64,000 nucleotides of DNA from assembly GCF_008001235.1 (NCBI RefSeq), contig NZ_CP040751.1:2525001-2589000 (forward strand), written 5' to 3'. Shown here piece after piece: positions 1-64,000 of the stretch; the stretch's first letter is position 1, and each line of letters begins with the position of its first letter. The notes under the pieces were generated by a model that was given only the letters and a program-made list of their open reading frames with translations, had not been told where the DNA came from and did no database searches. The position numbers were made by a program, and so were the translations under genes. The stretch comes from Salidesulfovibrio onnuriiensis (GTDB lineage Bacteria; Desulfobacterota; Desulfovibrionia; Desulfovibrionales; Desulfovibrionaceae).

Positions 1-279
1 CTGCAGGAGATCGCCGACGTCATGAAGGTTAGCACCGGGTCGATCCATGTGGTCGGCTATGTGGATGACGTGGAGGCCGCCGGCCCCGCAAGCTTTTCCC
101 TTTCCGCAAGGCGGGCGGCGGATGTGGCCTCCCACCTGATCAGCACATTCGGCATGGATCCCAAGCGATTCATCATTTCCGGCAGGGGAGCGTATCGCCC
201 GGAGTTGCCTGGGACGTCCTCTTCCAACCGCGCCATGAACCGCCGGGTGGAAGTCATAATTTTGACCGACATGATCTAG
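1..279 (+). CDS. C-terminal part of an OmpA/MotB-type peptidoglycan-binding protein (5' end outside window)
   Basis: The reading frame is open from base 1 and stops at 277-279, so only the last 92 codons are present. The visible part is an OmpA-like domain of the kind that anchors MotB stators and Pal proteins to peptidoglycan: a VVGYVDD strand, an ARRAADVASHLI helix, a GMDPKRFIISGRGAYRP segment, and the closing NRAMNRRVEVIIL signature. A MotA-like gene follows after 20 bp, so this is probably the MotB-type half of a stator pair. The order is B then A, the reverse of the usual motAB. The N-terminal membrane helix with the proton-binding Asp lies outside the window, so a non-flagellar OmpA protein cannot be ruled out. 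Confidence 0.75.
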   Translation: MQEIADVMKVSTGSIHVVGYVDDVEAAGPASFSLSARRAADVASHLISTFGMDPKRFIISGRGAYRPELPGTSSSNRAMNRRVEVIILTDMI

Positions 280-299
280 CGTGACAGGAGGTTTTGATC

Positions 300-1175
300 A
301 TGCCCAAACAAAACATTATCGGTATCGTCGTCAGCCTGATACTTTTCATCGGGAGCTTCTTGCTCACCGGCCATGCCGCCGCCTATTGGAACCTGGCCGC
401 ATTGCTGGTGGTCGGCTCGGGGCTCGCTGCGGGACTGTTCCTGAGCTATCCCTTCCAGCGTGTCACCAGCGCCTGGAAGGTGGCCAGGAACGCCTATGGG
501 ACCCGCCAGCTCAGCTCCGAGGAAATCGTGCACACCCTGCTGGACCTTTCCGTGCGCAGCAAGGTGGATGGCGTGTTGTCCCTGGAAAAAGAGGAGCAGC
601 AGGCCACCTGTTCCTTCCTCAAGAGCGGCTTGATCCTTCTGGTGGACAACTACAAGGAAGATGAAATCCGGGAATGCCTGAACACGGAGATGGCATTCTT
701 CAATCAGCGCCGCAAGCAGAGCGAACGAGTTTTCCTGACCTTGGCCCGCATGGCTCCGGCCTTCGGGGTGGCGGGCAGCGTCATCGGCCTCATCGGCCTG
801 CTCATGGGCATTAACGACACGGCCGTGATTCTCAAGAACATTCCTGTGGCCTTCATCTCCACCCTGTACGGGCTGGTTCTTGGAAATCTGGTCTTTGCGC
901 CCATAGCCGAAAGCATCAACTACAGCACGCGCGCCGAACTGCTCAATCAGAAGCTGGTGCTGGAAGGTGTTGTGGCCATCAGCAAGGAGCAGAATCCCTA
1001 CAAGCTGGAACGCAAGTTGGCGTCCTTCCTAAGCCCGAGCGAGCGGGAGGGCAACACCGAAGCATTGCGCAGCATTACCCGCAAGTACATCCAGCGTAAA
1101 AAGCAGCCCGTCGAACCCAAGGACATGCCCAAGGATATGGGCGAGGAAAAGATCGGTTTCGCCGAAGCTTCCTAG
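300..1175 (+). CDS. MotA/TolQ/ExbB-family proton channel protein (stator-like)
   Basis: This 291-residue inner-membrane protein likely forms the channel half of a proton-driven stator with the OmpA/MotB-type protein just upstream. The N-terminus has two hydrophobic segments (about residues 5-25 and 33-50). A cytoplasmic region follows, then a second helix pair beginning at the family motif LARMAPAFGVAGSVIGLIGLLMGI (split here only by its helix), and a basic/acidic cytoplasmic tail. ATG at 300 is preferred over an in-frame TTG at 294 because AGGAGG at 286-291 sits 8 nt before it. A strong terminator follows at 1203-1224. Flagellar MotA is the closest known type. A different stator-like role (gliding, secretion or envelope energisation) remains possible. 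Confidence 0.8.
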   Translation: MPKQNIIGIVVSLILFIGSFLLTGHAAAYWNLAALLVVGSGLAAGLFLSYPFQRVTSAWKVARNAYGTRQLSSEEIVHTLLDLSVRSKVDGVLSLEKEEQQATCSFLKSGLILLVDNYKEDEIRECLNTEMAFFNQRRKQSERVFLTLARMAPAFGVAGSVIGLIGLLMGINDTAVILKNIPVAFISTLYGLVLGNLVFAPIAESINYSTRAELLNQKLVLEGVVAISKEQNPYKLERKLASFLSPSEREGNTEALRSITRKYIQRKKQPVEPKDMPKDMGEEKIGFAEAS

Positions 1176-1202
1176 GTCCGTTTCAAATCCTGTCATTATG
1201 AA

Positions 1203-1224
1203 AGGAGCCTTCGGGCTCCTTTTT
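1203..1224 (+). terminator. Intrinsic terminator after the MotA-like gene
   Basis: GGAGCC and GGCTCC arms around a TTCG tetraloop are followed by a run of T. It closes the stator operon before the TVP38-family gene. Confidence 0.85.
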
Positions 1225-1330
1225 GTTTTCTCTTGTTATCGTAAAGGTTTGATCTGCTGCCCGAAAACAAATACAAAAAGGGCGGTGTATTGAATCCATG
1301 CCGAAAACCCATCAGCCGACAGGAGAAAGG

Positions 1331-2023
1331 ATGAAAGCGGATACGGGCAAGAGATTGTTGATGCTCGCTGTCATTGCCGTGTTGGTGGCATGTTATTTCC
1401 TGTTCGATCTCGGGCAGTACCTGACCCTTGAATATTTCAAGGCTTCCAGGGACCACTTCACGGCCTTGTACGAAACCCACAAATTGCTGGTGCTTGTTTC
1501 GTATTTCGTCATCTACGTCATTTCCACCGCTTTGGCCGTGCCCGGCGCACTGGCCCTGAGTCTTGCCGGGGCCGCCCTATTCGGCTTCTGGACAGGGCTG
1601 GTGGTCATCTCCTTTGCCAGTTCCATCGGCGCGTCCCTTTCCTTTCTCGTTTCCCGTTATCTCTTGCGGGACTGGGTGCAGAACCGGTTCGGCGACAAGC
1701 TGGTGCGCATCAACAGGGGCATTGAAGAGGAGGGGGCTTTCTATCTCTTCACTTTGCGTCTCATACCGGCGTTTCCATTTTTCGCCATCAATCTGGTCAT
1801 GGGGCTGACCCCCATGCGTCTTGTCACCTATTACTGGGTCTCTCAGGTGGGCATGCTTCCCGGCACCATGGTCTTCGTCAATGCGGGCAAGGAGTTGGGC
1901 AAGATAGAATCGCTCTCCGGATTGATTTCCCCGAGCCTGTTGATTTCCTTTGCCTTGCTTGGGCTGTTTCCATTGGTCACCAAAAAGGTGCTGGGTTGGT
2001 ATAAAACCAGAAAAGGCGAATAA
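1331..2023 (+). CDS. TVP38/TMEM64 (SNARE-associated/DedA-like) membrane protein
   Basis: This 230-residue polytopic inner-membrane protein belongs to the TVP38/TMEM64 branch of the DedA superfamily, whose members are implicated in lipid scrambling and membrane homeostasis. The family core is visible as a VPGALALSLAGAALFGFWTG segment followed by SSIGASLSFLVSRYLLRDW and, later, LRLIPAFPFFAINLVMG, with re-entrant hydrophobic stretches between. ATG at 1331 is chosen because AGGAG at 1321-1325 lies just before it; an in-frame ATG at 1298 has no ribosome site and adds a polar extension. It appears to be a single-gene unit, and its exact substrate is unknown. Confidence 0.85.
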   Translation: MKADTGKRLLMLAVIAVLVACYFLFDLGQYLTLEYFKASRDHFTALYETHKLLVLVSYFVIYVISTALAVPGALALSLAGAALFGFWTGLVVISFASSIGASLSFLVSRYLLRDWVQNRFGDKLVRINRGIEEEGAFYLFTLRLIPAFPFFAINLVMGLTPMRLVTYYWVSQVGMLPGTMVFVNAGKELGKIESLSGLISPSLLISFALLGLFPLVTKKVLGWYKTRKGE

Positions 2024-2116
2024 ATGGTGGGGGTGGGGCTTGCCTGCGGTATTGAAAAGTGAGCCGTAACCGATTAGGTTGCCGTTTCCATTTACAAGAA
2101 ACAAAGGGGAATAACC

Positions 2117-2599
2117 TTGGGTAAAAGCGATAAATACAAAATGATGTTTCCCATTTCCTGGGACCAGCTGCACCGCGACTGTCGCGCCTTGGCAATGCGC
2201 CTGGTGGAATTGGGACCCTGGAAGGGCATATATGCCATTACTCGCGGCGGACTGGTGCCCGCGGCAATCATCGCCCGCGAGCTGGATATCAGGATGATCG
2301 ATACCATTTGCATTTCCACCTACGACTGGCAGTCGAAAGGCAGTTCCAGCGTTCTCAAGGGAGTGGAAGGCGATGGCGAGGGCTGGCTGCTCATCGACGA
2401 TCTGGTGGACACCGGCAAAACCGCCAATGTCGCACGGGAAATGGTGCCCAATGCGCATTTCGCGACCGTTTACGCCAAGCCGGAAGGCCGTCCCACCGTG
2501 GATACGTATGTCACTGAGGTCAGCCAGGACACCTGGATTCTGTTCCCATGGGATTCCCAGAACCAGTTTGTGGAACCCATCATCATGTGCAGAGATTAG
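2117..2599 (+). CDS. gpt: Xanthine/guanine phosphoribosyltransferase
   Basis: It salvages xanthine and guanine by transferring phosphoribosyl from PRPP to give XMP and GMP. The 160-residue product is the size of Escherichia coli Gpt. It contains the PRPP-binding loop [14 protein letters not shown], the ITRGGLVPA loop typical of this class, and a conserved WILFPWD end. The start is a TTG at 2117, preceded by AAGGGGA with 6 nt spacing; it gives an N-terminus resembling Gpt proteins, whereas the next ATG (2141) would remove the first strand. A BMP-type nucleoside-like ABC importer follows immediately, which suggests purine uptake feeding salvage. Confidence 0.92.
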
Positions 2600-2650
2600 T
2601 TTCGGTTCCTAAGCATAATCTTGTCGTTCCCTTTGAATGTAGGTATTTCA

Positions 2651-2688
2651 TTTGGTTGGGCATCGCTGCTGAGGCGTGCCCAACCAAA
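2651..2688. promoter_or_regulatory. Perfect 12-bp inverted repeat upstream of the nucleoside-type importer
   Basis: TTTGGTTGGGCA (2651-2662) and TGCCCAACCAAA (2677-2688) form a perfect 12-bp dyad with a 14-nt loop. It lies between gpt and the binding-protein gene, 24 bp before the ATG. No T-run follows on either strand, so it is not a classical terminator. It could be an mRNA hairpin stabilising the binding-protein message or a control element. Confidence 0.6.
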
Positions 2689-2711
2689 ATCGAAATCCAT
2701 ACGGAGGGATC

Positions 2712-3845
2712 ATGAAACAATTCACGAGGTTCTTTATTGCCGCCATTGCCAGCGCGGCGATGCTGATGTCGCTGTTCGCCTGCGGTGAGGCGCCCCAGAA
2801 AGCAGAAGAGAAGGCTGAAAAGCCCGCTGCTGAAAAAAAGGAAGAAGCAAAAAAATTCAAGGCCGGTTTCGTCTACGTTTCCCCTGTCGGCGATGCCGGT
2901 TATTCTTTTGCGCATGACCTGGGCCGCCAGGCCGTGGCCGACCTGGACTGGGTAGAGACCTCCTTTGTGGAATCCGTTGCGGAAGGCGCCGATTCCGAAC
3001 GCGTCATCCGCAATATGGCCCGCAAGGATTTCGATGTCATCTTCACCACCAGCTTCGGATACATGGATCCGACCCTGAAGGTCGCCAGCGAATTTCCCAA
3101 TGTGAAGTTCATGCACTGCTCCGGCTTCAAGAAAGCCCCCAACATGAACAACTACTTCGGCCGCATGTACCAGGCCCGTTTCCTGACCGGTCTGGTTGCC
3201 GGCTCCATGACCAAGAGCAACATCATCGGTTACGTGGCCGCATTCCCCATTCCCGAAGTCATCCGCGGCATCAACGCCTTCACCCTGGGCGTGCGTGAAG
3301 TCAATCCCAAGGCAGAGGTGCGCGTTGTCTGGACCAAGACCTGGTATGACCCGGCCCTGGAAAAGGACGCCGCCATTTCCCTGCTGGATGTGGGTGCCGA
3401 CATCATCGCCCAGCACCAGGATTCTCCTGGTCCGCAGGAAGCCGCCCAGGATCGTGGTGCTTACTCCATCGGCTACAACTCCAACATGGCCTCCTTTGCT
3501 CCCAAGGCGCACCTGACCGCCGCCATCTGGAACTGGGCTCCGCTGTACGTGGAAACCGTGAAGGAAGTTCGCGACGGCACATGGAAGGGCGACCAGGCCC
3601 TGTGGTGGGGCATGGACAAGGGCATAGTCGATCTCGCCCCCTATGGCGACATGGTGCCTGAAGACGTGCGCAAGCTGGTGGAAGCCAAGAAGGCTGAAAT
3701 CGTGTCCGGCAAGGACATGGTGTTTGCCGGTCCCATCAAGAACCAGAAGGGTGAAGTGGCCATTCCCGAAGGCCAGTCCGCCAGCGACGAGCAGATGCTC
3801 GGCATGACCTGGTTCGTCGAAGGCGTTGTCGGCACCACCGAGTAA
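2712..3845 (+). CDS. BMP-family lipoprotein, solute-binding protein of a nucleoside-type ABC importer
   Basis: This periplasm-facing lipoprotein is the ligand-binding component of the importer encoded by the next three genes. The signal peptide ends in the lipobox LFAC, giving lipid-anchored Cys24, followed by a 25-residue Ala/Glu/Lys linker. The mature part matches the basic membrane protein (PnrA/BMP) family: FKAGFVYVSPVGDAGY at its start, then VESVAEGADSERV, IIAQHQDSPGP and an Asn/Trp-rich ligand region near TAAIWNWAPLY. BMP proteins with this partner set usually bind purine nucleosides, and the adjacent gpt agrees with that. ATG 2712 has GGAGG at 2703-2707. Confidence 0.9.
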   Translation: MKQFTRFFIAAIASAAMLMSLFACGEAPQKAEEKAEKPAAEKKEEAKKFKAGFVYVSPVGDAGYSFAHDLGRQAVADLDWVETSFVESVAEGADSERVIRNMARKDFDVIFTTSFGYMDPTLKVASEFPNVKFMHCSGFKKAPNMNNYFGRMYQARFLTGLVAGSMTKSNIIGYVAAFPIPEVIRGINAFTLGVREVNPKAEVRVVWTKTWYDPALEKDAAISLLDVGADIIAQHQDSPGPQEAAQDRGAYSIGYNSNMASFAPKAHLTAAIWNWAPLYVETVKEVRDGTWKGDQALWWGMDKGIVDLAPYGDMVPEDVRKLVEAKKAEIVSGKDMVFAGPIKNQKGEVAIPEGQSASDEQMLGMTWFVEGVVGTTE

Positions 3846-3857
3846 GCGTGAAATCGT

Positions 3858-4928
3858 ATGATAGCGGGTTTCAAGCTTAGAAAAAGAGATGAACCCTGGA
3901 AGTGGGGCGCCCTGGTTATTTTCCTGGGCGCCCTGCTCATTTCCCTTCTGGTAAGCGCGCTGCTTCTGGAAGGGCAGGGAAAGAGCGCTCTGAACGGTCT
4001 GTTCATTCTCTGGGACGGCAGTTTCGGTCATGGATGGGCCTGGGAGGGTGCGCTCCTCAAATCGGTCCCCATATTCTTGTGTTCATTGGGCGTTGCGGTG
4101 ACCTTCCGCATGCAGATCTGGAACATCGGCGCGGAAGGGCAATTCGCCCTGGGCGCCATCGGCGCCACCTGGATGGCGCTCACGTTCCCGAACCTGCACT
4201 GGGCGCTGCTCATGCCGCTCATGTTCGGCATGGCCTTTTTGCTGGGCGGGTTGTGGGCCAGCATTCCCGCGGCACTCAAGCTCAAGCTCAAGGTCAATGA
4301 AATCATTTCCACACTGATGCTCAACTACATCGCCATCCTGCTGCTGGACTATCTGGTGTTCGGCATCTGGAAGGACCCGGCCAGCTACGGCTTCCCCATG
4401 ACCCCCGAGTTCTCGCACAATGCGGTCATCGGAGGCATTGCCGGTTCGCGCGTCCACTGGGGAGTGCTCCTGTGTGTGGCTGTGGGCGTGGCGTTCTGGG
4501 CCTTCATGCGCTACACGCGCCTGGGCTATGAGCTCAAGGCCAGCGGACAGGGGCCGCGCGTGGCGCGCTACGCGGGCATGCCCTATGGCTTCCTGGTCAT
4601 GTTCGTCATGTGCATGTCCGGCGGGCTCGCGGGCTGGGCCGGATGCGTGGAGGCGGCCGCCACAACCGGCCGTCTGCAACCGAGCCTCATGGTCGGTTAC
4701 GGATACACCGCCATTGTGGTCGCATGGTTGGCCCGTCTTGAGCCTCTCAATATCGCCTTTGCCTCCTTTCTGCTGGCGGCATTGCGGGTCGGGGTGGAGA
4801 ACCTGCAGCTCGAATTGCAGATTCCGGCCGCTTTCGGCGAAATCATGGAAGGGATGATTCTGCTTTCGGTTTTGGCCGGGCAGTTCTTTCTGACCTACAA
4901 ACTGGAACGGAGGAAGCAGTCCGACTAG
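3858..4928 (+). CDS. ABC importer permease, BMP/nucleoside type (first permease)
   Basis: This 356-residue inner-membrane permease belongs to the branched-chain/ribose permease superfamily (BPD_transp_2). It has about nine hydrophobic segments, and the coupling region reads FRMQIWNIGAEGQFALGAIGATW, as in YufP-type nucleoside permeases. It starts 12 bp after the binding-protein gene and is followed after 15 bp by the second permease, so the four genes form one operon. The ribosome-binding site is poor, suggesting translational coupling or lower expression than the binding protein. Confidence 0.9.
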   Translation: MIAGFKLRKRDEPWKWGALVIFLGALLISLLVSALLLEGQGKSALNGLFILWDGSFGHGWAWEGALLKSVPIFLCSLGVAVTFRMQIWNIGAEGQFALGAIGATWMALTFPNLHWALLMPLMFGMAFLLGGLWASIPAALKLKLKVNEIISTLMLNYIAILLLDYLVFGIWKDPASYGFPMTPEFSHNAVIGGIAGSRVHWGVLLCVAVGVAFWAFMRYTRLGYELKASGQGPRVARYAGMPYGFLVMFVMCMSGGLAGWAGCVEAAATTGRLQPSLMVGYGYTAIVVAWLARLEPLNIAFASFLLAALRVGVENLQLELQIPAAFGEIMEGMILLSVLAGQFFLTYKLERRKQSD

Positions 4929-4943
4929 GGCTGTGCATCATAT

Positions 4944-5861
4944 ATGCTGGAAATTATAGTTCCTTTATTGAGCGCCACCGTTCAGTCGGGAACGCCCATT
5001 CTCTACGCCACCCTCGGTGAAATGATGACCGAAAAGGGCGGCGTGCTGAACCTGGGCGTCGAGGGTATTCTCAGCTTTTCGGCCCTGGCCGCGTTCGTGA
5101 CCTCGTTTCTCACGGGGTCGCCCGCGCTTGGTTTTCTCATGGGTGGGTTCGCCGGGCTGCTCCTGGCCTCCATCCATGCTTTTGTCTGTATCTCCTGCCT
5201 GGGCAACCAGGTGGTTTCCGGTCTGGCCCTGACCATTCTCGGCCTCGGCCTGACCCGTTTCCTGGGGACTCCGTATATCGGGCTGCCCTGTGAAGGGTTC
5301 GACAAGTTCGCCTTCCCGCTCCTGTCGCAGATTCCCGCCATCGGGGATATCTTTTTTCGGCAGGATGCCCTGGTTTACGTCTCCTATGTCATCCCGGTGC
5401 TGTTCTGGTTCTTTTTCAAGCGCACCAGCCTGGGCATGGCCATGGAGGCCGTGGGTGAATATCCCGCGGCGGCCGCGGCGGCCGGTCTCAAGCCGATCCT
5501 GCTGCGCTACTGTTCCGTATTGGGCGGAGGGTTTCTCATCGGCCTGGGCGGCGCCTACCTGTCTCTGGCCTACACGAACCTATGGACCAACGGACTTTCG
5601 GGCGGGCGCGGCTGGATTGCCGTTGCGTTGGTCATTTTCGCCTTCTGGCGGCCGGGCCGGGCTGTGGCGGGCGCATACCTCTTCGGTGGGGTTATGTCCT
5701 TCCAGCTCCTGCTGCAGGCCCGAGGCACCAATATCCCGTCCTCCATCCTGCTGGCCCTTCCGTATGCCCTGACCATCTGCGCCCTGGTGTTTTCGGCCTG
5801 GAGGAGGAAGTATTCGGACATGCCCGCCGCACTGGGCACCAACATCGAGCCGGAGGGTTAA
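4944..5861 (+). CDS. ABC importer permease, BMP/nucleoside type (second permease)
   Basis: This 305-residue inner-membrane protein is the heterodimer partner of the preceding permease. It carries the family segment TPILYATLGEMMTEKGGVLNLGVEGIL, the counterpart of the IWNIGAEGQ region in the first permease, and about eight hydrophobic segments. The next gene, the ATPase, begins 3 bp after its stop, so the two are probably translationally coupled. YufQ-type permeases are the nearest known relatives. The transported nucleoside cannot be told from the sequence. Confidence 0.9.
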   Translation: MLEIIVPLLSATVQSGTPILYATLGEMMTEKGGVLNLGVEGILSFSALAAFVTSFLTGSPALGFLMGGFAGLLLASIHAFVCISCLGNQVVSGLALTILGLGLTRFLGTPYIGLPCEGFDKFAFPLLSQIPAIGDIFFRQDALVYVSYVIPVLFWFFFKRTSLGMAMEAVGEYPAAAAAAGLKPILLRYCSVLGGGFLIGLGGAYLSLAYTNLWTNGLSGGRGWIAVALVIFAFWRPGRAVAGAYLFGGVMSFQLLLQARGTNIPSSILLALPYALTICALVFSAWRRKYSDMPAALGTNIEPEG

Positions 5862-5864
5862 GTC

Positions 5865-7409
5865 ATGAGCACTTGCGATTTCAAACGCCCTCCGCGCAAA
5901 CCGGTTACCGAGGCGGACAAGCCCGTTGTCAGGATCAGGGGCATCACCAAGCGGTTCGGCAAGGTGGTGGCCAACAACGATATCAACCTGGACCTGTATC
6001 CCGGACGCATCAAGGCGCTTCTGGGCGAGAACGGGGCGGGCAAAAGCACGCTCATGTCCATGCTGGCCGGGCGCTACAAGCCAGACGAGGGACATATCGA
6101 GATCGACGGCCGCGTCATGGATTTTTCCTCCTCCAAGGAGGCCATCGAGGCGGGCATCGGCATGGTCTACCAGCACTTCATGCTTGTGGAATCCATGACC
6201 GTGGCCCAGAACGTGCTGCTGGGTCAGACCGGCGGTTTTTTCATCAATCCCAAGGAAATGGAGAAACGGGTCGGCGTATTGGCCGAACAGTACGGCCTGG
6301 AAGTAGATCCTGGCGCACGTGTCTGCGACCTTTCCATGGGCGAAAAGCAGCGGGTGGAGATTCTCAAGCTCCTGTACCGCGATAGCCGCATCCTCATCTT
6401 TGACGAGCCTACGGCGGTGCTGACCCCGGAAGAAAGCGTCAAGCTCTTCGAGGCGCTCTGGAAGATGGCAGAGCAGGGCAAATCCATTGTTTTCATCAGC
6501 CACAAACTTGAAGAAGTTCTTGCACTTGCCGACGATATCGCTATCCTTCGGCGCGGCGTCATCGAAGGCGAGGTGGACCCGGACTGCATCGAATCCAAGG
6601 CCGACCTGGCCTGCCGCATGGTGGGCAAGGAGGTTATCCTGGAGATCGACCGGGAACCGCATCCCACCGGAGATTCCGTGTTGGAAGTGAAGCGACTCAC
6701 CGGCATGGGGCTTACCGATGTGGACTTCGAAGTCCGGCAAGGCGAGATCGTCGCGCTTGTCGGCGTGGCCGGCAACGGCCAGAAGGCGCTGGTGGAAGCG
6801 GTGTGCGGCCTGCGCAAACCGCCTCAGGACACCATATTCATCAACGGCAAGCCCTGGCGGCAATTCTTTGCCGAATCCACCTGGAAGCGATCCCTTTCCT
6901 ACATTCCCGAGGACCGCTTAGGACTTGCCACGCTGCGGGAATGCGATATGGTGGAAAACATCTTGCTGACGACCCGCAAGGGGTTCGTCATCGGGCCATG
7001 GCTGGACAAGAAACGGGCTTCCCGCGAAACGACCGGTCTGGTAGAAAAGTTCGACATTCGTCCCGGCAGGATTCAGGCGCTGGCCTGGCAGCTTTCCGGC
7101 GGCAATCTGCAAAAGGCGGTGCTGGCGCGCGAACTGTATCGCGAACCGGTGCTCATCGTTGCGGAGCAGCCCACGCAGGGGCTCGACATTTCGGCGACAG
7201 AGGAAGTCTGGAAACGACTTCTGGAGGTTCGGGCCATGGCGGGCGTGCTGCTCGTCACGGGGGACCTCAACGAGGCCCTGCAACTGGCAGACAGGATTGC
7301 GGTCATATACAATGGCCGCATTCTCGGAATGCTGCCCACGTCGGATGAAGGAACACCCGACAGGATCGGCCCGCTCATGGCCGGTGTTGTCGAAGAGGCG
7401 GCCGTATAG
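5865..7409 (+). CDS. ABC importer ATPase with two nucleotide-binding domains, BMP/nucleoside type
   Basis: This 514-residue cytoplasmic ATPase energises the upstream permease pair. The first ABC domain has Walker A GENGAGKST, signature LSMGEKQRV and Walker B LIFDEPTAVLTPEE. The second domain has the degenerate P-loop GVAGNGQKA, signature LSGGNLQKAVLAREL and EQPTQGLD. This asymmetric double-cassette pattern is normal for sugar/nucleoside (RbsA/YufO-like) ATPases. It is the last gene of the operon. A binding protein for another importer starts 42 bp downstream with its own strong ribosome site, and no clear terminator lies between. Confidence 0.92.
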   Translation: MSTCDFKRPPRKPVTEADKPVVRIRGITKRFGKVVANNDINLDLYPGRIKALLGENGAGKSTLMSMLAGRYKPDEGHIEIDGRVMDFSSSKEAIEAGIGMVYQHFMLVESMTVAQNVLLGQTGGFFINPKEMEKRVGVLAEQYGLEVDPGARVCDLSMGEKQRVEILKLLYRDSRILIFDEPTAVLTPEESVKLFEALWKMAEQGKSIVFISHKLEEVLALADDIAILRRGVIEGEVDPDCIESKADLACRMVGKEVILEIDREPHPTGDSVLEVKRLTGMGLTDVDFEVRQGEIVALVGVAGNGQKALVEAVCGLRKPPQDTIFINGKPWRQFFAESTWKRSLSYIPEDRLGLATLRECDMVENILLTTRKGFVIGPWLDKKRASRETTGLVEKFDIRPGRIQALAWQLSGGNLQKAVLARELYREPVLIVAEQPTQGLDISATEEVWKRLLEVRAMAGVLLVTGDLNEALQLADRIAVIYNGRILGMLPTSDEGTPDRIGPLMAGVVEEAAV

Positions 7410-7451
7410 TGCGTCCGCTCGTATAGTCACAGTAATGAAAGGAGAGAAACT

Positions 7452-8207
7452 ATGCTGTCCGCACTGAAAAGAACATTCGTCGTCGCCCTGATGGCCGTTG
7501 CAGTACTGGCCACTTCTCAGATCGCCTCCGCAGACATGTGGGACAAGATCCAGAAGGATGGGGTGATCATCATCGGCAACAGCCCGGATTACCCGCCCTA
7601 TGAAACCATGGACGGCAACACCCGCGTGGGCTTCGATATCGACCTCATGAACGCCATGGCCGAAAAGATGGGCCTCAAGGTGGAATGGAAAACCATGAGC
7701 TTCGATTCCATTATCGCAGCCGTAAACATGGGCCAAGTGGACGTCGGCTTCTCCGGCTTCGGCATTTCCGAAGACCGCAAGAAGAGCGTCGATTTCTCCA
7801 AACCGTACTACATTTCCGGCCAGGTCATCGTGACCCTGCCGGATTCCTCCATCAAGAACGGCGCAGATCTGGTTGGCAAGAAGGTTGCCGTGCAGCTCGG
7901 CACCACCGGCCAGGAAGCCGCCGAGAAGATCGAGGGCGTTGACGTTGTGAAGCCGGAAACCTATTCCACCGCTTTCATGATGCTCCAGACCAAGGCCGTA
8001 GACGCCGTCGTGTCCGACATCCCGGTTGCCGAGGAATATTCCAAGAAGCAGGGCTTTGTCATTGCTCCGGAAAAGCTGAGCTATGAAGAAAACGCCATCG
8101 TCATTCCCAAGGGCAATCCCAAGCTCGTCGAAGCCCTGAACAAGGCGCTTGACGAAGTGGAAAAGGACGGCACCCTGGGCAAGCTTGTTGAAAAGTGGAT
8201 GAAGTAA
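7452..8207 (+). CDS. Periplasmic amino-acid-binding protein (solute-binding family 3)
   Basis: This 251-residue protein has a signal peptide cleaved around ASA-D (residue 27), so the mature protein is periplasmic. Family 3 hallmarks are visible: a GVIIIGNSPDYPPYE opening, GFDIDLMNAMAEKMGL, and MGQVDVGFSGFGISEDRKKSVDFSKPYY, where Arg and Asp usually bind the amino-acid carboxylate and amine. A strong AAAGGAGA ribosome site precedes ATG 7452. A terminator-like hairpin separates it from the permease gene, which should give far more binding protein than permease. Ligand identity is not determinable here. Confidence 0.92.
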   Translation: MLSALKRTFVVALMAVAVLATSQIASADMWDKIQKDGVIIIGNSPDYPPYETMDGNTRVGFDIDLMNAMAEKMGLKVEWKTMSFDSIIAAVNMGQVDVGFSGFGISEDRKKSVDFSKPYYISGQVIVTLPDSSIKNGADLVGKKVAVQLGTTGQEAAEKIEGVDVVKPETYSTAFMMLQTKAVDAVVSDIPVAEEYSKKQGFVIAPEKLSYEENAIVIPKGNPKLVEALNKALDEVEKDGTLGKLVEKWMK

Positions 8208-8220
8208 TAGTATGAGTGCC

Positions 8221-8258
8221 CGCGGCCGGGATGGGAGGACCGTCCCGGCCGCGTTTTT
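8221..8258 (+). terminator. Hairpin with T-run between binding protein and permease (partial terminator)
   Basis: Perfect 11-bp arms (8221-8231 and 8243-8253) with an 11-nt loop are followed by TTTTT. It lies inside what should be one transcription unit, before the permease GTG at 8285, so it probably acts as an attenuating terminator or as 3'-end protection for the binding-protein mRNA. Confidence 0.8.
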
Positions 8259-8284
8259 CGGATTTTACCACCCAGGAGCCCATA

Positions 8285-8995
8285 GTGGATTTTGCACTCG
8301 TATTCGACCATTACGATCTTTTTCTGTCCGGCGCAGCCAATACCTTGAAAATAACCTTTTGCGCCCTGACCATCGGTATCATTCTCGGCACCCTCGCTGG
8401 GGTGGCCCGCATCAGCCGCAACGCCATGATGCGCTATCTTTCGGATATCTACATTCAGGTCATTCGCGGCACTCCCATGCTGCTGCAAATTTATTTCTTC
8501 ATGTTCGGCCTGCCCCAGGTTTACAATATCCTTTTCGATGCCCGCATGCCGCAGGACGCCTTCTGGCTAGGCATGATCGCGCTGGGGATCAACTCCGGCG
8601 CGTATACCGCCGAGATCATCCGTGCGGGTATCCTGTCCATCGACAGGGGGCAGATGGAAGCGGCCCGCTGTTCCGGGCTGACCCACAAGCAGGCCATGAT
8701 CTACGTGATTCTTCCCCAGGCCTTCAAACGCATGATTCCGCCCCTTTGCAACGAACTCATCGTCCTGCTCAAGGATTCCTCCCTGGTTTCCGTTGTGGGA
8801 TATGGCGAACTCATGTTCACCGCCAAGGTGCTGGGCGCCAAGTACTACACCTACGTGCCGTTCCTTCTCGGAGTGGGGGTAATCTACATGAGTCTGACCC
8901 TGACCTTCGCCAAGATCCTGCACAGGGTAGAACGCAAGCTCAGCGAAGGCAGCACCCGGGGCGAAGGGGACAACATGGTTCTCGACCTCGGCTAA
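8285..8995 (+). CDS. Amino-acid ABC permease (HisM/GlnP type)
   Basis: This 236-residue inner-membrane permease belongs to the polar amino-acid family. It has the N-terminal GAANTLKITFCALTIG helix, the YIQVIRGTPMLLQIYF segment, and the ABC-coupling EAA loop around EAARCSGLTHKQAMIYVILPQA. GTG at 8285 is chosen as start because AGGAG at 8274-8278 precedes it; longer in-frame starts would run through the terminator hairpin. No ABC ATPase gene of this class lies next to it, since the next gene is dgt. The pair therefore probably uses an ATPase encoded elsewhere. Confidence 0.9.
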   Translation: MDFALVFDHYDLFLSGAANTLKITFCALTIGIILGTLAGVARISRNAMMRYLSDIYIQVIRGTPMLLQIYFFMFGLPQVYNILFDARMPQDAFWLGMIALGINSGAYTAEIIRAGILSIDRGQMEAARCSGLTHKQAMIYVILPQAFKRMIPPLCNELIVLLKDSSLVSVVGYGELMFTAKVLGAKYYTYVPFLLGVGVIYMSLTLTFAKILHRVERKLSEGSTRGEGDNMVLDLG

Positions 8996-9010
8996 ATGAA
9001 CGCAAGCCAA

Positions 9011-9043
9011 AACGCCGGTGGAGCAATCCGCCGGCGTTTTTTT
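9011..9043 (+). terminator. Intrinsic terminator after the amino-acid permease
   Basis: 12-bp arms (9011-9022 and 9027-9038, one G-T pair) enclose a GCAA tetraloop and are followed by seven T. Confidence 0.88.
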
Positions 9044-9115
9044 GTTGGTGATCCAGGGTTCTCAATTCATTTGGTTTTCGATAGGCTGCGCTCATCAAAA
9101 CACAGGAGACACGTC

Positions 9116-10396
9116 TTGATCAGCACGTTTTACAATGACTTTGATTTGGAACTGTTCGGCAGGGGAGAGGCCAAAAAACTCAAGGACCGCACTCCGTTCG
9201 AGCAGGACCGCGACCGCATCATCTATTCCCCTGCCTTTCGCAGGCTCCAAAACAAGACGCAGGTCTTTCTGTCCGGCGAATATGATTTCTACCGCACCCG
9301 CCTGACGCATTCCATCGAGGTCTCCCAGATCGGCCGGTCCATCTGCAACCACCTGAATCGGACCACGGACGAGCTGGGGGATGATTTCACCATCGATCAG
9401 AACCTGGTGGAATCCATCTGCCTGGCCCACGATATAGGGCATCCTTCCTTCGGACATGCCGGCGAGGCCGTTCTCAACAAGCTCATGAAAAAGCACAAGG
9501 CGGGCGGATTCGAGGGCAATGCCCAGAATCTACGCATTCTGGTGGATATCTTCTACCGCAAGGGCTCGGAGTGGTCCGGCATGAAACCCACACGCGCATT
9601 TCTGGACGGCATGCTCAAGTATAAGACGCTCTTTTCGGATTCCAAAAAGCAAAAGAACCATTTCGTCTACGACTCCCAGGAGGAAATCCTGGATTTCGTC
9701 AGCGGCGACTTCCGCTTCAGGGATGAGTTCCCCATTGAAAAGGAGCGCAACTTCTTCAAGAGCATTGAATGCCAGATCATGGATTGGGCCGACGACATCG
9801 CCTACAGCATCCACGACGTCAGCGACGGCATTCAGGCCGGGTTCATCACCATCAAGAGCATCCGCAAGTGGCAGCAGGACAAGACAACGGACTATACCGG
9901 AAGGGATGACCAGCTTCTCGACGAACTGTGCGACGCCATGATCAACGACGATTACAGCCGTTATCTGGCGCGGCTCATAGGCATATTCATCCACGGCACC
10001 CGGCTGGTCCGGCGCGAGACTTTTCTTTCGTCGGCGACCAACCGTTACAGGTTCGGCATCGAGCGCGACCGGCAGATGGACGACATCTGTACCCTGCTCA
10101 AGCAGATGGCCATCGCGTTGGTGTTCCACACCCCGCAGGTGCACCAGCTCGAATACAAGGGGGAACAGATCCTCAAACGGCTGTTCAAGGTCTTTTCAAA
10201 ACGTTATGTGGAACGGGAACATTCCCACTTCACACTCTTGCCCGACCACTACGCCAAGGCCATTGACCGGGCCGACGAGCCCATGAAGTACCGCATCATC
10301 TGCGATTACCTCTCGGGCATGACGGACGGTTTCGTGGTCCGCACCTACAAGCGGCTCTTTGACCCGGATTTCGGGTCTATCATCGATCTGGTGTAG
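9116..10396 (+). CDS. dgt: dGTP triphosphohydrolase-like HD-domain protein
   Basis: It is predicted to hydrolyse dGTP (or other dNTPs) to the nucleoside and tripolyphosphate. The 426-residue product has the family N-terminal segment DRDRIIYSPAFRRLQNKTQV, the HD metal motif in LAHDIGHPSFGHAGE, and a later metal-binding Asp in IMDWADDIAYSIHDVSDG. TTG at 9116 is chosen because AGGAG at 9104-9108 sits 7 nt upstream and the protein then begins at the conserved N-terminus; the longer frame would extend into the previous terminator. It is a single-gene unit with its own terminator. Confidence 0.9.
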   Translation: MISTFYNDFDLELFGRGEAKKLKDRTPFEQDRDRIIYSPAFRRLQNKTQVFLSGEYDFYRTRLTHSIEVSQIGRSICNHLNRTTDELGDDFTIDQNLVESICLAHDIGHPSFGHAGEAVLNKLMKKHKAGGFEGNAQNLRILVDIFYRKGSEWSGMKPTRAFLDGMLKYKTLFSDSKKQKNHFVYDSQEEILDFVSGDFRFRDEFPIEKERNFFKSIECQIMDWADDIAYSIHDVSDGIQAGFITIKSIRKWQQDKTTDYTGRDDQLLDELCDAMINDDYSRYLARLIGIFIHGTRLVRRETFLSSATNRYRFGIERDRQMDDICTLLKQMAIALVFHTPQVHQLEYKGEQILKRLFKVFSKRYVEREHSHFTLLPDHYAKAIDRADEPMKYRIICDYLSGMTDGFVVRTYKRLFDPDFGSIIDLV

Positions 10397-10416
10397 TCAT
10401 CGAAAAATACGAACAA

Positions 10417-10449
10417 AGAACCCCGCAGTTTCGGCTGCGGGGTTCTTTT
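10417..10449. terminator. Bidirectional terminator between dgt and the amidohydrolase gene
   Basis: Perfect 12-bp arms (10417-10428 and 10435-10446) with a 6-nt loop are followed by T's on the plus strand. It also overlaps the stop codon of the convergent minus-strand gene. Confidence 0.85.
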
Positions 10450-11233
10450 ATGCGAAAAGGCGATTTGCGTTGGTGAGCAGTTCCTCAATCTGTTCGTGAT
10501 CGAGCCCTATCTTTTCCCGGAGAAGATTCAGGGTGTCTTCCGGGTCGAAGATGGGGTAGTCGCTGCCGAAGAGAATTTTTTGCCTGTCGTGCTTGTTGTA
10601 GAAGCGCAGGAACTGCTCCCTGGAAAGAAAGGGGAGGGAGCTTGAGGTGTCCACGTAGACATCTATCCCGGCCAGATATTCGCAGGCCAGATCCCAGTAT
10701 CGATATCCCCCCATATGCGCGGCGATCATGGTCGCCTTGGGGAACAATTCCGCCAGCCGGGCCATTTTCACGGGGCAGGACGGATTTTCTTCGGGCGGCA
10801 GCGACGAACCCACGTGGAACATGAGCACAAAGCGGTCTCCGATGATTTCCATGAGCGAATGGAAACGCGGATCGTCCATTCTGAATCCCTGGAAATCATT
10901 ATGAAACTTGAGCCCCTTGATGCCCTTGGCCGCAATGCGGTCAAGCTCTGCCTCGATGTTTTCGAAGTCCACATGCATGGAACCGAAGGCAATCAGCTCC
11001 GGGTGCGTCTGTTGCAGTTGAATGGCCCAGTTGTTGGCCGGAATCACCTGCGAGGGATCTGTGGCGGCGGAATGCACCACGGCGCGGTCCAAGCCAGCCG
11101 TCTTGATCCTGGCCAGAAGATCATCGGTCATGCCCGTGCCAACGGACTGGATGCCGTAATGGTCGTAGAGGCTTTCAATGACCTTGGCGGCCACCTTGGG
11201 GTGAAAGGAGTGTGTATGTACGTCGAATCGCAT
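10448..11233 (-). CDS. Amidohydrolase-2 family (TIM-barrel) hydrolase
   Basis: This 261-residue predicted cytoplasmic metal-dependent hydrolase or decarboxylase has the amidohydrolase-2 fold. The DVHTHSF motif supplies two metal ligands at the N-terminus, GIKGLKFHNDFQ forms a central strand, MIAAHMGGYRY a further His, and ILFGSDYPIFDP the C-terminal Asp. It lies downstream of the thioesterase operon but is separated by a terminator, so it probably has its own promoter. The substrate is unknown. Confidence 0.82.
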   Translation of the reverse strand: MRFDVHTHSFHPKVAAKVIESLYDHYGIQSVGTGMTDDLLARIKTAGLDRAVVHSAATDPSQVIPANNWAIQLQQTHPELIAFGSMHVDFENIEAELDRIAAKGIKGLKFHNDFQGFRMDDPRFHSLMEIIGDRFVLMFHVGSSLPPEENPSCPVKMARLAELFPKATMIAAHMGGYRYWDLACEYLAGIDVYVDTSSSLPFLSREQFLRFYNKHDRQKILFGSDYPIFDPEDTLNLLREKIGLDHEQIEELLTNANRLFA

Positions 11234-11250
11234 TGTTCTGCTCGTTCATG

Positions 11251-11277
11251 AAAAAGGCCCCGGTCCATCGGGGCCTT
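11251..11277 (-). terminator. Terminator of the alaC-hom-PGM-thioesterase operon (minus strand)
   Basis: 9-bp arms (11254-11262 and 11269-11277) with a 6-nt loop. On the minus strand the hairpin is followed by five T. Confidence 0.8.
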
Positions 11278-11283
11278 GTCGTA

Positions 11284-11703
11284 TCAGGGTTGAAACATGT
11301 CCTTGAGCCAGTCCGGTGTCCGGAAAAGCTTGCCTTCCGGATCGAGGCAGGCGTGCTCGGTCATGCCTGTTGCGTGCAGGGTGGTCCTGTCCGCGTTCCA
11401 GATCTCATAGGCGAATTTCATGGAAGCGCGTTTGAATTCGCTTACCGCCACTCGAACGCGGATTTCATCATCATAACGCACCGGAACCCGGTAGCGGCAC
11501 TGGGCCTCGCGCACGGGAAGGATCACGCCGCGTTTTTCCACCTCGGCATAGCTGATGCCCCGTTCCCGGATGAGATGGCCGCGGGCGCGTTCGAAAAGGT
11601 GCAGGTATTCCGCGTAATAAAGCACTCCCATGGTGTCGGTTTCGCCATAGGAAACAAAATGGGGGTACCAGGCCTCAGGTTGGGGGAAATCGTTTGCGCT
11701 CAT
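11284..11703 (-). CDS. Acyl-CoA thioesterase, 4HBT/YbgC family
   Basis: This 139-residue hotdog-fold protein is predicted to hydrolyse acyl-CoA thioesters. The YbgC-type active-site segment is clear: YGETDTMGVLYYAEYLHLFE, with the catalytic Asp and the helix after it. A basic RVPVRYDDEIRV strand follows. Its ATG overlaps the stop of the upstream PGM-like gene by 4 bp (ATGA), so the two are translationally coupled at the end of the operon. The physiological acyl group is unknown. Confidence 0.87.
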   Translation of the reverse strand: MSANDFPQPEAWYPHFVSYGETDTMGVLYYAEYLHLFERARGHLIRERGISYAEVEKRGVILPVREAQCRYRVPVRYDDEIRVRVAVSEFKRASMKFAYEIWNADRTTLHATGMTEHACLDPEGKLFRTPDWLKDMFQP

Positions 11704-12893
11704 GAAAGAATCCCGGCTTGTTTCAGGGCAAAGCCCAGTAGTTCATGGCCGTGCTTCACGACAATTCCGGTGCTGTCCGCGGTCTTCTCATTGAAGAACT
11801 CCAGGCCGGACGGCTGCACCCCGGGCGCATTGACCACAAAGGGGACCGGATCAACGGTATGGGTCCGCTCCACAATGGGCGTGTAGTGGTCACAGCAGAT
11901 GACCCAGGTGACGTCCTCGCCCCTGAGCGCTTCGCGCAGTGGCCCGACCACCCGGGCGTCGAAACGGCGAATGGCCTCGGTCTTGTTCTCAATCTCTCCG
12001 CCGTGGCCGCATTCGTCCGGCCCTTCCAGGTGCACGAAGGCGAAATCGCCGGTTTTGAGATATTCCAGGGCCGCGCGCACCTTGCCGTCATAGTTGGTTT
12101 CCAGCAGGCCGGTGGCGCCTTCCACGTCAATGACCTTCATGCCCGAGGCAAAACCGAGCCCCTTGATCAAGTCCACGGCCGAAATGACCGCGCCGTTGAG
12201 TTTGAAGGTCTCGGCAAAGTCCGGGAGCATGAGGGGGCGTCCCTGTCCCCACGGCCAGATGGAATTGGCCTTGGTCGGGTTGTCCTCCGCCAGCAGGTCA
12301 TGGGCATGGAAAATCACGTCCCAAAGTTCGGGATTGCGGGAGTAGGCCCGCAAATCCATCTTGATGGTCTTGTCCGTGATGTCGTGCGGGGGGTTGATGA
12401 CCATGGCCGCATCGTCGGTCAGCGCCCCGCCTTTCTGGATGAGCAGGTGACGGTACTGAATGCCGGGCACGAATTCATAGACATCGTTGCCTATCTTCCG
12501 TTGCAGCCGTTCAATCAGGGGGCGGGACTGCTCCGTGGTGATGTGCCCGGACGAATAGTCCCGCATGAAGCCGTCCTTGTCCAGCTGCGACACGGTCACC
12601 AGATTGAGCCGCCAGACCAGATCGTCCGCATCCAACTTCAATCCCTGGGCAGCCGCCTCGATGGGGCCGCGCCCGGTGTGGTGGCGCGCCGGGTCGAAGC
12701 CGAGCAGGGCCATGTTGGCCACATCCGATCCCGGAGCCATGCCATCGGGGATGGTCTTGCACCGCCCGACAATGCCGGTACGGGCCAGTGCATCCATATG
12801 GGGCGTCTCGGCCGCCTCCAGCGGGGTGCGGCCGCCCAATTCTTCAAGCGGCCAATCGCCCATGCCGTCGGCAACGAGATAGAGTACTTTCAT
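11700..12893 (-). CDS. apgM: Cofactor-independent phosphoglycerate mutase-like protein (proposed homoserine kinase)
   Basis: This 397-residue member of the alkaline-phosphatase superfamily belongs to the archaeal-type PGM group. Metal and active-site motifs are visible: LVADGMGD at the N-terminus, PGSDVANMALLGFDP with the nucleophile Ser, HLEGPDECGHGG, and ICCDHYTPIVERTHT near the C-terminus. It lies 12 bp downstream of hom. A subfamily of this family has been proposed, largely from such neighbourhoods, to phosphorylate homoserine in threonine synthesis instead of acting in glycolysis. The operon here supports that reading, but the sequence alone does not separate the two activities. Confidence 0.8.
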   Translation of the reverse strand: MKVLYLVADGMGDWPLEELGGRTPLEAAETPHMDALARTGIVGRCKTIPDGMAPGSDVANMALLGFDPARHHTGRGPIEAAAQGLKLDADDLVWRLNLVTVSQLDKDGFMRDYSSGHITTEQSRPLIERLQRKIGNDVYEFVPGIQYRHLLIQKGGALTDDAAMVINPPHDITDKTIKMDLRAYSRNPELWDVIFHAHDLLAEDNPTKANSIWPWGQGRPLMLPDFAETFKLNGAVISAVDLIKGLGFASGMKVIDVEGATGLLETNYDGKVRAALEYLKTGDFAFVHLEGPDECGHGGEIENKTEAIRRFDARVVGPLREALRGEDVTWVICCDHYTPIVERTHTVDPVPFVVNAPGVQPSGLEFFNEKTADSTGIVVKHGHELLGFALKQAGILS

Positions 12894-12905
12894 GGTCTGT
12901 CCCGG

Positions 12906-14216
12906 TTAGAGAATACGGAACCGGACGCAGGGTTCCATGGTAAAGTCCATGGCGTCCATTTCCCGGGCCACGGCCTCCGCAGCCGCCGCGCGGGTGGAAT
13001 GGGTGATGATGACCAGGGGAACGGCCTCGGTACCTTCCTCACTCTTTTGCACGGCCTGGGCGATGGAAACCCCATGGTCGGCCATGGAACGGGTTACGGC
13101 GGCCATGACCCCGGTCTTGTCCGCCACCATGAACCGGAAGTAGTACTTGGACATGGTGTCTTCGGGCGGCATGATTTTCGCCTTTGCCAGGGGCTTGTTG
13201 CCGAAACCGGTATTGTCCGGGGCATATCCCTTTTCGCAGCCATCGCGGTGCAGATGCCGGGCAATATTCATGATGTCGGCCAGCACGGCGCTGCCCGTGG
13301 GGGTATCGCCCGCGCCCTGGCCATGCAGCATGACCGGGCCCACGGCGTTGCCCACCACCCGGACCGCGTTGTAGTTGCCACCCACCCGCGCCAGCAGGTA
13401 GGTGTAGGGCACCAGTGCGGGATGCACGCCCGCCTCCAGCCTGCCTTCGAAGTCCTTGGCGTGGGCCAGGAGCTTGATGCGGTAGCCGAATTCGCGCGCG
13501 AACTTGATATCCAGGGGGGTGACCCCGGAGATGCCCTGGATGGGCAGTTCCGCCAGGGGGTAATCCACGCCAAAGGCCAGACGGATGAGCACGCACAGCT
13601 TGTGGGCCGTGTCGAAGCCTTCCACGTCAAAGGTGGGGTCTGCCTCGGCATAGCCCAGTTCCTTGGCCAGTTGCAGGGCGGTTTCAAAGTCCATGCTCTT
13701 GGTGGTCATTTCGGAAAGGATGTAGTTGGCCGTCCCGTTCATAATGCCGAGCATTTCCTCCACGCGGTCGCCCGCCAGGCTTTCGCGCAGGGTCTGGACA
13801 ATGGGAATGCCACCAGCGCAGCTTGCCTCGTAGTAAAGGCCCTTGCCGCACTGGCGCGCCAATTCAAAGAGCTCCAGCCCGTGTTCGGCCAACAGATGCT
13901 TGTTGGCCGTAACCACGTGCTTGCCCGCTTTCAAGGCTTTTTCAATGAGGTCCCTGGCCGCCTCCAAGCCACCCATGAGCTCGACCACGATGTCGATCTC
14001 CGGGTCCTCGGTAAGGCGGGCCAGGTCGGTAGTGAGTTCGGTGCCGGAAGTGAGCGCGATGCCGCGCTGCTTGGTCGTGTCGCGCACGACCACGGTCTTG
14101 ATCTCGAGCTTCTTGTCGAGTCTCTTTTCCAGCCAGTCTCCGTTTTCAGCCAGTATCTTGGCCAAACCGGAGCCGACCGTACCGAATCCGGCCAGTCCGA
14201 GTTTCACTATTTGCAT
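12906..14216 (-). CDS. hom: Homoserine dehydrogenase
   Basis: It reduces aspartate semialdehyde to homoserine, the branch to threonine and methionine. The 436-residue product has the Rossmann motif [13 protein letters not shown], the substrate segment [18 protein letters not shown], the [15 protein letters not shown] motif, and a C-terminal ACT domain (about residues 350-430) that usually mediates feedback inhibition by threonine. It overlaps the 3' end of the aminotransferase gene by 10 bp and precedes the PGM-like gene, forming an amino-acid operon. Confidence 0.95.
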
Positions 14217-15391
14217 ATCTTACCCTCAAAGAATTTTCGCAGGTTGCGAATTGCCTGGTTTGTACGCTGTCTGTTTTCCACGAACGCAAAACGTACGTGG
14301 TCGTCGCCGTACTGTCCGAAGCCCAGCCCCGGGGAAACGGCGACCTCCGCTTCTTTTAGCAGCATTTTTGAAAATTCCACGGAACCCATATGTTTGAATT
14401 CGTCGGGAATTTCGGCCCACAGGAACATGGTCGCCTTGGGCGGGGTTACTTCCCAGCCGATGCGGTTCAGGCCTTCGCACAGGGCGTCGCGGCGGTCCTG
14501 GTAGATGTCCATGATCTCCTTGACGCATTCCTGGTCGCCGTTGAGCGCCTGGGTGGCCGCCACTTGTATAGGTGTATATATGCCGTAGTCCAGGTAGCTC
14601 TTGATGCGGGTCAGGGCCTGGACCATGTCCGGGTTGCCGCAGCAGAAGCCCACGCGCATGCCTGCCATGGAATAGCTCTTGGTCAGGGAGAAGAATTCCA
14701 CGCCAACGTCCTTGGCGCCGTCGGCCTGCAGGAAGCTGGGCGCTTCGTAGCCGTCAAAGGTAAAGTCGGCGTAGGCAAGGTCGTGGATGACGTACAGGTC
14801 GTTTTCCTTGGCGAAATCCACGATGCGCTGGAAGAAGTTTACATCCACGCATTCCGTTGTCGGGTTGTGCGGATAGTTGATGATCAGCAGCTTGGGCTTG
14901 GGCCATGTGTGGCGGACAGCCACGGTCATATCCTCGAAAAAGTCGCGTCCCTTGCCGATGGGGATGCGGCGCACGTCAGCGCCCGCAATGACGGAGGCAT
15001 AGGGATGGATGGGATAGGCCGGGTCCGGTGCGAGCACCACATCGCCGGGCGTAAGCATGACCAGGGCCAGGTGGGCGAGCCCTTCCTTGGCGCCCATGGT
15101 TACACAGACTTCCTGGTCCATATCGAGGTATACCGAGTACCTTTTCTGGTACCAGTCTGCGATTGCCTTGCGGAGCCCCTTGATGCCCTTGGACGCCGAG
15201 TAACGCGAGTTACCCGGCTTGTACGCCGCCTCGGTAAGCTTGTCGAGAATGTGTTTCGGGGTGGGCACATCGGGGTTGCCCATGCCCAGGTCGATGATGT
15301 CAGCGCCCTGATGACGCATTTTCATCTTCAGTTCGTTCACCTGGGCAAACACATAGGGAGGCAGCCGGTGGACTCGAGCAAATTGGTGCAT
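14207..15391 (-). CDS. Class I/II aminotransferase, AlaC (glutamate-pyruvate transaminase) type
   Basis: This 394-residue PLP enzyme is closest in appearance to AlaC/YfdZ-type alanine aminotransferases. Visible features are [22 protein letters not shown] (PLP phosphate region), [13 protein letters not shown], and the Schiff-base lysine in [15 protein letters not shown] at 15391 is chosen because GAGGAG lies 9 nt upstream; the longer frame begins with a poor extension. It is first in an operon with hom and the PGM-like gene. AlaC and LL-diaminopimelate aminotransferases are hard to separate, so the substrate assignment is moderate. Confidence 0.85.
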
Positions 15392-15435
15392 AATCGCATA
15401 CTCCTCAGTTGGTTTAGATTTCCTTTGAATCAATT

Positions 15436-15465
15436 TGCATATCCGGGGCAGGGCTTTCCTGTCAA
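15436..15465 (-). promoter_or_regulatory. Candidate sigma70-type promoter for the alaC-hom operon
   Basis: On the minus strand a perfect TTGACA (15465-15460) is followed after 18 nt by TATGCA (15441-15436), about 45 nt before the chosen ATG. The -35 is strong and the -10 is weak. Confidence 0.4.
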
Positions 15466-15584
15466 AAAGTAAATTGACATTCCGGCCCCCGCCTTGACCC
15501 TATTGTTCGATTCAACTAGTTTACTGTGTCCTGAAAGAAAGTCATCGGCGATGAAGCCGAACTCATACATAAAGGAGAACTGCC

Positions 15585-16508
15585 ATGGTTCAAGAATCCG
15601 AAACCATCTGGATGGATGGGAAGCTGGTTCCCTGGGGCGAGGCCAATGTCCACGTCCTGACCCACGCGCTGCACTACGGTACGGGCGTGTTCGAAGGAAT
15701 CCGCGCATATGAGTGCAACGACGGAACCTCCGAGGTCTTCCGCCTCAGGGAGCACATGGTGCGCTTGGTGGATTCCGCTAAAATTCTCGGCTTTGCCGCG
15801 CCGTATACCGCAGACGAGATGGTCGAAGCCACCGTGGAAACCCTCAAGGCCAACAAGCTGAAGGGTGCCTATATCCGCCCGCTGGTCTTTGTGGGTGCAG
15901 GCGTCATGGGCGTTCATCCCGGGGACAACCCAATCAAGACCTGTATCACCGCTTGGCACTGGGGCGCATACCTCGGCGAGGACGCTCTGGAAAAGGGCAT
16001 TCGCGTCAAGGTCTCCACCTACAATCGCCACCATGTCAACGTCATGATGACCAAGTCCAAGGCCTGCGGCAACTACGTGAACTCGGTTCTGGCCAAGATG
16101 GAAGCCATCCGCGACGGCTACGCCGAGGCAATCCTGCTGGATACCTCGGGCCATGTTTCCGAAGGTTCGGGCGAAAACCTGTTCATGGTCAAGCAGGACG
16201 TGCTGTACACCCCGCCGCTGTCCGGCGTGCTGGGCGGCCTGACCCGCGATTCCATCATCAGCCTGGCCAACGACACGGGCTATGAAGTGCGCGAAACCAC
16301 CATCGGCCGCGACATGCTTTACACGGCCGACGAAGTGTTCTTTACCGGCACCGCGGCAGAACTGACCCCGATCCGCGAGATCGACGCCCGCGTCATCGGT
16401 GAAGGAAAGGCCGGTCCCGTCACCAAGCTGCTGCAGACCGAGTTCTTCAAGATCCTCAAGGGCGACAACCCCGATTACGAGCATTGGCTGCACCGTTACG
16501 AAGCCTAG
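15585..16508 (+). CDS. ilvE: Branched-chain amino-acid aminotransferase
   Basis: This 307-residue class IV PLP aminotransferase interconverts valine, leucine and isoleucine with their 2-oxo acids. It shows GTGVFEGIRAYE, the PLP-lysine region SKACGNYVNS, the DTSGHVSEGSGENLFMV segment, and a C-terminal EVFFTGTAAELTPI motif. AAAGGAG precedes the ATG. The gene stands alone, divergent from the alaC-hom operon, with a hairpin downstream at 16536-16569. Confidence 0.94.
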   Translation: MVQESETIWMDGKLVPWGEANVHVLTHALHYGTGVFEGIRAYECNDGTSEVFRLREHMVRLVDSAKILGFAAPYTADEMVEATVETLKANKLKGAYIRPLVFVGAGVMGVHPGDNPIKTCITAWHWGAYLGEDALEKGIRVKVSTYNRHHVNVMMTKSKACGNYVNSVLAKMEAIRDGYAEAILLDTSGHVSEGSGENLFMVKQDVLYTPPLSGVLGGLTRDSIISLANDTGYEVRETTIGRDMLYTADEVFFTGTAAELTPIREIDARVIGEGKAGPVTKLLQTEFFKILKGDNPDYEHWLHRYEA

Positions 16509-16535
16509 CGGCCCGCCAGCGATCCAAATGAAAAA

Positions 16536-16569
16536 AAGGGGAGTCCGGCGTCTTGTCCGGGCTTCCCTT
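16536..16569. terminator. Hairpin after ilvE
   Basis: 13-bp arms (16536-16548 and 16557-16569, two G-T pairs). The A-run lies on its 5' side, so it is a good intrinsic terminator only on the minus strand; on the plus strand the following GTGTTG makes it weak. Confidence 0.5.
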
Positions 16570-16618
16570 GTGTTGTATATGATTACGGCTTCGTCACTTC
16601 AGAACCAATTGTAATTTC

Positions 16619-18457
16619 ATGAGCACATCCAGCCTGACAGCAAAATATCGCCCGCAGACCTTTGAACAGGTGGCAGGGCAGGAGGCCATCAAGACCATCC
16701 TCTCCCGCGCCGCGGCACAGGACAAGGTCGCGCCGGCCTATCTTTTTAGCGGAACCCGGGGGGTGGGGAAGACCACCATCGCCCGCATCTTCGCCAAGGC
16801 CCTCAACTGCAAGAACGCGCCCACGGCAGAGCCGTGCAACGAATGCGACTCCTGCCGCCAGATAACAGCAGGGGTCGCCGTGGACGTCATCGAGATCGAC
16901 GGCGCCTCCAACCGAGGCATCGACGACGCCCGCCGGCTCAAGGAGGACATCGGCTACGCTCCGCTGGAAGGCCGGTACAAGGTCTTCATCATCGACGAAG
17001 CCCACATGCTGACCAAAGAGGCCTTCAACGCGCTTCTCAAGACACTGGAGGAGCCGCCGCCGCGCGCCACCTTCATCATGGCCACCACCGAGCCGCACAA
17101 GTTCCCGGCGACCATCATCAGCCGTTGCCAGCATTATACCTACAAGATGCTGTCCGAGGGCGAACTGGTGGCGCATTTGGAGAACATCCTGTCGCAGGAG
17201 GGCATCGAGTACGAGGCCGGCGCGTTGCAGATTATTGCCAAACGCGGCGCAGGCAGCGTGCGCGACTCAATGTCCCTGCTGGGTCAGGCGCTGGCCTTTG
17301 ACGAAGGAAAACTGCGAGAGGAAGACGTGCGCAGCTTTCTCGGTCTTGCAGGGCAGGAAGTCTTTTTCCAGCTCATGGGAGCTATCCACGCCAAGGATCT
17401 GGTGGGAGTCGGGCAACTTTTGCGCCAGGTGCTCGACCTGGGCCTGGACCTCGGATTTTTCCTGCGCGAATTGACAAGCTGTTGGCGCAACATGTTCCTG
17501 CTGCGGCAGGCCGGTGAGCAGGCCTTGCCGCTGCTGGGGCTTTCCGGCGACGAAGCCGGGACCTGGATGGAATGGGCCAACAAGTTCGACCCTGCCTATA
17601 TCCATGCCTGCTGGCAGATGACCCTGGACGGCCAGAAGCGGGTCATGACCTCCCTGGAGCCGGCCATGGCTCTGGAGCTGCTGCTGCTTAACATCGCTTC
17701 GCTCACGGACCTCATCAATCTGGAAAAGGTGGGCAACACCCAGGCAGCCCCTCCGCGTGGCCCCATGGGTGGACGGGGATCCGCTCCGGGCGGCATGCCG
17801 CGTCCGCCTCAAGGCGGATATCAGCCGCCGCCCCAGGGTGGGCAGCAATTCAGGCAGCAGGCGCAGGGGTACCAACCCGCACCGCCACAACAGCAGTCTG
17901 TTCCGCCCCGGCAGAATCAGCCGCCGCAACAATCCGTGCAGCCGTCAGTGACGCAACAGCTGCGTCCACAGACCCCTCCGGCGGGGGAGCCCGCTCCTTC
18001 GGACCCCAAGGAGGCCGAGCCATCGAAAAACATCGCTGATCCTGTCACGCAAGCGGTCCCCAGGGCGGTCTGCGAACTGCCTGCACCGCCCAACGGTCCC
18101 AAAAGCTGGGAAGGCTTGCTGGACTATGCCAAGACCTGCAACGGGAAAAGCGATGTGAATGCCCATAATTTGCGTCATCTCAAGGGCGAGCTGCAAGGGA
18201 AGGAACTTGTAATCACCTGCGGCAACAATTTTTTGTACAAGCAGATGTCGGCCTCCAGTGCGGTAAACGCCCTGGAGCGGCTGGCTGGCCTGTACTGGGG
18301 CAGGAATCTCTCTGTCCGGGTTGAAACCGGCGGCATGTCGGTGAGGAAATCGGAAAAGCAGTTGCGGACGGAAGCCGAAAGCAACGAGGCGGTGCTCAAG
18401 GTCATGGACGCCTTCAGTGCGCTGATCATGGCGGTAACGCCCCGCAACGGACATTAA
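16619..18457 (+). CDS. dnaX: DNA polymerase III gamma/tau subunit
   Basis: This 612-residue clamp-loader ATPase of the replicative polymerase has an AAA+ domain with Walker A GTRGVGKTT (residues 45-53), a four-Cys zinc module (C64, C73, C76, C79), Walker B FIIDEAH and the SRC sensor motif. Domain III follows, then a Pro/Gln-rich low-complexity linker (about 380-460) and a C-terminal region as in tau. I saw no A-AAA-AAG slippery heptamer, so a short gamma form by frameshifting is not supported. It leads a dnaX-ybaB-recR cluster, a common bacterial order. Confidence 0.96.
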   Translation: MSTSSLTAKYRPQTFEQVAGQEAIKTILSRAAAQDKVAPAYLFSGTRGVGKTTIARIFAKALNCKNAPTAEPCNECDSCRQITAGVAVDVIEIDGASNRGIDDARRLKEDIGYAPLEGRYKVFIIDEAHMLTKEAFNALLKTLEEPPPRATFIMATTEPHKFPATIISRCQHYTYKMLSEGELVAHLENILSQEGIEYEAGALQIIAKRGAGSVRDSMSLLGQALAFDEGKLREEDVRSFLGLAGQEVFFQLMGAIHAKDLVGVGQLLRQVLDLGLDLGFFLRELTSCWRNMFLLRQAGEQALPLLGLSGDEAGTWMEWANKFDPAYIHACWQMTLDGQKRVMTSLEPAMALELLLLNIASLTDLINLEKVGNTQAAPPRGPMGGRGSAPGGMPRPPQGGYQPPPQGGQQFRQQAQGYQPAPPQQQSVPPRQNQPPQQSVQPSVTQQLRPQTPPAGEPAPSDPKEAEPSKNIADPVTQAVPRAVCELPAPPNGPKSWEGLLDYAKTCNGKSDVNAHNLRHLKGELQGKELVITCGNNFLYKQMSASSAVNALERLAGLYWGRNLSVRVETGGMSVRKSEKQLRTEAESNEAVLKVMDAFSALIMAVTPRNGH

Positions 18458-18485
18458 TAAGCACGTTATTCAAGGAGAAAGCATA

Positions 18486-18797
18486 ATGCGTGGAATGAAC
18501 GAGATGGTACGCCAGGCCCAGATCATGCAGCGAAAGATGACCGAAGCTCAGGACAAGCTGAAGGAAATGGAAGTGGAAGCCTCCAGCGGCGGCGGCATGG
18601 TCAAGGTCAAATGCACCGGCGGCCAGGACATCGTTTCCGTCGAAATCGAGGAATCCGTGTTTGAATCCGGAGACGTGGAAATGCTCCAGGACCTGGTGCT
18701 CACCGCCACAAACGACGCCCTCAAGAAATCCAAGGAAATGATGGAACAGGAAATGGGCAAGCTCACCGGCGGCATGAAGATTCCCGGCCTGTTCTAG
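18486..18797 (+). CDS. ybaB: YbaB/EbfC-family nucleoid-associated protein
   Basis: This 103-residue small DNA-binding protein of the YbaB/EbfC family is found beside recR in most bacteria. It has an N-terminal amphipathic helix (MNEMVRQAQIMQRKM type), a central SSGGGMVKVKCTGGQDIVSVEI strand pair, and a C-terminal helix ending KLTGGMKIPGLF. CAAGGAG lies before ATG 18486, and recR begins 9 bp after its stop. Confidence 0.95.
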   Translation: MRGMNEMVRQAQIMQRKMTEAQDKLKEMEVEASSGGGMVKVKCTGGQDIVSVEIEESVFESGDVEMLQDLVLTATNDALKKSKEMMEQEMGKLTGGMKIPGLF

Positions 18798-18806
18798 GAG
18801 CCTGCC

Positions 18807-19412
18807 GTGCATAACCTTCCTGCTCCGCTCCGGGCAGTGGTGGAGCAGCTTTCCAGCCTGCCCGGGATCGGTCCCAAGTCGGCGTTGCGCATTGCCCTGA
18901 CCCTGCTTAAGATGCCGCGTGAACGAGCCGCCGGAGTGGGGCAGTCCATTATCGATCTGCGCGATAACCTGTGCATGTGCGAGGAGTGCGCCAGTCTGGC
19001 GGAATCCAGCCCGTGCGCCCTGTGCTCCGACCCCAACCGTGACCACGGGCAGCTTTGTCTTGTTTCCGAGTGGGATGCGCTCCTGGCCATGGAGGACATG
19101 AGTCTCTACAAGGGGCGTTACCTTGTGCTTGGAGGGTTGTTGTCGCCCCTGGACGGTGTGGAACCGGGCCATCTGGAATTCGACCTGCTCAAGCGCCACC
19201 TGGCCAGCGGCAGGGTCACCGAGCTCATTCTCGCCCTCGGGGCCACCATGGATGCGGAGTCCACGGCGTCGTACGTCAAGAATATGGTTGAAAACGAGTT
19301 TCCCCATGTGAATGTCTCGCGTCTGGCTCAGGGGATTCCTATGGGCGGCGAAGTCAAATACATGGACAAGGAAACCTTAAAGCAATCCTTGAAGTATCGC
19401 CAGAAGATATAA
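18807..19412 (+). CDS. recR: Recombination protein RecR
   Basis: This 201-residue protein acts with RecO/RecF to load RecA at gaps. It has the N-terminal helix-hairpin-helix region LPGIGPKSALRIAL, a four-cysteine zinc finger (about residues 54-73, CEEC...CALC), and a Toprim domain beginning LCLVSEWDALLAMED. GTG at 18807 is the start, closely following ybaB, so it is probably translationally coupled with it. Length and domain order are normal. Confidence 0.95.
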   Translation: MHNLPAPLRAVVEQLSSLPGIGPKSALRIALTLLKMPRERAAGVGQSIIDLRDNLCMCEECASLAESSPCALCSDPNRDHGQLCLVSEWDALLAMEDMSLYKGRYLVLGGLLSPLDGVEPGHLEFDLLKRHLASGRVTELILALGATMDAESTASYVKNMVENEFPHVNVSRLAQGIPMGGEVKYMDKETLKQSLKYRQKI

Positions 19413-19437
19413 TAATACCAGTAGATTAATTTTATAC

Positions 19438-21648
19438 ATGTCGCAGGAACAATCCACCAGGCTCGAAGCCGCTGAAGTATGCAGCGTCGTCTACAGCAAT
19501 CCGGAGAACGGGTATGTCATTGCACGCATCAGCGCAAAGAATGAGCCGGGAATCACCACCATCACCGGCATTATGGGTGATATCCAGCCGGGCGAAAGTC
19601 TCGACCTGACCGGCAGGTGGAAGGTGCACCCCAAATACGGGCCGCAGTTCGAGGTGGAAACCTTTGAACAGACCATGCCGGCCACCGAGAATGGGGTCAT
19701 CAAGTTCTTGCAGTCCTCCATCAAGGGTGTGGGTGAAAAGACCGCCACCATGCTGGTGGGGGAATTCGGGGTGGGTATTCTGGATATTCTGGACGATGAC
19801 CCGGAAAGGTTGCTGGAAATTCGGGGAATCTCCAAGAAGAAGCTCAAGGATATCATCGAATCCTGGTCCAAGCAGCGCGCCATCAAGAATCTGCTGGTCT
19901 TTTTGCAGTCCCATGGCGTGCCCACCACCTTTGCCGGAAGGATCTTCCAGCTTTACGGAGCGACTGCGGAAATCAAGCTGCGGGAAAATCCCTACGACCT
20001 GGCCTATGAGATCCGCGGAGTCGGTTTCCGCACCGCCGACCAGATGGCATTGAAGCTGGGCTTCAGGCCGGATGCGTGGCAGCGCCTGGAGGCGGGCATC
20101 ATCTATACCCTGTTTACCTTGAGCGAGCGGGGAGGGCACATGTACGTGCCCAAGGACAAGCTTCTTTCCGATGCCGCCCGCATGATGGACAACGTGGATT
20201 ACGACAAGCTTGAGGACGCGCTGTATTCGCTGCAGGAAAAGAAGCGGGTGCGCATCGAGGATCTGCCCGAACAGGAAGTGGAGGAAGCCGTCTACCTGAT
20301 GCACTTCTACCATTTCGAAAACGAGATTTCCCAGCGCCTGCACCAGCTTATCAGCCACCCCATGCCCGTCAGCCGCAAAAAGGTGGCCCAGGCCCTGCCC
20401 AAGGTGGAGGAAACCCTTGGTTTTTCCCTGTCCGACGAGCAGCGCGAGGCGGTGTTCGAGGCCTGCTCCAACAAGGTTTTTATCATCACCGGCGGCCCCG
20501 GCACCGGAAAGACCACCATCACCAAGGCCATTGTCCTGACGCTCAAGGAACTGGGGCTCAAGATCAAGCAGGCCGCGCCCACGGGCCGGGCGGCCAAGCG
20601 GTTGTTCGAGGCCACCGGCCTGCCCGCACAAACCATCCATCGCCTGTTGCAGTACCAGCCAGACGGCGGATTTCAGTTCTGCCAGGATCAGAAGATCAAG
20701 GGCGATGTGCTGGTCATCGACGAATCCTCCATGGTGGATGCGCACCTTTGCGTTTCCGTGCTGCGGGCCCTGCCGCATACCTGTCGGCTCATTCTGGTGG
20801 GGGACATCAACCAGCTTCCCAGCGTGGGGCCGGGCAACGTGCTGGCCGATCTCATTAACAGCGAGATGGTTCCCTGCGCCCGGCTGACGCATATTTTCCG
20901 ACAGGCCCAGGAAAGCTATATCGTGGTCAATGCCCACCGCATCAACCAGGGCCAGATGCCGCTGGGACATCCGCAGGAAGCGCCCGAGGCCGACTTCTTC
21001 TGGATTCCCCAAGAAGACCAGGCCACGGTACAGCGGCTCATTTTGGACAGTGTCTGCGACCGTATTCCCAAGCGTTACGGGCTGGACCCTCTTCGCGACA
21101 TCCAAGTGCTCACCCCCATGCACAAGGGAGATGTGGGCACCCAGGCCCTGAACCAGGCGCTGCAGGAACGCCTCAATCCCCTCAAGCGGGGAGACCGGGA
21201 GATCAAGCGCGGCCAGATCAGCTATCGCGCCGGCGACCGGGTTCTCCAGACCCGCAACAACTATGACAAGGACGTCTTCAACGGCGACCTGGGCATGGTG
21301 GTGGATCTCAATACCCAGGACAATGAAATGACGGTCGAATTCGAGGGAACCTTCGTAACCTACGAGGCCTCGGAAATGGACGACCTGGCCCTGGCCTATG
21401 CCGTGAGCGTGCACAAGTCCCAGGGAAGCGAATACCCGGCCGTGGTCATGCCCATCGTGACCCAGCATTACATGCTTCTGCAGCGCAACCTGCTGTACAC
21501 GGGCCTTACCCGCGCCAGAAATCTGGCCGTGCTCATCGGCAGCAAAAAGGCCTTCCAGATCGGGCTGAACAACATCACCGCAGGAAAGCGGGGCACCCAT
21601 CTGGCCTACAGGCTGCGTCATCTTTTTTCGGAAAACACGCTTCTCTAG
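19438..21648 (+). CDS. recD2: RecD2-type SF1 5'-3' DNA helicase
   Basis: This 736-residue RecBC-independent RecD-like helicase has an N-terminal OB-like/HhH region (residues 1-200, with SIKGVGEKTATMLV and EIRGISKKKLKDI hairpins). The SF1B core follows: motif I GGPGTGKTT, QAAPTGRAAKRL (Ia), VLVIDESSMVD (II), LILVGDINQLPSVGPG (III), and near the C-terminus YAVSVHKSQGSEYP and LLYTGLTRAR (V/VI). The ribosome site before ATG 19438 is weak. It follows recR by 25 bp and may share its transcript. RecD2 proteins act in replication-fork and mismatch repair. Confidence 0.93.
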   Translation: MSQEQSTRLEAAEVCSVVYSNPENGYVIARISAKNEPGITTITGIMGDIQPGESLDLTGRWKVHPKYGPQFEVETFEQTMPATENGVIKFLQSSIKGVGEKTATMLVGEFGVGILDILDDDPERLLEIRGISKKKLKDIIESWSKQRAIKNLLVFLQSHGVPTTFAGRIFQLYGATAEIKLRENPYDLAYEIRGVGFRTADQMALKLGFRPDAWQRLEAGIIYTLFTLSERGGHMYVPKDKLLSDAARMMDNVDYDKLEDALYSLQEKKRVRIEDLPEQEVEEAVYLMHFYHFENEISQRLHQLISHPMPVSRKKVAQALPKVEETLGFSLSDEQREAVFEACSNKVFIITGGPGTGKTTITKAIVLTLKELGLKIKQAAPTGRAAKRLFEATGLPAQTIHRLLQYQPDGGFQFCQDQKIKGDVLVIDESSMVDAHLCVSVLRALPHTCRLILVGDINQLPSVGPGNVLADLINSEMVPCARLTHIFRQAQESYIVVNAHRINQGQMPLGHPQEAPEADFFWIPQEDQATVQRLILDSVCDRIPKRYGLDPLRDIQVLTPMHKGDVGTQALNQALQERLNPLKRGDREIKRGQISYRAGDRVLQTRNNYDKDVFNGDLGMVVDLNTQDNEMTVEFEGTFVTYEASEMDDLALAYAVSVHKSQGSEYPAVVMPIVTQHYMLLQRNLLYTGLTRARNLAVLIGSKKAFQIGLNNITAGKRGTHLAYRLRHLFSENTLL

Positions 21649-21756
21649 TTCCCGGGAAACTCCATATTTTTTTAAGCGCCTTTCATTAGGAATGGTTTTC
21701 ATGTAGCCTTCTGAGCTGACGCAACACGACGATAATCCCATCCAAAGGAGTTTGCT

Positions 21757-22260
21757 ATGTTGAGCAATAGAATGGAACAGGCCATCAATGACCAGATGAA
21801 TTTCGAGATATTCAGCGCCAACATCTATCTGTCCATGGTTTCCTACTTCGAGGACCGGGGCCTGCCGGGTTTCGCCGCCTGGATGCGCGCCCAGTACAAA
21901 GAGGAGATCTTTCACGCAATGAAGATGTTCGACTACATTCTGGGAGCGGGCGGCAGGGCGAAAATTTCCGCTCACGACGCCCCGCCCCAGGATTGGGAAA
22001 GCCCGCTGGCCGCTTTTGAAAACGCACTGGAGCACGAGAAGGTGGTCACCGGCCGCATCAACGGCCTCATGGATCTGGCCCAGCAGGAGAAGGACCATGC
22101 CAGTCAGATCTTCTTCCAGTGGTTTGTTTCCGAACAGGTGGAGGAAGAGGCCAATGTGGGCGACATCGTCAGCAAGCTGAAGCTGGTTGGCGACGGCGGA
22201 GCCCTGTTCATGCTGGATCGTGATCTCGGTACCCGAGTGTTTACCGAGCCTGTCGAATAG
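21757..22260 (+). CDS. Ferritin
   Basis: This 167-residue non-haem ferritin oxidises and stores iron in the cytoplasm. Ferroxidase-centre residues are in place: Glu17, then Glu50 and His53 in the KEEIFHAMKM helix, a second-helix Glu in ENALEHEK, and later Glu in VSEQVEEE. The gene has a good AAAGGAG site and is followed after 36 bp by a DsrE-family gene, with which it probably shares a transcript ended by a TTCG hairpin. No clear Fur box was seen in the 108 bp upstream. Confidence 0.93.
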   Translation: MLSNRMEQAINDQMNFEIFSANIYLSMVSYFEDRGLPGFAAWMRAQYKEEIFHAMKMFDYILGAGGRAKISAHDAPPQDWESPLAAFENALEHEKVVTGRINGLMDLAQQEKDHASQIFFQWFVSEQVEEEANVGDIVSKLKLVGDGGALFMLDRDLGTRVFTEPVE

Positions 22261-22296
22261 TCGGATTGCCGAGCCTTTGAAACCAAGGAGAGAGCC

Positions 22297-22644
22297 ATGA
22301 AAGACGTCGCATTGTTTGCCTTCAACGGGGAGCTCATGTGTTTCGTGCATGTGCTGCTCAACGCCCTGGACATGAAACAGGCGGGCATGAACCCCCGAAT
22401 CGTGTTCGAGGGGGCGGCCACCAAGCTGGTGCCTGAATTGGTGAAAAAGGAAAACCCGTTCCACCAGCTGTACGTCAAGGCCAAGGAGGCCGATCTCATT
22501 GAGGGCGCCTGCAAGGCCTGTTCGGCCAAGATGGGCGTGCTGGAAGCGGTCCAGGCCGAAGGCCTGCCCCTGCTGGACGAAATGAGCGGCCATCCCTCGG
22601 TGGGGGCGTATATGAAGCGCGGCTTCGAGATCGTGACGTTCTGA
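22297..22644 (+). CDS. DsrE-family small protein
   Basis: This 115-residue protein has a DsrE/DsrF-like alpha/beta fold: an N-terminal ALFAFNGELM strand-loop, NPRIVFEGAATKLV, and a central two-cysteine motif in GACKACSAKMG. DsrE-fold proteins bind or relay sulfur or sit beside redox genes. The cysteine motif and the C-terminal MKRGFEIVTF resemble another DsrE-family protein at 58,248-58,583. It sits downstream of ferritin and before a strong terminator. The exact role is unknown. Confidence 0.8.
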   Translation: MKDVALFAFNGELMCFVHVLLNALDMKQAGMNPRIVFEGAATKLVPELVKKENPFHQLYVKAKEADLIEGACKACSAKMGVLEAVQAEGLPLLDEMSGHPSVGAYMKRGFEIVTF

Positions 22645-22668
22645 TCCCGAGAGGCAACGACACTCAAG

Positions 22669-22691
22669 GGCGGTCTTCGGACCGCCTTTTT
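22669..22691 (+). terminator. Intrinsic terminator after the ferritin-DsrE pair
   Basis: 7-bp GC-rich arms with a TTCG tetraloop are followed by five T. Confidence 0.9.
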
Positions 22692-22777
22692 CATGGTCCA
22701 TCAAAACACTGGACAAACAGCCCGCACTCTGCAAAATCTCTCGAAACTTTCAAATAAACCGCTTTCAAGGTGCATCA

Positions 22778-24460
<1,683 letters not shown>

Positions 24461-24479
24461 CGAATACCATGAAACAATG

Positions 24480-24507
24480 AAAGGCCGGGACACCCCGGCC
24501 TTTTTTT
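24480..24507 (+). terminator. Terminator after ettA
   Basis: 10-bp arms (24480-24489 and 24494-24503) are followed by a T-run to 24507. It abuts the stop codon of the convergent kinase gene. Confidence 0.88.
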
Positions 24508-26770
24508 ATTGTGCGTCCGCCCTGCACCTGACGGGAAGGCGGAAGAAGAACGTACTCCCCATATCCAGCTTGGACTCGGCCCAGATGCGTCCCCCGTAAT
24601 GGTCCAGTATCTTGCGGCAGATGGTCAGCCCGAGACCGCTTCCCTTGGGCGCATCGTGCATGGTGTCGCCCTTGGTCACCTGCTGGAACTTGTCGAAAAT
24701 GGTTTCCAGCTTGTCCGGCGGAATTCCTGTTCCCGTGTCCGAAATCCGGACGACCACCGCTCCGCTGGGCTCCACTTCGGCGGCCATGTGCACGCTCCCT
24801 TCGAAGGTATGCTTGGCCGCATTGTTCAGGAGGTTCACCAATACCTGTATGATCCTGTCCGGGTCGAGGATGAGCCGGGGCACGTCGTCATGGACCTCGG
24901 TGGACAGCGAAACACTTTTCTTCTCGGCGAAATCCCCTTGAACCGCGCGGATCGATTGCGCAAACACCGCTGCCAGGTCCACCTCCTGGTCATCCCATTC
25001 GATACGGCCTTCCTCTATCTTGGAGATATCGAGAAAATCGTTGATCAGCCGCGTCAGGCGTTCTCCCTCCGTGGCAATGATTTCAAGGTTGTCCACAATG
25101 CGTTTGCTTTTCTTTTGCAGCCGGTCCTCGCCCTCGCTGAGGGGCTGAAACGTGTTGATGAATTCCTTGCTGATAAGCTTGGTGAACCCGAGAAGGGAGG
25201 TCAGCGGAGTGCGCAGGTCGTGGGAGACCGAGGAAACCAGTTCCGTCTTCATCTCGTCCTGTCGGCGAAGAACCGTGTTGGCCAGTTCCAACTCCCGTGT
25301 CTTGTTGCGCAGTTCTTCGGTCCTGGCCTCCACCAGTTGCTCCAGTTCCCTGTTGATCCGTTCCAGATCGTCCTCTGCGGTCTTTCTCCGGGATATATCC
25401 ACGACAAATCCTTGATAGAAGGAGTCGTCGTTGCTGTTGGTCAGTTTTTTAGCAGAGATGCTGAGCCAAATTTTTTGTCCGTTTTTTTTCCGGAACTCGG
25501 CTTCGAAATTATCCACCTCTCCCTTTTCTTCCAGCAGGCGGGAATATTCATCCCGTACCTCAGGGGAGGCATACAGCTGTTCCCTGATGTTGGTCACGGA
25601 ATTGATCAGTTCCGACACGGACGAATAACCGAACAGCTCGACCAGGGCGGGGTTTGCATTGAGGAAACGTCCCTCGCGAGTGGTCTGGAAGACGCCCTCA
25701 ATGGCGTTTTCAAAGATGCTCTTGTATTTTTCCTCTGTAAGCTTGAGCCGCTTCTCGGTGAGCCGGAGTTCCTGGGCCCGTTCGCGGACCCGTTTTTCCA
25801 GCTCCCGGTTCATGTCCTCGAGTTCCCTGGTCAGGTTCAGCCGCCTGTCCATCTCGGTCTTGAGATGCAGCACGGCCTGGATCCTGGCCTGGACCACGGG
25901 CATGCTGAAAGGTTTGGTAATGTAGTCCACGGCCCCGTATTCCAGGCCCTTGACCTGGTCCACATCCTCGCCCAGGGCGGTGATGAAGATGACCGGGATA
26001 TCACGGGTGCGGATATCGGCCTTGAGGCGGGCGCACACCTCATAACCGTCCATGCCCGGCATCATGATGTCCAGAAGGATCAGGTCGGGAGAATCTTCGG
26101 AAAAGGCCGTCTTGAGGGCCTCCTGCCCGTTGATGGAATACAGGACCTCATATTTGTCGGCCAGGTTGTTCCTGAGGATGAATATGTTGTCGGCCACATC
26201 ATCCACGATCAGCAGGCGTTTCTTTCTGTCCTTGTCGGGCCGGTTATGGAAAATAGACTGATAGCGTTCCTCGTAGGTCTTCAAGGCATGCTGGGCCTTC
26301 TCAAGGTCGCTCAAGCGGTTCTTCACCTGCGCTTCGAGCTGCTTGTTCAGTTCCTCCATCTGGTTCTTGAGTTCCAGCCTGCGCTGAAGCTCCCTTTCCA
26401 GGTTCAGTATGGAACTGACCCGCGCCTTGACGATCTTGATGCTGAACGGTTTGGTGATGTAATCCTGTGCTCCCAGCTCGAATCCCTTGGCCTCGTCTTC
26501 CTCCAGGGAACGTGAGGTGAGAAATACCACGGGAATGCCCTTGGTCTGCGGATCGGACTTGAGGACCCTGCAGACTTCGAATCCGTCCATTTCCGGCATG
26601 ATGATGTCCAGGAGAATAAGATCGATTTTCTGCGCGGAATTGGCAATCTCAAGGGCCTCCTTGCCGCTGGTTGCATAGAGCAGGGCAAAGTCGTCCTTCA
26701 GGTTTTCACTCAAAAACCAAATATTGTCCGGCGAATCGTCCACTATGAGCAAGGTGCTTTTTTCTGGCAT
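24506..26770 (-). CDS. Hybrid histidine kinase: receiver-receiver-PAS-HisKA-HATPase
   Basis: This 754-residue cytoplasmic sensor kinase has two receiver domains at its N-terminus. The first covers residues 5-120 with phospho-acceptor D55 in LILLDIIMPEMDG, the second about 185-300 with D234. A coiled coil and PAS domain (about 345-465) follow, then HisKA with His517 in SVSHDLRTPLT and a HATPase domain (N box NNAAKH, G boxes SDTGTGIP and GSGLGL). It starts 9 bp after the stop of the BarA-like kinase gene on the same strand. This suggests the upstream Hpt domain passes phosphate to one of these receivers; that link is inferred. Confidence 0.9.
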   Translation of the reverse strand: MPEKSTLLIVDDSPDNIWFLSENLKDDFALLYATSGKEALEIANSAQKIDLILLDIIMPEMDGFEVCRVLKSDPQTKGIPVVFLTSRSLEEDEAKGFELGAQDYITKPFSIKIVKARVSSILNLERELQRRLELKNQMEELNKQLEAQVKNRLSDLEKAQHALKTYEERYQSIFHNRPDKDRKKRLLIVDDVADNIFILRNNLADKYEVLYSINGQEALKTAFSEDSPDLILLDIMMPGMDGYEVCARLKADIRTRDIPVIFITALGEDVDQVKGLEYGAVDYITKPFSMPVVQARIQAVLHLKTEMDRRLNLTRELEDMNRELEKRVRERAQELRLTEKRLKLTEEKYKSIFENAIEGVFQTTREGRFLNANPALVELFGYSSVSELINSVTNIREQLYASPEVRDEYSRLLEEKGEVDNFEAEFRKKNGQKIWLSISAKKLTNSNDDSFYQGFVVDISRRKTAEDDLERINRELEQLVEARTEELRNKTRELELANTVLRRQDEMKTELVSSVSHDLRTPLTSLLGFTKLISKEFINTFQPLSEGEDRLQKKSKRIVDNLEIIATEGERLTRLINDFLDISKIEEGRIEWDDQEVDLAAVFAQSIRAVQGDFAEKKSVSLSTEVHDDVPRLILDPDRIIQVLVNLLNNAAKHTFEGSVHMAAEVEPSGAVVVRISDTGTGIPPDKLETIFDKFQQVTKGDTMHDAPKGSGLGLTICRKILDHYGGRIWAESKLDMGSTFFFRLPVRCRADAQ

Positions 26771-26779
26771 GCCTACCCC

Positions 26780-29700
26780 TTACAGCTCCACTTTGAGTGC
26801 CTGGGCTATTTTCATCAATACATCCAAGGATTTTTCCGTATTGAGCTTGTATACTGAGTCGGAAAGCTCCCGGAGCTCCTCATGCAACTTGGCCGGTACG
26901 ATTTCCGAAAGCAGGGGCAGCCGGTCGATGACGTCGGTGCTTCTTTGAAGGAGCAGGGCATGGAATTCTTTCAGCGATTCCTCCACTTCCACCATATCGC
27001 ATTCCCGGAGCGGTTTGGAACCGTTGCCGGACGTGTCTTGTTCCTCCAGCGGCAACTCCTGAAGCACGCTGATAAGCGCCTCCATTTCCCTTGCAAATTC
27101 TTCATAGTGGCCTTGCCAGGAATCCGGCGATTCCTTTTTCAGTGCTCCATCGAACTGCCGGGCGGCTGCGAACAGTGGGCCGGCCCCGAGATTTCCCGAA
27201 GTCCCCTTGATGGTATGAACTAACGCCTTGAGTTCGTCATGGGCCTGCGTGTCCAGCAGATGACGTACCGTTTCAACGCATGTGCCGTAATCGCACAGGA
27301 AGTTGTGCAGAAGTCTTCTGTAGAGCGGGCCATTGTTCTTGATGCGTTCCAATCCGGCATCAATGTCCAGCTCCCGCATGTTGCCCGGGCGGTCCGGCCA
27401 TGAGTTATCCGCGACTTCCGCCTTCTGAACGGGACGTTTTTCGTATTCCCGCTCCCTGGGCTCGATCCATTGGATCAATGCTGAAAACAACTGGTTTTCA
27501 TCAATAGGTTTCGCCACATAGTCGTTCATGCCGGATTCAAGGCATTTTTCCTTGTCGCCGATAAGGGCATGTGCGGTCATCGCAATGACGGGAAGCCCCT
27601 GGAGGCGCAATTCCTCGCGAATGATCCGCGTGGCCTCGTATCCATCCATTTCAGGCATCTGAATATCCATGAGGACTGCATCGTAGGGCTGATTGCGTTC
27701 CTGCTGCGCTCGGATCATGCCCACGGCTTCCTTTCCATTGTCGGCGACCTCGACCATGAGATTGGCGCTTTCCAGAATCGCCGTGGCCACGCCCTGGTTG
27801 ATTTCATTGTCTTCCACCAGAAGAATCCTGGCCCCGCCGATTCCCTCCAGTCCCTTGATTTCCTTGGTCCTGTCTATCTCAACCCTGTGCAACATGGCCT
27901 CGTCGTGCCCGAAAATCTCCATGATGGCGTTGAACATGTCCGAGGAGCTGACAGGTTTGAGCAGGTATCCGTCGATGCCGGTATCGTGGGTTTTCATTTT
28001 CAGCAAAACTTCGTCGCGGCCGTACATGGTCACCAGAAGCAGTTTCAGGCTGTCGCCCAGAGCCGGGTCCTCCCGGATGACCTGGGCCAACTCGAAACCG
28101 TCCATGCCCGGCAATTTGAGGTCCATGAGAACAAGGTCGAAGCGGGATGCCCCATTGTCGTTTCGGAGCATGTCCAGTGCCTGTTCGGCGGATTCAACGC
28201 ACTGCGTTTCAAACCCGAGATTTCCGAGCATTTCGGTAAACAGCAGCCGGGCGGTGTCATTGTCGTCCACGATGAGTACCCGCAGACCGCGAAGATCGAT
28301 GGGGGCGATCAGGGACCGCTGGCGGCTCCCTTTCTGCCTTCCGAAGGTGGCGGTGAATTGGAAGGTGCTGCCCTGGCCGGGCTCGCTTTCCACCCACAGC
28401 TTCCCCCCCATGAGGGCAACCAGACGCTGGCAGATGGAAAGCCCCAGGCCGGTGCCTCCATATTTGCGCGAAATGGAGCCATCGGCCTGCTTGAAGGGCT
28501 CGAAAAGGGAATTGGCGACCTTTGGGTCGATGCCGATCCCGCTGTCCTGCACCGAGAAATGAAGAGACACGCTATTTTCGTCCCGGGGCGCTTCTGCCTG
28601 AGGGCCGACCTTGAGCACGATCTGCCCATGATGAGTGAATTTGACCGCATTGCTGATGAGGTTGATGAGAATCTGGCCCAGCCTCAGGGGATCGCCCACC
28701 AGGGAAAGGGGAGTGTTGTTGTCGATGATGTAGAACAGTTCGAGTTCTTTTTCCGCGGCCTTGTCCGCGAACAGGCCGGATATGCGGTCGATGGTTGAAG
28801 TGAGCAAAAAGCCCACGGAGTCCAGCTCCAGACGCCCGGCCTCGATCTTGGAAAAATCGAGTATGTCGTTGATGATGCCGAGCAGGTGGTTCGAGGAGTC
28901 CTTGACCTTTTCCAGATAGTCCCGCTGGGTCTTGTCCAGCTTGGTCTTGAGCACCAGGTTGGTTAGCCCGATGACGGCGTTCATGGGAGTTCTGATCTCG
29001 TGGCTCATCCTGGCCAGGAATTCGCTCTTGAACGAACTTGCCGCCTCGGCATTTTCCTTGGCCACGGCCAGTTCCCTAGTTCGCTCCTCCACCAGTTCCT
29101 CCAGGTGCGCGTTCATTTCGGCCAGTTCCTGCTCGGCCAGCTTCACCTGGGTCACGTCCACGAGGATTCCGTCGTAATGAAGGACATTCCTGTCCGCATC
29201 CCGGATGACTCTGGCAAACAGGGCGCCCCAAATGACTTGCCCGTCCTTGCAGTGGATCCGGGCCTCGTATCCGCGAGAGCCGCTCTCCGATTCAGCCAGG
29301 GAAAGCAGCCTTGCGGTATCTGCCGAATCAACGCAGAGCTGTTCGCGGATATCGGTTATGGAGCCGATGAGCTCCTCAGGGGTGTCGTATCCGAGGATAT
29401 CGGCCATGGCCGTATTGGCCGTGATGAAATTGCCGGCGGGTGAAAACCTGAAAATACCCACCAGGGCGTTCTCGAAGATGGAGCGGTATTCGAGCTCGGC
29501 CTGGGCCAAGGCCTCCCTCGATTCCATGAGCGCCTTGTAGCGCAGTTCCAGTTCCCGGACCATGCCGTGAATGGATTGCTGCATGCTCTGGAGCTCCAGG
29601 CTGCCTCCGGTCTCCACATCCGTGACGGCGGAATCTCCCTGGCTGACCCTGCTGGCATATTCTTTTACCGCCTGGAGCGGCGAGATGATGGTCGTGCGTA

Positions 29701-30220
29701 TCAGCAGGAACAGGGTGATGATGAGTATGCCGTCCACCGCAAGGATGGCGCTGATGATATTCCCAAGAAAGGACTTGAGCTCCTCCTCCATGAACCGGGG
29801 AGAGTAGAAGAGGGTGAATTCGCCAATCTCCCGGTTCTTGTAAACCAGCTTCCGCGAATCCCTGAGCAGGTCTTCCCCGCCGGAGACAGTGTCGGAAGAA
29901 ACAGCCTGCCATTGATCATTACGTGCGATGGCTGTGCGGTCTTCGCCGTATTTCACGCTAACGGCATAGACCTGTCTGTCCTGCATGGCGCTGTGGATGA
30001 TGTCGTTGATCTGGTCTTCATCATAGTTCCACACGGGAGTTCTGAGACTGATGGCTAATTGCGAGGCCAGGGCGTCCATGGCGGCCGAGAGCTTTTCCAG
30101 GTTGTGCTGTTTTTCGGTCCGATAGCGCAGGGCCCCGAAAACGCCCAGAAGGATGGTGGTCACGGCGACCAATCCGATGACCACCGTGAACGTCAATGGC
30201 TTTCCCTGACCGAACCGCAT
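26780..30220 (-). CDS. BarA-like hybrid kinase: TM-periplasmic-TM-PAS-HisKA-HATPase-receiver-receiver-Hpt
   Basis: This 1146-residue inner-membrane phosphorelay kinase has TM1 (about 8-33), a periplasmic sensor region, TM2 (152-175), a HAMP-like linker, PAS (240-360), HisKA with His407 in [10 protein letters not shown], and HATPase (G boxes DSGIGID, GGTGLGL). Two receivers follow with D700 and D852, then a C-terminal Hpt with His1002 in [16 protein letters not shown] at 30220 is chosen because GGGGAG precedes it. Together with the downstream kinase it forms a two-gene signalling operon. No DNA-binding regulator is adjacent, so the output is unknown. Confidence 0.9.
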
Positions 30221-30286
30221 GCCTGCTCCCCGCTGTCCTGCTAGGTTTGAAGGTGCTCCTGGTATCAATCTGGCGGGAAATGACAT

Positions 30287-30312
30287 CCTGTTACATTATT
30301 TTATGCAACAGG
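30287..30312. promoter_or_regulatory. Near-perfect dyad upstream of the BarA-like kinase gene
   Basis: CCTGTTACAT (30287-30296) and ATGCAACAGG (30303-30312) match as an inverted repeat at 9 of 10 positions with a 6-bp spacer, about 67 bp before the kinase start codon. This is an operator-like arrangement; the binding protein is unknown. Confidence 0.4.
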
Positions 30313-30354
30313 ACGGCCTGGGCAACTTGGACAGGTCACCCGGCGATGCCTTTT

Positions 30355-32655
30355 TTAAACGCAGACAGGACAGCCCAGCGGGGTGCGGCGGTCCTTGGCA
30401 TAAGCGTTGCCGGCAATGGATTTGGCGTATTTCTTGATGTCGGCAGCCCGTTCCCCGATCTCCATGAGTGTGCACTGGCCCTGGATCTCAATGACGCCGA
30501 GGGAAATGGAGACAAGGGGATACTGCCGTTTCTTGCCGTCCCGGCCCTTGGCGTGAATCCAGCCCCGGTCCCGGTCCTGGGCGGAATAGTGGCGATTCAC
30601 CAGCCTTTTGAAGCAGCGCAGCACCGAGATGCAGGTCTTTTCCACGGATTCGGGCTTGGTGATCAGCACGAAATCGTCGCCGCCGATATGGCAGAGCAGG
30701 GAGTCCTTGGGGCAATGCTTTGTCGCCGCCCAGGACATGATGTCGGCCGCCAGCTTGATGATAGCGTCGCCGTTTTTAAAGCCGTAGGTATCATTGTAGA
30801 CCTTGAAGTGGTCCAGGTCCCCATAGATGATGCAGAAGGAATCCTTGCGGGTGATGCGGGATTCCACCTCCTGCTCCAGGGCGACATTGCCCGGCAGTCC
30901 GGTGAGCGGGTTGGTTCCCCGCGCCATCTCCACCTGGACCCGGGCCAGGGTGTTGAGCAGCTTCTGCACCGTGACCACGCCGAACAGGACTCCTTTGCGG
31001 GTAATGATGACCTCGTCATAGGCCTTGAGCGTCTCGCGATCCATGGCCATACGCGCTGCCTGTTCCACCGGCGTGGATTTGTCCACGATCAGCGGGGATT
31101 CGTCCATGACATCGGTGATGGAGCGTTTGGAAAACAGGGCCACCCCATACTGGGAGGAGAGCTGCCGGTTGAGGTGGTACTCCATGACCAGCCCCCGGGG
31201 AACGTTGTCTTCCGTGACCACGATGCTGGGAAATTGCTGATTGTTGGAAAAGAAGTCCTGGGCGTCGGCGACAATGAAGGAACTGTCCACCGCATAGGGA
31301 GCTTCCGCGATTTCCCCGATGGGAATGGAGCAGGTTACGGTCTTGCGCGGCAGTTCGGACATGGATTGCAGTTCCCGGCACTCGGGGCTCAGTTCCGGCT
31401 TCGGCTTTTCCGGATATCCGAGGTAGTAACCCTGCCCGCAATGAACGCCGATATCCATGAGGCATACGGCCTGGTCCCGGGTCTCGATTCCCTCGGCCAC
31501 AATTCTGGATTTGATCTTGTCGGCAAAGGTGACCGTGGTTTCCACCAGGGCTCGTTTGACCGGATCCCGGTGGATATTGTGGATGAGCGATTTATCCAAC
31601 TTGATGAATTCCGGATGAAGCTCGGCAATGGAACTCAGGCCGGAATAGCCGGACCCCGTGTCGTCCAGCGCAATCTGGAATCCCTGGCTCCGGTAGTGGT
31701 CCAGGGTGCGGTAGAAAAGGCTGAAATCCTGAAGGCTGTGGCGTTCCGTGATCTCGAAAACGATGTTCTTGGGCGAGAGTCCCACTTCCTGAAGCAGGGC
31801 GAGCGTCTTTCCCGGGGTGAATGCCGGATCGGCCATGGTTTTCGGGTGAATATTCAGGAAAAGACGTTGCCCAGCGGCAATGGGACCCAAATTGCGGATG
31901 GCTTTTTCCCTGCAGACCTCTTCCAGGGAAAAAAGCCTGCCGATCTGTTCCGCCAGTTCAAACATGACCAGCGGGGACTCGAATGGGGACCCCTGAGGCC
32001 CTCGGGCGAGCGCCTCCCATCCGCAGATGTTTCCGGTGCGGAAATCCAGGATCGGCTGATATTTGCATCGAATGGTTCTTGAATGGACAATTTGATTGAA
32101 ATATTTGGTGATTTCAAGAGACTGCAGATCCAGGGGCTGGGTTGCGCACAAGCGCGCCTCCTTGATGGCGTGGGAAAATGCCATGTCCCAGTCCCGCCCA
32201 TTCGACTCAATGCAGCTATAGCCGATGCCCAGCTCTATACCGAGCCCGGTCCATTTGAGCATGGTCCGTTTCATGGCGTTCTGGGCCTGCAGTTTGAAGG
32301 CATAGGCGATATCGCAGAGGTTGCCCCCTTCACCGTCCCCCTCGTCGGGGCAGAGCAGGATGTATTCTCCCGGCGATTGGGTGAACACCGAAACGCCGCT
32401 TTCCCCGTATTGCTCCTGCGCCGTCTTTACCAGTGAATCATTGAGTTCCCTGTCGAGTTGTCCCACGAAGTCATTGCCATACATCTCCTTGAAAAGCGCG
32501 TAGTCGCGGATGATGACGAAAAGCAGGTTGGACGAATGAAAGCATTTCAGTTGCGCCTGCAGCGCGGTGCTGTCCGATAAAGCCATGTGCATAGAATCTT
32601 CCCCAGGCCGTGATGATGAGCTGCGGTTCCAGAATCGAAAGATGGAGTGGTTCAT
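30355..32655 (-). CDS. c-di-GMP signalling protein: degenerate GGDEF-EAL-CBS pair-GGDEF
   Basis: This 766-residue protein probably both makes and degrades c-di-GMP. Residues 40-180 resemble a GGDEF fold without the active-site motif (SPGEY in its place). The EAL domain (about 190-415) keeps its catalytic set: EAL 214-216, NIHP, EITE, the DDTGSG loop, IKLDK, AEGIET and QGYYLGYP. Two CBS-like repeats (about 440-570) follow, then a GGDEF domain with intact GGDDF (658-662). CBS pairs usually bind adenine nucleotides, so energy state may tune the output. ATG at 32655 has GGGGGAG just upstream. Confidence 0.88.
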   Translation of the reverse strand: MNHSIFRFWNRSSSSRPGEDSMHMALSDSTALQAQLKCFHSSNLLFVIIRDYALFKEMYGNDFVGQLDRELNDSLVKTAQEQYGESGVSVFTQSPGEYILLCPDEGDGEGGNLCDIAYAFKLQAQNAMKRTMLKWTGLGIELGIGYSCIESNGRDWDMAFSHAIKEARLCATQPLDLQSLEITKYFNQIVHSRTIRCKYQPILDFRTGNICGWEALARGPQGSPFESPLVMFELAEQIGRLFSLEEVCREKAIRNLGPIAAGQRLFLNIHPKTMADPAFTPGKTLALLQEVGLSPKNIVFEITERHSLQDFSLFYRTLDHYRSQGFQIALDDTGSGYSGLSSIAELHPEFIKLDKSLIHNIHRDPVKRALVETTVTFADKIKSRIVAEGIETRDQAVCLMDIGVHCGQGYYLGYPEKPKPELSPECRELQSMSELPRKTVTCSIPIGEIAEAPYAVDSSFIVADAQDFFSNNQQFPSIVVTEDNVPRGLVMEYHLNRQLSSQYGVALFSKRSITDVMDESPLIVDKSTPVEQAARMAMDRETLKAYDEVIITRKGVLFGVVTVQKLLNTLARVQVEMARGTNPLTGLPGNVALEQEVESRITRKDSFCIIYGDLDHFKVYNDTYGFKNGDAIIKLAADIMSWAATKHCPKDSLLCHIGGDDFVLITKPESVEKTCISVLRCFKRLVNRHYSAQDRDRGWIHAKGRDGKKRQYPLVSISLGVIEIQGQCTLMEIGERAADIKKYAKSIAGNAYAKDRRTPLGCPVCV

Positions 32656-32789
32656 CGGAACTCCCCCGGATCGAAGCTGATGTGTGTGTAATTCCCTCTC
32701 CCCAATACAGCTGGGCATATTAGCTCCCGGGGAAATGGATATGTTACCTTGCTGTGACGATTGCATGAAGATTCCTGGGGATTGGATAC

Positions 32790-32820
32790 AAAAAAAGGCG
32801 GAAACCGAAGTTTCCGCCTT
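32790..32820 (-). terminator. Terminator of the acetyl-CoA carboxylase operon (minus strand)
   Basis: 11-bp perfect arms (32795-32805 and 32810-32820) are followed by seven T on the minus strand. Confidence 0.9.
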
Positions 32821-32843
32821 GAGTGTCTCGTTGGAGGGGAGGA

Positions 32844-35081
32844 CTACCTGTAATACAGGTTCCTTCCGCCGATGGTCAGGAACGACTGGTGCAGGTTCTT
32901 GCGAATGTCGCGCCTGTCCCAGACCCCCTGGATATGACCCCTGGAAAGGGCCTTGTAGCAGTTGTGATAGTCCGGCGAGATATCCATGCCGGTGGTCTCC
33001 TTGATCACGCCGGGCCCCGCAAAGCCGATGTTGGAGGAGCGTACGGCGTACTGGTAGGGCGAGCAGCCCAGGAAGGAAGCCAGCGGACCGGCATAGGAGT
33101 TGGTGTCGTAGAGCACGATGTACAACCCGCCCGCCTCGATGTAGTTGCGCACGGCCATGGTCACGCGGGGCATCTGGATGAGACCGTTAAGGCCTTCCTG
33201 AATGCGGATGCCGGCGGTGCCGTGGATGTATGCCAGGAAGGGCTGATGCTTTTTCTGGGCCAGCTCCAGGGCTCGGATGAACTTTTCGCCCTCGGCGGCG
33301 CCCACGGAGCCGCCCCGGAAATTGGCCACCAGCATGGCGCAGGTGAGCTTGATGCCTTCCAGCGAGGCGTGGAAGGTCATGCAGCCGCTCTGCATGCCGT
33401 TCTTTTCCTTGGCCGCGTCCACGCGTTCCTCGAAGTTGGGGAATCCGGTGGGGTTGCCCGCGGCAATATTCTTGTTGAACTCCTGCAGGGAGTCCTTGTC
33501 GAAGACGTTGTGCAGGTACCACTGGTATTCCATGCGGAAATGGTGCCCGCAGGTGGGGCAGACGCCTGCAAAGTCCGTGTACAGGTCGCGCGCCCAGATA
33601 TCCAGGCACCCGCGCTTGGAGGAATGCGGGCAGGAGACCTCTCGGTCCTGGACGGATTGCGGGCTGACGTAACCGTGCCCGTTTTCATGGGCCTGCTTCT
33701 TGTCCGGCACGGACAGGCCGGTCAGCTCCATTTCCACCTGCTTGTCCCCGGAGCCGATGCCGATGGCCTTGAGTCGCTTGCCCGCAAAGGAACCCAACTT
33801 CCCGGTGACCACGTGCACTTCGTCGGTAACTTCCTCAATGACGCGCTTCACGGTGTGCTGGATGGGTTTTACGATGCCGTAGGCCACCACGGAATAGGTG
33901 GTGGAGACAAAGCCGGAACGGGCGGCATTGATCTTTTCCCAGAAGGTGCGGTTGTCCTGGTAGGCATGCTGGGCCATCTGACGGTACTTCCTGTACCTGC
34001 GGTCCAGCAGCCGCTCGCGGGCACGCTCGCTCAGGTTCCAGCGCACGATGACGTCCGCGTCCTTCTTGAACAGCTTCAGGGCCAGGCCGCGCAGGAAACG
34101 AACGCTGCGCACGCTCAGGGTCACTTCGTCCGTGGCCTGAATGACCCGTTCGCGAAGTTGGCGGTAGAAGTCGAAGTGGTCGGAACGGGCGCCCAGAGGC
34201 GGTTCCTGGATGATGTCATCGATATAGCCATTGGCCAGGTTGTCCTGGGCCGTGATCTTCTGATGGCTGGCGCAGGACTCGATGAGCTCCTGGGAAGCGC
34301 GCTGCGGCGGTCGGATACGGCCTTCAATGGCTGCCGCGCCTTCCGGCGAGATCACGGAATAGTAGCCGTGGGAGAGCATGATGCGCTTGTCGGCCATGCC
34401 GATGGCCTCTGCGCCGCCCGAGCCGCCTTCCGAGAAGATGGCGACGATGGGTACGTCGAGTCCGCACATCTCATAGATATTTTCGGCAATCTGCTGGGCC
34501 GCGCCGGGAAAGTCCTCCACCGGGTAGGAGCCCGGTGTGTTCACGTAGGCGTGGATGGGAATCTGTTCCCTGGCCGCGACCTTCATGTACTTGAGAGCCT
34601 TGTAATTGCCCCAGGGCTTGATGGAGCCGCCGTTGCGGAATTCCTCGCCGTGGCCCTTTTCCTGGCCCACGACCATGACCGGCTGGTTGATGATGGTCTT
34701 GCCCTTGCGCCTGGTGACATAGGCGCGGGCGATGACCATGCCGGGATCGATGCTGTGTTCGTCCTGGCCTCCGATCTCGTTGTAGTTGTCGTAGACGTTT
34801 TCCAGGATATCCTTGAGGCTCACCCGCTGCGGGTGGCGGACGATGCGGACCTTGTCCATGGGGGTCAGGCGCGCGTCCAGGGAAACCTCGAGGGATTCCA
34901 TGCGTTTCTCGAGAGCCTTCAGGGCGTTGGCCGCTTCTCCGTCCGAGGAAAAGGCCTGCCCGTCAAACTCGACGATGCGCCGCATGAGTTCGTCCAGTTC
35001 GGGACTCTCCTTGTCGCCCAGGATTTCACGGGCATAGTCGGCGCGCTGCTGCAGTTCGGTTTTCTTTTTATCAAGACTCAT
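32844..35081 (-). CDS. Fused acetyl-CoA carboxylase carboxyltransferase (AccA-AccD fusion)
   Basis: This 745-residue protein moves CO2 from biotin to acetyl-CoA to give malonyl-CoA. The N-terminal third matches AccA: the ELDELMRRIVEFDG coiled start, MVVGQEKGHG, NTPGSYPVEDFPGAAQQIAENI, and SEGGSGGAEAIGMADK. A linker of about 100 residues follows. The C-terminal half matches AccD, with the zinc module CPHSSKRGC...CPTCGHHF and AccD-like GGSVGAAEGEKFIRALELA. In most bacteria these are two genes of about 320 and 290 codons. The gene lies 3 bp downstream of accC. No accB is present here. Confidence 0.88.
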   Translation of the reverse strand: MSLDKKKTELQQRADYAREILGDKESPELDELMRRIVEFDGQAFSSDGEAANALKALEKRMESLEVSLDARLTPMDKVRIVRHPQRVSLKDILENVYDNYNEIGGQDEHSIDPGMVIARAYVTRRKGKTIINQPVMVVGQEKGHGEEFRNGGSIKPWGNYKALKYMKVAAREQIPIHAYVNTPGSYPVEDFPGAAQQIAENIYEMCGLDVPIVAIFSEGGSGGAEAIGMADKRIMLSHGYYSVISPEGAAAIEGRIRPPQRASQELIESCASHQKITAQDNLANGYIDDIIQEPPLGARSDHFDFYRQLRERVIQATDEVTLSVRSVRFLRGLALKLFKKDADVIVRWNLSERARERLLDRRYRKYRQMAQHAYQDNRTFWEKINAARSGFVSTTYSVVAYGIVKPIQHTVKRVIEEVTDEVHVVTGKLGSFAGKRLKAIGIGSGDKQVEMELTGLSVPDKKQAHENGHGYVSPQSVQDREVSCPHSSKRGCLDIWARDLYTDFAGVCPTCGHHFRMEYQWYLHNVFDKDSLQEFNKNIAAGNPTGFPNFEERVDAAKEKNGMQSGCMTFHASLEGIKLTCAMLVANFRGGSVGAAEGEKFIRALELAQKKHQPFLAYIHGTAGIRIQEGLNGLIQMPRVTMAVRNYIEAGGLYIVLYDTNSYAGPLASFLGCSPYQYAVRSSNIGFAGPGVIKETTGMDISPDYHNCYKALSRGHIQGVWDRRDIRKNLHQSFLTIGGRNLYYR

Positions 35082-35084
35082 AAG

Positions 35085-36503
35085 CTAGAATTCGAGCAGG
35101 TTCTCGGTTTTTTCGATAAGGAACGGAATGTTGGTTTTCATCCGGGTGCCCGAGGCGTCTTCGCCGTCGAGCTTGAGATCCCTGAGGAACTCGAGACCGC
35201 GTGCCTTGGTTTCCTCCAGGTTCTTGCCCCAGATGATGGCCAGTGCCAGGTTGGGGTCGTATTCCGTGGGAATCTGGTAGGGCCTTTCCCGCGGCACATG
35301 GGTGTGAATGGACAGCCAGTCCTTTTCCGCCCAGCCGACAGTGTTGATTTCACCAACCCAGGGGGTGAAGCCGCTTTCCGTATCCTCGGCGATGAGCCGG
35401 TATTCGATGCTCACGCCGTCGAAGGTTATGTCCTTCTGGGAGTAGCCGAGGGATTCGCCCAGGCCCACCCGGATTTGCTCCCGGATCAGATTGACCTCGG
35501 GGTTGCCCTTGGTTGACGCGATGGAAGCGGAAACGCCGTTTTCCACCTGAATGCGTGTGTTCACTTCCATAAGGAAGGGCATGCCGTTGGGCGTCACGAT
35601 CCATTCCCAGGTGCCGACGTTGTCATACTTGATTTCGCGGGCCATGGACAGGGAGTGCTCAACGATATCGTCAAGCACCTTCTGGGCGTCGAAGGTATAG
35701 GCCAGGTTTTGCGGCCAGAAGCCGGGAGCCACTTCGATGCGTTTTTGCAGGCCGGGGCTTTGCACCGAGCAGTTGCGGGTTCCGAAGTGAACCGGGTTGG
35801 TGCCGGAACGGTCGGAGACCACCTGGACTTCCAAGTGGTTGAAGTTGAAGATGCGCTGCTCGATGAGCACGCCCTCGTCGTTGAAGGTGCGCATGGAGTA
35901 GTTCCGAATGCGGCGGTAGACCTGGCGGAAACGCGCCATGTCCTCAACCTCGTCGATGCCCATGCCGCCACCGCCCGCAGAGGCCTTGACCAGGACGCGG
36001 GGATTTTTGATTCCCTGCTTTTCCTGAAATTCGAAAAGGCTTTCGGCAATGGTTTCGGCTTCCAGCTCATCATAAATGGCCCGGTCGGAACCGGGAACGG
36101 TGGGCACGCCGAGTTTGCGGGCTAGCCGCTTGGTGTTGATCTTGTCGCCGAGATCGCGAATCACCCACCAGGAGGGGCCGATGAAGATCATGGGCCGGTC
36201 CCGTTCGGTGACGCGTCTGGCAAAACGATAGTTTTCGGAAAAAAAACCGTATCCGGGATGGACGGCGGTTGCGCCGGAATCATCGGCTACCGCCAGGATG
36301 TCTCCGGCATCATTATAATTCTGTATTTTGTAGAGGGACTTTTCCCCGCCCAGTTTGCGGGCCATGTCAACATGGCCGGATTCGGTATCTTCAGCGGTGT
36401 AGAGTGCAACAAAAGGCAGTCCAAGGTCGGAGCAGGCCTCCATGATGCGAACCGCGATCTCACCTCTGTTGGCGATCAAAACTTTGTGTCCGTTGATGCT
36501 CAC
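35085..36503 (-). CDS. accC: Biotin carboxylase subunit of acetyl-CoA carboxylase
   Basis: This 472-residue ATP-grasp enzyme carboxylates biotin carried on a biotin carboxyl carrier protein. It starts KVLIANRGEIAVRIMEAC, has AVHPGYGFFSENYRFA, the glycine-rich ATP loop KASAGGGGMG, and FLMEVNTRIQVENGVSA in the active site. The start is GTG at 36503, with AGGAG rather far upstream (about 13 nt). It contains no biotin-attachment (MKM) domain, so a separate carrier is needed. The fused carboxyltransferase follows directly. Confidence 0.92.
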   Translation of the reverse strand: MSINGHKVLIANRGEIAVRIMEACSDLGLPFVALYTAEDTESGHVDMARKLGGEKSLYKIQNYNDAGDILAVADDSGATAVHPGYGFFSENYRFARRVTERDRPMIFIGPSWWVIRDLGDKINTKRLARKLGVPTVPGSDRAIYDELEAETIAESLFEFQEKQGIKNPRVLVKASAGGGGMGIDEVEDMARFRQVYRRIRNYSMRTFNDEGVLIEQRIFNFNHLEVQVVSDRSGTNPVHFGTRNCSVQSPGLQKRIEVAPGFWPQNLAYTFDAQKVLDDIVEHSLSMAREIKYDNVGTWEWIVTPNGMPFLMEVNTRIQVENGVSASIASTKGNPEVNLIREQIRVGLGESLGYSQKDITFDGVSIEYRLIAEDTESGFTPWVGEINTVGWAEKDWLSIHTHVPRERPYQIPTEYDPNLALAIIWGKNLEETKARGLEFLRDLKLDGEDASGTRMKTNIPFLIEKTENLLEF

Positions 36504-36589
36504 GGCTACTATCAGTCTCCTATATGAATTTTAGCGACCATGCTCATTAGCTTGTCTGTGCGGGTCTGGCAAATTTTTTTTGTCGTTTA

Positions 36590-36601
36590 AAATTGCAATT
36601 T
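36590..36601. promoter_or_regulatory. Perfect 12-bp palindrome in the accC/oxidoreductase intergenic region
   Basis: AAATTGCAATTT lies in the 236-bp divergent gap between accC and the flavin oxidoreductase gene, in an AT-rich stretch. It is operator-like by position only. Confidence 0.3.
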
Positions 36602-36739
36602 CAAACCGTTGTTTTTATTGGGCCCCCATATTGCGGTGGACGCGGCAGGGAAACAAAGCTACCTTTTTCAATGCAAGACTGCTGGTAACCACTTGATTGT
36701 CGACATGACCATCATTGAGAGCATCAAAAGGGGATTTCA

Positions 36740-38002
36740 ATGCATTACGTAATCGTGGGAAACGGTGTCGCCGCAATCGGGGCGGTAGAAGGAATCAGGC
36801 AGTACGACACCGAAGGGGCCATTACGATAATAAGTGATGAAGCCGTTCCAACTTACGGTCGTCCCCTCATTTCCTACTATCTGGCCGACAAGATCAAGCT
36901 CGACACCCTGCCGTACCGGCCTGAAAAATTTTACGCCGACAACAAGGTGGACATGAAACTTGGTTCCCGCGTGGCATCGGTTTCCCCGGAAGACCACTCC
37001 GTGATCCTGGAAAGCGGGGAAGCCATTGCCTACGACAAGCTTCTGCTGGCAACCGGCGGCGCTCCCGCCGCACCGGAGATCCGGGGCATTGAGGGAAAGG
37101 GGGTATACAACTTCACCACCGTGGCGCACGCCGAAGCCCTGAAAGAGGTCATTGATTCGGTCAAGAGCGTGGTGGTCATCGGCGCCGGGCTCATCGCCCT
37201 CAAGGCGGCCGAAGGATTCGCCGAGCGCGGCATCGACGTCACCCTGGTGGTCCGCTCCAGGATCATGCGCTCCTATTTTGACGAAACCGCGGGCGACATG
37301 GTGGTGAGCCACCTGGAAAAGAACGGCCTCAAGTTCCTGCAGGGAGTAGAGATAAATCGCATCAAACGCTACGGAAACGGCGGGGTGAAGGGCGTGGACA
37401 CGGACAAGGGGTTCATCCCCGCAGACCTGGTCATCGTGGCCGCGGGCGTGGCTCCCAACATGGAACTGGCCTGCAATGCCAAGCTCAACACCAACAAAGG
37501 CATTGTCGTGGACGATTTCATGGGCACCAGCAACGCCGACATCTATGCCGCTGGGGACGTGGCGGAGGCAAAGGACATGCTCACCGGCGAATATACGGTG
37601 CGGCCCATCTGGCCCAATGCCTATTCCCAGGGGCGCTATGCCGGCTTCAACATGGCCGGGGCCGGGAAATCGTACTCCGGCGGCCTGAGTATGAACTCCA
37701 TTACCTATTACGGTCTTGCCACCGTGACCATCGGCGAGACCATCCTGAAGGATGAGAGCCAGTACGAGATCAGAATCACCGAGGATCAGGACAACTTCAT
37801 TTACCGGAAACTCATTTTCAAGGACGACATCCTTGTGGGCTGCATCCTGATAGGCGACATTGATGCGGCAGGGTTCTACACGAGCTTTATCAAGAACCAA
37901 TTCAAGCTGGATGGCGAGGGCAAGGAACTGCTCATGACCGGAGACCCATCCCCGGCGCTTTGGCCCGACGAATACATAGAGGCCATGCTCAACAATCCGT
38001 AA
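36740..38002 (+). CDS. FAD-dependent NAD(P)H oxidoreductase (pyridine nucleotide-disulfide family)
   Basis: This 420-residue flavoprotein has an FAD dinucleotide fold (YVIVGNGVAAIGAVEGIR), the YGRPLISYYL segment, LLLATGGAPAAPEIRG, an NAD(P)-binding fold (VVVIGAGLIALKAAEGFAERG) and the second FAD motif IYAAGDVAEA. There is no CxxxxC redox disulfide, so it is of the NADH:rubredoxin reductase/NADH oxidase type rather than a disulfide reductase. AAGGGG precedes ATG 36740. It is a single gene with a terminator. In a sulfate reducer a role in rubredoxin or oxygen-defence electron transfer is plausible but inferred. Confidence 0.87.
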   Translation: MHYVIVGNGVAAIGAVEGIRQYDTEGAITIISDEAVPTYGRPLISYYLADKIKLDTLPYRPEKFYADNKVDMKLGSRVASVSPEDHSVILESGEAIAYDKLLLATGGAPAAPEIRGIEGKGVYNFTTVAHAEALKEVIDSVKSVVVIGAGLIALKAAEGFAERGIDVTLVVRSRIMRSYFDETAGDMVVSHLEKNGLKFLQGVEINRIKRYGNGGVKGVDTDKGFIPADLVIVAAGVAPNMELACNAKLNTNKGIVVDDFMGTSNADIYAAGDVAEAKDMLTGEYTVRPIWPNAYSQGRYAGFNMAGAGKSYSGGLSMNSITYYGLATVTIGETILKDESQYEIRITEDQDNFIYRKLIFKDDILVGCILIGDIDAAGFYTSFIKNQFKLDGEGKELLMTGDPSPALWPDEYIEAMLNNP

Positions 38003-38014
38003 GAAACATTTTAC

Positions 38015-38040
38015 AAGCCCCCGAAAGGGGGCTTCTTTTT
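38015..38040 (+). terminator. Terminator after the flavin oxidoreductase
   Basis: 8-bp arms with a GAAA tetraloop are followed by a T-rich tail. Confidence 0.85.
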
Positions 38041-38125
38041 ATCCGTAAAATAATGTCCTCCCATATGAAATGGCGTACACTGTTTCGTAAAACAGGCCTT
38101 TTCGAAAACGCGACCTGGGGGCGAT

Positions 38126-39121
38126 ATGAAAACTATCCTGGCGACTTGTTTTGCGATCATCTTATTTTGTACGTGCGCCCATGCACAGGCCGGGGCAAAA
38201 AAGGTCCTGGTGATAAATAGCTATCATGCCGGCTATCCCTGGGTTGCAGCGCATAACGAGGCCTTGAAAAGCAAGCTGCAGGACTCTGCCGAGTTGTTTT
38301 TTTTCGACATGGACACCAAGCGCCTGCCAAAGGGGCAGCATCCTGCCCAGGCGTTGAAAGCCATGAAAATGATTGACGAGGTACACCCAGACGTGGTGGT
38401 CGTTACCGACGACAATGCGCTCATGTTCCTGGGCCGCTCCATTCAGGACCTGCACATTCCCATCGTCTATCTCGGGATCAATGCCAACCCCCGGTGCTAT
38501 CTCGAGGACATGACCGGAGTGACCGGAGTGTTGGAACGGCCACTCATGAAGCGGTCCATCGCATACCTCAGGGAACTTTTCGCGGAACAGTTCGACAAAT
38601 GCCTGGTCATGTTCGACGACAGCTCCACGGCCCAGGCGGTGCTGGAGACGACATTCTACGGTCACCGCAAGCTTTCTTTTGCCGGGACGGAAACCGAAGT
38701 GGTGCTGACCAACAGCTTCACCGAATGGGAAAAGCGTGTCTCCAGCGCCAAGGAAAAAGGCTACGACGCGATCATCGTCGGCCTGTACCATACGATTCGA
38801 GACGATGCGATGGACTATGTGGACCCGGATACGGTTCTGACCTGGACCGCCGCCCACACGCCCGTCCCCATTTTCGGATTCTGGGATTTCACCATCGGCG
38901 AAGGCAAGGCCATCGGCGGGCTCATTCATTTCGGCGAAGACCAGGGCAAGGCTGCGGCGCAGCTCGTGCTGAGTATTCTGAACGGGGCGGATCCGCGACA
39001 GGTCCAGCCGGTGACAGCCGAGCAGGGCCGTTTCATATTCAGCCGCCATGAATTAAAACGTTGGGGAATCGAGCTTCCGGACGATTTTGCAAGAGGTTCC
39101 GAAATCATCTTCGTGGATTAG
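38126..39121 (+). CDS. Periplasmic ABC-type substrate-binding-like protein (orphan)
   Basis: This 331-residue protein has a signal peptide (residues 1-20, cleavage near AHA-Q). It looks like the ABC_sub_bind group: KKVLVINSYHAGYPWVAAHNEAL, HPDVVVVTDDNALMFLG, IPIVYLGINANP, and PVPIFGFWDFTIGEGKAIGGL. Such domains act as transporter binding proteins or as sensor modules for kinases and cyclases. No permease or ATPase is adjacent. It converges on an adenylate cyclase gene with a 14-bp gap. Its ligand and partner are unknown. Confidence 0.75.
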   Translation: MKTILATCFAIILFCTCAHAQAGAKKVLVINSYHAGYPWVAAHNEALKSKLQDSAELFFFDMDTKRLPKGQHPAQALKAMKMIDEVHPDVVVVTDDNALMFLGRSIQDLHIPIVYLGINANPRCYLEDMTGVTGVLERPLMKRSIAYLRELFAEQFDKCLVMFDDSSTAQAVLETTFYGHRKLSFAGTETEVVLTNSFTEWEKRVSSAKEKGYDAIIVGLYHTIRDDAMDYVDPDTVLTWTAAHTPVPIFGFWDFTIGEGKAIGGLIHFGEDQGKAAAQLVLSILNGADPRQVQPVTAEQGRFIFSRHELKRWGIELPDDFARGSEIIFVD

Positions 39122-39136
39122 GCCGCAAGCCGGCCT
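39120..39136. terminator. Short hairpin shared by convergent genes
   Basis: AGGCCG (39120-39125) and CGGCCT (39131-39136) form a stem that overlaps both stop codons, with TATTT on the plus side. Probably a weak bidirectional terminator. Confidence 0.4.
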
Positions 39137-41343
39137 TATTTGGACTTGTGGGTAAAGACCCCGTCCCATTCTCCTTCGGGGGGAGTTTCCGCGAGGATAT
39201 GGCAGCGTTCGGCGTACATGGAGTAGAACATGTGATCGTTGTACTCCTTGATGATGGTCTCGAATATCTCTGCGGCTTTTGAAAAATTTCCCTTCTTGTA
39301 GAGAGCCAATCCCTTTTCGTGCAGCGCTAGTTCTTCGCTTTTGCGTTCGGCGTCGTCAATACGATGAACCGTGTAGATGGTCACTGGTTCCACCTTGCCC
39401 TTGACCCGAACCCTGTCGAGCTCCTGAAAAACGTGGGTCGTGCAGCAGGCCTCGGCAATGGTCTGGCTGACCACGATTTTCTGGCCGTAAAATTTGGTCA
39501 GGCCTTCCAGCCGGGAGGCCAGGTTCACGTTGTCGCCGATCAGTGTGTAGTCGAACAGGTCCGCCGATCCCATGTTGCCCACGCGCACCGTTCCGCAATG
39601 CACCCCGATGCCGATGGCGATGGTGAATCCGTATTTCTTCGTGAAGACATCCCTGTTGAGCTCCTCGAGCTTGTCGAGCTGTTCCAGGGCCGCTTCCAGC
39701 GCCGTCAACTGATGCGTCTCCACATCAAGAGGAGCGTTCCAGAAGGCCATGATCGCATCGCCGATAAATTTGTCCAGGGTGCCAGAGTGGGCGGTGATGA
39801 TTCTCGTCATGGGAGTCATGTAGTCGTGCAGCAACTCCGTGACCTGGGTGGGGGTGAGTTTTTCCGAAAGGGATGTGAAGCTTCGGATGTCGGAGAACTG
39901 AATGGTGACTTCCTTTTCCTGCCCTTCGAGGCTGAGGGAATCCGGGTCGTCCAGAATCCTGTTGATGACCGAGGGGGCCAAATAGTGGGCAAATGCTCCC
40001 TGGATGAACTGCTTGGCGTGTTCCTCTCGCCAAAATTTGAGCACGGTGAGAACGATGAAGGTCGATGCCAGACAGATGAAAGGATAGAATGGCGAAATAA
40101 ACAGACCAGCCTCGGTATAGAGGCCCACCGAACCATACCAGAGCCCGAGCCAGACCCCGAGCAGGGGCAGCACGATATAGGCCGCGCGCGTCCAGGTGAT
40201 GAGCATGGTGGCGAGAAGCCCTACGCAGACGATGATGAAAAGCAGCAGGGCCGGCCCCCAGCTGGGGGTGCTGATGAACTGCCGGGACAGGATGTTGTCC
40301 ACGATGGTGGCGTGGGTTTCCACGCCCGGGTAATAGTTGTCGAAAGGCATGGGACGGAGGTCCCGAAGGCCGGAGGCGGAGGTGCCGATGAAGACTATCC
40401 TGTCTTTCAGGAAAGCGGGATCCACCGTGCCGCTTAGCACATCCGCCGCACTGATGTAGTTGAATGTCCTGCTGGGGCCGCGATAGTTGATCAGCATCTG
40501 GCCTTTTCTGTCCACGGGAATGACGGCCGGGCCGATGCGCAGGGATTCAACGCCCAGCGAAGACAGCTTGAGCACCACGTTGCTGATCCCGGTGGCCTGC
40601 ATCAGGGTGGAAGCCGCCAGGCTCGGGTAGAGTTTTCCCTGCCAGCTGATCAGCAGGGGAACGCGGCGGAAAATGCCGTCCTCATCCGAGGCAATGGTGA
40701 TGAAGCCCGATGCTGGAGCGCTTTGCGCCAGTTCCGGGAGGGGACATATGGTTCCCGCGGCGGCATGAAGCGCCTGCTGCGGTTCCAGGGCGTCCGGCGT
40801 CTTGAGTACCGAAACCTTGCAGGGAGGGGCCAGACATGCCTCGTCCTGATTGGGAGCATCCGCCTTGCCGAAAATGAAGTCGAGGCCGAGCACAAAGGGC
40901 CCCTGGGCAAGCAGGTTTGCCAGAATCTTGTCATTGTCTTCCAGTTGGCGGGGAATGCCGCTGAAATGCGGCTCAACGTTCAGATCCCGCTTGAGCTGCT
41001 CCTTGAGCACCACCAGCGAGGTGTTGTCCCGCTCCACGAAAATGATATCGCTCCCCACGGCCCGGGCCCCCATCTGCATGAGATTGCCCAGCAGGAGGGC
41101 GACCCTGTATCGCGGCCAGGGCCATTGGCCGTATCTGGCCAGACTTTTTTCATCAATATCCACGATGACAGGACGGTCCGTTGCATTGGAGGAATGGTAT
41201 TTCCGCAAGAGCTGATCATAGATCTTGTAGTCCAGCAGCTTCAGAAACGTGGGCTGGAAAATGTAGAGAAGCACCACTAATAATGTGATGGCCATGCCCG
41301 ACAGCAGCAGGATCAGGGAATCCTTTTTTATTTTCATACCCAT
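39136..41343 (-). CDS. CHASE2-domain class III adenylate cyclase with C-terminal TPR-like tail
   Basis: This 735-residue inner-membrane cyclase is predicted to make cAMP. It has an N-terminal TM (about 10-28), an extracytoplasmic CHASE2 sensor (about 35-340, ending in VFIGTSASGLRDLRPMP), three TM segments (362-435), then a catalytic domain. Metal-binding Asp485 (FSDIRSFTSLSEKL) and Asp529, and adenine-selecting Lys525 (GTLDKFIGDA), are present, as is GDNVNLASRLEGLTK. A TPR-like helical pair follows (LALYKKGNFSKAAEIFE). The start is uncertain: ATG 41343 follows GGAGG at 11 nt, but ATG 41337 or 41361 are possible. Confidence 0.87.
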   Translation of the reverse strand: MGMKIKKDSLILLLSGMAITLLVVLLYIFQPTFLKLLDYKIYDQLLRKYHSSNATDRPVIVDIDEKSLARYGQWPWPRYRVALLLGNLMQMGARAVGSDIIFVERDNTSLVVLKEQLKRDLNVEPHFSGIPRQLEDNDKILANLLAQGPFVLGLDFIFGKADAPNQDEACLAPPCKVSVLKTPDALEPQQALHAAAGTICPLPELAQSAPASGFITIASDEDGIFRRVPLLISWQGKLYPSLAASTLMQATGISNVVLKLSSLGVESLRIGPAVIPVDRKGQMLINYRGPSRTFNYISAADVLSGTVDPAFLKDRIVFIGTSASGLRDLRPMPFDNYYPGVETHATIVDNILSRQFISTPSWGPALLLFIIVCVGLLATMLITWTRAAYIVLPLLGVWLGLWYGSVGLYTEAGLFISPFYPFICLASTFIVLTVLKFWREEHAKQFIQGAFAHYLAPSVINRILDDPDSLSLEGQEKEVTIQFSDIRSFTSLSEKLTPTQVTELLHDYMTPMTRIITAHSGTLDKFIGDAIMAFWNAPLDVETHQLTALEAALEQLDKLEELNRDVFTKKYGFTIAIGIGVHCGTVRVGNMGSADLFDYTLIGDNVNLASRLEGLTKFYGQKIVVSQTIAEACCTTHVFQELDRVRVKGKVEPVTIYTVHRIDDAERKSEELALHEKGLALYKKGNFSKAAEIFETIIKEYNDHMFYSMYAERCHILAETPPEGEWDGVFTHKSK

Positions 41344-41403
41344 CGAGTTTGCTTCCTCCATCGCCAAATACAAGGGATTTATCAATACAACCCTAGATTT
41401 CTC

Positions 41404-41441
41404 TTGCAAATTAATCTATTACAAATATGATATTTTATCAT
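41404..41441 (+). promoter_or_regulatory. Candidate promoter with overlapping operator for the type I secretion operon
   Basis: TTGCAA (41404-41409), a 16-nt spacer and TATGAT (41426-41431) resemble a sigma70 promoter upstream of the TolC-like gene. A perfect ATGATA-TTT-TATCAT dyad (41427-41441) overlaps the -10, a typical repressor position. Confidence 0.5.
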
Positions 41442-41488
41442 TGTAATTATTGTACAAATTGACAAACAATCACCGGGTGGGGTGTTTT

Positions 41489-42802
41489 GTGTTCAACAGA
41501 CTGATTTTAATATCTTTTCTGATTCTTTGCTGTATATCACTTCCGCTGCAGGTTCAGGCGGATGAGGCAGACGGCGTCATTGTTCTGGAAAATGTCCTTT
41601 CCGAGCTGGTCCAAACGCATGACAGAATCCAGGCTGCGGAATCCGCGTTGAAGTCAGCGGAGCATATGCTGGGCAAGGCCAAGGGCGGGTGGCTCCCCCG
41701 GGTGGATGTGACCGCGGAAGGTGGGCACGAGGACATCGACAAGCCCAATGCCGACACCAGCTACAACCGAAATGAACAAACGTTCAAGGTCACCCAGAAC
41801 GTCTATGACTTCGGGAAGACCTCCGGCGACATCGCTTCCTATGAAAATCTGGTCAACGAAAAACAGGCCCGGCTGCTCAGGACCAAGCAGGAAATCATTC
41901 TCAGCGGCATCGTTGCCTACCTGAACCTGATCAAGCAGCGGGAAATCCTGTATTATGTCATCAAGACGGAAAAGAGCATCAAAGAACTTTCAGGCATGCA
42001 GGAGGCCCTGGTCCGCAAAGGGGCGGGGCTTTCGTACGAAGAGCTGCAGGTGAAAGGCCAGCTCGTGGGCGTACAGTCCCGGCGCGTCACCGCCGAACGC
42101 GAGCTTCAGAAGGCCAAGAACAACTTCAAGGCCGTCTACGGCTACTTTGTCAATGAAGACAGCATCGCCAAGCTGCAGCTTCCCGCATCGCCCGTCGCCC
42201 TGATCCCGGCCACCCTTGACGAGGCCATTGACAAGGCCGTCGTCAACAATCCCGACCTACAGGAACTGCAGTTCGTCGTCGAACGTCTCCGGGGCGTTCT
42301 CCAGAAGAACCAATCCGCGTTTTTCCCGGAATTCGATTTGGTCCTTGACGGCAAGCGCAGGGAAAACGACGACGGGCTTTCCGGCGTCCGGTGGGAAAAC
42401 AGGGCGACCATGGCCATGAACTACAATCTCTTTTCAGGCATGTCCGACACCGAAGCCGTCAAGGCGGCCAAGCAGGACATCATTTCCGCCAAAAAGCAGC
42501 AGTTGAACCAGAGGCGCACCGTTGAGGAAAATGTCCGCAACGCCTGGGTGGAATTGCTGACTCTCCGGAAAAACGTGGAGCTTTACGACAACCAGTCCAG
42601 CATCACCTGGGAATTCCTGGGCCTGGTCAAGAAAAAGAAGGCCATGGGAGCGGACGTCAACCTGCTCGACATCCTCGTGGGCGAAAGGGACTACATCAAT
42701 TCGGTCAGCGCCAAGGTGGAAGCCGAAGTCGAAACCATCATTGCCAGCTACAAGCTGTTGCAGGCAATGGGCATCATTTCCGTGGAAAGCACCAAAAGCT
42801 AG
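41489..42802 (+). CDS. TolC-family outer-membrane channel of a type I secretion system
   Basis: This 437-residue outer-membrane efflux protein has a signal peptide ending near VQA-D (residue 24). It shows two OEP repeats of long helices: AESALKSAEHMLGKAKGGWLP, QNVYDFGKTSGDI, and in the second half LQELQFVVERLRGVLQKNQSAFFPEFDL and MNYNLFSGMSDTEAVKAAKQDI. GTG at 41489 is preferred because GGTGGGG lies 6 nt upstream and a good signal peptide follows; a longer frame begins with TTG at 41450. It is first in a three-gene operon with an ABC exporter and an HlyD adaptor. Confidence 0.88.
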   Translation: MFNRLILISFLILCCISLPLQVQADEADGVIVLENVLSELVQTHDRIQAAESALKSAEHMLGKAKGGWLPRVDVTAEGGHEDIDKPNADTSYNRNEQTFKVTQNVYDFGKTSGDIASYENLVNEKQARLLRTKQEIILSGIVAYLNLIKQREILYYVIKTEKSIKELSGMQEALVRKGAGLSYEELQVKGQLVGVQSRRVTAERELQKAKNNFKAVYGYFVNEDSIAKLQLPASPVALIPATLDEAIDKAVVNNPDLQELQFVVERLRGVLQKNQSAFFPEFDLVLDGKRRENDDGLSGVRWENRATMAMNYNLFSGMSDTEAVKAAKQDIISAKKQQLNQRRTVEENVRNAWVELLTLRKNVELYDNQSSITWEFLGLVKKKKAMGADVNLLDILVGERDYINSVSAKVEAEVETIIASYKLLQAMGIISVESTKS

Positions 42803-42841
42803 GAAATGCCGCTTCGGTGCGGTTTTTCAGGGGAGCGGACA

Positions 42842-44530
42842 ATGCAGGAATTCTTCAGGCGTCTTTTCTTGTCCAGAAGGCTCGCCGCGGAACTCGTTGT
42901 CGCCTCCTTTTTCGTCAACCTGCTTTCCCTGGCCATGCCCATCTTCGTCATCCAGATATTGAGCCGGTATATCGGCTACGGGTTCGACGGCACCCTGTAT
43001 ACATTGACTTCGGGCATGTGCCTTGCCCTGTTGCTGGGCTACGGTTTCAATGCCGTGCGCCAGAAGATAGCCGCCGCGATCTGCCGGGGGCCGGACGCTG
43101 AACTGCATGAAAAGGTCCAGCAAATTCTGGCGCAGGCCCATCTCCAGCCTCTGGCTCGTTATTCCCATTCCGAACTCCATGAGCTGGCCTCCGGCCCGAA
43201 TCTCATCCAGGCAGCCTTTGCTCCCGCCAGGGTCACGGCTCTGCTGGACATGCCGTTTTTTCTGCTTTTCTTTCTGGCCATCTATCTCATCAGCCCGATT
43301 CTTTCCCTCATAACGCTGATAGCTGTCGGCGTTTCGGTCCTGGCCGGTTTCCTGGACAAGGAAGCCAACCGGGAAAACGACATGGACATGCGGGATGCGG
43401 CCACCGCCTACAGAGGGGCCCTGGCTGCGGCCATGAGCGCCAAGGAGGCGGTTCGCGCCTTTTGGGGCGGCGAATACCTGAAAGGGCTTTGGAGAAGGCA
43501 GCAGGAGAACATCGAGCAGGTTAGGAACAGGATTTTCGACAGGCAGGGTCGGGCCAAGGGGGTATTGCAGACTTTGGCCTCCCTGCTGCGCGTGGCCGTT
43601 TATGCGGTTGGCGCGAAACTGGTGGTGGAGGGAGACCTGACCGTAGGCGCCCTGATCGGCGTGAGCATTCTCGCTTCCAAGGCCTTCATGATCACCAACG
43701 GATTCGTTCAGGCCTTCCTCATGCTGCGCAAGGCCGATGAAACGCAGGAACGGCTCGGAAAGTTCTTTTCCCTGCCCAGGGAATCCGAAGAAGGAACCAC
43801 GCTTCAGAATTATCTCGGGGGGGTGCAGTTCAAGGACGTGGGATTCGCCTATCCCACGAGTTCCACACCGCTGTTCGAATCCCTGAATCTCGCCGTAGCT
43901 CCGGGCACCCTGGTGGCCGTCAGCGGATATAACGGTTCCGGTAAATCCACGTTCATAAAGATGATTGTAGGCCTGTATTCCCCCAGACGCGGAAGCATAC
44001 TTGCCGACGGTGTCGATCTGCGGCAGCTTTCCGCCCCCTGGTGGAGGAGACGCCTGGCGTATCTGCCCCAGGAACCGGTATTCATCAACGGAACATTCCG
44101 CGACAACATCACGCTCCTGGCTCCGGACGCCAACGAGGAGACGCTTGAGGACGCCGTAACGGCCGCGAGCCTGCGTCGCTATCTCGACCAAAGCCCCACG
44201 GGGCTCGACACCATGATTTCGGACAGCGGAGCCAGCCTCCCGGTGGGCATCCGCAAACGTCTGGGCCTGGCGCGTGCGCTGGTCGGCCAGGGACAACTGG
44301 TTGTTTTCGACGAACCGACAGAAGGTCTCGACACCGAAGGCTGCAAGGCCGTTTACGACATCATGAGCCGTTTCATCCAACTGGGACGGACCATGTTCGT
44401 CGTGACCCAGGACCCTCGGATACTCAACGCGGCCCAGGTCATTGTGGACCTTTCAACGAAACCCGTTCCCACCGTGCGGGAAACTCCCCGATCCGTGCCG
44501 CAGCAGGTAGCCGGAGGTTCCCATGGCTGA
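42842..44530 (+). CDS. Type I secretion ABC exporter with degenerate signature motif
   Basis: This 562-residue inner-membrane exporter has an N-terminal membrane domain with about six helices and a C-terminal ATPase. Walker A is GYNGSGKST, the Q-loop YLPQEPVF and Walker B VVFDEPTEGLD. Where LSGGQ is expected it reads LPVGI (before RKRLGLARAL), and the switch His is replaced by Gln in FVVTQDP. It lacks an N-terminal peptidase C39 domain. ATG 42842 has AGGGGAG upstream; an in-frame ATG at 42806 is less likely. The adaptor gene overlaps its end by 8 bp. Confidence 0.87.
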   Translation: MQEFFRRLFLSRRLAAELVVASFFVNLLSLAMPIFVIQILSRYIGYGFDGTLYTLTSGMCLALLLGYGFNAVRQKIAAAICRGPDAELHEKVQQILAQAHLQPLARYSHSELHELASGPNLIQAAFAPARVTALLDMPFFLLFFLAIYLISPILSLITLIAVGVSVLAGFLDKEANRENDMDMRDAATAYRGALAAAMSAKEAVRAFWGGEYLKGLWRRQQENIEQVRNRIFDRQGRAKGVLQTLASLLRVAVYAVGAKLVVEGDLTVGALIGVSILASKAFMITNGFVQAFLMLRKADETQERLGKFFSLPRESEEGTTLQNYLGGVQFKDVGFAYPTSSTPLFESLNLAVAPGTLVAVSGYNGSGKSTFIKMIVGLYSPRRGSILADGVDLRQLSAPWWRRRLAYLPQEPVFINGTFRDNITLLAPDANEETLEDAVTAASLRRYLDQSPTGLDTMISDSGASLPVGIRKRLGLARALVGQGQLVVFDEPTEGLDTEGCKAVYDIMSRFIQLGRTMFVVTQDPRILNAAQVIVDLSTKPVPTVRETPRSVPQQVAGGSHG

Positions 44531-45869
44531 TAACGGGCTCCCCAAAAGACAAAACGACGTCAGCCTCAGCACCCGGATGCTGTTCTACCTGTGTTCGGCA
44601 TTCTGCTTATGTTTCATCCTCTGGGCCTCCGTAGCTCCCCTTGATATTGTCAGCGATACCGTCGGCGAGGTGATTCCCAGCACCAAGGTCAAGCGCATTC
44701 AGCACCTTGAGGGGGGTATCGTCAGTGAAATCAAGGTAAGGGAAGGGGAAAGCGTCCAGGCGGACCAGCCCCTGGTGGAACTTGAATCCACAGCCAGTTG
44801 GTCCACTGCCGAGGAACTGCGGATACGGGTGAAATCCCTCATGGCGGACGTGGCCCGGCTGGAGGCCGAGGAACGCTGGTTTGCGGCCGATACTGATGGC
44901 AATTCCACGCAAATCGCCTTCAAGCCCGGCGGGGTGTCTCCCCGGTATCCTGATGTCCTTCTGAAGGAATCCCCTGAATTGATCAAACAGGCGGACAACC
45001 TGTATGAGGCCCGCCTTCGTTCCCTGGAAAACGATATTCGCGTCGAACGGGAGCGGATCACCCAACGGGAAAAGGACATTGAGGAAATACAGGTCCGCCT
45101 GTCCAACCACTTGAAAAATTTTCAGTACGTTCGGGAACAGATTTCCATCAGCGAAGACCTGCTCAAGGAAAACCTGACCACCCGATACAAGCATCTCGGC
45201 TTTCTCAAGGAAGAGACACAGCTCAAGAGCAAGATCGGCGAGGAACGGACCTCCCTGGACCGGGCCCGTTCGGAGCTGGCGTCCGCCCATGAAGAACTGG
45301 ATTCCGTGTACAACCGCCATCGCGAACAGGTGCAGAAGGCCATGGCCGAGGCAAAGCAGGAGTACATGGAGTTTTCGCAACGCCTCAAAAAGCTCGAGGA
45401 CAGCCTGAAGAGAACCGTGATCCGTTCTCCCGTGGCCGGGGTCGTCAAGGGGGTCTATCTGGTCAACGAAGGGGAGGTGGTCATGCCCGGGGTGACCATC
45501 ATGGACATAGTCCCCACCGAAGACCGGCTGGTGATAGAGGCCCATCTGCCGCTTTCCGACATCGGGTATGTTTCGGTAGGCCAGGAGGCAATCGTACGCC
45601 TGGCCTCCAGGGATGCGCGCCGATTCGGCATGTTGGCCGGCAATGTGAAGAATGTTTCGCCGGACGCCATTTCCACCACGGACAAGGGGACCTTCTACAA
45701 GGTGTTGGTGGAGACCTCCAAGGACCACTTCGAACGCGACGGAAACATTTATCAGCTCTATCCGGGTATGCGGGTCCTGGTGGGAATCAAAACCGGGGAA
45801 CGAACCGTTCTCGAATACCTTCTCTATCCCTATTTCGACACCCTGTATCAAGGGCTTCGGGAACGCTGA
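44523..45869 (+). CDS. HlyD-family membrane fusion protein of a type I secretion system
   Basis: This 448-residue periplasmic adaptor is anchored by one N-terminal TM (about 17-37). It has a lipoyl/barrel-sandwich start (VGEVIPSTKVKRIQHLEGGIVSEIKVREGESVQADQPLVELE, split across two half-motifs), a long coiled coil (about 150-300), then the second lipoyl half RTVIRSPVAGVVKGVYLVNEGEVV. The C-terminal VLVGIKTGERTVLEYLLYP is typical of HlyD/LapC/PrtE proteins. GGAGG precedes the ATG inside the exporter gene. No large adhesin or RTX substrate gene is in the window. Confidence 0.92.
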   Translation: MADNGLPKRQNDVSLSTRMLFYLCSAFCLCFILWASVAPLDIVSDTVGEVIPSTKVKRIQHLEGGIVSEIKVREGESVQADQPLVELESTASWSTAEELRIRVKSLMADVARLEAEERWFAADTDGNSTQIAFKPGGVSPRYPDVLLKESPELIKQADNLYEARLRSLENDIRVERERITQREKDIEEIQVRLSNHLKNFQYVREQISISEDLLKENLTTRYKHLGFLKEETQLKSKIGEERTSLDRARSELASAHEELDSVYNRHREQVQKAMAEAKQEYMEFSQRLKKLEDSLKRTVIRSPVAGVVKGVYLVNEGEVVMPGVTIMDIVPTEDRLVIEAHLPLSDIGYVSVGQEAIVRLASRDARRFGMLAGNVKNVSPDAISTTDKGTFYKVLVETSKDHFERDGNIYQLYPGMRVLVGIKTGERTVLEYLLYPYFDTLYQGLRER

Positions 45870-45876
45870 TTCCTGC

Positions 45877-46602
45877 CTACACCAACGTCTTCACGACCAT
45901 GGCCAGCCCCAGGAAAAAGACCAGGAGCGAAGCCAGCTTTCTGTAGATCGTGTCGTTGATCCTCTTGTAACAGAATACTCCCGCGCCGATTCCGAGCAAT
46001 GTTGCCGGAACGGCAATGGTAAAGGCCTTCAGCACATCCATGGTGATCAGGCCGCTGACCGCATGCGATGCGGAGTTGAAGACCGAGGCAAACAGAAAAT
46101 ACGTGACCATGGTGGATTTGATCTTGTCCCGGTTCCAGGGCTGCAGCGTCAGGTACATGATGATCGGCGGTCCGTTGGCCCCGATGCTGCCGCCGAGTAT
46201 CCCGCCGATAAAGCCCGCCATACCGCCCCAGGCCAGATGCAGTTCCTTTGTCGGACGTGGGGTGAAACGCATGTAGGCGGTGAAAAGCAGGATCAGAATG
46301 CCGAGCCCCAATGTCAAAACGGCTTCCGAAAAGGTCTTGAGCGCATAGACCCCCAAAGGCAGGCCGAAAACGGAGGCGCCCAGCATGATCAGAAAGCGCT
46401 TGCCATCCAGGTTCTTGCGCAGCTGGAAACTCAGTATGCCGTTTATGATCAATGCTGTCAGACAGATAAGGGGTATCAGCAGCTTGATGTCAAAGACGAA
46501 TGAGAGGAGGGGCAGGGAAACGAGAACGACTCCGAAGCCGGTGACGCCTTGCACAAAACTGCCGAACATTATGGCGAAAAAAAGATAGATGTATTCTGTC
46601 AT
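45877..46602 (-). CDS. TauE/SafE-family membrane permease (anion/sulfite exporter-like)
   Basis: This 241-residue protein has about seven hydrophobic helices and family features: FGSFVQGVTGFGVVLVSLPLL near the N-terminus and GFIGGILGGSIGANGPPIIMYLTL in the middle, the two inverted half-motifs of TauE/SafE. Members export sulfite, sulfoacetate or other organic anions. It converges on the HlyD gene with only 7 bp between stops and no clear terminator. Substrate is not determinable, though sulfur anions are plausible in this type of organism. Confidence 0.88.
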   Translation of the reverse strand: MTEYIYLFFAIMFGSFVQGVTGFGVVLVSLPLLSFVFDIKLLIPLICLTALIINGILSFQLRKNLDGKRFLIMLGASVFGLPLGVYALKTFSEAVLTLGLGILILLFTAYMRFTPRPTKELHLAWGGMAGFIGGILGGSIGANGPPIIMYLTLQPWNRDKIKSTMVTYFLFASVFNSASHAVSGLITMDVLKAFTIAVPATLLGIGAGVFCYKRINDTIYRKLASLLVFFLGLAMVVKTLV

Positions 46603-46732
46603 GCGGCAACGAACCTAGAAAAAACTGCGCGCCAAGGCAATGCCCAGGAGAAAAAATAAAGCCAGCCCCTTGCCTATATTTAACAAAATCGCGTATGGTA
46701 GAAGAAGCTAATATTTAGGTATGGACCAATGA

Positions 46733-46939
<207 letters not shown>

Positions 46940-46961
46940 AATAAACGGCATATTCATGCGG

Positions 46962-46985
46962 AGCCGCCTTCGGGCGGCTTTTTTT
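46962..46985 (+). terminator. Terminator after ferredoxin
   Basis: 7-bp arms, TTCG loop, seven T. Confidence 0.92.
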
Positions 46986-47053
46986 ATAATTTATGCATGA
47001 AGAATGGAGGGTATTCTATCTGAAAACACACACAACAAAACAACGCGTGATCA

Positions 47054-49339
47054 ATGCTGCAACAAAGCAAAAAAGGAACTGCACGAAGTCTGCCCTGGCT
47101 GTGGGTGGCGTTACCTTCCATGGCGACGTTGCTTATTGTTATCCACGCTTTTTATTTCATTCAACTGCCTTCAATCAAATCTGGGCTTCATGATCAGAAG
47201 CGCGCCGAGGTCAGGGAGCTTGTGAACAGCGCATGGGGCGCTGTCGATATGCAGTATGTGCTGGAACAGTCCGGGGAGTTGAGCCGGGAGCAGGCGCAGG
47301 AGGCGGCCTTGCGGTTTCTTTGCTCCATGCGACTGGGGCCGGAACGGGGAAACCGGTTTTGCATCTGCGGAAAGGACGGAAGGCTGCTTTCCCCCTCCGG
47401 CGGAGAGTCAAAATGCTTCGCAAAGGAAGAGGGGTGGACGGAAATCGTCTCAGCATTGGCGGAAAAGGCCCGAAACCATGGTGAAGGATATGTCGAGATT
47501 GCGGAGCAGTCCGGACAAAACGTCCCGAAACTGATTTATGTGCGGGCATTCGCCCCCTGGGACTGGGTGATCGGTTTCTGTGTCTACACGGACGAAACAA
47601 AGCCCGTGATCGATCATCTCATCGATCTCCTAAACCTTTCCATGCTGCTGGCTTTCGGCCTTATTCTGGTCACGTCCATTCTCGTCTTTCGTGTCGGACG
47701 GGGAGAGGGCGCTTCGGCCGGCCCCAGCCAGAAAAGGCTTCACTCCATTTTTGATCAGACCAACCAGTTCATAGGGCTGCTGACGCTGGATGGGCACACC
47801 ATGACGGTGAACCGTCCGTTCTTGAATTTCATCGGCATGCTGGAAAGTGAAATCGTGGGGCAGCAATTCTGGGACACCCCGTGGTGGAGACATTCCGAGG
47901 AGAGCCAGGAACGCCTGAAGCGAGCCATTGCCGAAGCCCGCGAAGGGGAAACGGTCCGCTTCGGACTCTCCGCCACCAATGTTCAGGGCGATCCGCGCAG
48001 CATTGATTTTTTGATCAAGCCGATCATGAATGACGAAGGCGGCATTGCCTACCTGATGGCGGAAGGCCACGACATAACCCCGCGCGTCAAGGCGGAGGAG
48101 GCCCTTCGCTACAGCGAGGAGAGCTACCGGGAACTGGTGGAATATGCGCAAAGCATCATCGTGCGCTGGACAACGGAGGGAACCATCGTCTTTGCCAATG
48201 AATTCGCCTTGAATCTTTTTGGTTATGACGAGGCGGAGATCGTGGGCAGCAATATCCTCGGCACGCTCATGCCTCGCAACCAGGAAAGCGAAGAACGATG
48301 GTTTTCGTTTGTGGAAGAAATCGGCAGCAGCAGAAAAGAGGCCTTTTCGCTTGAGAAGGGCTGCAACCGGAAGGACGGAAGCGAAATATGGATCTCGTGG
48401 ACCAACAAGCCGATTTTCGACTACAAGGATCGCTTTGCCGAGGTCCTTTCCGTGGGGATCAACATTACGGACCGGAAAAAGGCCCAGGACGAACTGGAAT
48501 GGTTAAACGAGGAACTGGAGCTACGGGTCAATGCCCGGACACTGGCCCTTGAAAAATCTCTCGAATCCCTGAAACAGGCCCAGGAACAACTTGTCGAATC
48601 CGCCAAGATGGCTTCCTTGGGCGGGCTGGTGGCGGGTGTTGCCCATGAAATCAACACGCCGCTGGGAATCGGCGTGACCACCATCAGCTACCTGGACGAC
48701 AAGGCCGCCGAATTGGCCGAACGGTATGATTCGGGCAAGGTCAAACGTTCGGATTTCGAAAAATTCATCAAACTCTGCCGGGAATCCACCTCCGCCATCT
48801 CCATGAATTTGGAGCGCGCCAGTGAATTGATCCAAAGTTTCAAGCAGGTGGCCGTGGACCAGACCTCGGAGCAACGGAGAAAATTCAAACTTAAGAATTA
48901 CATTCAGGAAGTCCTGCGCAGTTTGCATTCGAAATACAAGGACACTTCCCACACCATCGAGGTGACCGGTACGGAGATCTCGTTGCTCAGCTACCCGGGG
49001 GCCATCATGCAGGTGTTGACCAACCTGTTGATGAATGCCCTCACTCATGCATTCGAGGATAGGGAAAACGGTCATGTGACCATTGACGTGGCCCCGCTGG
49101 AAAAAGGGGTCCGGTTCACCTTCATCGATGATGGACAAGGCATGAACGAAATGATCAAGAGCCGGATCTTCGATCCGTTCTTCACCACGAAACGTGCCAG
49201 CGGCGGCACGGGCCTGGGACTGCATATCGTCTACAATCTCGTTACCCAGAAACTGGGCGGAACCATAAGCTGCGAAAGCGAGGCCGGGAAAGGCACCTCA
49301 TTTATCATAGAGTTGCCTCGCGAGGCCCCAGTGATATGA
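47054..49339 (+). CDS. Membrane histidine kinase: Cache-like sensor, two PAS, HisKA, HATPase
   Basis: This 761-residue sensor kinase has TM1 (about 15-38), an extracytoplasmic region (39-190) resembling a single Cache domain (FCICGKDGRLLSP..., VRAFAPWDWVIGFCVYTDE), and TM2 (193-213). Two PAS domains follow (about 230-345 and 355-475), then a coiled coil, HisKA with His531 in GVAHEINTPLG, and HATPase with GQGMNE and GGTGLGL. An in-frame stop at 47021 limits the start to ATG 47054, whose ribosome site is weak. Its C-terminal 240 residues are closely paralogous to the next gene. No response regulator is adjacent. Confidence 0.88.
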   Translation: MLQQSKKGTARSLPWLWVALPSMATLLIVIHAFYFIQLPSIKSGLHDQKRAEVRELVNSAWGAVDMQYVLEQSGELSREQAQEAALRFLCSMRLGPERGNRFCICGKDGRLLSPSGGESKCFAKEEGWTEIVSALAEKARNHGEGYVEIAEQSGQNVPKLIYVRAFAPWDWVIGFCVYTDETKPVIDHLIDLLNLSMLLAFGLILVTSILVFRVGRGEGASAGPSQKRLHSIFDQTNQFIGLLTLDGHTMTVNRPFLNFIGMLESEIVGQQFWDTPWWRHSEESQERLKRAIAEAREGETVRFGLSATNVQGDPRSIDFLIKPIMNDEGGIAYLMAEGHDITPRVKAEEALRYSEESYRELVEYAQSIIVRWTTEGTIVFANEFALNLFGYDEAEIVGSNILGTLMPRNQESEERWFSFVEEIGSSRKEAFSLEKGCNRKDGSEIWISWTNKPIFDYKDRFAEVLSVGINITDRKKAQDELEWLNEELELRVNARTLALEKSLESLKQAQEQLVESAKMASLGGLVAGVAHEINTPLGIGVTTISYLDDKAAELAERYDSGKVKRSDFEKFIKLCRESTSAISMNLERASELIQSFKQVAVDQTSEQRRKFKLKNYIQEVLRSLHSKYKDTSHTIEVTGTEISLLSYPGAIMQVLTNLLMNALTHAFEDRENGHVTIDVAPLEKGVRFTFIDDGQGMNEMIKSRIFDPFFTTKRASGGTGLGLHIVYNLVTQKLGGTISCESEAGKGTSFIIELPREAPVI

Positions 49340-49382
49340 TTACATAAACACAGCCTCCTGTTGCGAAAAAGGAACTCGCGCC

Positions 49383-50993
49383 ATGAAACAAGAGACGGGA
49401 AAAAGAGACGGGGACTCCCGAGTTGATGCTAACACTCGGGGGCTTCTTGCCGCCTGTACCGATCCCTCGCTGATCATGGACATCGAGGCCTATGTCCTTG
49501 TCGCCAACCAGGCCGCCGCGAGAATGTTCGGAAAGGAAACCCCGGAGGAACTGGAAAAGGAATCCCTGTATGACCTGCTTCCTGGAAATCATGCGTCCGT
49601 CCTGGAGGAACGCATTGAACAGGTCATCACCCACGGGGAGACGGAAAGCTTTGAAGAGGAAATCAACGACATTTCCTTCATCAACACCTTTTCTCCGATT
49701 TTCGATGCGGAGGGGAATGTCTGCAGGATCGCACTCAATTCACAGGATGTGACCGCCCTGAGAAAAAGCGGCGAGGAACTGCGCCGGGAGCAGCAACGCC
49801 AGATATTTTTCATGGAAACGCTTCCGGGCTTGGTCTTTCATATTTATCCGGACGACACCATTCGCTACGCCAACCATTACTTCCGGAAACTGTTCGGCAG
49901 TCCTCGCGGGAAAACCTGTCACGAAATGCTGCATTCCGCAGATTCTGACTTTTCCGCATGCCCGCCCGAAGGGGCCCTGAGCGAGGACAAGTTCGTTGAA
50001 CGGGAGTGGACGGATTCCAAGGGCCGGACCTTCCACATCCAGTACAGCCCCATGACAGACAGCGCCGGGGAACGCATTGTTCTCGCCCTCGGTCTCGACA
50101 TCACCGAAAGAAAACACGCGGAGGACAGGCTTCGGCAGGCCCACGATGAGCTGCAGCAGCTCAACGAGGAACTGGAAATGCGTGTCGCCGCACGAACCCT
50201 GGCCCTGGAGGAATCGCTGAAATCGCTCAAAGAAGCGCAGAAGCAGCTGGTGGAATCCGAGAAGATGGCCTCCCTGGGTGGGCTGGTGGCGGGGGTGGCC
50301 CATGAAATCAACACGCCGCTGGGAGTGGGCGTCACCACCATCAGTTACCTGGAACAGGAGGCCCGGGAACTGGAAGATCTGTACACTTCGGGGAAGGTAA
50401 AGCGTTCGGACCTGGAGAAGTTCATCAAGATCTGCCGGGAATCCACTTCCGCCATTCTGATGAATCTTCAACGCGCCAGCGAGTTGATCCAGAGCTTCAA
50501 GCAGGTTGCCGTGGATCAGACCTCGGAGCAGAAAAGGGAATTCGAACTCAAGAACTATATCCAGGAAGTTCTGCTCAGCCTGCATTCGAAATACAAGAAC
50601 ACCGGCCACAAGATCGAAGTCATGGGGCCGGAGGTCACGCTGGAAAGCTATCCGGGGGCCATCATGCAGGTGCTGACCAACCTGCTCATGAACACGCTCA
50701 AGCATGCCTTTGAAGACATGGACGACGGCAAGATCGTCATCGAAGTGATTCCCCGGGAAGAGGGGGTTCGTTTCTCCTTTACGGACAATGGGGTGGGCAT
50801 GAACGAAATGCTCAAGAGCCGGATCTTCGATCCCTTCTTCACCACCAAGCGCGGCCGCGGCGGCACCGGGCTGGGCCTCCACATCGTCTATAATCTGATC
50901 ACCCAGAAGCTGGGCGGCACCATTTCCTGCGAAAGCGAGCCGGGAAAGGGGACCACCTTTACGATAGACCTACCCCGATCCGTGGATTCATAA
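49383..50993 (+). CDS. Soluble histidine kinase: two PAS, HisKA, HATPase (paralogue of the preceding kinase)
   Basis: This 536-residue protein has no membrane segments. PAS 1 covers about residues 18-128 and PAS 2 about 138-245; PAS 2 carries a Cys/His-rich loop (CHEMLHSADSDFSACPP). The coiled coil, HisKA (His307 in GVAHEINTPLG) and HATPase domains match the previous kinase at about four of five residues by eye. It starts 43 bp after that gene, so a tandem duplication with exchange of the input module is likely. The cognate regulator is not nearby. Confidence 0.88.
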   Translation: MKQETGKRDGDSRVDANTRGLLAACTDPSLIMDIEAYVLVANQAAARMFGKETPEELEKESLYDLLPGNHASVLEERIEQVITHGETESFEEEINDISFINTFSPIFDAEGNVCRIALNSQDVTALRKSGEELRREQQRQIFFMETLPGLVFHIYPDDTIRYANHYFRKLFGSPRGKTCHEMLHSADSDFSACPPEGALSEDKFVEREWTDSKGRTFHIQYSPMTDSAGERIVLALGLDITERKHAEDRLRQAHDELQQLNEELEMRVAARTLALEESLKSLKEAQKQLVESEKMASLGGLVAGVAHEINTPLGVGVTTISYLEQEARELEDLYTSGKVKRSDLEKFIKICRESTSAILMNLQRASELIQSFKQVAVDQTSEQKREFELKNYIQEVLLSLHSKYKNTGHKIEVMGPEVTLESYPGAIMQVLTNLLMNTLKHAFEDMDDGKIVIEVIPREEGVRFSFTDNGVGMNEMLKSRIFDPFFTTKRGRGGTGLGLHIVYNLITQKLGGTISCESEPGKGTTFTIDLPRSVDS

Positions 50994-51060
50994 GTCTTCG
51001 AAAAATCCCGCCTATTCCAGATATATCAATATTAAGCGAAAATAATGATGAACCTCATGA

Positions 51061-51087
51061 AAAATTGTGAACCAGTTGCGCAATTTT
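51061..51087. promoter_or_regulatory. Dyad upstream of the peptide importer operon
   Basis: AAAATTGTG (51061-51069) and CGCAATTTT (51079-51087) pair at 8 of 9 positions around a 9-bp centre, 126 bp before the first gene of the importer. This is an operator-like dyad with a loose likeness to CRP/FNR-class sites. Confidence 0.35.
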
Positions 51088-51212
51088 GTTATCTGTGAGA
51101 AGTAGCTTTGAGATATCTATCGCCCTATGATACTTGTGGCTCTTGTCGCTGACTGCTCCTGTGGGAAGGGCGGGCGGCAATCGTACTGAACCCATACTTA
51201 GGAGAGCGCAAT

Positions 51213-53009
51213 ATGCGAAAACTAGTGATGCTGTTGCTCGCTTTCTCCCTGCTCCTGGGAGCATGCGGAGAAAAGCCCGAAATGGAAAAAAAGGCTGAAG
51301 AGCCTGCCGCAGAGGCCAAGACCGAGGCACAAGCCGAAGACACGGTCAAAGACAAATTCGTCCTTGAGTCTTACGGCACCCTGAGAACCCTTGACCCGGC
51401 ATGCGGATACGACAGCGTTTCGCACATGCGCTCCATGAACATCTACGAGCCCCTCATCTTCTTTGACGGCTCCTCCACAGATAAATACGTGCCCGTCCTG
51501 GCCACCGAAGTTCCCAGCGTCGAGAACGGCGGCATCAAGGATGGCGGCAAGACCTACATTTTCAAGATCCGCAAGGGCGTCAAATTCCACAAGGGTGGCG
51601 AACTGACTCCCGAGGATGTCGCTTACTCCATCAAGCGCCACATGATCGTGGACCAGGAAGGCGGCCCCATGTGGATGATGCTTTCCGCACTGACCGGCGT
51701 GAACTCCACCCGTGAAGACGGCAAGATCCGCGAAGGCATCTTCGAACAGATCGACAAGGCCGTGGAAGTGAGCGGCGATGAAGTTATCCTGCACCTGCCC
51801 AAGCCCTTCCCGCCGCTGCTGGCCGTGATGGCCTACTCCTACGGCGGCCTGATCATGGACAAGGAATGGTGCGTCGAGAACGGCTGCTGGGACGGCAAGA
51901 TCGAAAATGCCGCCAAGTACAACAATCCGGCATTCGGTTCCGAACCCCTTCACCATATCGAAAATGGCACGGCTCCGTACTCCATGCTCAAGTGGGAACC
52001 CTCCGTTGAATTCGTGTTCGAACGTTTCGACGACTACTGGGGCCCCCAGCCGGCCATCAAGACCGCCATCGTGCGTTACAACCAGGAATGGAGTTCCCGC
52101 AAGCTGGCCCTGCAAAATGGCGACGCCGACCGCGTCACCATCGACCCGCAGTACCTGCCCGAGGTCGAGAGCATGCCCGGCGTCAAGGTGACCCCGGTGC
52201 CGCAGCTGTCGGTTTCCGCAGCCATTTTCTGCCAGACCGTGAATCCCGAAGCTAACCCGAACATCGGCAGCGGCAAGCTCGACGGCGAAGGCATTCCCGT
52301 GGACTTCTTCGCCGACATCCACGTGCGCAGGGCGTTCCTGTACGCCTTTGACCGCAAGGCTTACGCCAAGGACGTCTGGAACGACCAGGTCGTCATGCCC
52401 ACCAGCCCCAACGCAAAGGGCATGCCTTTCTACAAGAAGGTGCCCGTGTATGAATTCGACCTGGAAAAGGCGGCCGAGGAAATGAAGCAGGCCTTTGGCG
52501 GCCAGCTTTGGGAAAAGGGCTTCAAGATGGTCATCACCCACAACACCGGTAACGACCAGCGCGAAGCCGCCGCACACATGCTGGCGGAAAATGTCATGAG
52601 CCTGAATCCCAAGTTCCAGATCGAAGTCCGCAACATGGACTGGAAGGACTATGTCGTGGCCTACCGCAAGTACCAGTTCCCCATCTTCCTCATCGGTTGG
52701 GGCGCCGACTACCCGGATCCGGACAACTTCCTGTTCACCTTCATGAGCTCGGAAGGTACGTACGGCAAGTTCTCCGGCTACAAGAACGAAGAAGTGGACC
52801 GCCTGTGCCAAGAAGCCCGCTTTGAAATCGATCCCGCCAAGCGCGGCCCCATGTACGAGCGTCTGCAGGACATGTGGTATGAAGAAGCCGTGGGCTGCAT
52901 GATCTACCAGAAGATCGACCACTTCTCCTACCGTGACAACGTCAAGGGCTTTGTTCCCCATCCCATGCTCGACCATGAATGGGAAAACATAAAGCTTTTG
53001 TCCAAGTAG
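51213..53009 (+). CDS. Peptide-binding lipoprotein (solute-binding family 5, DppA/OppA type)
   Basis: This 598-residue lipid-anchored periplasmic protein has the lipobox LGAC (Cys18) and an Ala/Glu-rich linker. Family 5 features are YGTLRTLDPACGYDSVSHMRSMNIYEPL, FKIRKGVKFHKGGELTPEDVAYSIKR, and in the C-terminal lobe YRKYQFPIFLIGWGADYPDPDNFL. It is the binding component for the four transporter genes downstream. A hairpin after its stop (53033-53063) probably favours its expression over the permeases. It may bind peptides, but related proteins bind other ligands. Confidence 0.92.
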   Translation: MRKLVMLLLAFSLLLGACGEKPEMEKKAEEPAAEAKTEAQAEDTVKDKFVLESYGTLRTLDPACGYDSVSHMRSMNIYEPLIFFDGSSTDKYVPVLATEVPSVENGGIKDGGKTYIFKIRKGVKFHKGGELTPEDVAYSIKRHMIVDQEGGPMWMMLSALTGVNSTREDGKIREGIFEQIDKAVEVSGDEVILHLPKPFPPLLAVMAYSYGGLIMDKEWCVENGCWDGKIENAAKYNNPAFGSEPLHHIENGTAPYSMLKWEPSVEFVFERFDDYWGPQPAIKTAIVRYNQEWSSRKLALQNGDADRVTIDPQYLPEVESMPGVKVTPVPQLSVSAAIFCQTVNPEANPNIGSGKLDGEGIPVDFFADIHVRRAFLYAFDRKAYAKDVWNDQVVMPTSPNAKGMPFYKKVPVYEFDLEKAAEEMKQAFGGQLWEKGFKMVITHNTGNDQREAAAHMLAENVMSLNPKFQIEVRNMDWKDYVVAYRKYQFPIFLIGWGADYPDPDNFLFTFMSSEGTYGKFSGYKNEEVDRLCQEARFEIDPAKRGPMYERLQDMWYEEAVGCMIYQKIDHFSYRDNVKGFVPHPMLDHEWENIKLLSK

Positions 53010-53032
53010 CGGTATACTAACCTAAACATACA

Positions 53033-53063
53033 GACCCCGAGGCCGGTTTCCGGTTTCGGGGTC
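53033..53063 (+). terminator. Attenuator-like hairpin between binding protein and permease genes
   Basis: 14-bp arms (53033-53046 and 53050-53063, two G-T pairs) with a 3-nt loop are followed by TCATTAT rather than a strong T-run. A partial terminator or mRNA-end stabiliser is more likely than full termination. Confidence 0.6.
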
Positions 53064-53075
53064 TCATTATCCAAC

Positions 53076-54107
53076 ATGACTGCATATATCATACGCCGCC
53101 TGCTGTTTTTGGTCTTCGTCCTGTTCGGCGTGTCGGTGCTCATTTTTGGTCTGCTCATGACCTTCAGCCCGGAACGGCGCGCCGCCGTCTATGTCACAAC
53201 ACCACAACAAGCCAAGGATATTCCCCGGCTCGTGGAACAGTATGGCCTGAACGATCCTGTTCCGGTCCAGTACACGAGGTGGGTCAAGGAAGTCGCCTCG
53301 GGCAACCTGGGGTGGTCCCTGGTGGCCGCCAGGCCCGTTGCCAAGGCCTTCTGGAGCTATTTCCCAACCACCCTTGAACTCAACCTGTTCGCCTCGCCAC
53401 TGGTCATCATCGTCGGAATATGGCTGGGGACATTGGCGGGGGTTCACCGGGATACCTGGCTCGACCACGGAACCCGGATCGGGGCCATCGTTGGCTGGTC
53501 CCTGCCCACCTTCCTGTTCGCCCTGGTCCTGCTCATGATCTTCTACGGCTACTTCGGACTGTTCCCGCCGGGCATCATTTCCAGCGATACGTCCCTCTGG
53601 GTCATCAACAACCCGGACAAGTTCACCCGCTACACCGGAATGTACAGCATCGACGGCCTGCTCAACGGCCAGCTCTGGGTCACCTGGGACTCCCTCAATC
53701 ACCTGGTGCTGCCGGTGCTGACACAGGTCATCGTCGTTGTGGCCCTGCTCATGCGCGTGATGCGCTCCGGCATGCTGGAGGAACTTTCCCGCGACTACGT
53801 GATCACGGCCAAGGCCAAGGGCGCGGACGCGCACACCATCAACATCAAGCACGCGCGCAAGAACGCACTGATCCCGGTCATCACGGTGGCGGGGCAGTTG
53901 GTGGCGCTGTCCATGGAAGGGTCCATTGCCGTGGAGGTGGTCTTCAGCCGCCAGGGCATGGGCTGGTGGTTGGCGCATTCCGCCACGCAGCTGGACATGC
54001 CCGTGCTCATGAGCGTCTGTATGTTCATTGGCGTGGTCTTCGTGCTGTCGAACCTGATCATCGACATCATGTACGCCTACATCGATCCGAGAATTCAACT
54101 CCAGTAG
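53076..54107 (+). CDS. Peptide ABC permease, DppB type
   Basis: This 343-residue inner-membrane permease has the DppB N-terminal helix YIIRRLLFLVFVLFGVSVLIF, the YGLNDPVPVQYTRWV segment, and a coupling EAA loop near YVITAKAKGADAHTINIKHARKNALIPVITV. There is no clear ribosome site before ATG 53076; the preceding hairpin sits 12 nt upstream and may limit initiation. The second permease gene starts 15 bp after its stop. Confidence 0.92.
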   Translation: MTAYIIRRLLFLVFVLFGVSVLIFGLLMTFSPERRAAVYVTTPQQAKDIPRLVEQYGLNDPVPVQYTRWVKEVASGNLGWSLVAARPVAKAFWSYFPTTLELNLFASPLVIIVGIWLGTLAGVHRDTWLDHGTRIGAIVGWSLPTFLFALVLLMIFYGYFGLFPPGIISSDTSLWVINNPDKFTRYTGMYSIDGLLNGQLWVTWDSLNHLVLPVLTQVIVVVALLMRVMRSGMLEELSRDYVITAKAKGADAHTINIKHARKNALIPVITVAGQLVALSMEGSIAVEVVFSRQGMGWWLAHSATQLDMPVLMSVCMFIGVVFVLSNLIIDIMYAYIDPRIQLQ

Positions 54108-54122
54108 CCGGAGAACAGATAC

Positions 54123-55046
54123 ATGGAAGCAACCATACCAACAAAAAAAGAACATCCCAGATGGCGGGAACTCAAGTTCACGCTACACAGGATATTCCGC
54201 AATCCATCGGCAATACTCGGCTTCAGCCTGCTGATATTCTTTCTGGGCGTGGCCATAGCCGCCCCGCACCTGGCGCCACCCAAGTATGATCACGCGCCCT
54301 ACAAAATGCCTCACTCGGGGTATTCCCCCACGCCCAAACCGCCGAGCCAAACCAATCTGTTCGGCACCAGCTCCGGCCAGTACGACATCTATTACGGCGT
54401 TGTCTGGGGAACCCGGACCGCCTTCAAGATCGGCCTGTTCGTTGTGGGCTTTGCGGGCATCGTGGGTATCAGTCTCGGCGTTGTCGCCGGGTATTTCGGA
54501 GGCTGGTTCGACGAACTGCTCATGCGCTTCGTGGACATAGTCTGGTCCATACCGCTCCTTGTGCTGGCAATGACCATAGTGGTGGCCTTCGGCAGGGGGC
54601 TTGAAAACATCATGCTTGCCCTGGCTCTGGTCGAATGGCGCTGGTACGTACGCGTCATCCGGTCAGAGGTCATCAAGCTGCGCGGCCAGGAATTCGTGGA
54701 GGCGGCCAAGCTCATGGGCGTTTCCGACCTCAAGATCATCTTCCGGCACATCCTGCCCAATTCCATCTACCCGGTGCTGATCATGGCCTCCATGGACATG
54801 GGCTCCATGGTCATCTCGGCCTCCTTCATGAGCTTCGTGGGCCTGGGAGCGCCCAAGGGCTATGCGGACTGGGGCCAGATGGTGGCGCTGGCGCGCAACT
54901 ACATCGTGGGGCCGCCCGACGATCCCCTCAAGTTCTGGTACACCATCTTTTTCCCGGGTCTGTGCATCATCCTGTTCGTGCTGGCCTGGAACCTGATCGG
55001 TGACGCCCTGCGCGACGCCTTCGACCCCAAACTGAGGCGGAGGTAG
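54123..55046 (+). CDS. Peptide ABC permease, DppC type
   Basis: This 307-residue inner-membrane protein has an N-terminal cytoplasmic stretch and TM1 as in DppC (RNPSAILGFSLLIFFLGVAIAAP). The LFGTSSGQYDIYYGVVWGTRTAF segment stands in place of the usual GTDxxGRD motif. The EAA loop EAAKLMGVSDLKIIFRHILPNS contacts the ATPases. It is the partner of the preceding permease and is followed after 3 bp by the first ATPase gene. Confidence 0.92.
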   Translation: MEATIPTKKEHPRWRELKFTLHRIFRNPSAILGFSLLIFFLGVAIAAPHLAPPKYDHAPYKMPHSGYSPTPKPPSQTNLFGTSSGQYDIYYGVVWGTRTAFKIGLFVVGFAGIVGISLGVVAGYFGGWFDELLMRFVDIVWSIPLLVLAMTIVVAFGRGLENIMLALALVEWRWYVRVIRSEVIKLRGQEFVEAAKLMGVSDLKIIFRHILPNSIYPVLIMASMDMGSMVISASFMSFVGLGAPKGYADWGQMVALARNYIVGPPDDPLKFWYTIFFPGLCIILFVLAWNLIGDALRDAFDPKLRRR

Positions 55047-55049
55047 ATC

Positions 55050-56216
55050 ATGTCGAAACTTCTGGAAACCAAAGAACTGGTGACCAACTTCTATACCTAC
55101 GAAGGCGTGGTCAAGGCCCTGGACAAGGTAAGCATCTCCATCGACCACGGGGAAACCTTCGGTCTGGTGGGCGAATCCGGTTGCGGAAAATCCGTCACCG
55201 TGCGCTCGGTCATGCGCATCATCCAGTCCCCCGGCGTCATCGAGGGCGGCGAGGTGCAGTACTGTGACGACGCCGACAGGCCGGACCAGTGCGAAGACCT
55301 GCTGGTCAAATCCGAAGAGGAAATGCGTGAGCTTCGCGGCGACCGCATCTCCATGATCTTCCAGGAACCCAACGCCGCGCTCAACCCGGTGCTGACCATC
55401 GGGGACCAGGTGGCCGAGAGCTACATGTTCCACCGCAAGCGCTCCATGAGCAAGCAGGTGCTGGAAGATGTGGAATCCGGCAAAATCAGCTTCGGCGTCT
55501 TCCATCCCTTCCTCAAGTGGGCCTACGGCAGGGCCGCGGCAAACCCCAAGGATCCGGTGCTCAAATGGCTGAGCAAGCTGCCGCTGCTCAAATACTGGGA
55601 CAAACCCATGCGGCGCGAAGCCATCAACCGTTCCATCAGAATCATCGAGAAACTGGGGATTTCCAATGCGGCGGAACTGGTGACGCGCTACCCGCACAAC
55701 CTGTCCGGCGGCATGAAGCAGCGTATCGTCATTGCCATTGCCCTGGCCTGCAACCCGACCCTGCTCATTGCGGACGAGGCCACATCCAACCTGGATGTGA
55801 CCATCCAGGCCCAGATCCTGGGGCTGCTCAACGACCTCAAGGAACGCAAGGCCATTTCCTCGGTCCTGCTCATCACCCACGACCTGGGCGTGGTGGCCGA
55901 GACCTGCGACAGGGTAGGGGTCATGTACGCGGGCACCCTGTGCGAAGTTGCGGACGTGAAAACGCTCTTCAACAAGCCGATCCATCCCTATACCCGGGCG
56001 CTGCTCAACTCGGTTCCCCGTTTCTGCGTGGAAGGGGAGCTGGCCACCATCGAAGGCAGCGTCCCCAACCTGGTGCATCCTCCCGAAGGGTGCCGCTTCC
56101 ATCCGCGCTGCAAGCAGGCCACGGACATCTGCAAACGGGAAAAGCCCAGGCTGGTCGACCTTGGAGACGGCCACAGCGTGGCCTGTCACAACATTGACCA
56201 CAAGATCGGGGAATAG
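55050..56216 (+). CDS. Peptide ABC ATPase, DppD type, with an insertion
   Basis: This 388-residue ATPase has Walker [11 protein letters not shown]-loop [13 protein letters not shown], signature [10 protein letters not shown], Walker [13 protein letters not shown] (Glu to Ala-Thr pattern ADEATSNLD), and the C-terminal oligo_HPY tail [14 protein letters not shown]...CRFHPRC with an Fe-S-like cysteine set. It is about 60 residues longer than usual DppD because of an extra segment (about 125-190) between the Q-loop and signature. It pairs with the DppF-type ATPase that starts 3 bp downstream. Confidence 0.92.
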
Positions 56217-56219
56217 GAT

Positions 56220-57257
<1,038 letters not shown>

Positions 57258-57270
57258 TCCCGAGAACAAA

Positions 57271-57295
57271 AAAAGCCCGCTTTGAGCGGGCTTTT
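57271..57295. terminator. Bidirectional terminator after the peptide importer operon
   Basis: 11-bp arms with a TTG loop, a T-run on the plus side and an A-run on the other, serve both this operon and the convergent NifX-like gene. Confidence 0.9.
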
Positions 57296-57314
57296 TCATT
57301 GGAACGGCAAAAAA

Positions 57315-57677
57315 CTACAGCTGATGAAGGCTGCCGCAGTCGTGGTGGTCGCAAACAATGGCCTCATCCTTGACCTTGCCCGCAATCCAATTTTGCACCA
57401 GCTCCTCGATGTCGCCGGAACATCCCCGGATGACCTGGACATCATTGGCGCCGAGCACGTCCACGGCTCCCTGGCCCATGTTGCCCGCCAGCATGACGGA
57501 AACTCCCTGTTCCTTGAGCACGGAGGCAATGTTGGACTTGCAGCCGCATCCCTCGGGGGATTCCAGCTTTTCGCGGGCGACAACGGCATTGTCTTCGATG
57601 GTGAAGACCGAAAAATGATCGCAATGGCCGAAGTGGTCATCCACGCAACCATCGCGGGTGGGTACTGCTACTTTCAT
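57315..57677 (-). CDS. NifX/NifB-C-terminal-like (dinitrogenase Fe-Mo cofactor-binding fold) protein
   Basis: This 120-residue protein has the Nitro_FeMo-Co fold: MKVAVPTRDGCVDDHFGHCDHFSVFTI at the start, GVSVMLAGNMGQGAVDVLGANDVQVIRG in the middle. Cysteines (GCGC about 44-46, and near CDHHDCG) and histidines at the C-terminus could bind a metal cluster. Such proteins are common in sulfate reducers outside nif clusters, with roles in metal-cluster handling that are mostly unproven. It stands divergent from an AlaX-like gene. Confidence 0.85.
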   Translation of the reverse strand: MKVAVPTRDGCVDDHFGHCDHFSVFTIEDNAVVAREKLESPEGCGCKSNIASVLKEQGVSVMLAGNMGQGAVDVLGANDVQVIRGCSGDIEELVQNWIAGKVKDEAIVCDHHDCGSLHQL

Positions 57678-57810
57678 GATAAACTCCTTGGTTTGGGTGC
57701 AGGCTTTTTACAACAGGCGGTGCTCTCAGGCAAGATCCTGGCTAACCACCCAAAATTACGCCTTTACTCAGGCCGCACGTCCTGGATATGAATTCCCGAG
57801 GAGGTCTCTC

Positions 57811-58251
57811 ATGGCTACGAACCACGAGCCGTGCATGCACACGGCGGAGCATATTCTCAACGGAACCATGGTGCGCATGTTCGGATGCGAGCGTTGCTTC
57901 AGCGCACACATCAATGCAAAGAAATCAAAATGTGACTACCGGTTCGACCGCGCCCTGACAGATACGGAGGCAAGCGAGCTGGAAGACCGGATCAACGAAC
58001 AGATCCTGGCTAACCTGGATGTAACTGAAAAAAACGTAACCCTGCAGGAAGCCCGCGATCAGTTCAACCTGTCACGGTTGCCCGAGGGCGTGGAAACAGT
58101 GCGCATTGTTCGGATAGGGGAGTATGACGCCTGCCCGTGCATCGGCAAGCATGTCGAGAACACGAAAGAAATAGGACGGTTCAAACTGACGACCCACAAT
58201 TGGGAAGACGGCGTGCTCAGAATCCGGTTCAAGCTGGTAAACAGGGACTAG
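57811..58251 (+). CDS. AlaX-like protein with alanyl-tRNA synthetase second additional domain
   Basis: This 146-residue predicted trans-editing protein has the HTAEHIL (HxxxH) zinc motif, a middle ITEKNVTLQEARDQF-like helix, and the second metal motif CPCIGKHV (C-x-C-x3-H). These are the zinc ligands of the tRNA_SAD/AlaX fold that hydrolyses mischarged Ser/Gly-tRNA-Ala. It is shorter than typical AlaX because it lacks an N-terminal beta-barrel, so specificity is uncertain. ATG at 57811 has GAGGAGG upstream. Confidence 0.85.
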   Translation: MATNHEPCMHTAEHILNGTMVRMFGCERCFSAHINAKKSKCDYRFDRALTDTEASELEDRINEQILANLDVTEKNVTLQEARDQFNLSRLPEGVETVRIVRIGEYDACPCIGKHVENTKEIGRFKLTTHNWEDGVLRIRFKLVNRD

Positions 58252-58583
58252 AACGTCAGCTGTTTCCATCCCTGCTTGAGCATGTCGGTGAGCGGGGTGC
58301 CCATGTACAGGACATTGACGCCCAAAGCTTCCAGCTCATCCGTGGTGCCGTAGTTGTCCGAGCAAGCCTTGCAGGCCCAGACCTCGACTCCGGCCTCCAG
58401 CAGCTCCCCGATCCGTTCCCGGATGGTGACGTTCTCGGCCGCGAGTCTCGCCGAAGGGCCCCAGATGACCAGCCGGACATTTTTCCACCAGCCGTTGAGC
58501 CTGGAATTGAGCGTGTACATGAAGACCAGATTCTCGGCCACTTCCGGGTCGGCCGAACTCCAGATCACGAAAATATTATCCAT
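58248..58583 (-). CDS. DsrE-family small protein
   Basis: This 111-residue protein has a DsrE-like fold: NIFVIWSSADPEVAENLVFMYTLNS, VRLVIWGPSARLAAEN, and a two-cysteine motif in VWACKACSDNYG, with a C-terminal LKQGWKQLTF. Its stop overlaps the convergent AlaX-like gene stop in a palindromic CTAG at 58248-58251. The cysteine motif matches the DsrE protein at 22,297-22,644. Role unknown; sulfur relay or redox sensing is plausible. Confidence 0.8.
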   Translation of the reverse strand: MDNIFVIWSSADPEVAENLVFMYTLNSRLNGWWKNVRLVIWGPSARLAAENVTIRERIGELLEAGVEVWACKACSDNYGTTDELEALGVNVLYMGTPLTDMLKQGWKQLTF

Positions 58584-58607
58584 CGAATTCCCCGGTATTG
58601 CTGAGTC

Positions 58608-59252
58608 CTAGAACGGGGCCTCGGTATGAAATTCCATCACTTCGCCCGTCTTGGGATGGGTAAAGCGCAAATACTCGGCATGCAGATGCAGACGGCCCGG
58701 ATATTTTCCGGTGCCGTAAAGCCTGTCACCCACGATGGGCACGCCCAATCCGTCGGGATGGGAGGAATGCACACGCAGCTGATGGGAACGCCCGGTGATG
58801 GGTGTAAAGTTGACCCTGGTCCAGCCGTTCTCCTCCCCGAGCTTTTTCCAGATGGTGATGGCCCGTCGTCCATGCTCATGATCGACGATCTGGTAGGGCC
58901 GGTTGTCCACATCCGTACGCAGGGGCAGGTCTATTACCCCCATTTCTCCTTCAATGAGCCCCTCCAAAAGAGCCACATAGCGTTTGGAGGTCAGGCGATC
59001 CTGAAATTGAATAGAAAGTTCCCTCTGCGCCCTCGCGGTAAGGCCCAACACGAGAATGCCCGAGGTGTCCATGTCCAGACGGTGGACAGCGGGGTGCTTG
59101 CGACATTCGGGAAACATGGCCTGAACACGGGTCACCACGCAGTCCATCTTGTCCGGCCCTTTGCCGGGAACGGAAAGCAGGCCACTGGGCTTGTTTACCA
59201 CCACAATCTTATTGTCCGAGTAGAGGACGTCGAGTCCTTCGGGTACGTGCAT
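58608..59252 (-). CDS. RluA-family RNA pseudouridine synthase
   Basis: This 214-residue enzyme converts uridine to pseudouridine in RNA. It has VVVNKPSGLLSVPGK, the catalytic-Asp motif HRLDMDTSGILVLG, the KRYVALLEG strand, and PITGRSHQLRVHSSH. It lacks an S4 domain. ATG at 59252 is chosen because homologues begin near this point; an in-frame TTG at 59288 is possible and adds 12 residues. It lies 24 bp upstream of the DsrE gene on the same strand and may be cotranscribed with it. RNA target not determinable. Confidence 0.88.
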   Translation of the reverse strand: MHVPEGLDVLYSDNKIVVVNKPSGLLSVPGKGPDKMDCVVTRVQAMFPECRKHPAVHRLDMDTSGILVLGLTARAQRELSIQFQDRLTSKRYVALLEGLIEGEMGVIDLPLRTDVDNRPYQIVDHEHGRRAITIWKKLGEENGWTRVNFTPITGRSHQLRVHSSHPDGLGVPIVGDRLYGTGKYPGRLHLHAEYLRFTHPKTGEVMEFHTEAPF

Positions 59253-59592
59253 GGCGCGGACAATAGAAAAAAGGCCCTGCAAATACAAGTTCTTTTAAAT
59301 GCTTGTCATTCTTTACACTTACAAAGTTAAATTCCACAGACTCATACGAATGATATAATAGTAATGTCATCCAAACCTTGCTCAAGTGTTAATTATTGAT
59401 CACTTCGACCCGATTGCGCTTTTTCTATTGCGAATGATAATTATAACGAGCTAGACGTTCGAGCAAATTCACGTAACTTACCGGGTCGAGACTGGAAGGG
59501 GAAACAGATCGCAAGTTAACTCTTCAATAATAAATATTTTTTTAGAGGGTTGCTCAAATCGCCTTCGTTCACTTTTCCCAGGGGGGAGGAAA
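59253..59592. other. AT-rich divergent intergenic region upstream of the chemoreceptor gene
   Basis: 340 bp without a gene. It holds a TATAAT at 59354-59359 facing the chemoreceptor (its -35 TTCCAC is poor) and an AATGATAATTATAA stretch near 59431-59446 that loosely resembles half of a Fur box. The chemoreceptor ribosome site GGGGAGGA lies just before 59593. I saw no RNA gene or repeat. Confidence 0.4.
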
Positions 59593-61566
59593 ATGACCAT
59601 CAAAATGAAACTGTACCTTGCCGCAGCAATAGCCTTTCTGGGCTTTGCGGTGATCTATGCCGAAAATTTCATGGCCATCGGCGCCATCAAGGAAAAGGCG
59701 GACATCAAAAGCAACCTCATTCAAACCAAGGAGCAGATGCTCCAATCCAGAAGAAGTGAAAAAGACTTTCTGGCCAGAAAGGAATTGAAATATCTGGAAT
59801 CGAACTCCGGCTCTATCGATGAGGCGTTGAAGCACCTCGACATCGTCGTCGGCCTGGATTCCGATCTCTCGGATCGTGTTGCAGCCCTTGCGGAACGGCT
59901 CAAGCAGTACAGGGAATCGTTTCACAAAGTGGCCGAAGATATCAAATTTCAGGGCTTGACCGAAAAGGACGGAAAGCAGGGAGAGCTCAGGGACGCAATT
60001 CATCAGGTCGAGGATGTTCTCAATTCGATGGAAAACGACAAATTGAAGGCGGACATGCTCATGCTTCGCCGCCGGGAAAAAGACTTCATTATCCGCAAGG
60101 ACTTTGGTTATCTTGATAAATTCAAGAAAGATATGGCCGTCATACAGCGGGATGTGAGTGAATCGTATACGCTGGACGATGACCAAAAAACTAAGATTGT
60201 CGGCCTGCTTCAAACGTATTCAAAGGCATTCGAGGCATATGCCCACTCCGAAGAGGAAATCATTCAGGATACGACTGAATTCACCAATGTCGTCCGAGAA
60301 ATGGAAGAATCCATTTCCGAATTCGTGATTTGGGCGGATCAGGAAGCCGCTGCCGTCATCACCGAAATGCAGCTCATCACCCTGGTCACGACCGTCATCG
60401 CTGCGCTCAGCGTCCTCGGAACCATCCTCCTGATCATTCGCAGCGTTTTGAGCCAGTTGACCTCGCTGCAGGAATGTTCCCGCAGTGTTGCGGCTGGTCA
60501 ATATGACGCCTGCACCGGACTGAGCTTCAGCGGCGAACTCGAGGATCTGCGTCTGGACGTGGTGGCCATGGTCGACACCTTGAGTGCGGCCATGGACGAT
60601 GCGAAAAACAAGGAAAAGGAAGCCGAGCAGCAGGCCGAGGCAGCCACAAAGGCCATGCAGGAAGCAAAGGCCAACGAAGAGCGGGTGGGCAAGCTGGTGA
60701 AGCACATGGCCCAGATAGCGGACAGGGCGTCCGGCATTGCCGAGCACCTTGCTTCTGCGGCAACCGAATTGAGCAGCCAGGCCTCGAATATCGCCAAGGG
60801 TGCGGCCCACCAGAAGGACCGCATCACGGAAACGGCCACGGCCATGGAAGAAATGAACGCCACGGTCTTGGAAGTTGCCAGGAATTCGAGCGATACCGCC
60901 GACAAGGCCGAACAGAACCGCGCGCAGGCCCAGGAAGGTCAGAACAAGGTTCAGCAGACCGTGGATGCCGTGGTGGTTGTTCAGGGCACGACAGGCGAAC
61001 TGACACGTGTCATGGACGACCTGAGCACCAAGGCCCAGGCCGTGGGCGCCGTCATGAACGTCATTACCGACATTGCGGACCAGACCAACCTGCTGGCATT
61101 GAACGCGGCCATTGAAGCGGCCCGGGCCGGAGAAGCCGGCCGAGGTTTCGCCGTTGTGGCCGACGAAGTTCGCAAGCTGGCGGAAAAAACCATGAACGCC
61201 ACCAAGGAAGTGGAGGAGGCCATTCAGGGGATCCAGTCCGCCGTGGGCATTTCCGTGAACAAGAGCCAGGACGCCGACACCGCCCTGGAAACCGCTTCCG
61301 GATACGCCCAGGAGGCGGGCAATCTGCTCGCCAACATCGTCACAACCGTCCAGGACTCCGCCGATATGATCCAGAACATCGCCACGGCTGCGGAACAGCA
61401 GTCCGCCACCTCCGAAGAAATCAACAACAGTATTGAGGAAATCAACCAGATTTCCACGGAGACGGCGGAAGGCATCGGACAATCCGCAGAGGCGATCGAG
61501 GAAATCGCCTCCCTGGCCGAAGATCTTCGAAACCTCATTGGGGAGCTGAACGAGGCAACCAGATAG
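59593..61566 (+). CDS. Methyl-accepting chemotaxis protein with HBM-type sensor domain
   Basis: This 657-residue inner-membrane chemoreceptor has TM1 (about 5-24). The periplasmic region (25-255) contains two matching helical motifs, [12 protein letters not shown] and [12 protein letters not shown], the hallmark of HBM sensor domains. TM2 (about 262-284) is followed by a HAMP-like linker, a long coiled coil, and the signalling hairpin near residues 490-535 ([20 protein letters not shown], split by turn). HBM receptors such as McpS sense organic acids, so organic-acid chemotaxis is plausible here. It is monocistronic with a terminator. Confidence 0.92.
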
Positions 61567-61582
61567 GATGAAAACAGACAGG

Positions 61583-61617
61583 AAAGCCTCTTCTGGAAAC
61601 AGAAGGGGCTTTTTTTA
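61583..61617. terminator. Terminator after the chemoreceptor
   Basis: 13-bp arms (61583-61595 and 61600-61612, one G-T pair), GAAA loop and T-run to 61617, abutting the convergent gene's stop. Confidence 0.88.
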
Positions 61618-62064
61618 TCACTTCAGAAAATAAAGAACCCACAAGGCGACCGGCCCCAAGATGTCCGCATAAAAGACAGGACCGGCATTCCCGGGATTCG
61701 TGTTGCCGGTTTCATCCCTGTTTTTCATATGCACGGAAAATGCGCCCAGCAGGAAAACGGACGCAAAGACAATGGTGGCCAGCCAGAACCCGTCTCGGAA
61801 AAAGAAGCAGAGCAGACCGCAGCAGCCCAGCGCCAGGTTGGTGAACGCCACTTCCTTCTGAAAGGGATTGCCCGCGGGCCAGCCTATGTATGCCGCGACT
61901 TCTTCGGATTTGAAATAATGTCCCATGAACGCCCAGATGCCACCCAGCCCGACCTTGATGACCAGCAGCCAGAGTAGCAGGGTGGCGAATATCGGCGCAT
62001 CCCGCACGATTATGTCCACGCCCGCAATCAGAAGCGCAAGAACAGCCAGATAAACGACATACAT
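61618..62064 (-). CDS. Small polytopic membrane protein of unknown function
   Basis: This 148-residue protein has four hydrophobic segments (about residues 3-18, 24-43, 76-94 and 130-147). It resembles small conserved membrane proteins of uncharacterised (DUF) type; I do not recognise a functional family with confidence. ATG at 62064 is chosen because GAGG lies 6 nt upstream (on the minus strand), shortening a longer frame that begins at 62121. It is the last ordinary chromosomal gene before the tRNA-Ser scar. Confidence 0.7.
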   Translation of the reverse strand: MYVVYLAVLALLIAGVDIIVRDAPIFATLLLWLLVIKVGLGGIWAFMGHYFKSEEVAAYIGWPAGNPFQKEVAFTNLALGCCGLLCFFFRDGFWLATIVFASVFLLGAFSVHMKNRDETGNTNPGNAGPVFYADILGPVALWVLYFLK

Positions 62065-62199
62065 GACAACCTCGTTTGCCGGTAAAAACATCAGCTTTAT
62101 CAGAGCTAAATCAACTAGCAATACGAAACCATTATTTCATGCCTTGCCATCAAATGCGGGTATAAAAAACGAACAAGAAAAAGATTGATGCCATAAAAT

Positions 62200-62228
62200 A
62201 AAAAAAGGTCTTGCTTTCACAAGACCTT
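62200..62228 (-). terminator. Terminator of the former tRNA-Ser gene (minus strand)
   Basis: Perfect 9-bp arms (62205-62213 and 62220-62228) with a 6-nt loop are followed by seven T on the minus strand. It lies 10 nt beyond the CCA end of the tRNA-Ser fragment, exactly where a tRNA gene's own terminator is expected. Confidence 0.85.
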
Positions 62229-62238
62229 ATTGAATTCA

Positions 62239-62258
62239 TGGCGGAGAGGGTGGGATTC
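62239..62258 (-). other. tRNA-Ser 3'-end fragment; probable island attachment site (att)
   Basis: The plus strand reads TGGCGGAGAGGGTGGGATTC. On the minus strand this is GAAT (T-loop end), CCCAC (T-stem), CCTCTCC (acceptor 3' strand), G (discriminator) and CCA, the last 20 nt of a serine tRNA. Upstream of it (higher coordinates) the sequence does not continue as a tRNA, so the gene body is missing. A duplicated tRNA 3' end beside a terminator, with foreign-looking DNA on the other side, is the classic product of integrase-mediated island insertion. Confidence 0.82.
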
Positions 62259-62371
62259 CAGAAATGGAACCAGCAAATCCTGTTATCATTGATGTTATTT
62301 TGTCGCCGTTCTGTCTTTGGTGTAGCAGTCTGGTATGTCACTTTAAAACAATGTTTTTTGAGATGCTCCTA

Positions 62372-63760
62372 TCATTGACGCGGAATAAAGCCAGCAAACT
62401 GTGCATGTCGTCTCAATGTTGTTTGAATGGCAGTGGCAATGGTTGATGGCATCGTATTCTCGGCGTTATATGCTTTCAGTTCTACTATTATTTTTGATGG
62501 TAAAATTGGTGTTCTGTCAATAAAAACATCTGCTCGAACTTTGCTATAGGAAGATATTAGTGTTTCCTCATGTACAGCATTTAATCCTATTTGTGATATG
62601 CATGTTGCCAATCTTTTACCCAAGTGTGTTGGTTGCTGGGTTACCGTTGGATACCACGCACGAGCTTCATCAGCACGTTTAGATTCTCGCTCTCTTAACG
62701 GTGCGTATGAATCAGGAGACCAATTTCCCGACGCAACTGATATGAAATGTGTCTTTTGAAATCTATCCAGATAGCTTCTCCCTGGAATATATGAATCATC
62801 ATCGAGGTTTTTGCAGAGAGGGTGAATGTCGGCAGCAGCGATCGGAACGATCCTCACATCAAAATACAATCGTGCCCTGTTGTACTCACGAAGAGGCAAA
62901 GTGTTTTGATCTTCAGAATTCAATTGCCTATACCATGCATTCCAATCAAGCTTGTAGCCCTGTCGAGGGTCAGAAAACTGTTGAACTCTTGATATTCGAA
63001 GACCATCCGTAACTGGCCAAAGAATTACAACCATATAGTCTGAAAGGTCATGAAGGGCTGTAATATACTGGGCAAGTCGGCCACCAACCTCTTCAATGGC
63101 TGAACCAAGGGTAACAGAGTCGTCGCTTATTTGTTGAAGATCCATCTCCAAAATTTCACAATCAGAAAGATCTTTGTCCTGGTTGTGAAACTGAAATGTT
63201 TCTTGAATAATACTTGGCCAGCCCGATTTGTCGATGCTGATAATTTCAAAGTCTTTAGAGACCAGGATGCGCTGATTTCGGCTTGTAGCCGCAGCAAGGT
63301 CGTTCTGAAAGGCGCGGCTTGTGGTTAACCATATAAATAAAATTTGATTGAGGTTGCTGCGATCTCGATCTAGCAAGCTTAACGTCTCGACAAACGTAGA
63401 GGGAACTGACGTGCTTTGGGCAGCAACCTCTTCATATTGATCGACGACAGCAACAAGGCGTCGGCCTTTCCCCTTTTTGGACATTATTTCCAGAGTGTTT
63501 TTTAATGATGAAGCGTCCTCGATCGCGTGACGAGGGAGTTGTTCAACATACAACTCGGGGAGGTGTGTTCCAATTTCTAACGCTGCAGAGGTTTTGCCAC
63601 TTCCACTCTGTCCATAAACAGGAAGAAAACGAATACCGCCGCTAACTTCCATAGAAGCGAAAGCTCGTTTAACAAAAGAAAGTAAAGACTGGTTCGGTTT
63701 CAACCGACCACGAAAAGCCATATCCAAATCTTCATACCGAGAGGGAAGGCGAAGCGACAT
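62372..63760 (-). CDS. nSTAND-like P-loop NTPase with C-terminal PD-(D/E)XK-like nuclease motif (putative defence protein)
   Basis: This 462-residue predicted cytoplasmic protein has Walker A GQSGSGKTS (50-58) and a Walker B-like LVAVVDQYEEV with D107-Q-Y-E110-E111, the DQ(F/Y)EE form seen in novel STAND NTPases. A WLTTSR segment follows (about 150). The middle (200-390) is unassigned. The C-terminus has RADVFI with Asp411, then IIVELKAY with Glu427 and Lys429, spaced as in PD-(D/E)XK nucleases. Codon use is AT-rich. It is the only gene seen in the tRNA-Ser island, read toward the att scar. STAND proteins usually couple ligand sensing to an effector, so immunity by nuclease activation is a reasonable but untested inference. 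Confidence 0.75.
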   Translation of the reverse strand: MSLRLPSRYEDLDMAFRGRLKPNQSLLSFVKRAFASMEVSGGIRFLPVYGQSGSGKTSAALEIGTHLPELYVEQLPRHAIEDASSLKNTLEIMSKKGKGRRLVAVVDQYEEVAAQSTSVPSTFVETLSLLDRDRSNLNQILFIWLTTSRAFQNDLAAATSRNQRILVSKDFEIISIDKSGWPSIIQETFQFHNQDKDLSDCEILEMDLQQISDDSVTLGSAIEEVGGRLAQYITALHDLSDYMVVILWPVTDGLRISRVQQFSDPRQGYKLDWNAWYRQLNSEDQNTLPLREYNRARLYFDVRIVPIAAADIHPLCKNLDDDSYIPGRSYLDRFQKTHFISVASGNWSPDSYAPLRERESKRADEARAWYPTVTQQPTHLGKRLATCISQIGLNAVHEETLISSYSKVRADVFIDRTPILPSKIIVELKAYNAENTMPSTIATAIQTTLRRHAQFAGFIPRQ

Positions 63761-64000
63761 ATAGACCTACAAGGGTAGACAGTGTAAAAAGCAATATGAA
63801 ATTAAACCATAAAATCAATATCAGGACGCCGTTCTAGTTGGCAAGGAATAGTTACACGCTGTTGTCAAAATTGATGATTGCCCTTGTGGTCACATTAATT
63901 TGATGGATCGATTGGGAATATTGGCTACCAACCAAATACATCTTTATCCATCCCAAAAGACAGATATTCCCAAAGACAAAGCCCGTCCAGCAACGTAGGC
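63761..64000. other. AT-rich leader region of the island gene, no protein gene seen
   Basis: 240 bp upstream of the NTPase-nuclease gene. It must hold that gene's promoter, but I cannot place one securely. A perfect 10-bp inverted repeat, TTGGGAATAT (63912-63921) and ATATTCCCAA (63964-63973), lies here. A 31-codon ATG frame at 63903 has no ribosome site and is not called. Confidence 0.4.

Follow-up and report, generated by a model that had tools for sequence, protein, structure and literature searches.

P4-like satellites have been described as hotspots of anti-phage genes, including STAND proteins that carry an Mrr_cat nuclease at the N-terminus (PMC9122126, in the part of the paper available to us). 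Another arrangement, PF09820 followed by PF08011, is that of the DUF1703 family, for which horizontal transfer has been proposed and whose role was called unclear in 2019 (PMC6387759, likewise in the part available). One such protein in our comparison (locus L016, 513 residues) has PF09820 at residues 5-201 and PF08011 at residues 415-507; PF08011 was found in 2 of 99 sampled genomes of the phylum studied here. In the same sample, DUF4143 (PF13635), which we take to be a PD-(D/E)XK domain, was found in 62 of the 99 genomes, and it is missing from the genome that is the subject of this work. Eighteen proteins from 20 DUF4143 loci (L031 and L033 were dropped from the hhalign set, having no full-length frame with a Walker A motif) are 388-452 residues long with a Walker A close to the N-terminus, and all four of those scanned have AAA_14 first and DUF4143 last.

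The protein reported here is encoded in a window of 64,000 nucleotides, bases 2525001-2589000 of a complete 3.89-Mb genome. The preliminary description of this DNA could match its order and length, NTPase first and nuclease last in 462 residues, to no named system; the precedents above, at about 390-515 residues (AAA_14-DUF4143 and AAA-ATPase_like-PDDEXK_9), do have that order and size. It belongs to a rare, horizontally spread and conserved family that joins a STAND/AAA-like NTPase head to a probable Mrr-like nuclease tail, and the family is best read as a new family of known architecture. Our searches of the open-licence PMC literature turned up no description of this family, or of the NTPase-first order for a STAND/Mrr pair.

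The Protein and Its Motifs

The gene has an ATG start and no internal stop, and its features are collected in Table 1. The reading frame, D107-Q-Y-E-E111, D411 and E427-L-K429 all lie where the preliminary description had put them. So does the Walker A motif, of which only the lysine has to be renumbered: the sequence G50-Q-S-G-S-G-K56-T-S58 places it at K56 and not at K57.

Table 1. Features of the gene, the encoded protein and the adjoining att site, in window coordinates
Feature	Position	Strand	Observation
Gene for the 462-residue NTPase-nuclease protein, stop codon included	62372..63760	-	Intact open frame; five further homologues
Walker A GQSGSGKTS, residues 50-58, lysine K56	63587..63613	-	G50, S52, G53, G55, K56 and S58 invariant (five members)
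Walker B-like DQYEE, residues 107-111	63428..63442	-	D107, Q108, E110 and E111 invariant (five members)
Middle region, residues 236-316, highly conserved, no family assigned	62813..63055	-	46 of the 80 positions of 241-320 invariant
Putative C-terminal Mrr-like PD-(D/E)XK domain, residues 377-462	62375..62632	-	Mrr_cat match of the L007 piece; low-confidence secondary-structure order
D411 codon, predicted metal ligand	62528..62530	-	Invariant
E427-x-K429 (E427-L-K429 in the window protein), predicted catalytic pair	62474..62482	-	Invariant
Distal att copy, an exact 20-nt repeat of the tRNA-Ser(CGA) 3' end	62239..62258	+	L002:2239-2258; partner at L002:4337-4356, outside the window
Terminator-like hairpin adjoining the distal att copy	62205..62228	-	Stem of 10 pairs with a T tail

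The N-terminus is best read as a STAND/AAA-like P-loop NTPase that falls below the Pfam cut-off for nSTAND1. The nSTAND1 family matched all six members at E ≤ 1, as AAA_16 and AAA_22 did weakly, and the nSTAND1 scores of five members (all but that of locus L013) ran from 20.3 to 26.9 bits, each under the cut-off of 27.1. The earlier label of an nSTAND-like P-loop NTPase can be kept for the P-loop NTPase, but its nSTAND part is sub-threshold, at 23.3 bits for the window protein. This protein gave only sub-threshold matches in Pfam, none in NCBIfam, only Walker-A matches in PHROGs (E 0.1-0.19) and no family among the PADLOC models; with all six members, PADLOC returned PDC-S06 (E 0.0049) and mad3 (E 0.034), both weak and each in one member. 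A sequence search of the PDB with the window protein found no match, and the family profile, at E ≤ 10, found just four matches, all of them weak: TnsC and a second AAA+ ATPase protein at E 1.4 each, and two myosin sequences at E 0.079.

Behind the NTPase, the densest 80-residue run of invariant positions (in 20-residue bins, five members) is that of residues 241-320. Pieces cut from this middle region of the window protein and of the L006 homologue had no Pfam match at E ≤ 5, and the L007 piece had two weak ones (E 0.15 and 0.3). Of the 21 Pfam families that at least one of the six members matched at E ≤ 1, none is a sensor repeat family.

The C-terminus is probably best read as an Mrr-like PD-(D/E)XK nuclease, because one C-terminal piece passes Mrr_cat and the residues E398...D411...E427-x-K429 are invariant, and the preliminary description, which had placed such a nuclease behind the NTPase, was in this respect likely right. 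The acidic E398, upstream of the D...(D/E)-x-K residues, completes the pattern. The piece that passes is that of L007 (23.4 bits against a cut-off of 21; 19.4, below the cut-off, for the whole protein), and the other five pieces, the window's included, gave no Mrr_cat match. Weak matches to HSDR_N_2 or PDDEXK_9 came from the L005, L006 and L007 pieces, with PDDEXK_9 (PF08011) sub-threshold in two of the six (E 0.035 and 0.051); those of the window, L013 and L004 had no Pfam match at E ≤ 5. In the PDB the C-terminal profile had no match, and the L007 piece had two, both at chance level.

Two structure predictions were made with AlphaFold2, each from four sequences, and their confidence was low, with a mean pLDDT of 50.3 for the full length and 40.3 for the C-terminus alone, so that the folds are unproven. 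The full-length model has a helix at 377-390, strands at 394-398, 411-415 and 423-428, and a helix at 438-455, and the C-terminus-only model repeats this helix-strand-strand-strand-helix order. Such an order fits a restriction-endonuclease fold, but at this confidence it is no test of one. With about seven residues left after helix 438-455, the strand that usually closes the core would have to be very short. Foldseek with the full-length model gave no match at E ≤ 0.001; the best 50 of its 919 matches were mostly AAA+ ATPases with TM-scores of at most 0.26, from which nothing was drawn.

Conservation and Selection

Among five members (the near-identical copy of genome G230 having been dropped from the count) 194 of the 462 positions, or 42%, are invariant, and these include E398, R409-A410-D411, E427, K429 and Q454. 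The key residues are unchanged in all six members. An invariant D-x(6-29)-(E/D)-x-K pattern, which was defined after the motif had been seen, arose in 9 of 2000 shuffles when only the last 122 columns were permuted and in 66 of 1000 when the permutation took in the whole protein; on its own, this pattern is suggestive and not decisive. The protein is constrained under purifying selection, as pN was low (0.16-0.34) while pS was saturated (0.78-0.89) in 14 pairs, the pair of the window genome (G000) and G230 being excluded. The coding DNA of that pair is 98.2% identical, and its dS of 0.039 and dN of 0.012 come from only 25 nucleotide differences, with 12 of the 24 differing codons altering the residue; recent constraint on the window copy is therefore weakly tested. 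The GC content of the gene is below that of its locus in all five loci compared, and stands at 0.436 for the window copy.

Homologues and Rarity

The family comprises six members, the window protein and five homologues that are 55-97% identical to it, two of the six coming from one genus. G230, of the same genus as the window genome, has the homologue of 97% identity (locus L013). The others are found in a Rhizomicrobium MAG (77%), in Rhizobium sp. SL86 (66%, locus L005), in Xanthomonas sp. AmX2 (57%) and on the Pseudarthrobacter plasmid NZ_CP047899.1 (55%, locus L007), where the protein is annotated as an 'ATP-binding protein' only. By the frames used, all six are 461-465 residues long. In the Rhizobium frame no start codon (ATG, GTG or TTG) precedes M36, and directly upstream of it we noticed a transposase gene, named by eye as IS256-like (L005:8652-10100); on these two grounds the Rhizobium copy may be damaged.

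The family is very rare, and its occurrence is wide but patchy across several bacterial groups. We found no homologue in the phage records searched or in two scans of viral contigs, one among 72,556 plasmid records, and three in GTDB contigs, where the scan was sensitive to close relatives only. Whole-genome samples, with the centre genome counted, had matches in 1 of 198, 2 of 78, 1 of 385, 1 of 369, 1 of 96, 1 of 20, 1 of 297 and 2 of 247 genomes; these samples overlap, and all of the matches are G000, G230, G275, G276 and G277 only, and they covered bacteria other than Actinobacteria, with first-look filters that could miss distant relatives.

Two Islands at tRNA-Ser(CGA)

The window copy lies in a small island whose locus, L002, is numbered so that 60000 added to a position gives the position in the window. 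The 20-mer TGGCGGAGAGGGTGGGATTC is the 3' end of tRNA-Ser(CGA), and it recurs 2098 bases further along within the intact tRNA gene, which is outside the window at what would be 64337-64432; the 20-mer arose in none of the shuffles of L002. Between the two att copies the GC content is 0.445, whereas the window's other 2-kb steps lie at 0.52-0.62. What had been called an AT-rich, tRNA-integrated island is thus right in kind, with the corrections that the tRNA is beyond the window and that the island measures just 2.1 kb. A 13-pair hairpin immediately follows the 3' end of the intact tRNA, beyond the window. No other stem in the region is as long as this one and the one beside the distal att copy, but the five terminator-like sites there are not above the number in shuffles (mean 3.8, sd 1.9). 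The hairpin at the distal copy would be the original terminator of tRNA-Ser, displaced by the insertion.

In G230, the island that carries the homologue is 9.4 kb long (L013:9475-18882), with the att 20-mer occurring twice, at L013:9475 and 18863, and with a tRNA-Ser(CGA) gene whose 96 bases are identical to those of the window genome's. It carries the homologue, a tyrosine integrase, an AlpA regulator, an ERCC4-type nuclease and a DUF3800 protein, with Arm-DNA-bind_3, Phage_int_M, Phage_integrase and Phage_AlpA all over their Pfam cut-offs; five of the nine ORFs chosen for the scan were without a Pfam match, and none of those five matched PHROGs. The integrase, the AlpA regulator and the tRNA att repeats fit integrative islands in general. 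The G230 island is possibly a phage satellite, perhaps of the P4 type.

The two islands match over L002:2235-4170 and L013:9471-11432 at 93.9% identity. Beyond this stretch, a comparison at E ≤ 1e-3 showed only the tRNA gene and cross-matches of att length; the sequences flanking the islands in L002 and L013 did not match each other, so the sameness of the chromosomal sites cannot be claimed. The identity of the two copies is 80.5% from the stop codon to att, 95.4% in the first 250 bases upstream of the gene and 89.5% (ungapped columns) in the upstream stretch as far as L002:4170; the flanks differ more than the synonymous sites do, and the cause may be decay or replacement of the flanking DNA and not selection. 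Minus-strand frames at L002:4098-4290 (about 64098-64290, outside the window) contain what by eye is a serine-recombinase-like C-terminal end, '...EFDISRQTLYRIIEG' and then a stop, split over two frames, and a similar fragment, also named by eye, is found upstream of the gene in L013.

The window island resembles a cut-down relation of the G230 island that lacks the integrase end, and it may once have held the same genes. The element of the window genome seems to have lost its integrase end while the NTPase-nuclease gene stayed intact. With the same gene in islands of 9.4 and 2.1 kb and with identical tRNA-Ser genes, the pair has the look of an element decaying around a cargo gene that is kept.

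Other Contexts and Partner Genes

Five of the six loci have the copy on or beside mobile DNA. In L004 a tyrosine recombinase lies 0.5 kb from the homologue, and in L005 the genes dus, an integrase, AbiEii and AbiEi lie about 2.7 to 6.5 kb away. The two neighbours scanned in L006 had no Pfam match; beside the homologue of this locus there is, by eye, an apparent partial second copy (L006:8438-9439) of the C-terminal part of a gene of 1359 residues (L006:2843-6922). On the L007 plasmid, genes for TIR-domain and caspase-family proteins and a GTP pyrophosphokinase are within about 6 kb of the homologue; farther out, at about 10 kb, are genes for DUF262 and an EcoRI-type methyltransferase. We also noticed that L007:5937-9499, in Pseudarthrobacter, makes up a defence-like cluster of GTP pyrophosphokinase family, recombinase family, caspase-family and TIR-domain proteins. 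Known defence or Abi genes were near just two of the six copies, as judged from the neighbours scanned or annotated.

A shared partner gene was looked for in stop-to-stop frames of at least 70 residues (six loci, E ≤ 1e-4), setting aside the antisense frames of the gene itself and the flanks common to the two same-genus islands. No neighbour is common to independent loci in a comparison that in L004 extended upstream of the gene for 0.4 kb and in L006 downstream of it for 4 kb, so that a partner beyond could be missed; a shared partner was accordingly rejected, and the gene probably acts alone. The possibility of a one-gene system, raised by the preliminary description, agrees with this result.

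What the Protein May Do

Judging from sequence and context, the explanation to which we give somewhat better than even odds is that the protein is a self-contained NTP-gated nuclease, carried as cargo by integrative elements and most likely defending the cell that hosts it, or the element in which it resides, from phage or plasmid DNA that enters. The preliminary description had likewise suggested phage defence. The N-terminal NTPase (about residues 1-195) would hold the protein off; a signal from the invader, perhaps read by the conserved middle region (about 236-316), would trigger an NTP-dependent change or oligomerisation, and this would license the Mrr-like domain (about 377-462) to cut DNA, which may be the DNA of the invader, as in restriction, or all DNA in the cell, as in abortive infection. 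We favour defence because the motifs are invariant, Mrr_cat is passed by the L007 piece and nSTAND1 matched by all six members at E ≤ 1, the protein is constrained, its contexts are mobile, its GC is low, its loci share no neighbours and the P4 hotspots offer a parallel. Against it count the nSTAND1 scores below the cut-off, the single Mrr_cat match among six pieces, the low-confidence structures, the near-empty PADLOC result, the defence genes near only two of six copies, the rarity of the family, the start of the Rhizobium frame and the absence of sensor repeats.

A bolder form of this explanation, which we offer as tentative and would not bet on, has the protein as a one-gene immune protein in the reverse of the Avs order: a STAND-like switch at the N-terminus, a new conserved sensor in the middle where Avs would have repeats elsewhere, and an Mrr-like nuclease at the C-terminus, spread across phyla at very low frequency by satellite-type islands, other integrative elements and plasmids. 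Were the protein defensive, it would be a compact sensor-effector missed by the defence-gene models searched and small enough for study as one purified protein, and it would supply a function for one member or more of the class that has its NTPase first and its nuclease last.

Of the explanations that compete with defence by a gated nuclease, the one that survives best, unlikely as we hold it to be, is a single-chain type IV-like restriction enzyme, whose NTPase would move on or probe DNA and whose Mrr-like domain would cut foreign or modified DNA directly, with no immune-sensor stage. It would account for the Mrr_cat match of one homologue's piece, and the loci have in common no methyltransferase or other partner, as modification-dependent restriction would expect. 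However, no helicase family is over its cut-off, no known modified-base reader is among the Pfam matches, and in the middle region the window and L006 pieces are unmatched and the L007 piece is matched only weakly.

Quite improbable, in our estimate, is that the family is an undescribed branch of the AAA_14-DUF4143 or AAA-ATPase_like-PDDEXK_9 NTPase-nuclease proteins and shares their largely unknown function. The order is the same and the size similar; hhalign against the 18 DUF4143 proteins aligned profile positions 38-151 with E 0.0012, and its C-terminal run set D411...E427-x-K429 against the D...E-x-K of those proteins. Yet the hhalign probabilities were 19% over the whole length, 32% for the N-terminus (over a different stretch, 149-191) and 2.5% for the C-terminus, the comparison with the single PDDEXK_9 protein gave E 0.23, and AAA_14, DUF4143 and PF09820 were unmatched in all six members at E ≤ 1. 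Membership in either group was rejected in the tests run.

A maintenance or transposition helper, in which NTPase and nuclease would act on the element's own DNA (compare the TnsC ATPase and TnsA nuclease of Tn7, which are separate proteins), is the reading to which we give the least credence: it fits the five of six copies on or beside mobile DNA, TnsC among the four weak PDB profile matches and the serine-recombinase-like fragment (by eye) upstream in both tRNA-Ser copies, but tRNA-Ser islands, an integrase locus beside dus and a plasmid are unrelated elements with the gene alone in common, and loss of the integrase has left the gene intact.

Comparison with Known Systems

Set beside the systems already described, the protein has several partial likenesses. 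The Mrr restriction endonuclease (PF04471) has the same C-terminal core pattern, and one homologue's piece is over its cut-off; in our family the nuclease-like domain is fused behind an NTPase and a middle region, and five of the six pieces are below the cut-off or unmatched. The AAA_14 (PF13173)-DUF4143 proteins, of about 390-450 residues, similarly have a P-loop NTPase first and a D...E-x-K domain last, but neither domain is matched in the new family and the profile similarity is weak. The DUF1703 family has its NTPase in the first 200 or so residues, its PD-(D/E)XK domain in the last 100 or so, and a similar length (PMC6387759, in the part available), from which the family described here differs in lacking PF09820 in all six members at E ≤ 1, in matching PF08011 only below threshold and in having no useful profile similarity to the single sequence L016.

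The Avs proteins have an N-terminal effector domain and a C-terminal repeat sensor, whereas here the NTPase comes first, with Walker A starting at residue 50, the nuclease-like domain comes last, at residues 377-462, and no repeat family is matched. The P4-hotspot STAND proteins, which are relatives of AVAST, share with the protein a STAND-like NTPase, an Mrr-type nuclease and a place on satellite-type elements; they have Mrr_cat at the N-terminus and repeats at the C-terminus, while the present protein has the nuclease-like domain at the C-terminus, 462 residues in all and no matched repeat family (PMC9122126, in the part available). Within what that source describes, these STAND proteins with an N-terminal Mrr_cat are the nearest functional parallel, with the order reversed in the family reported here.
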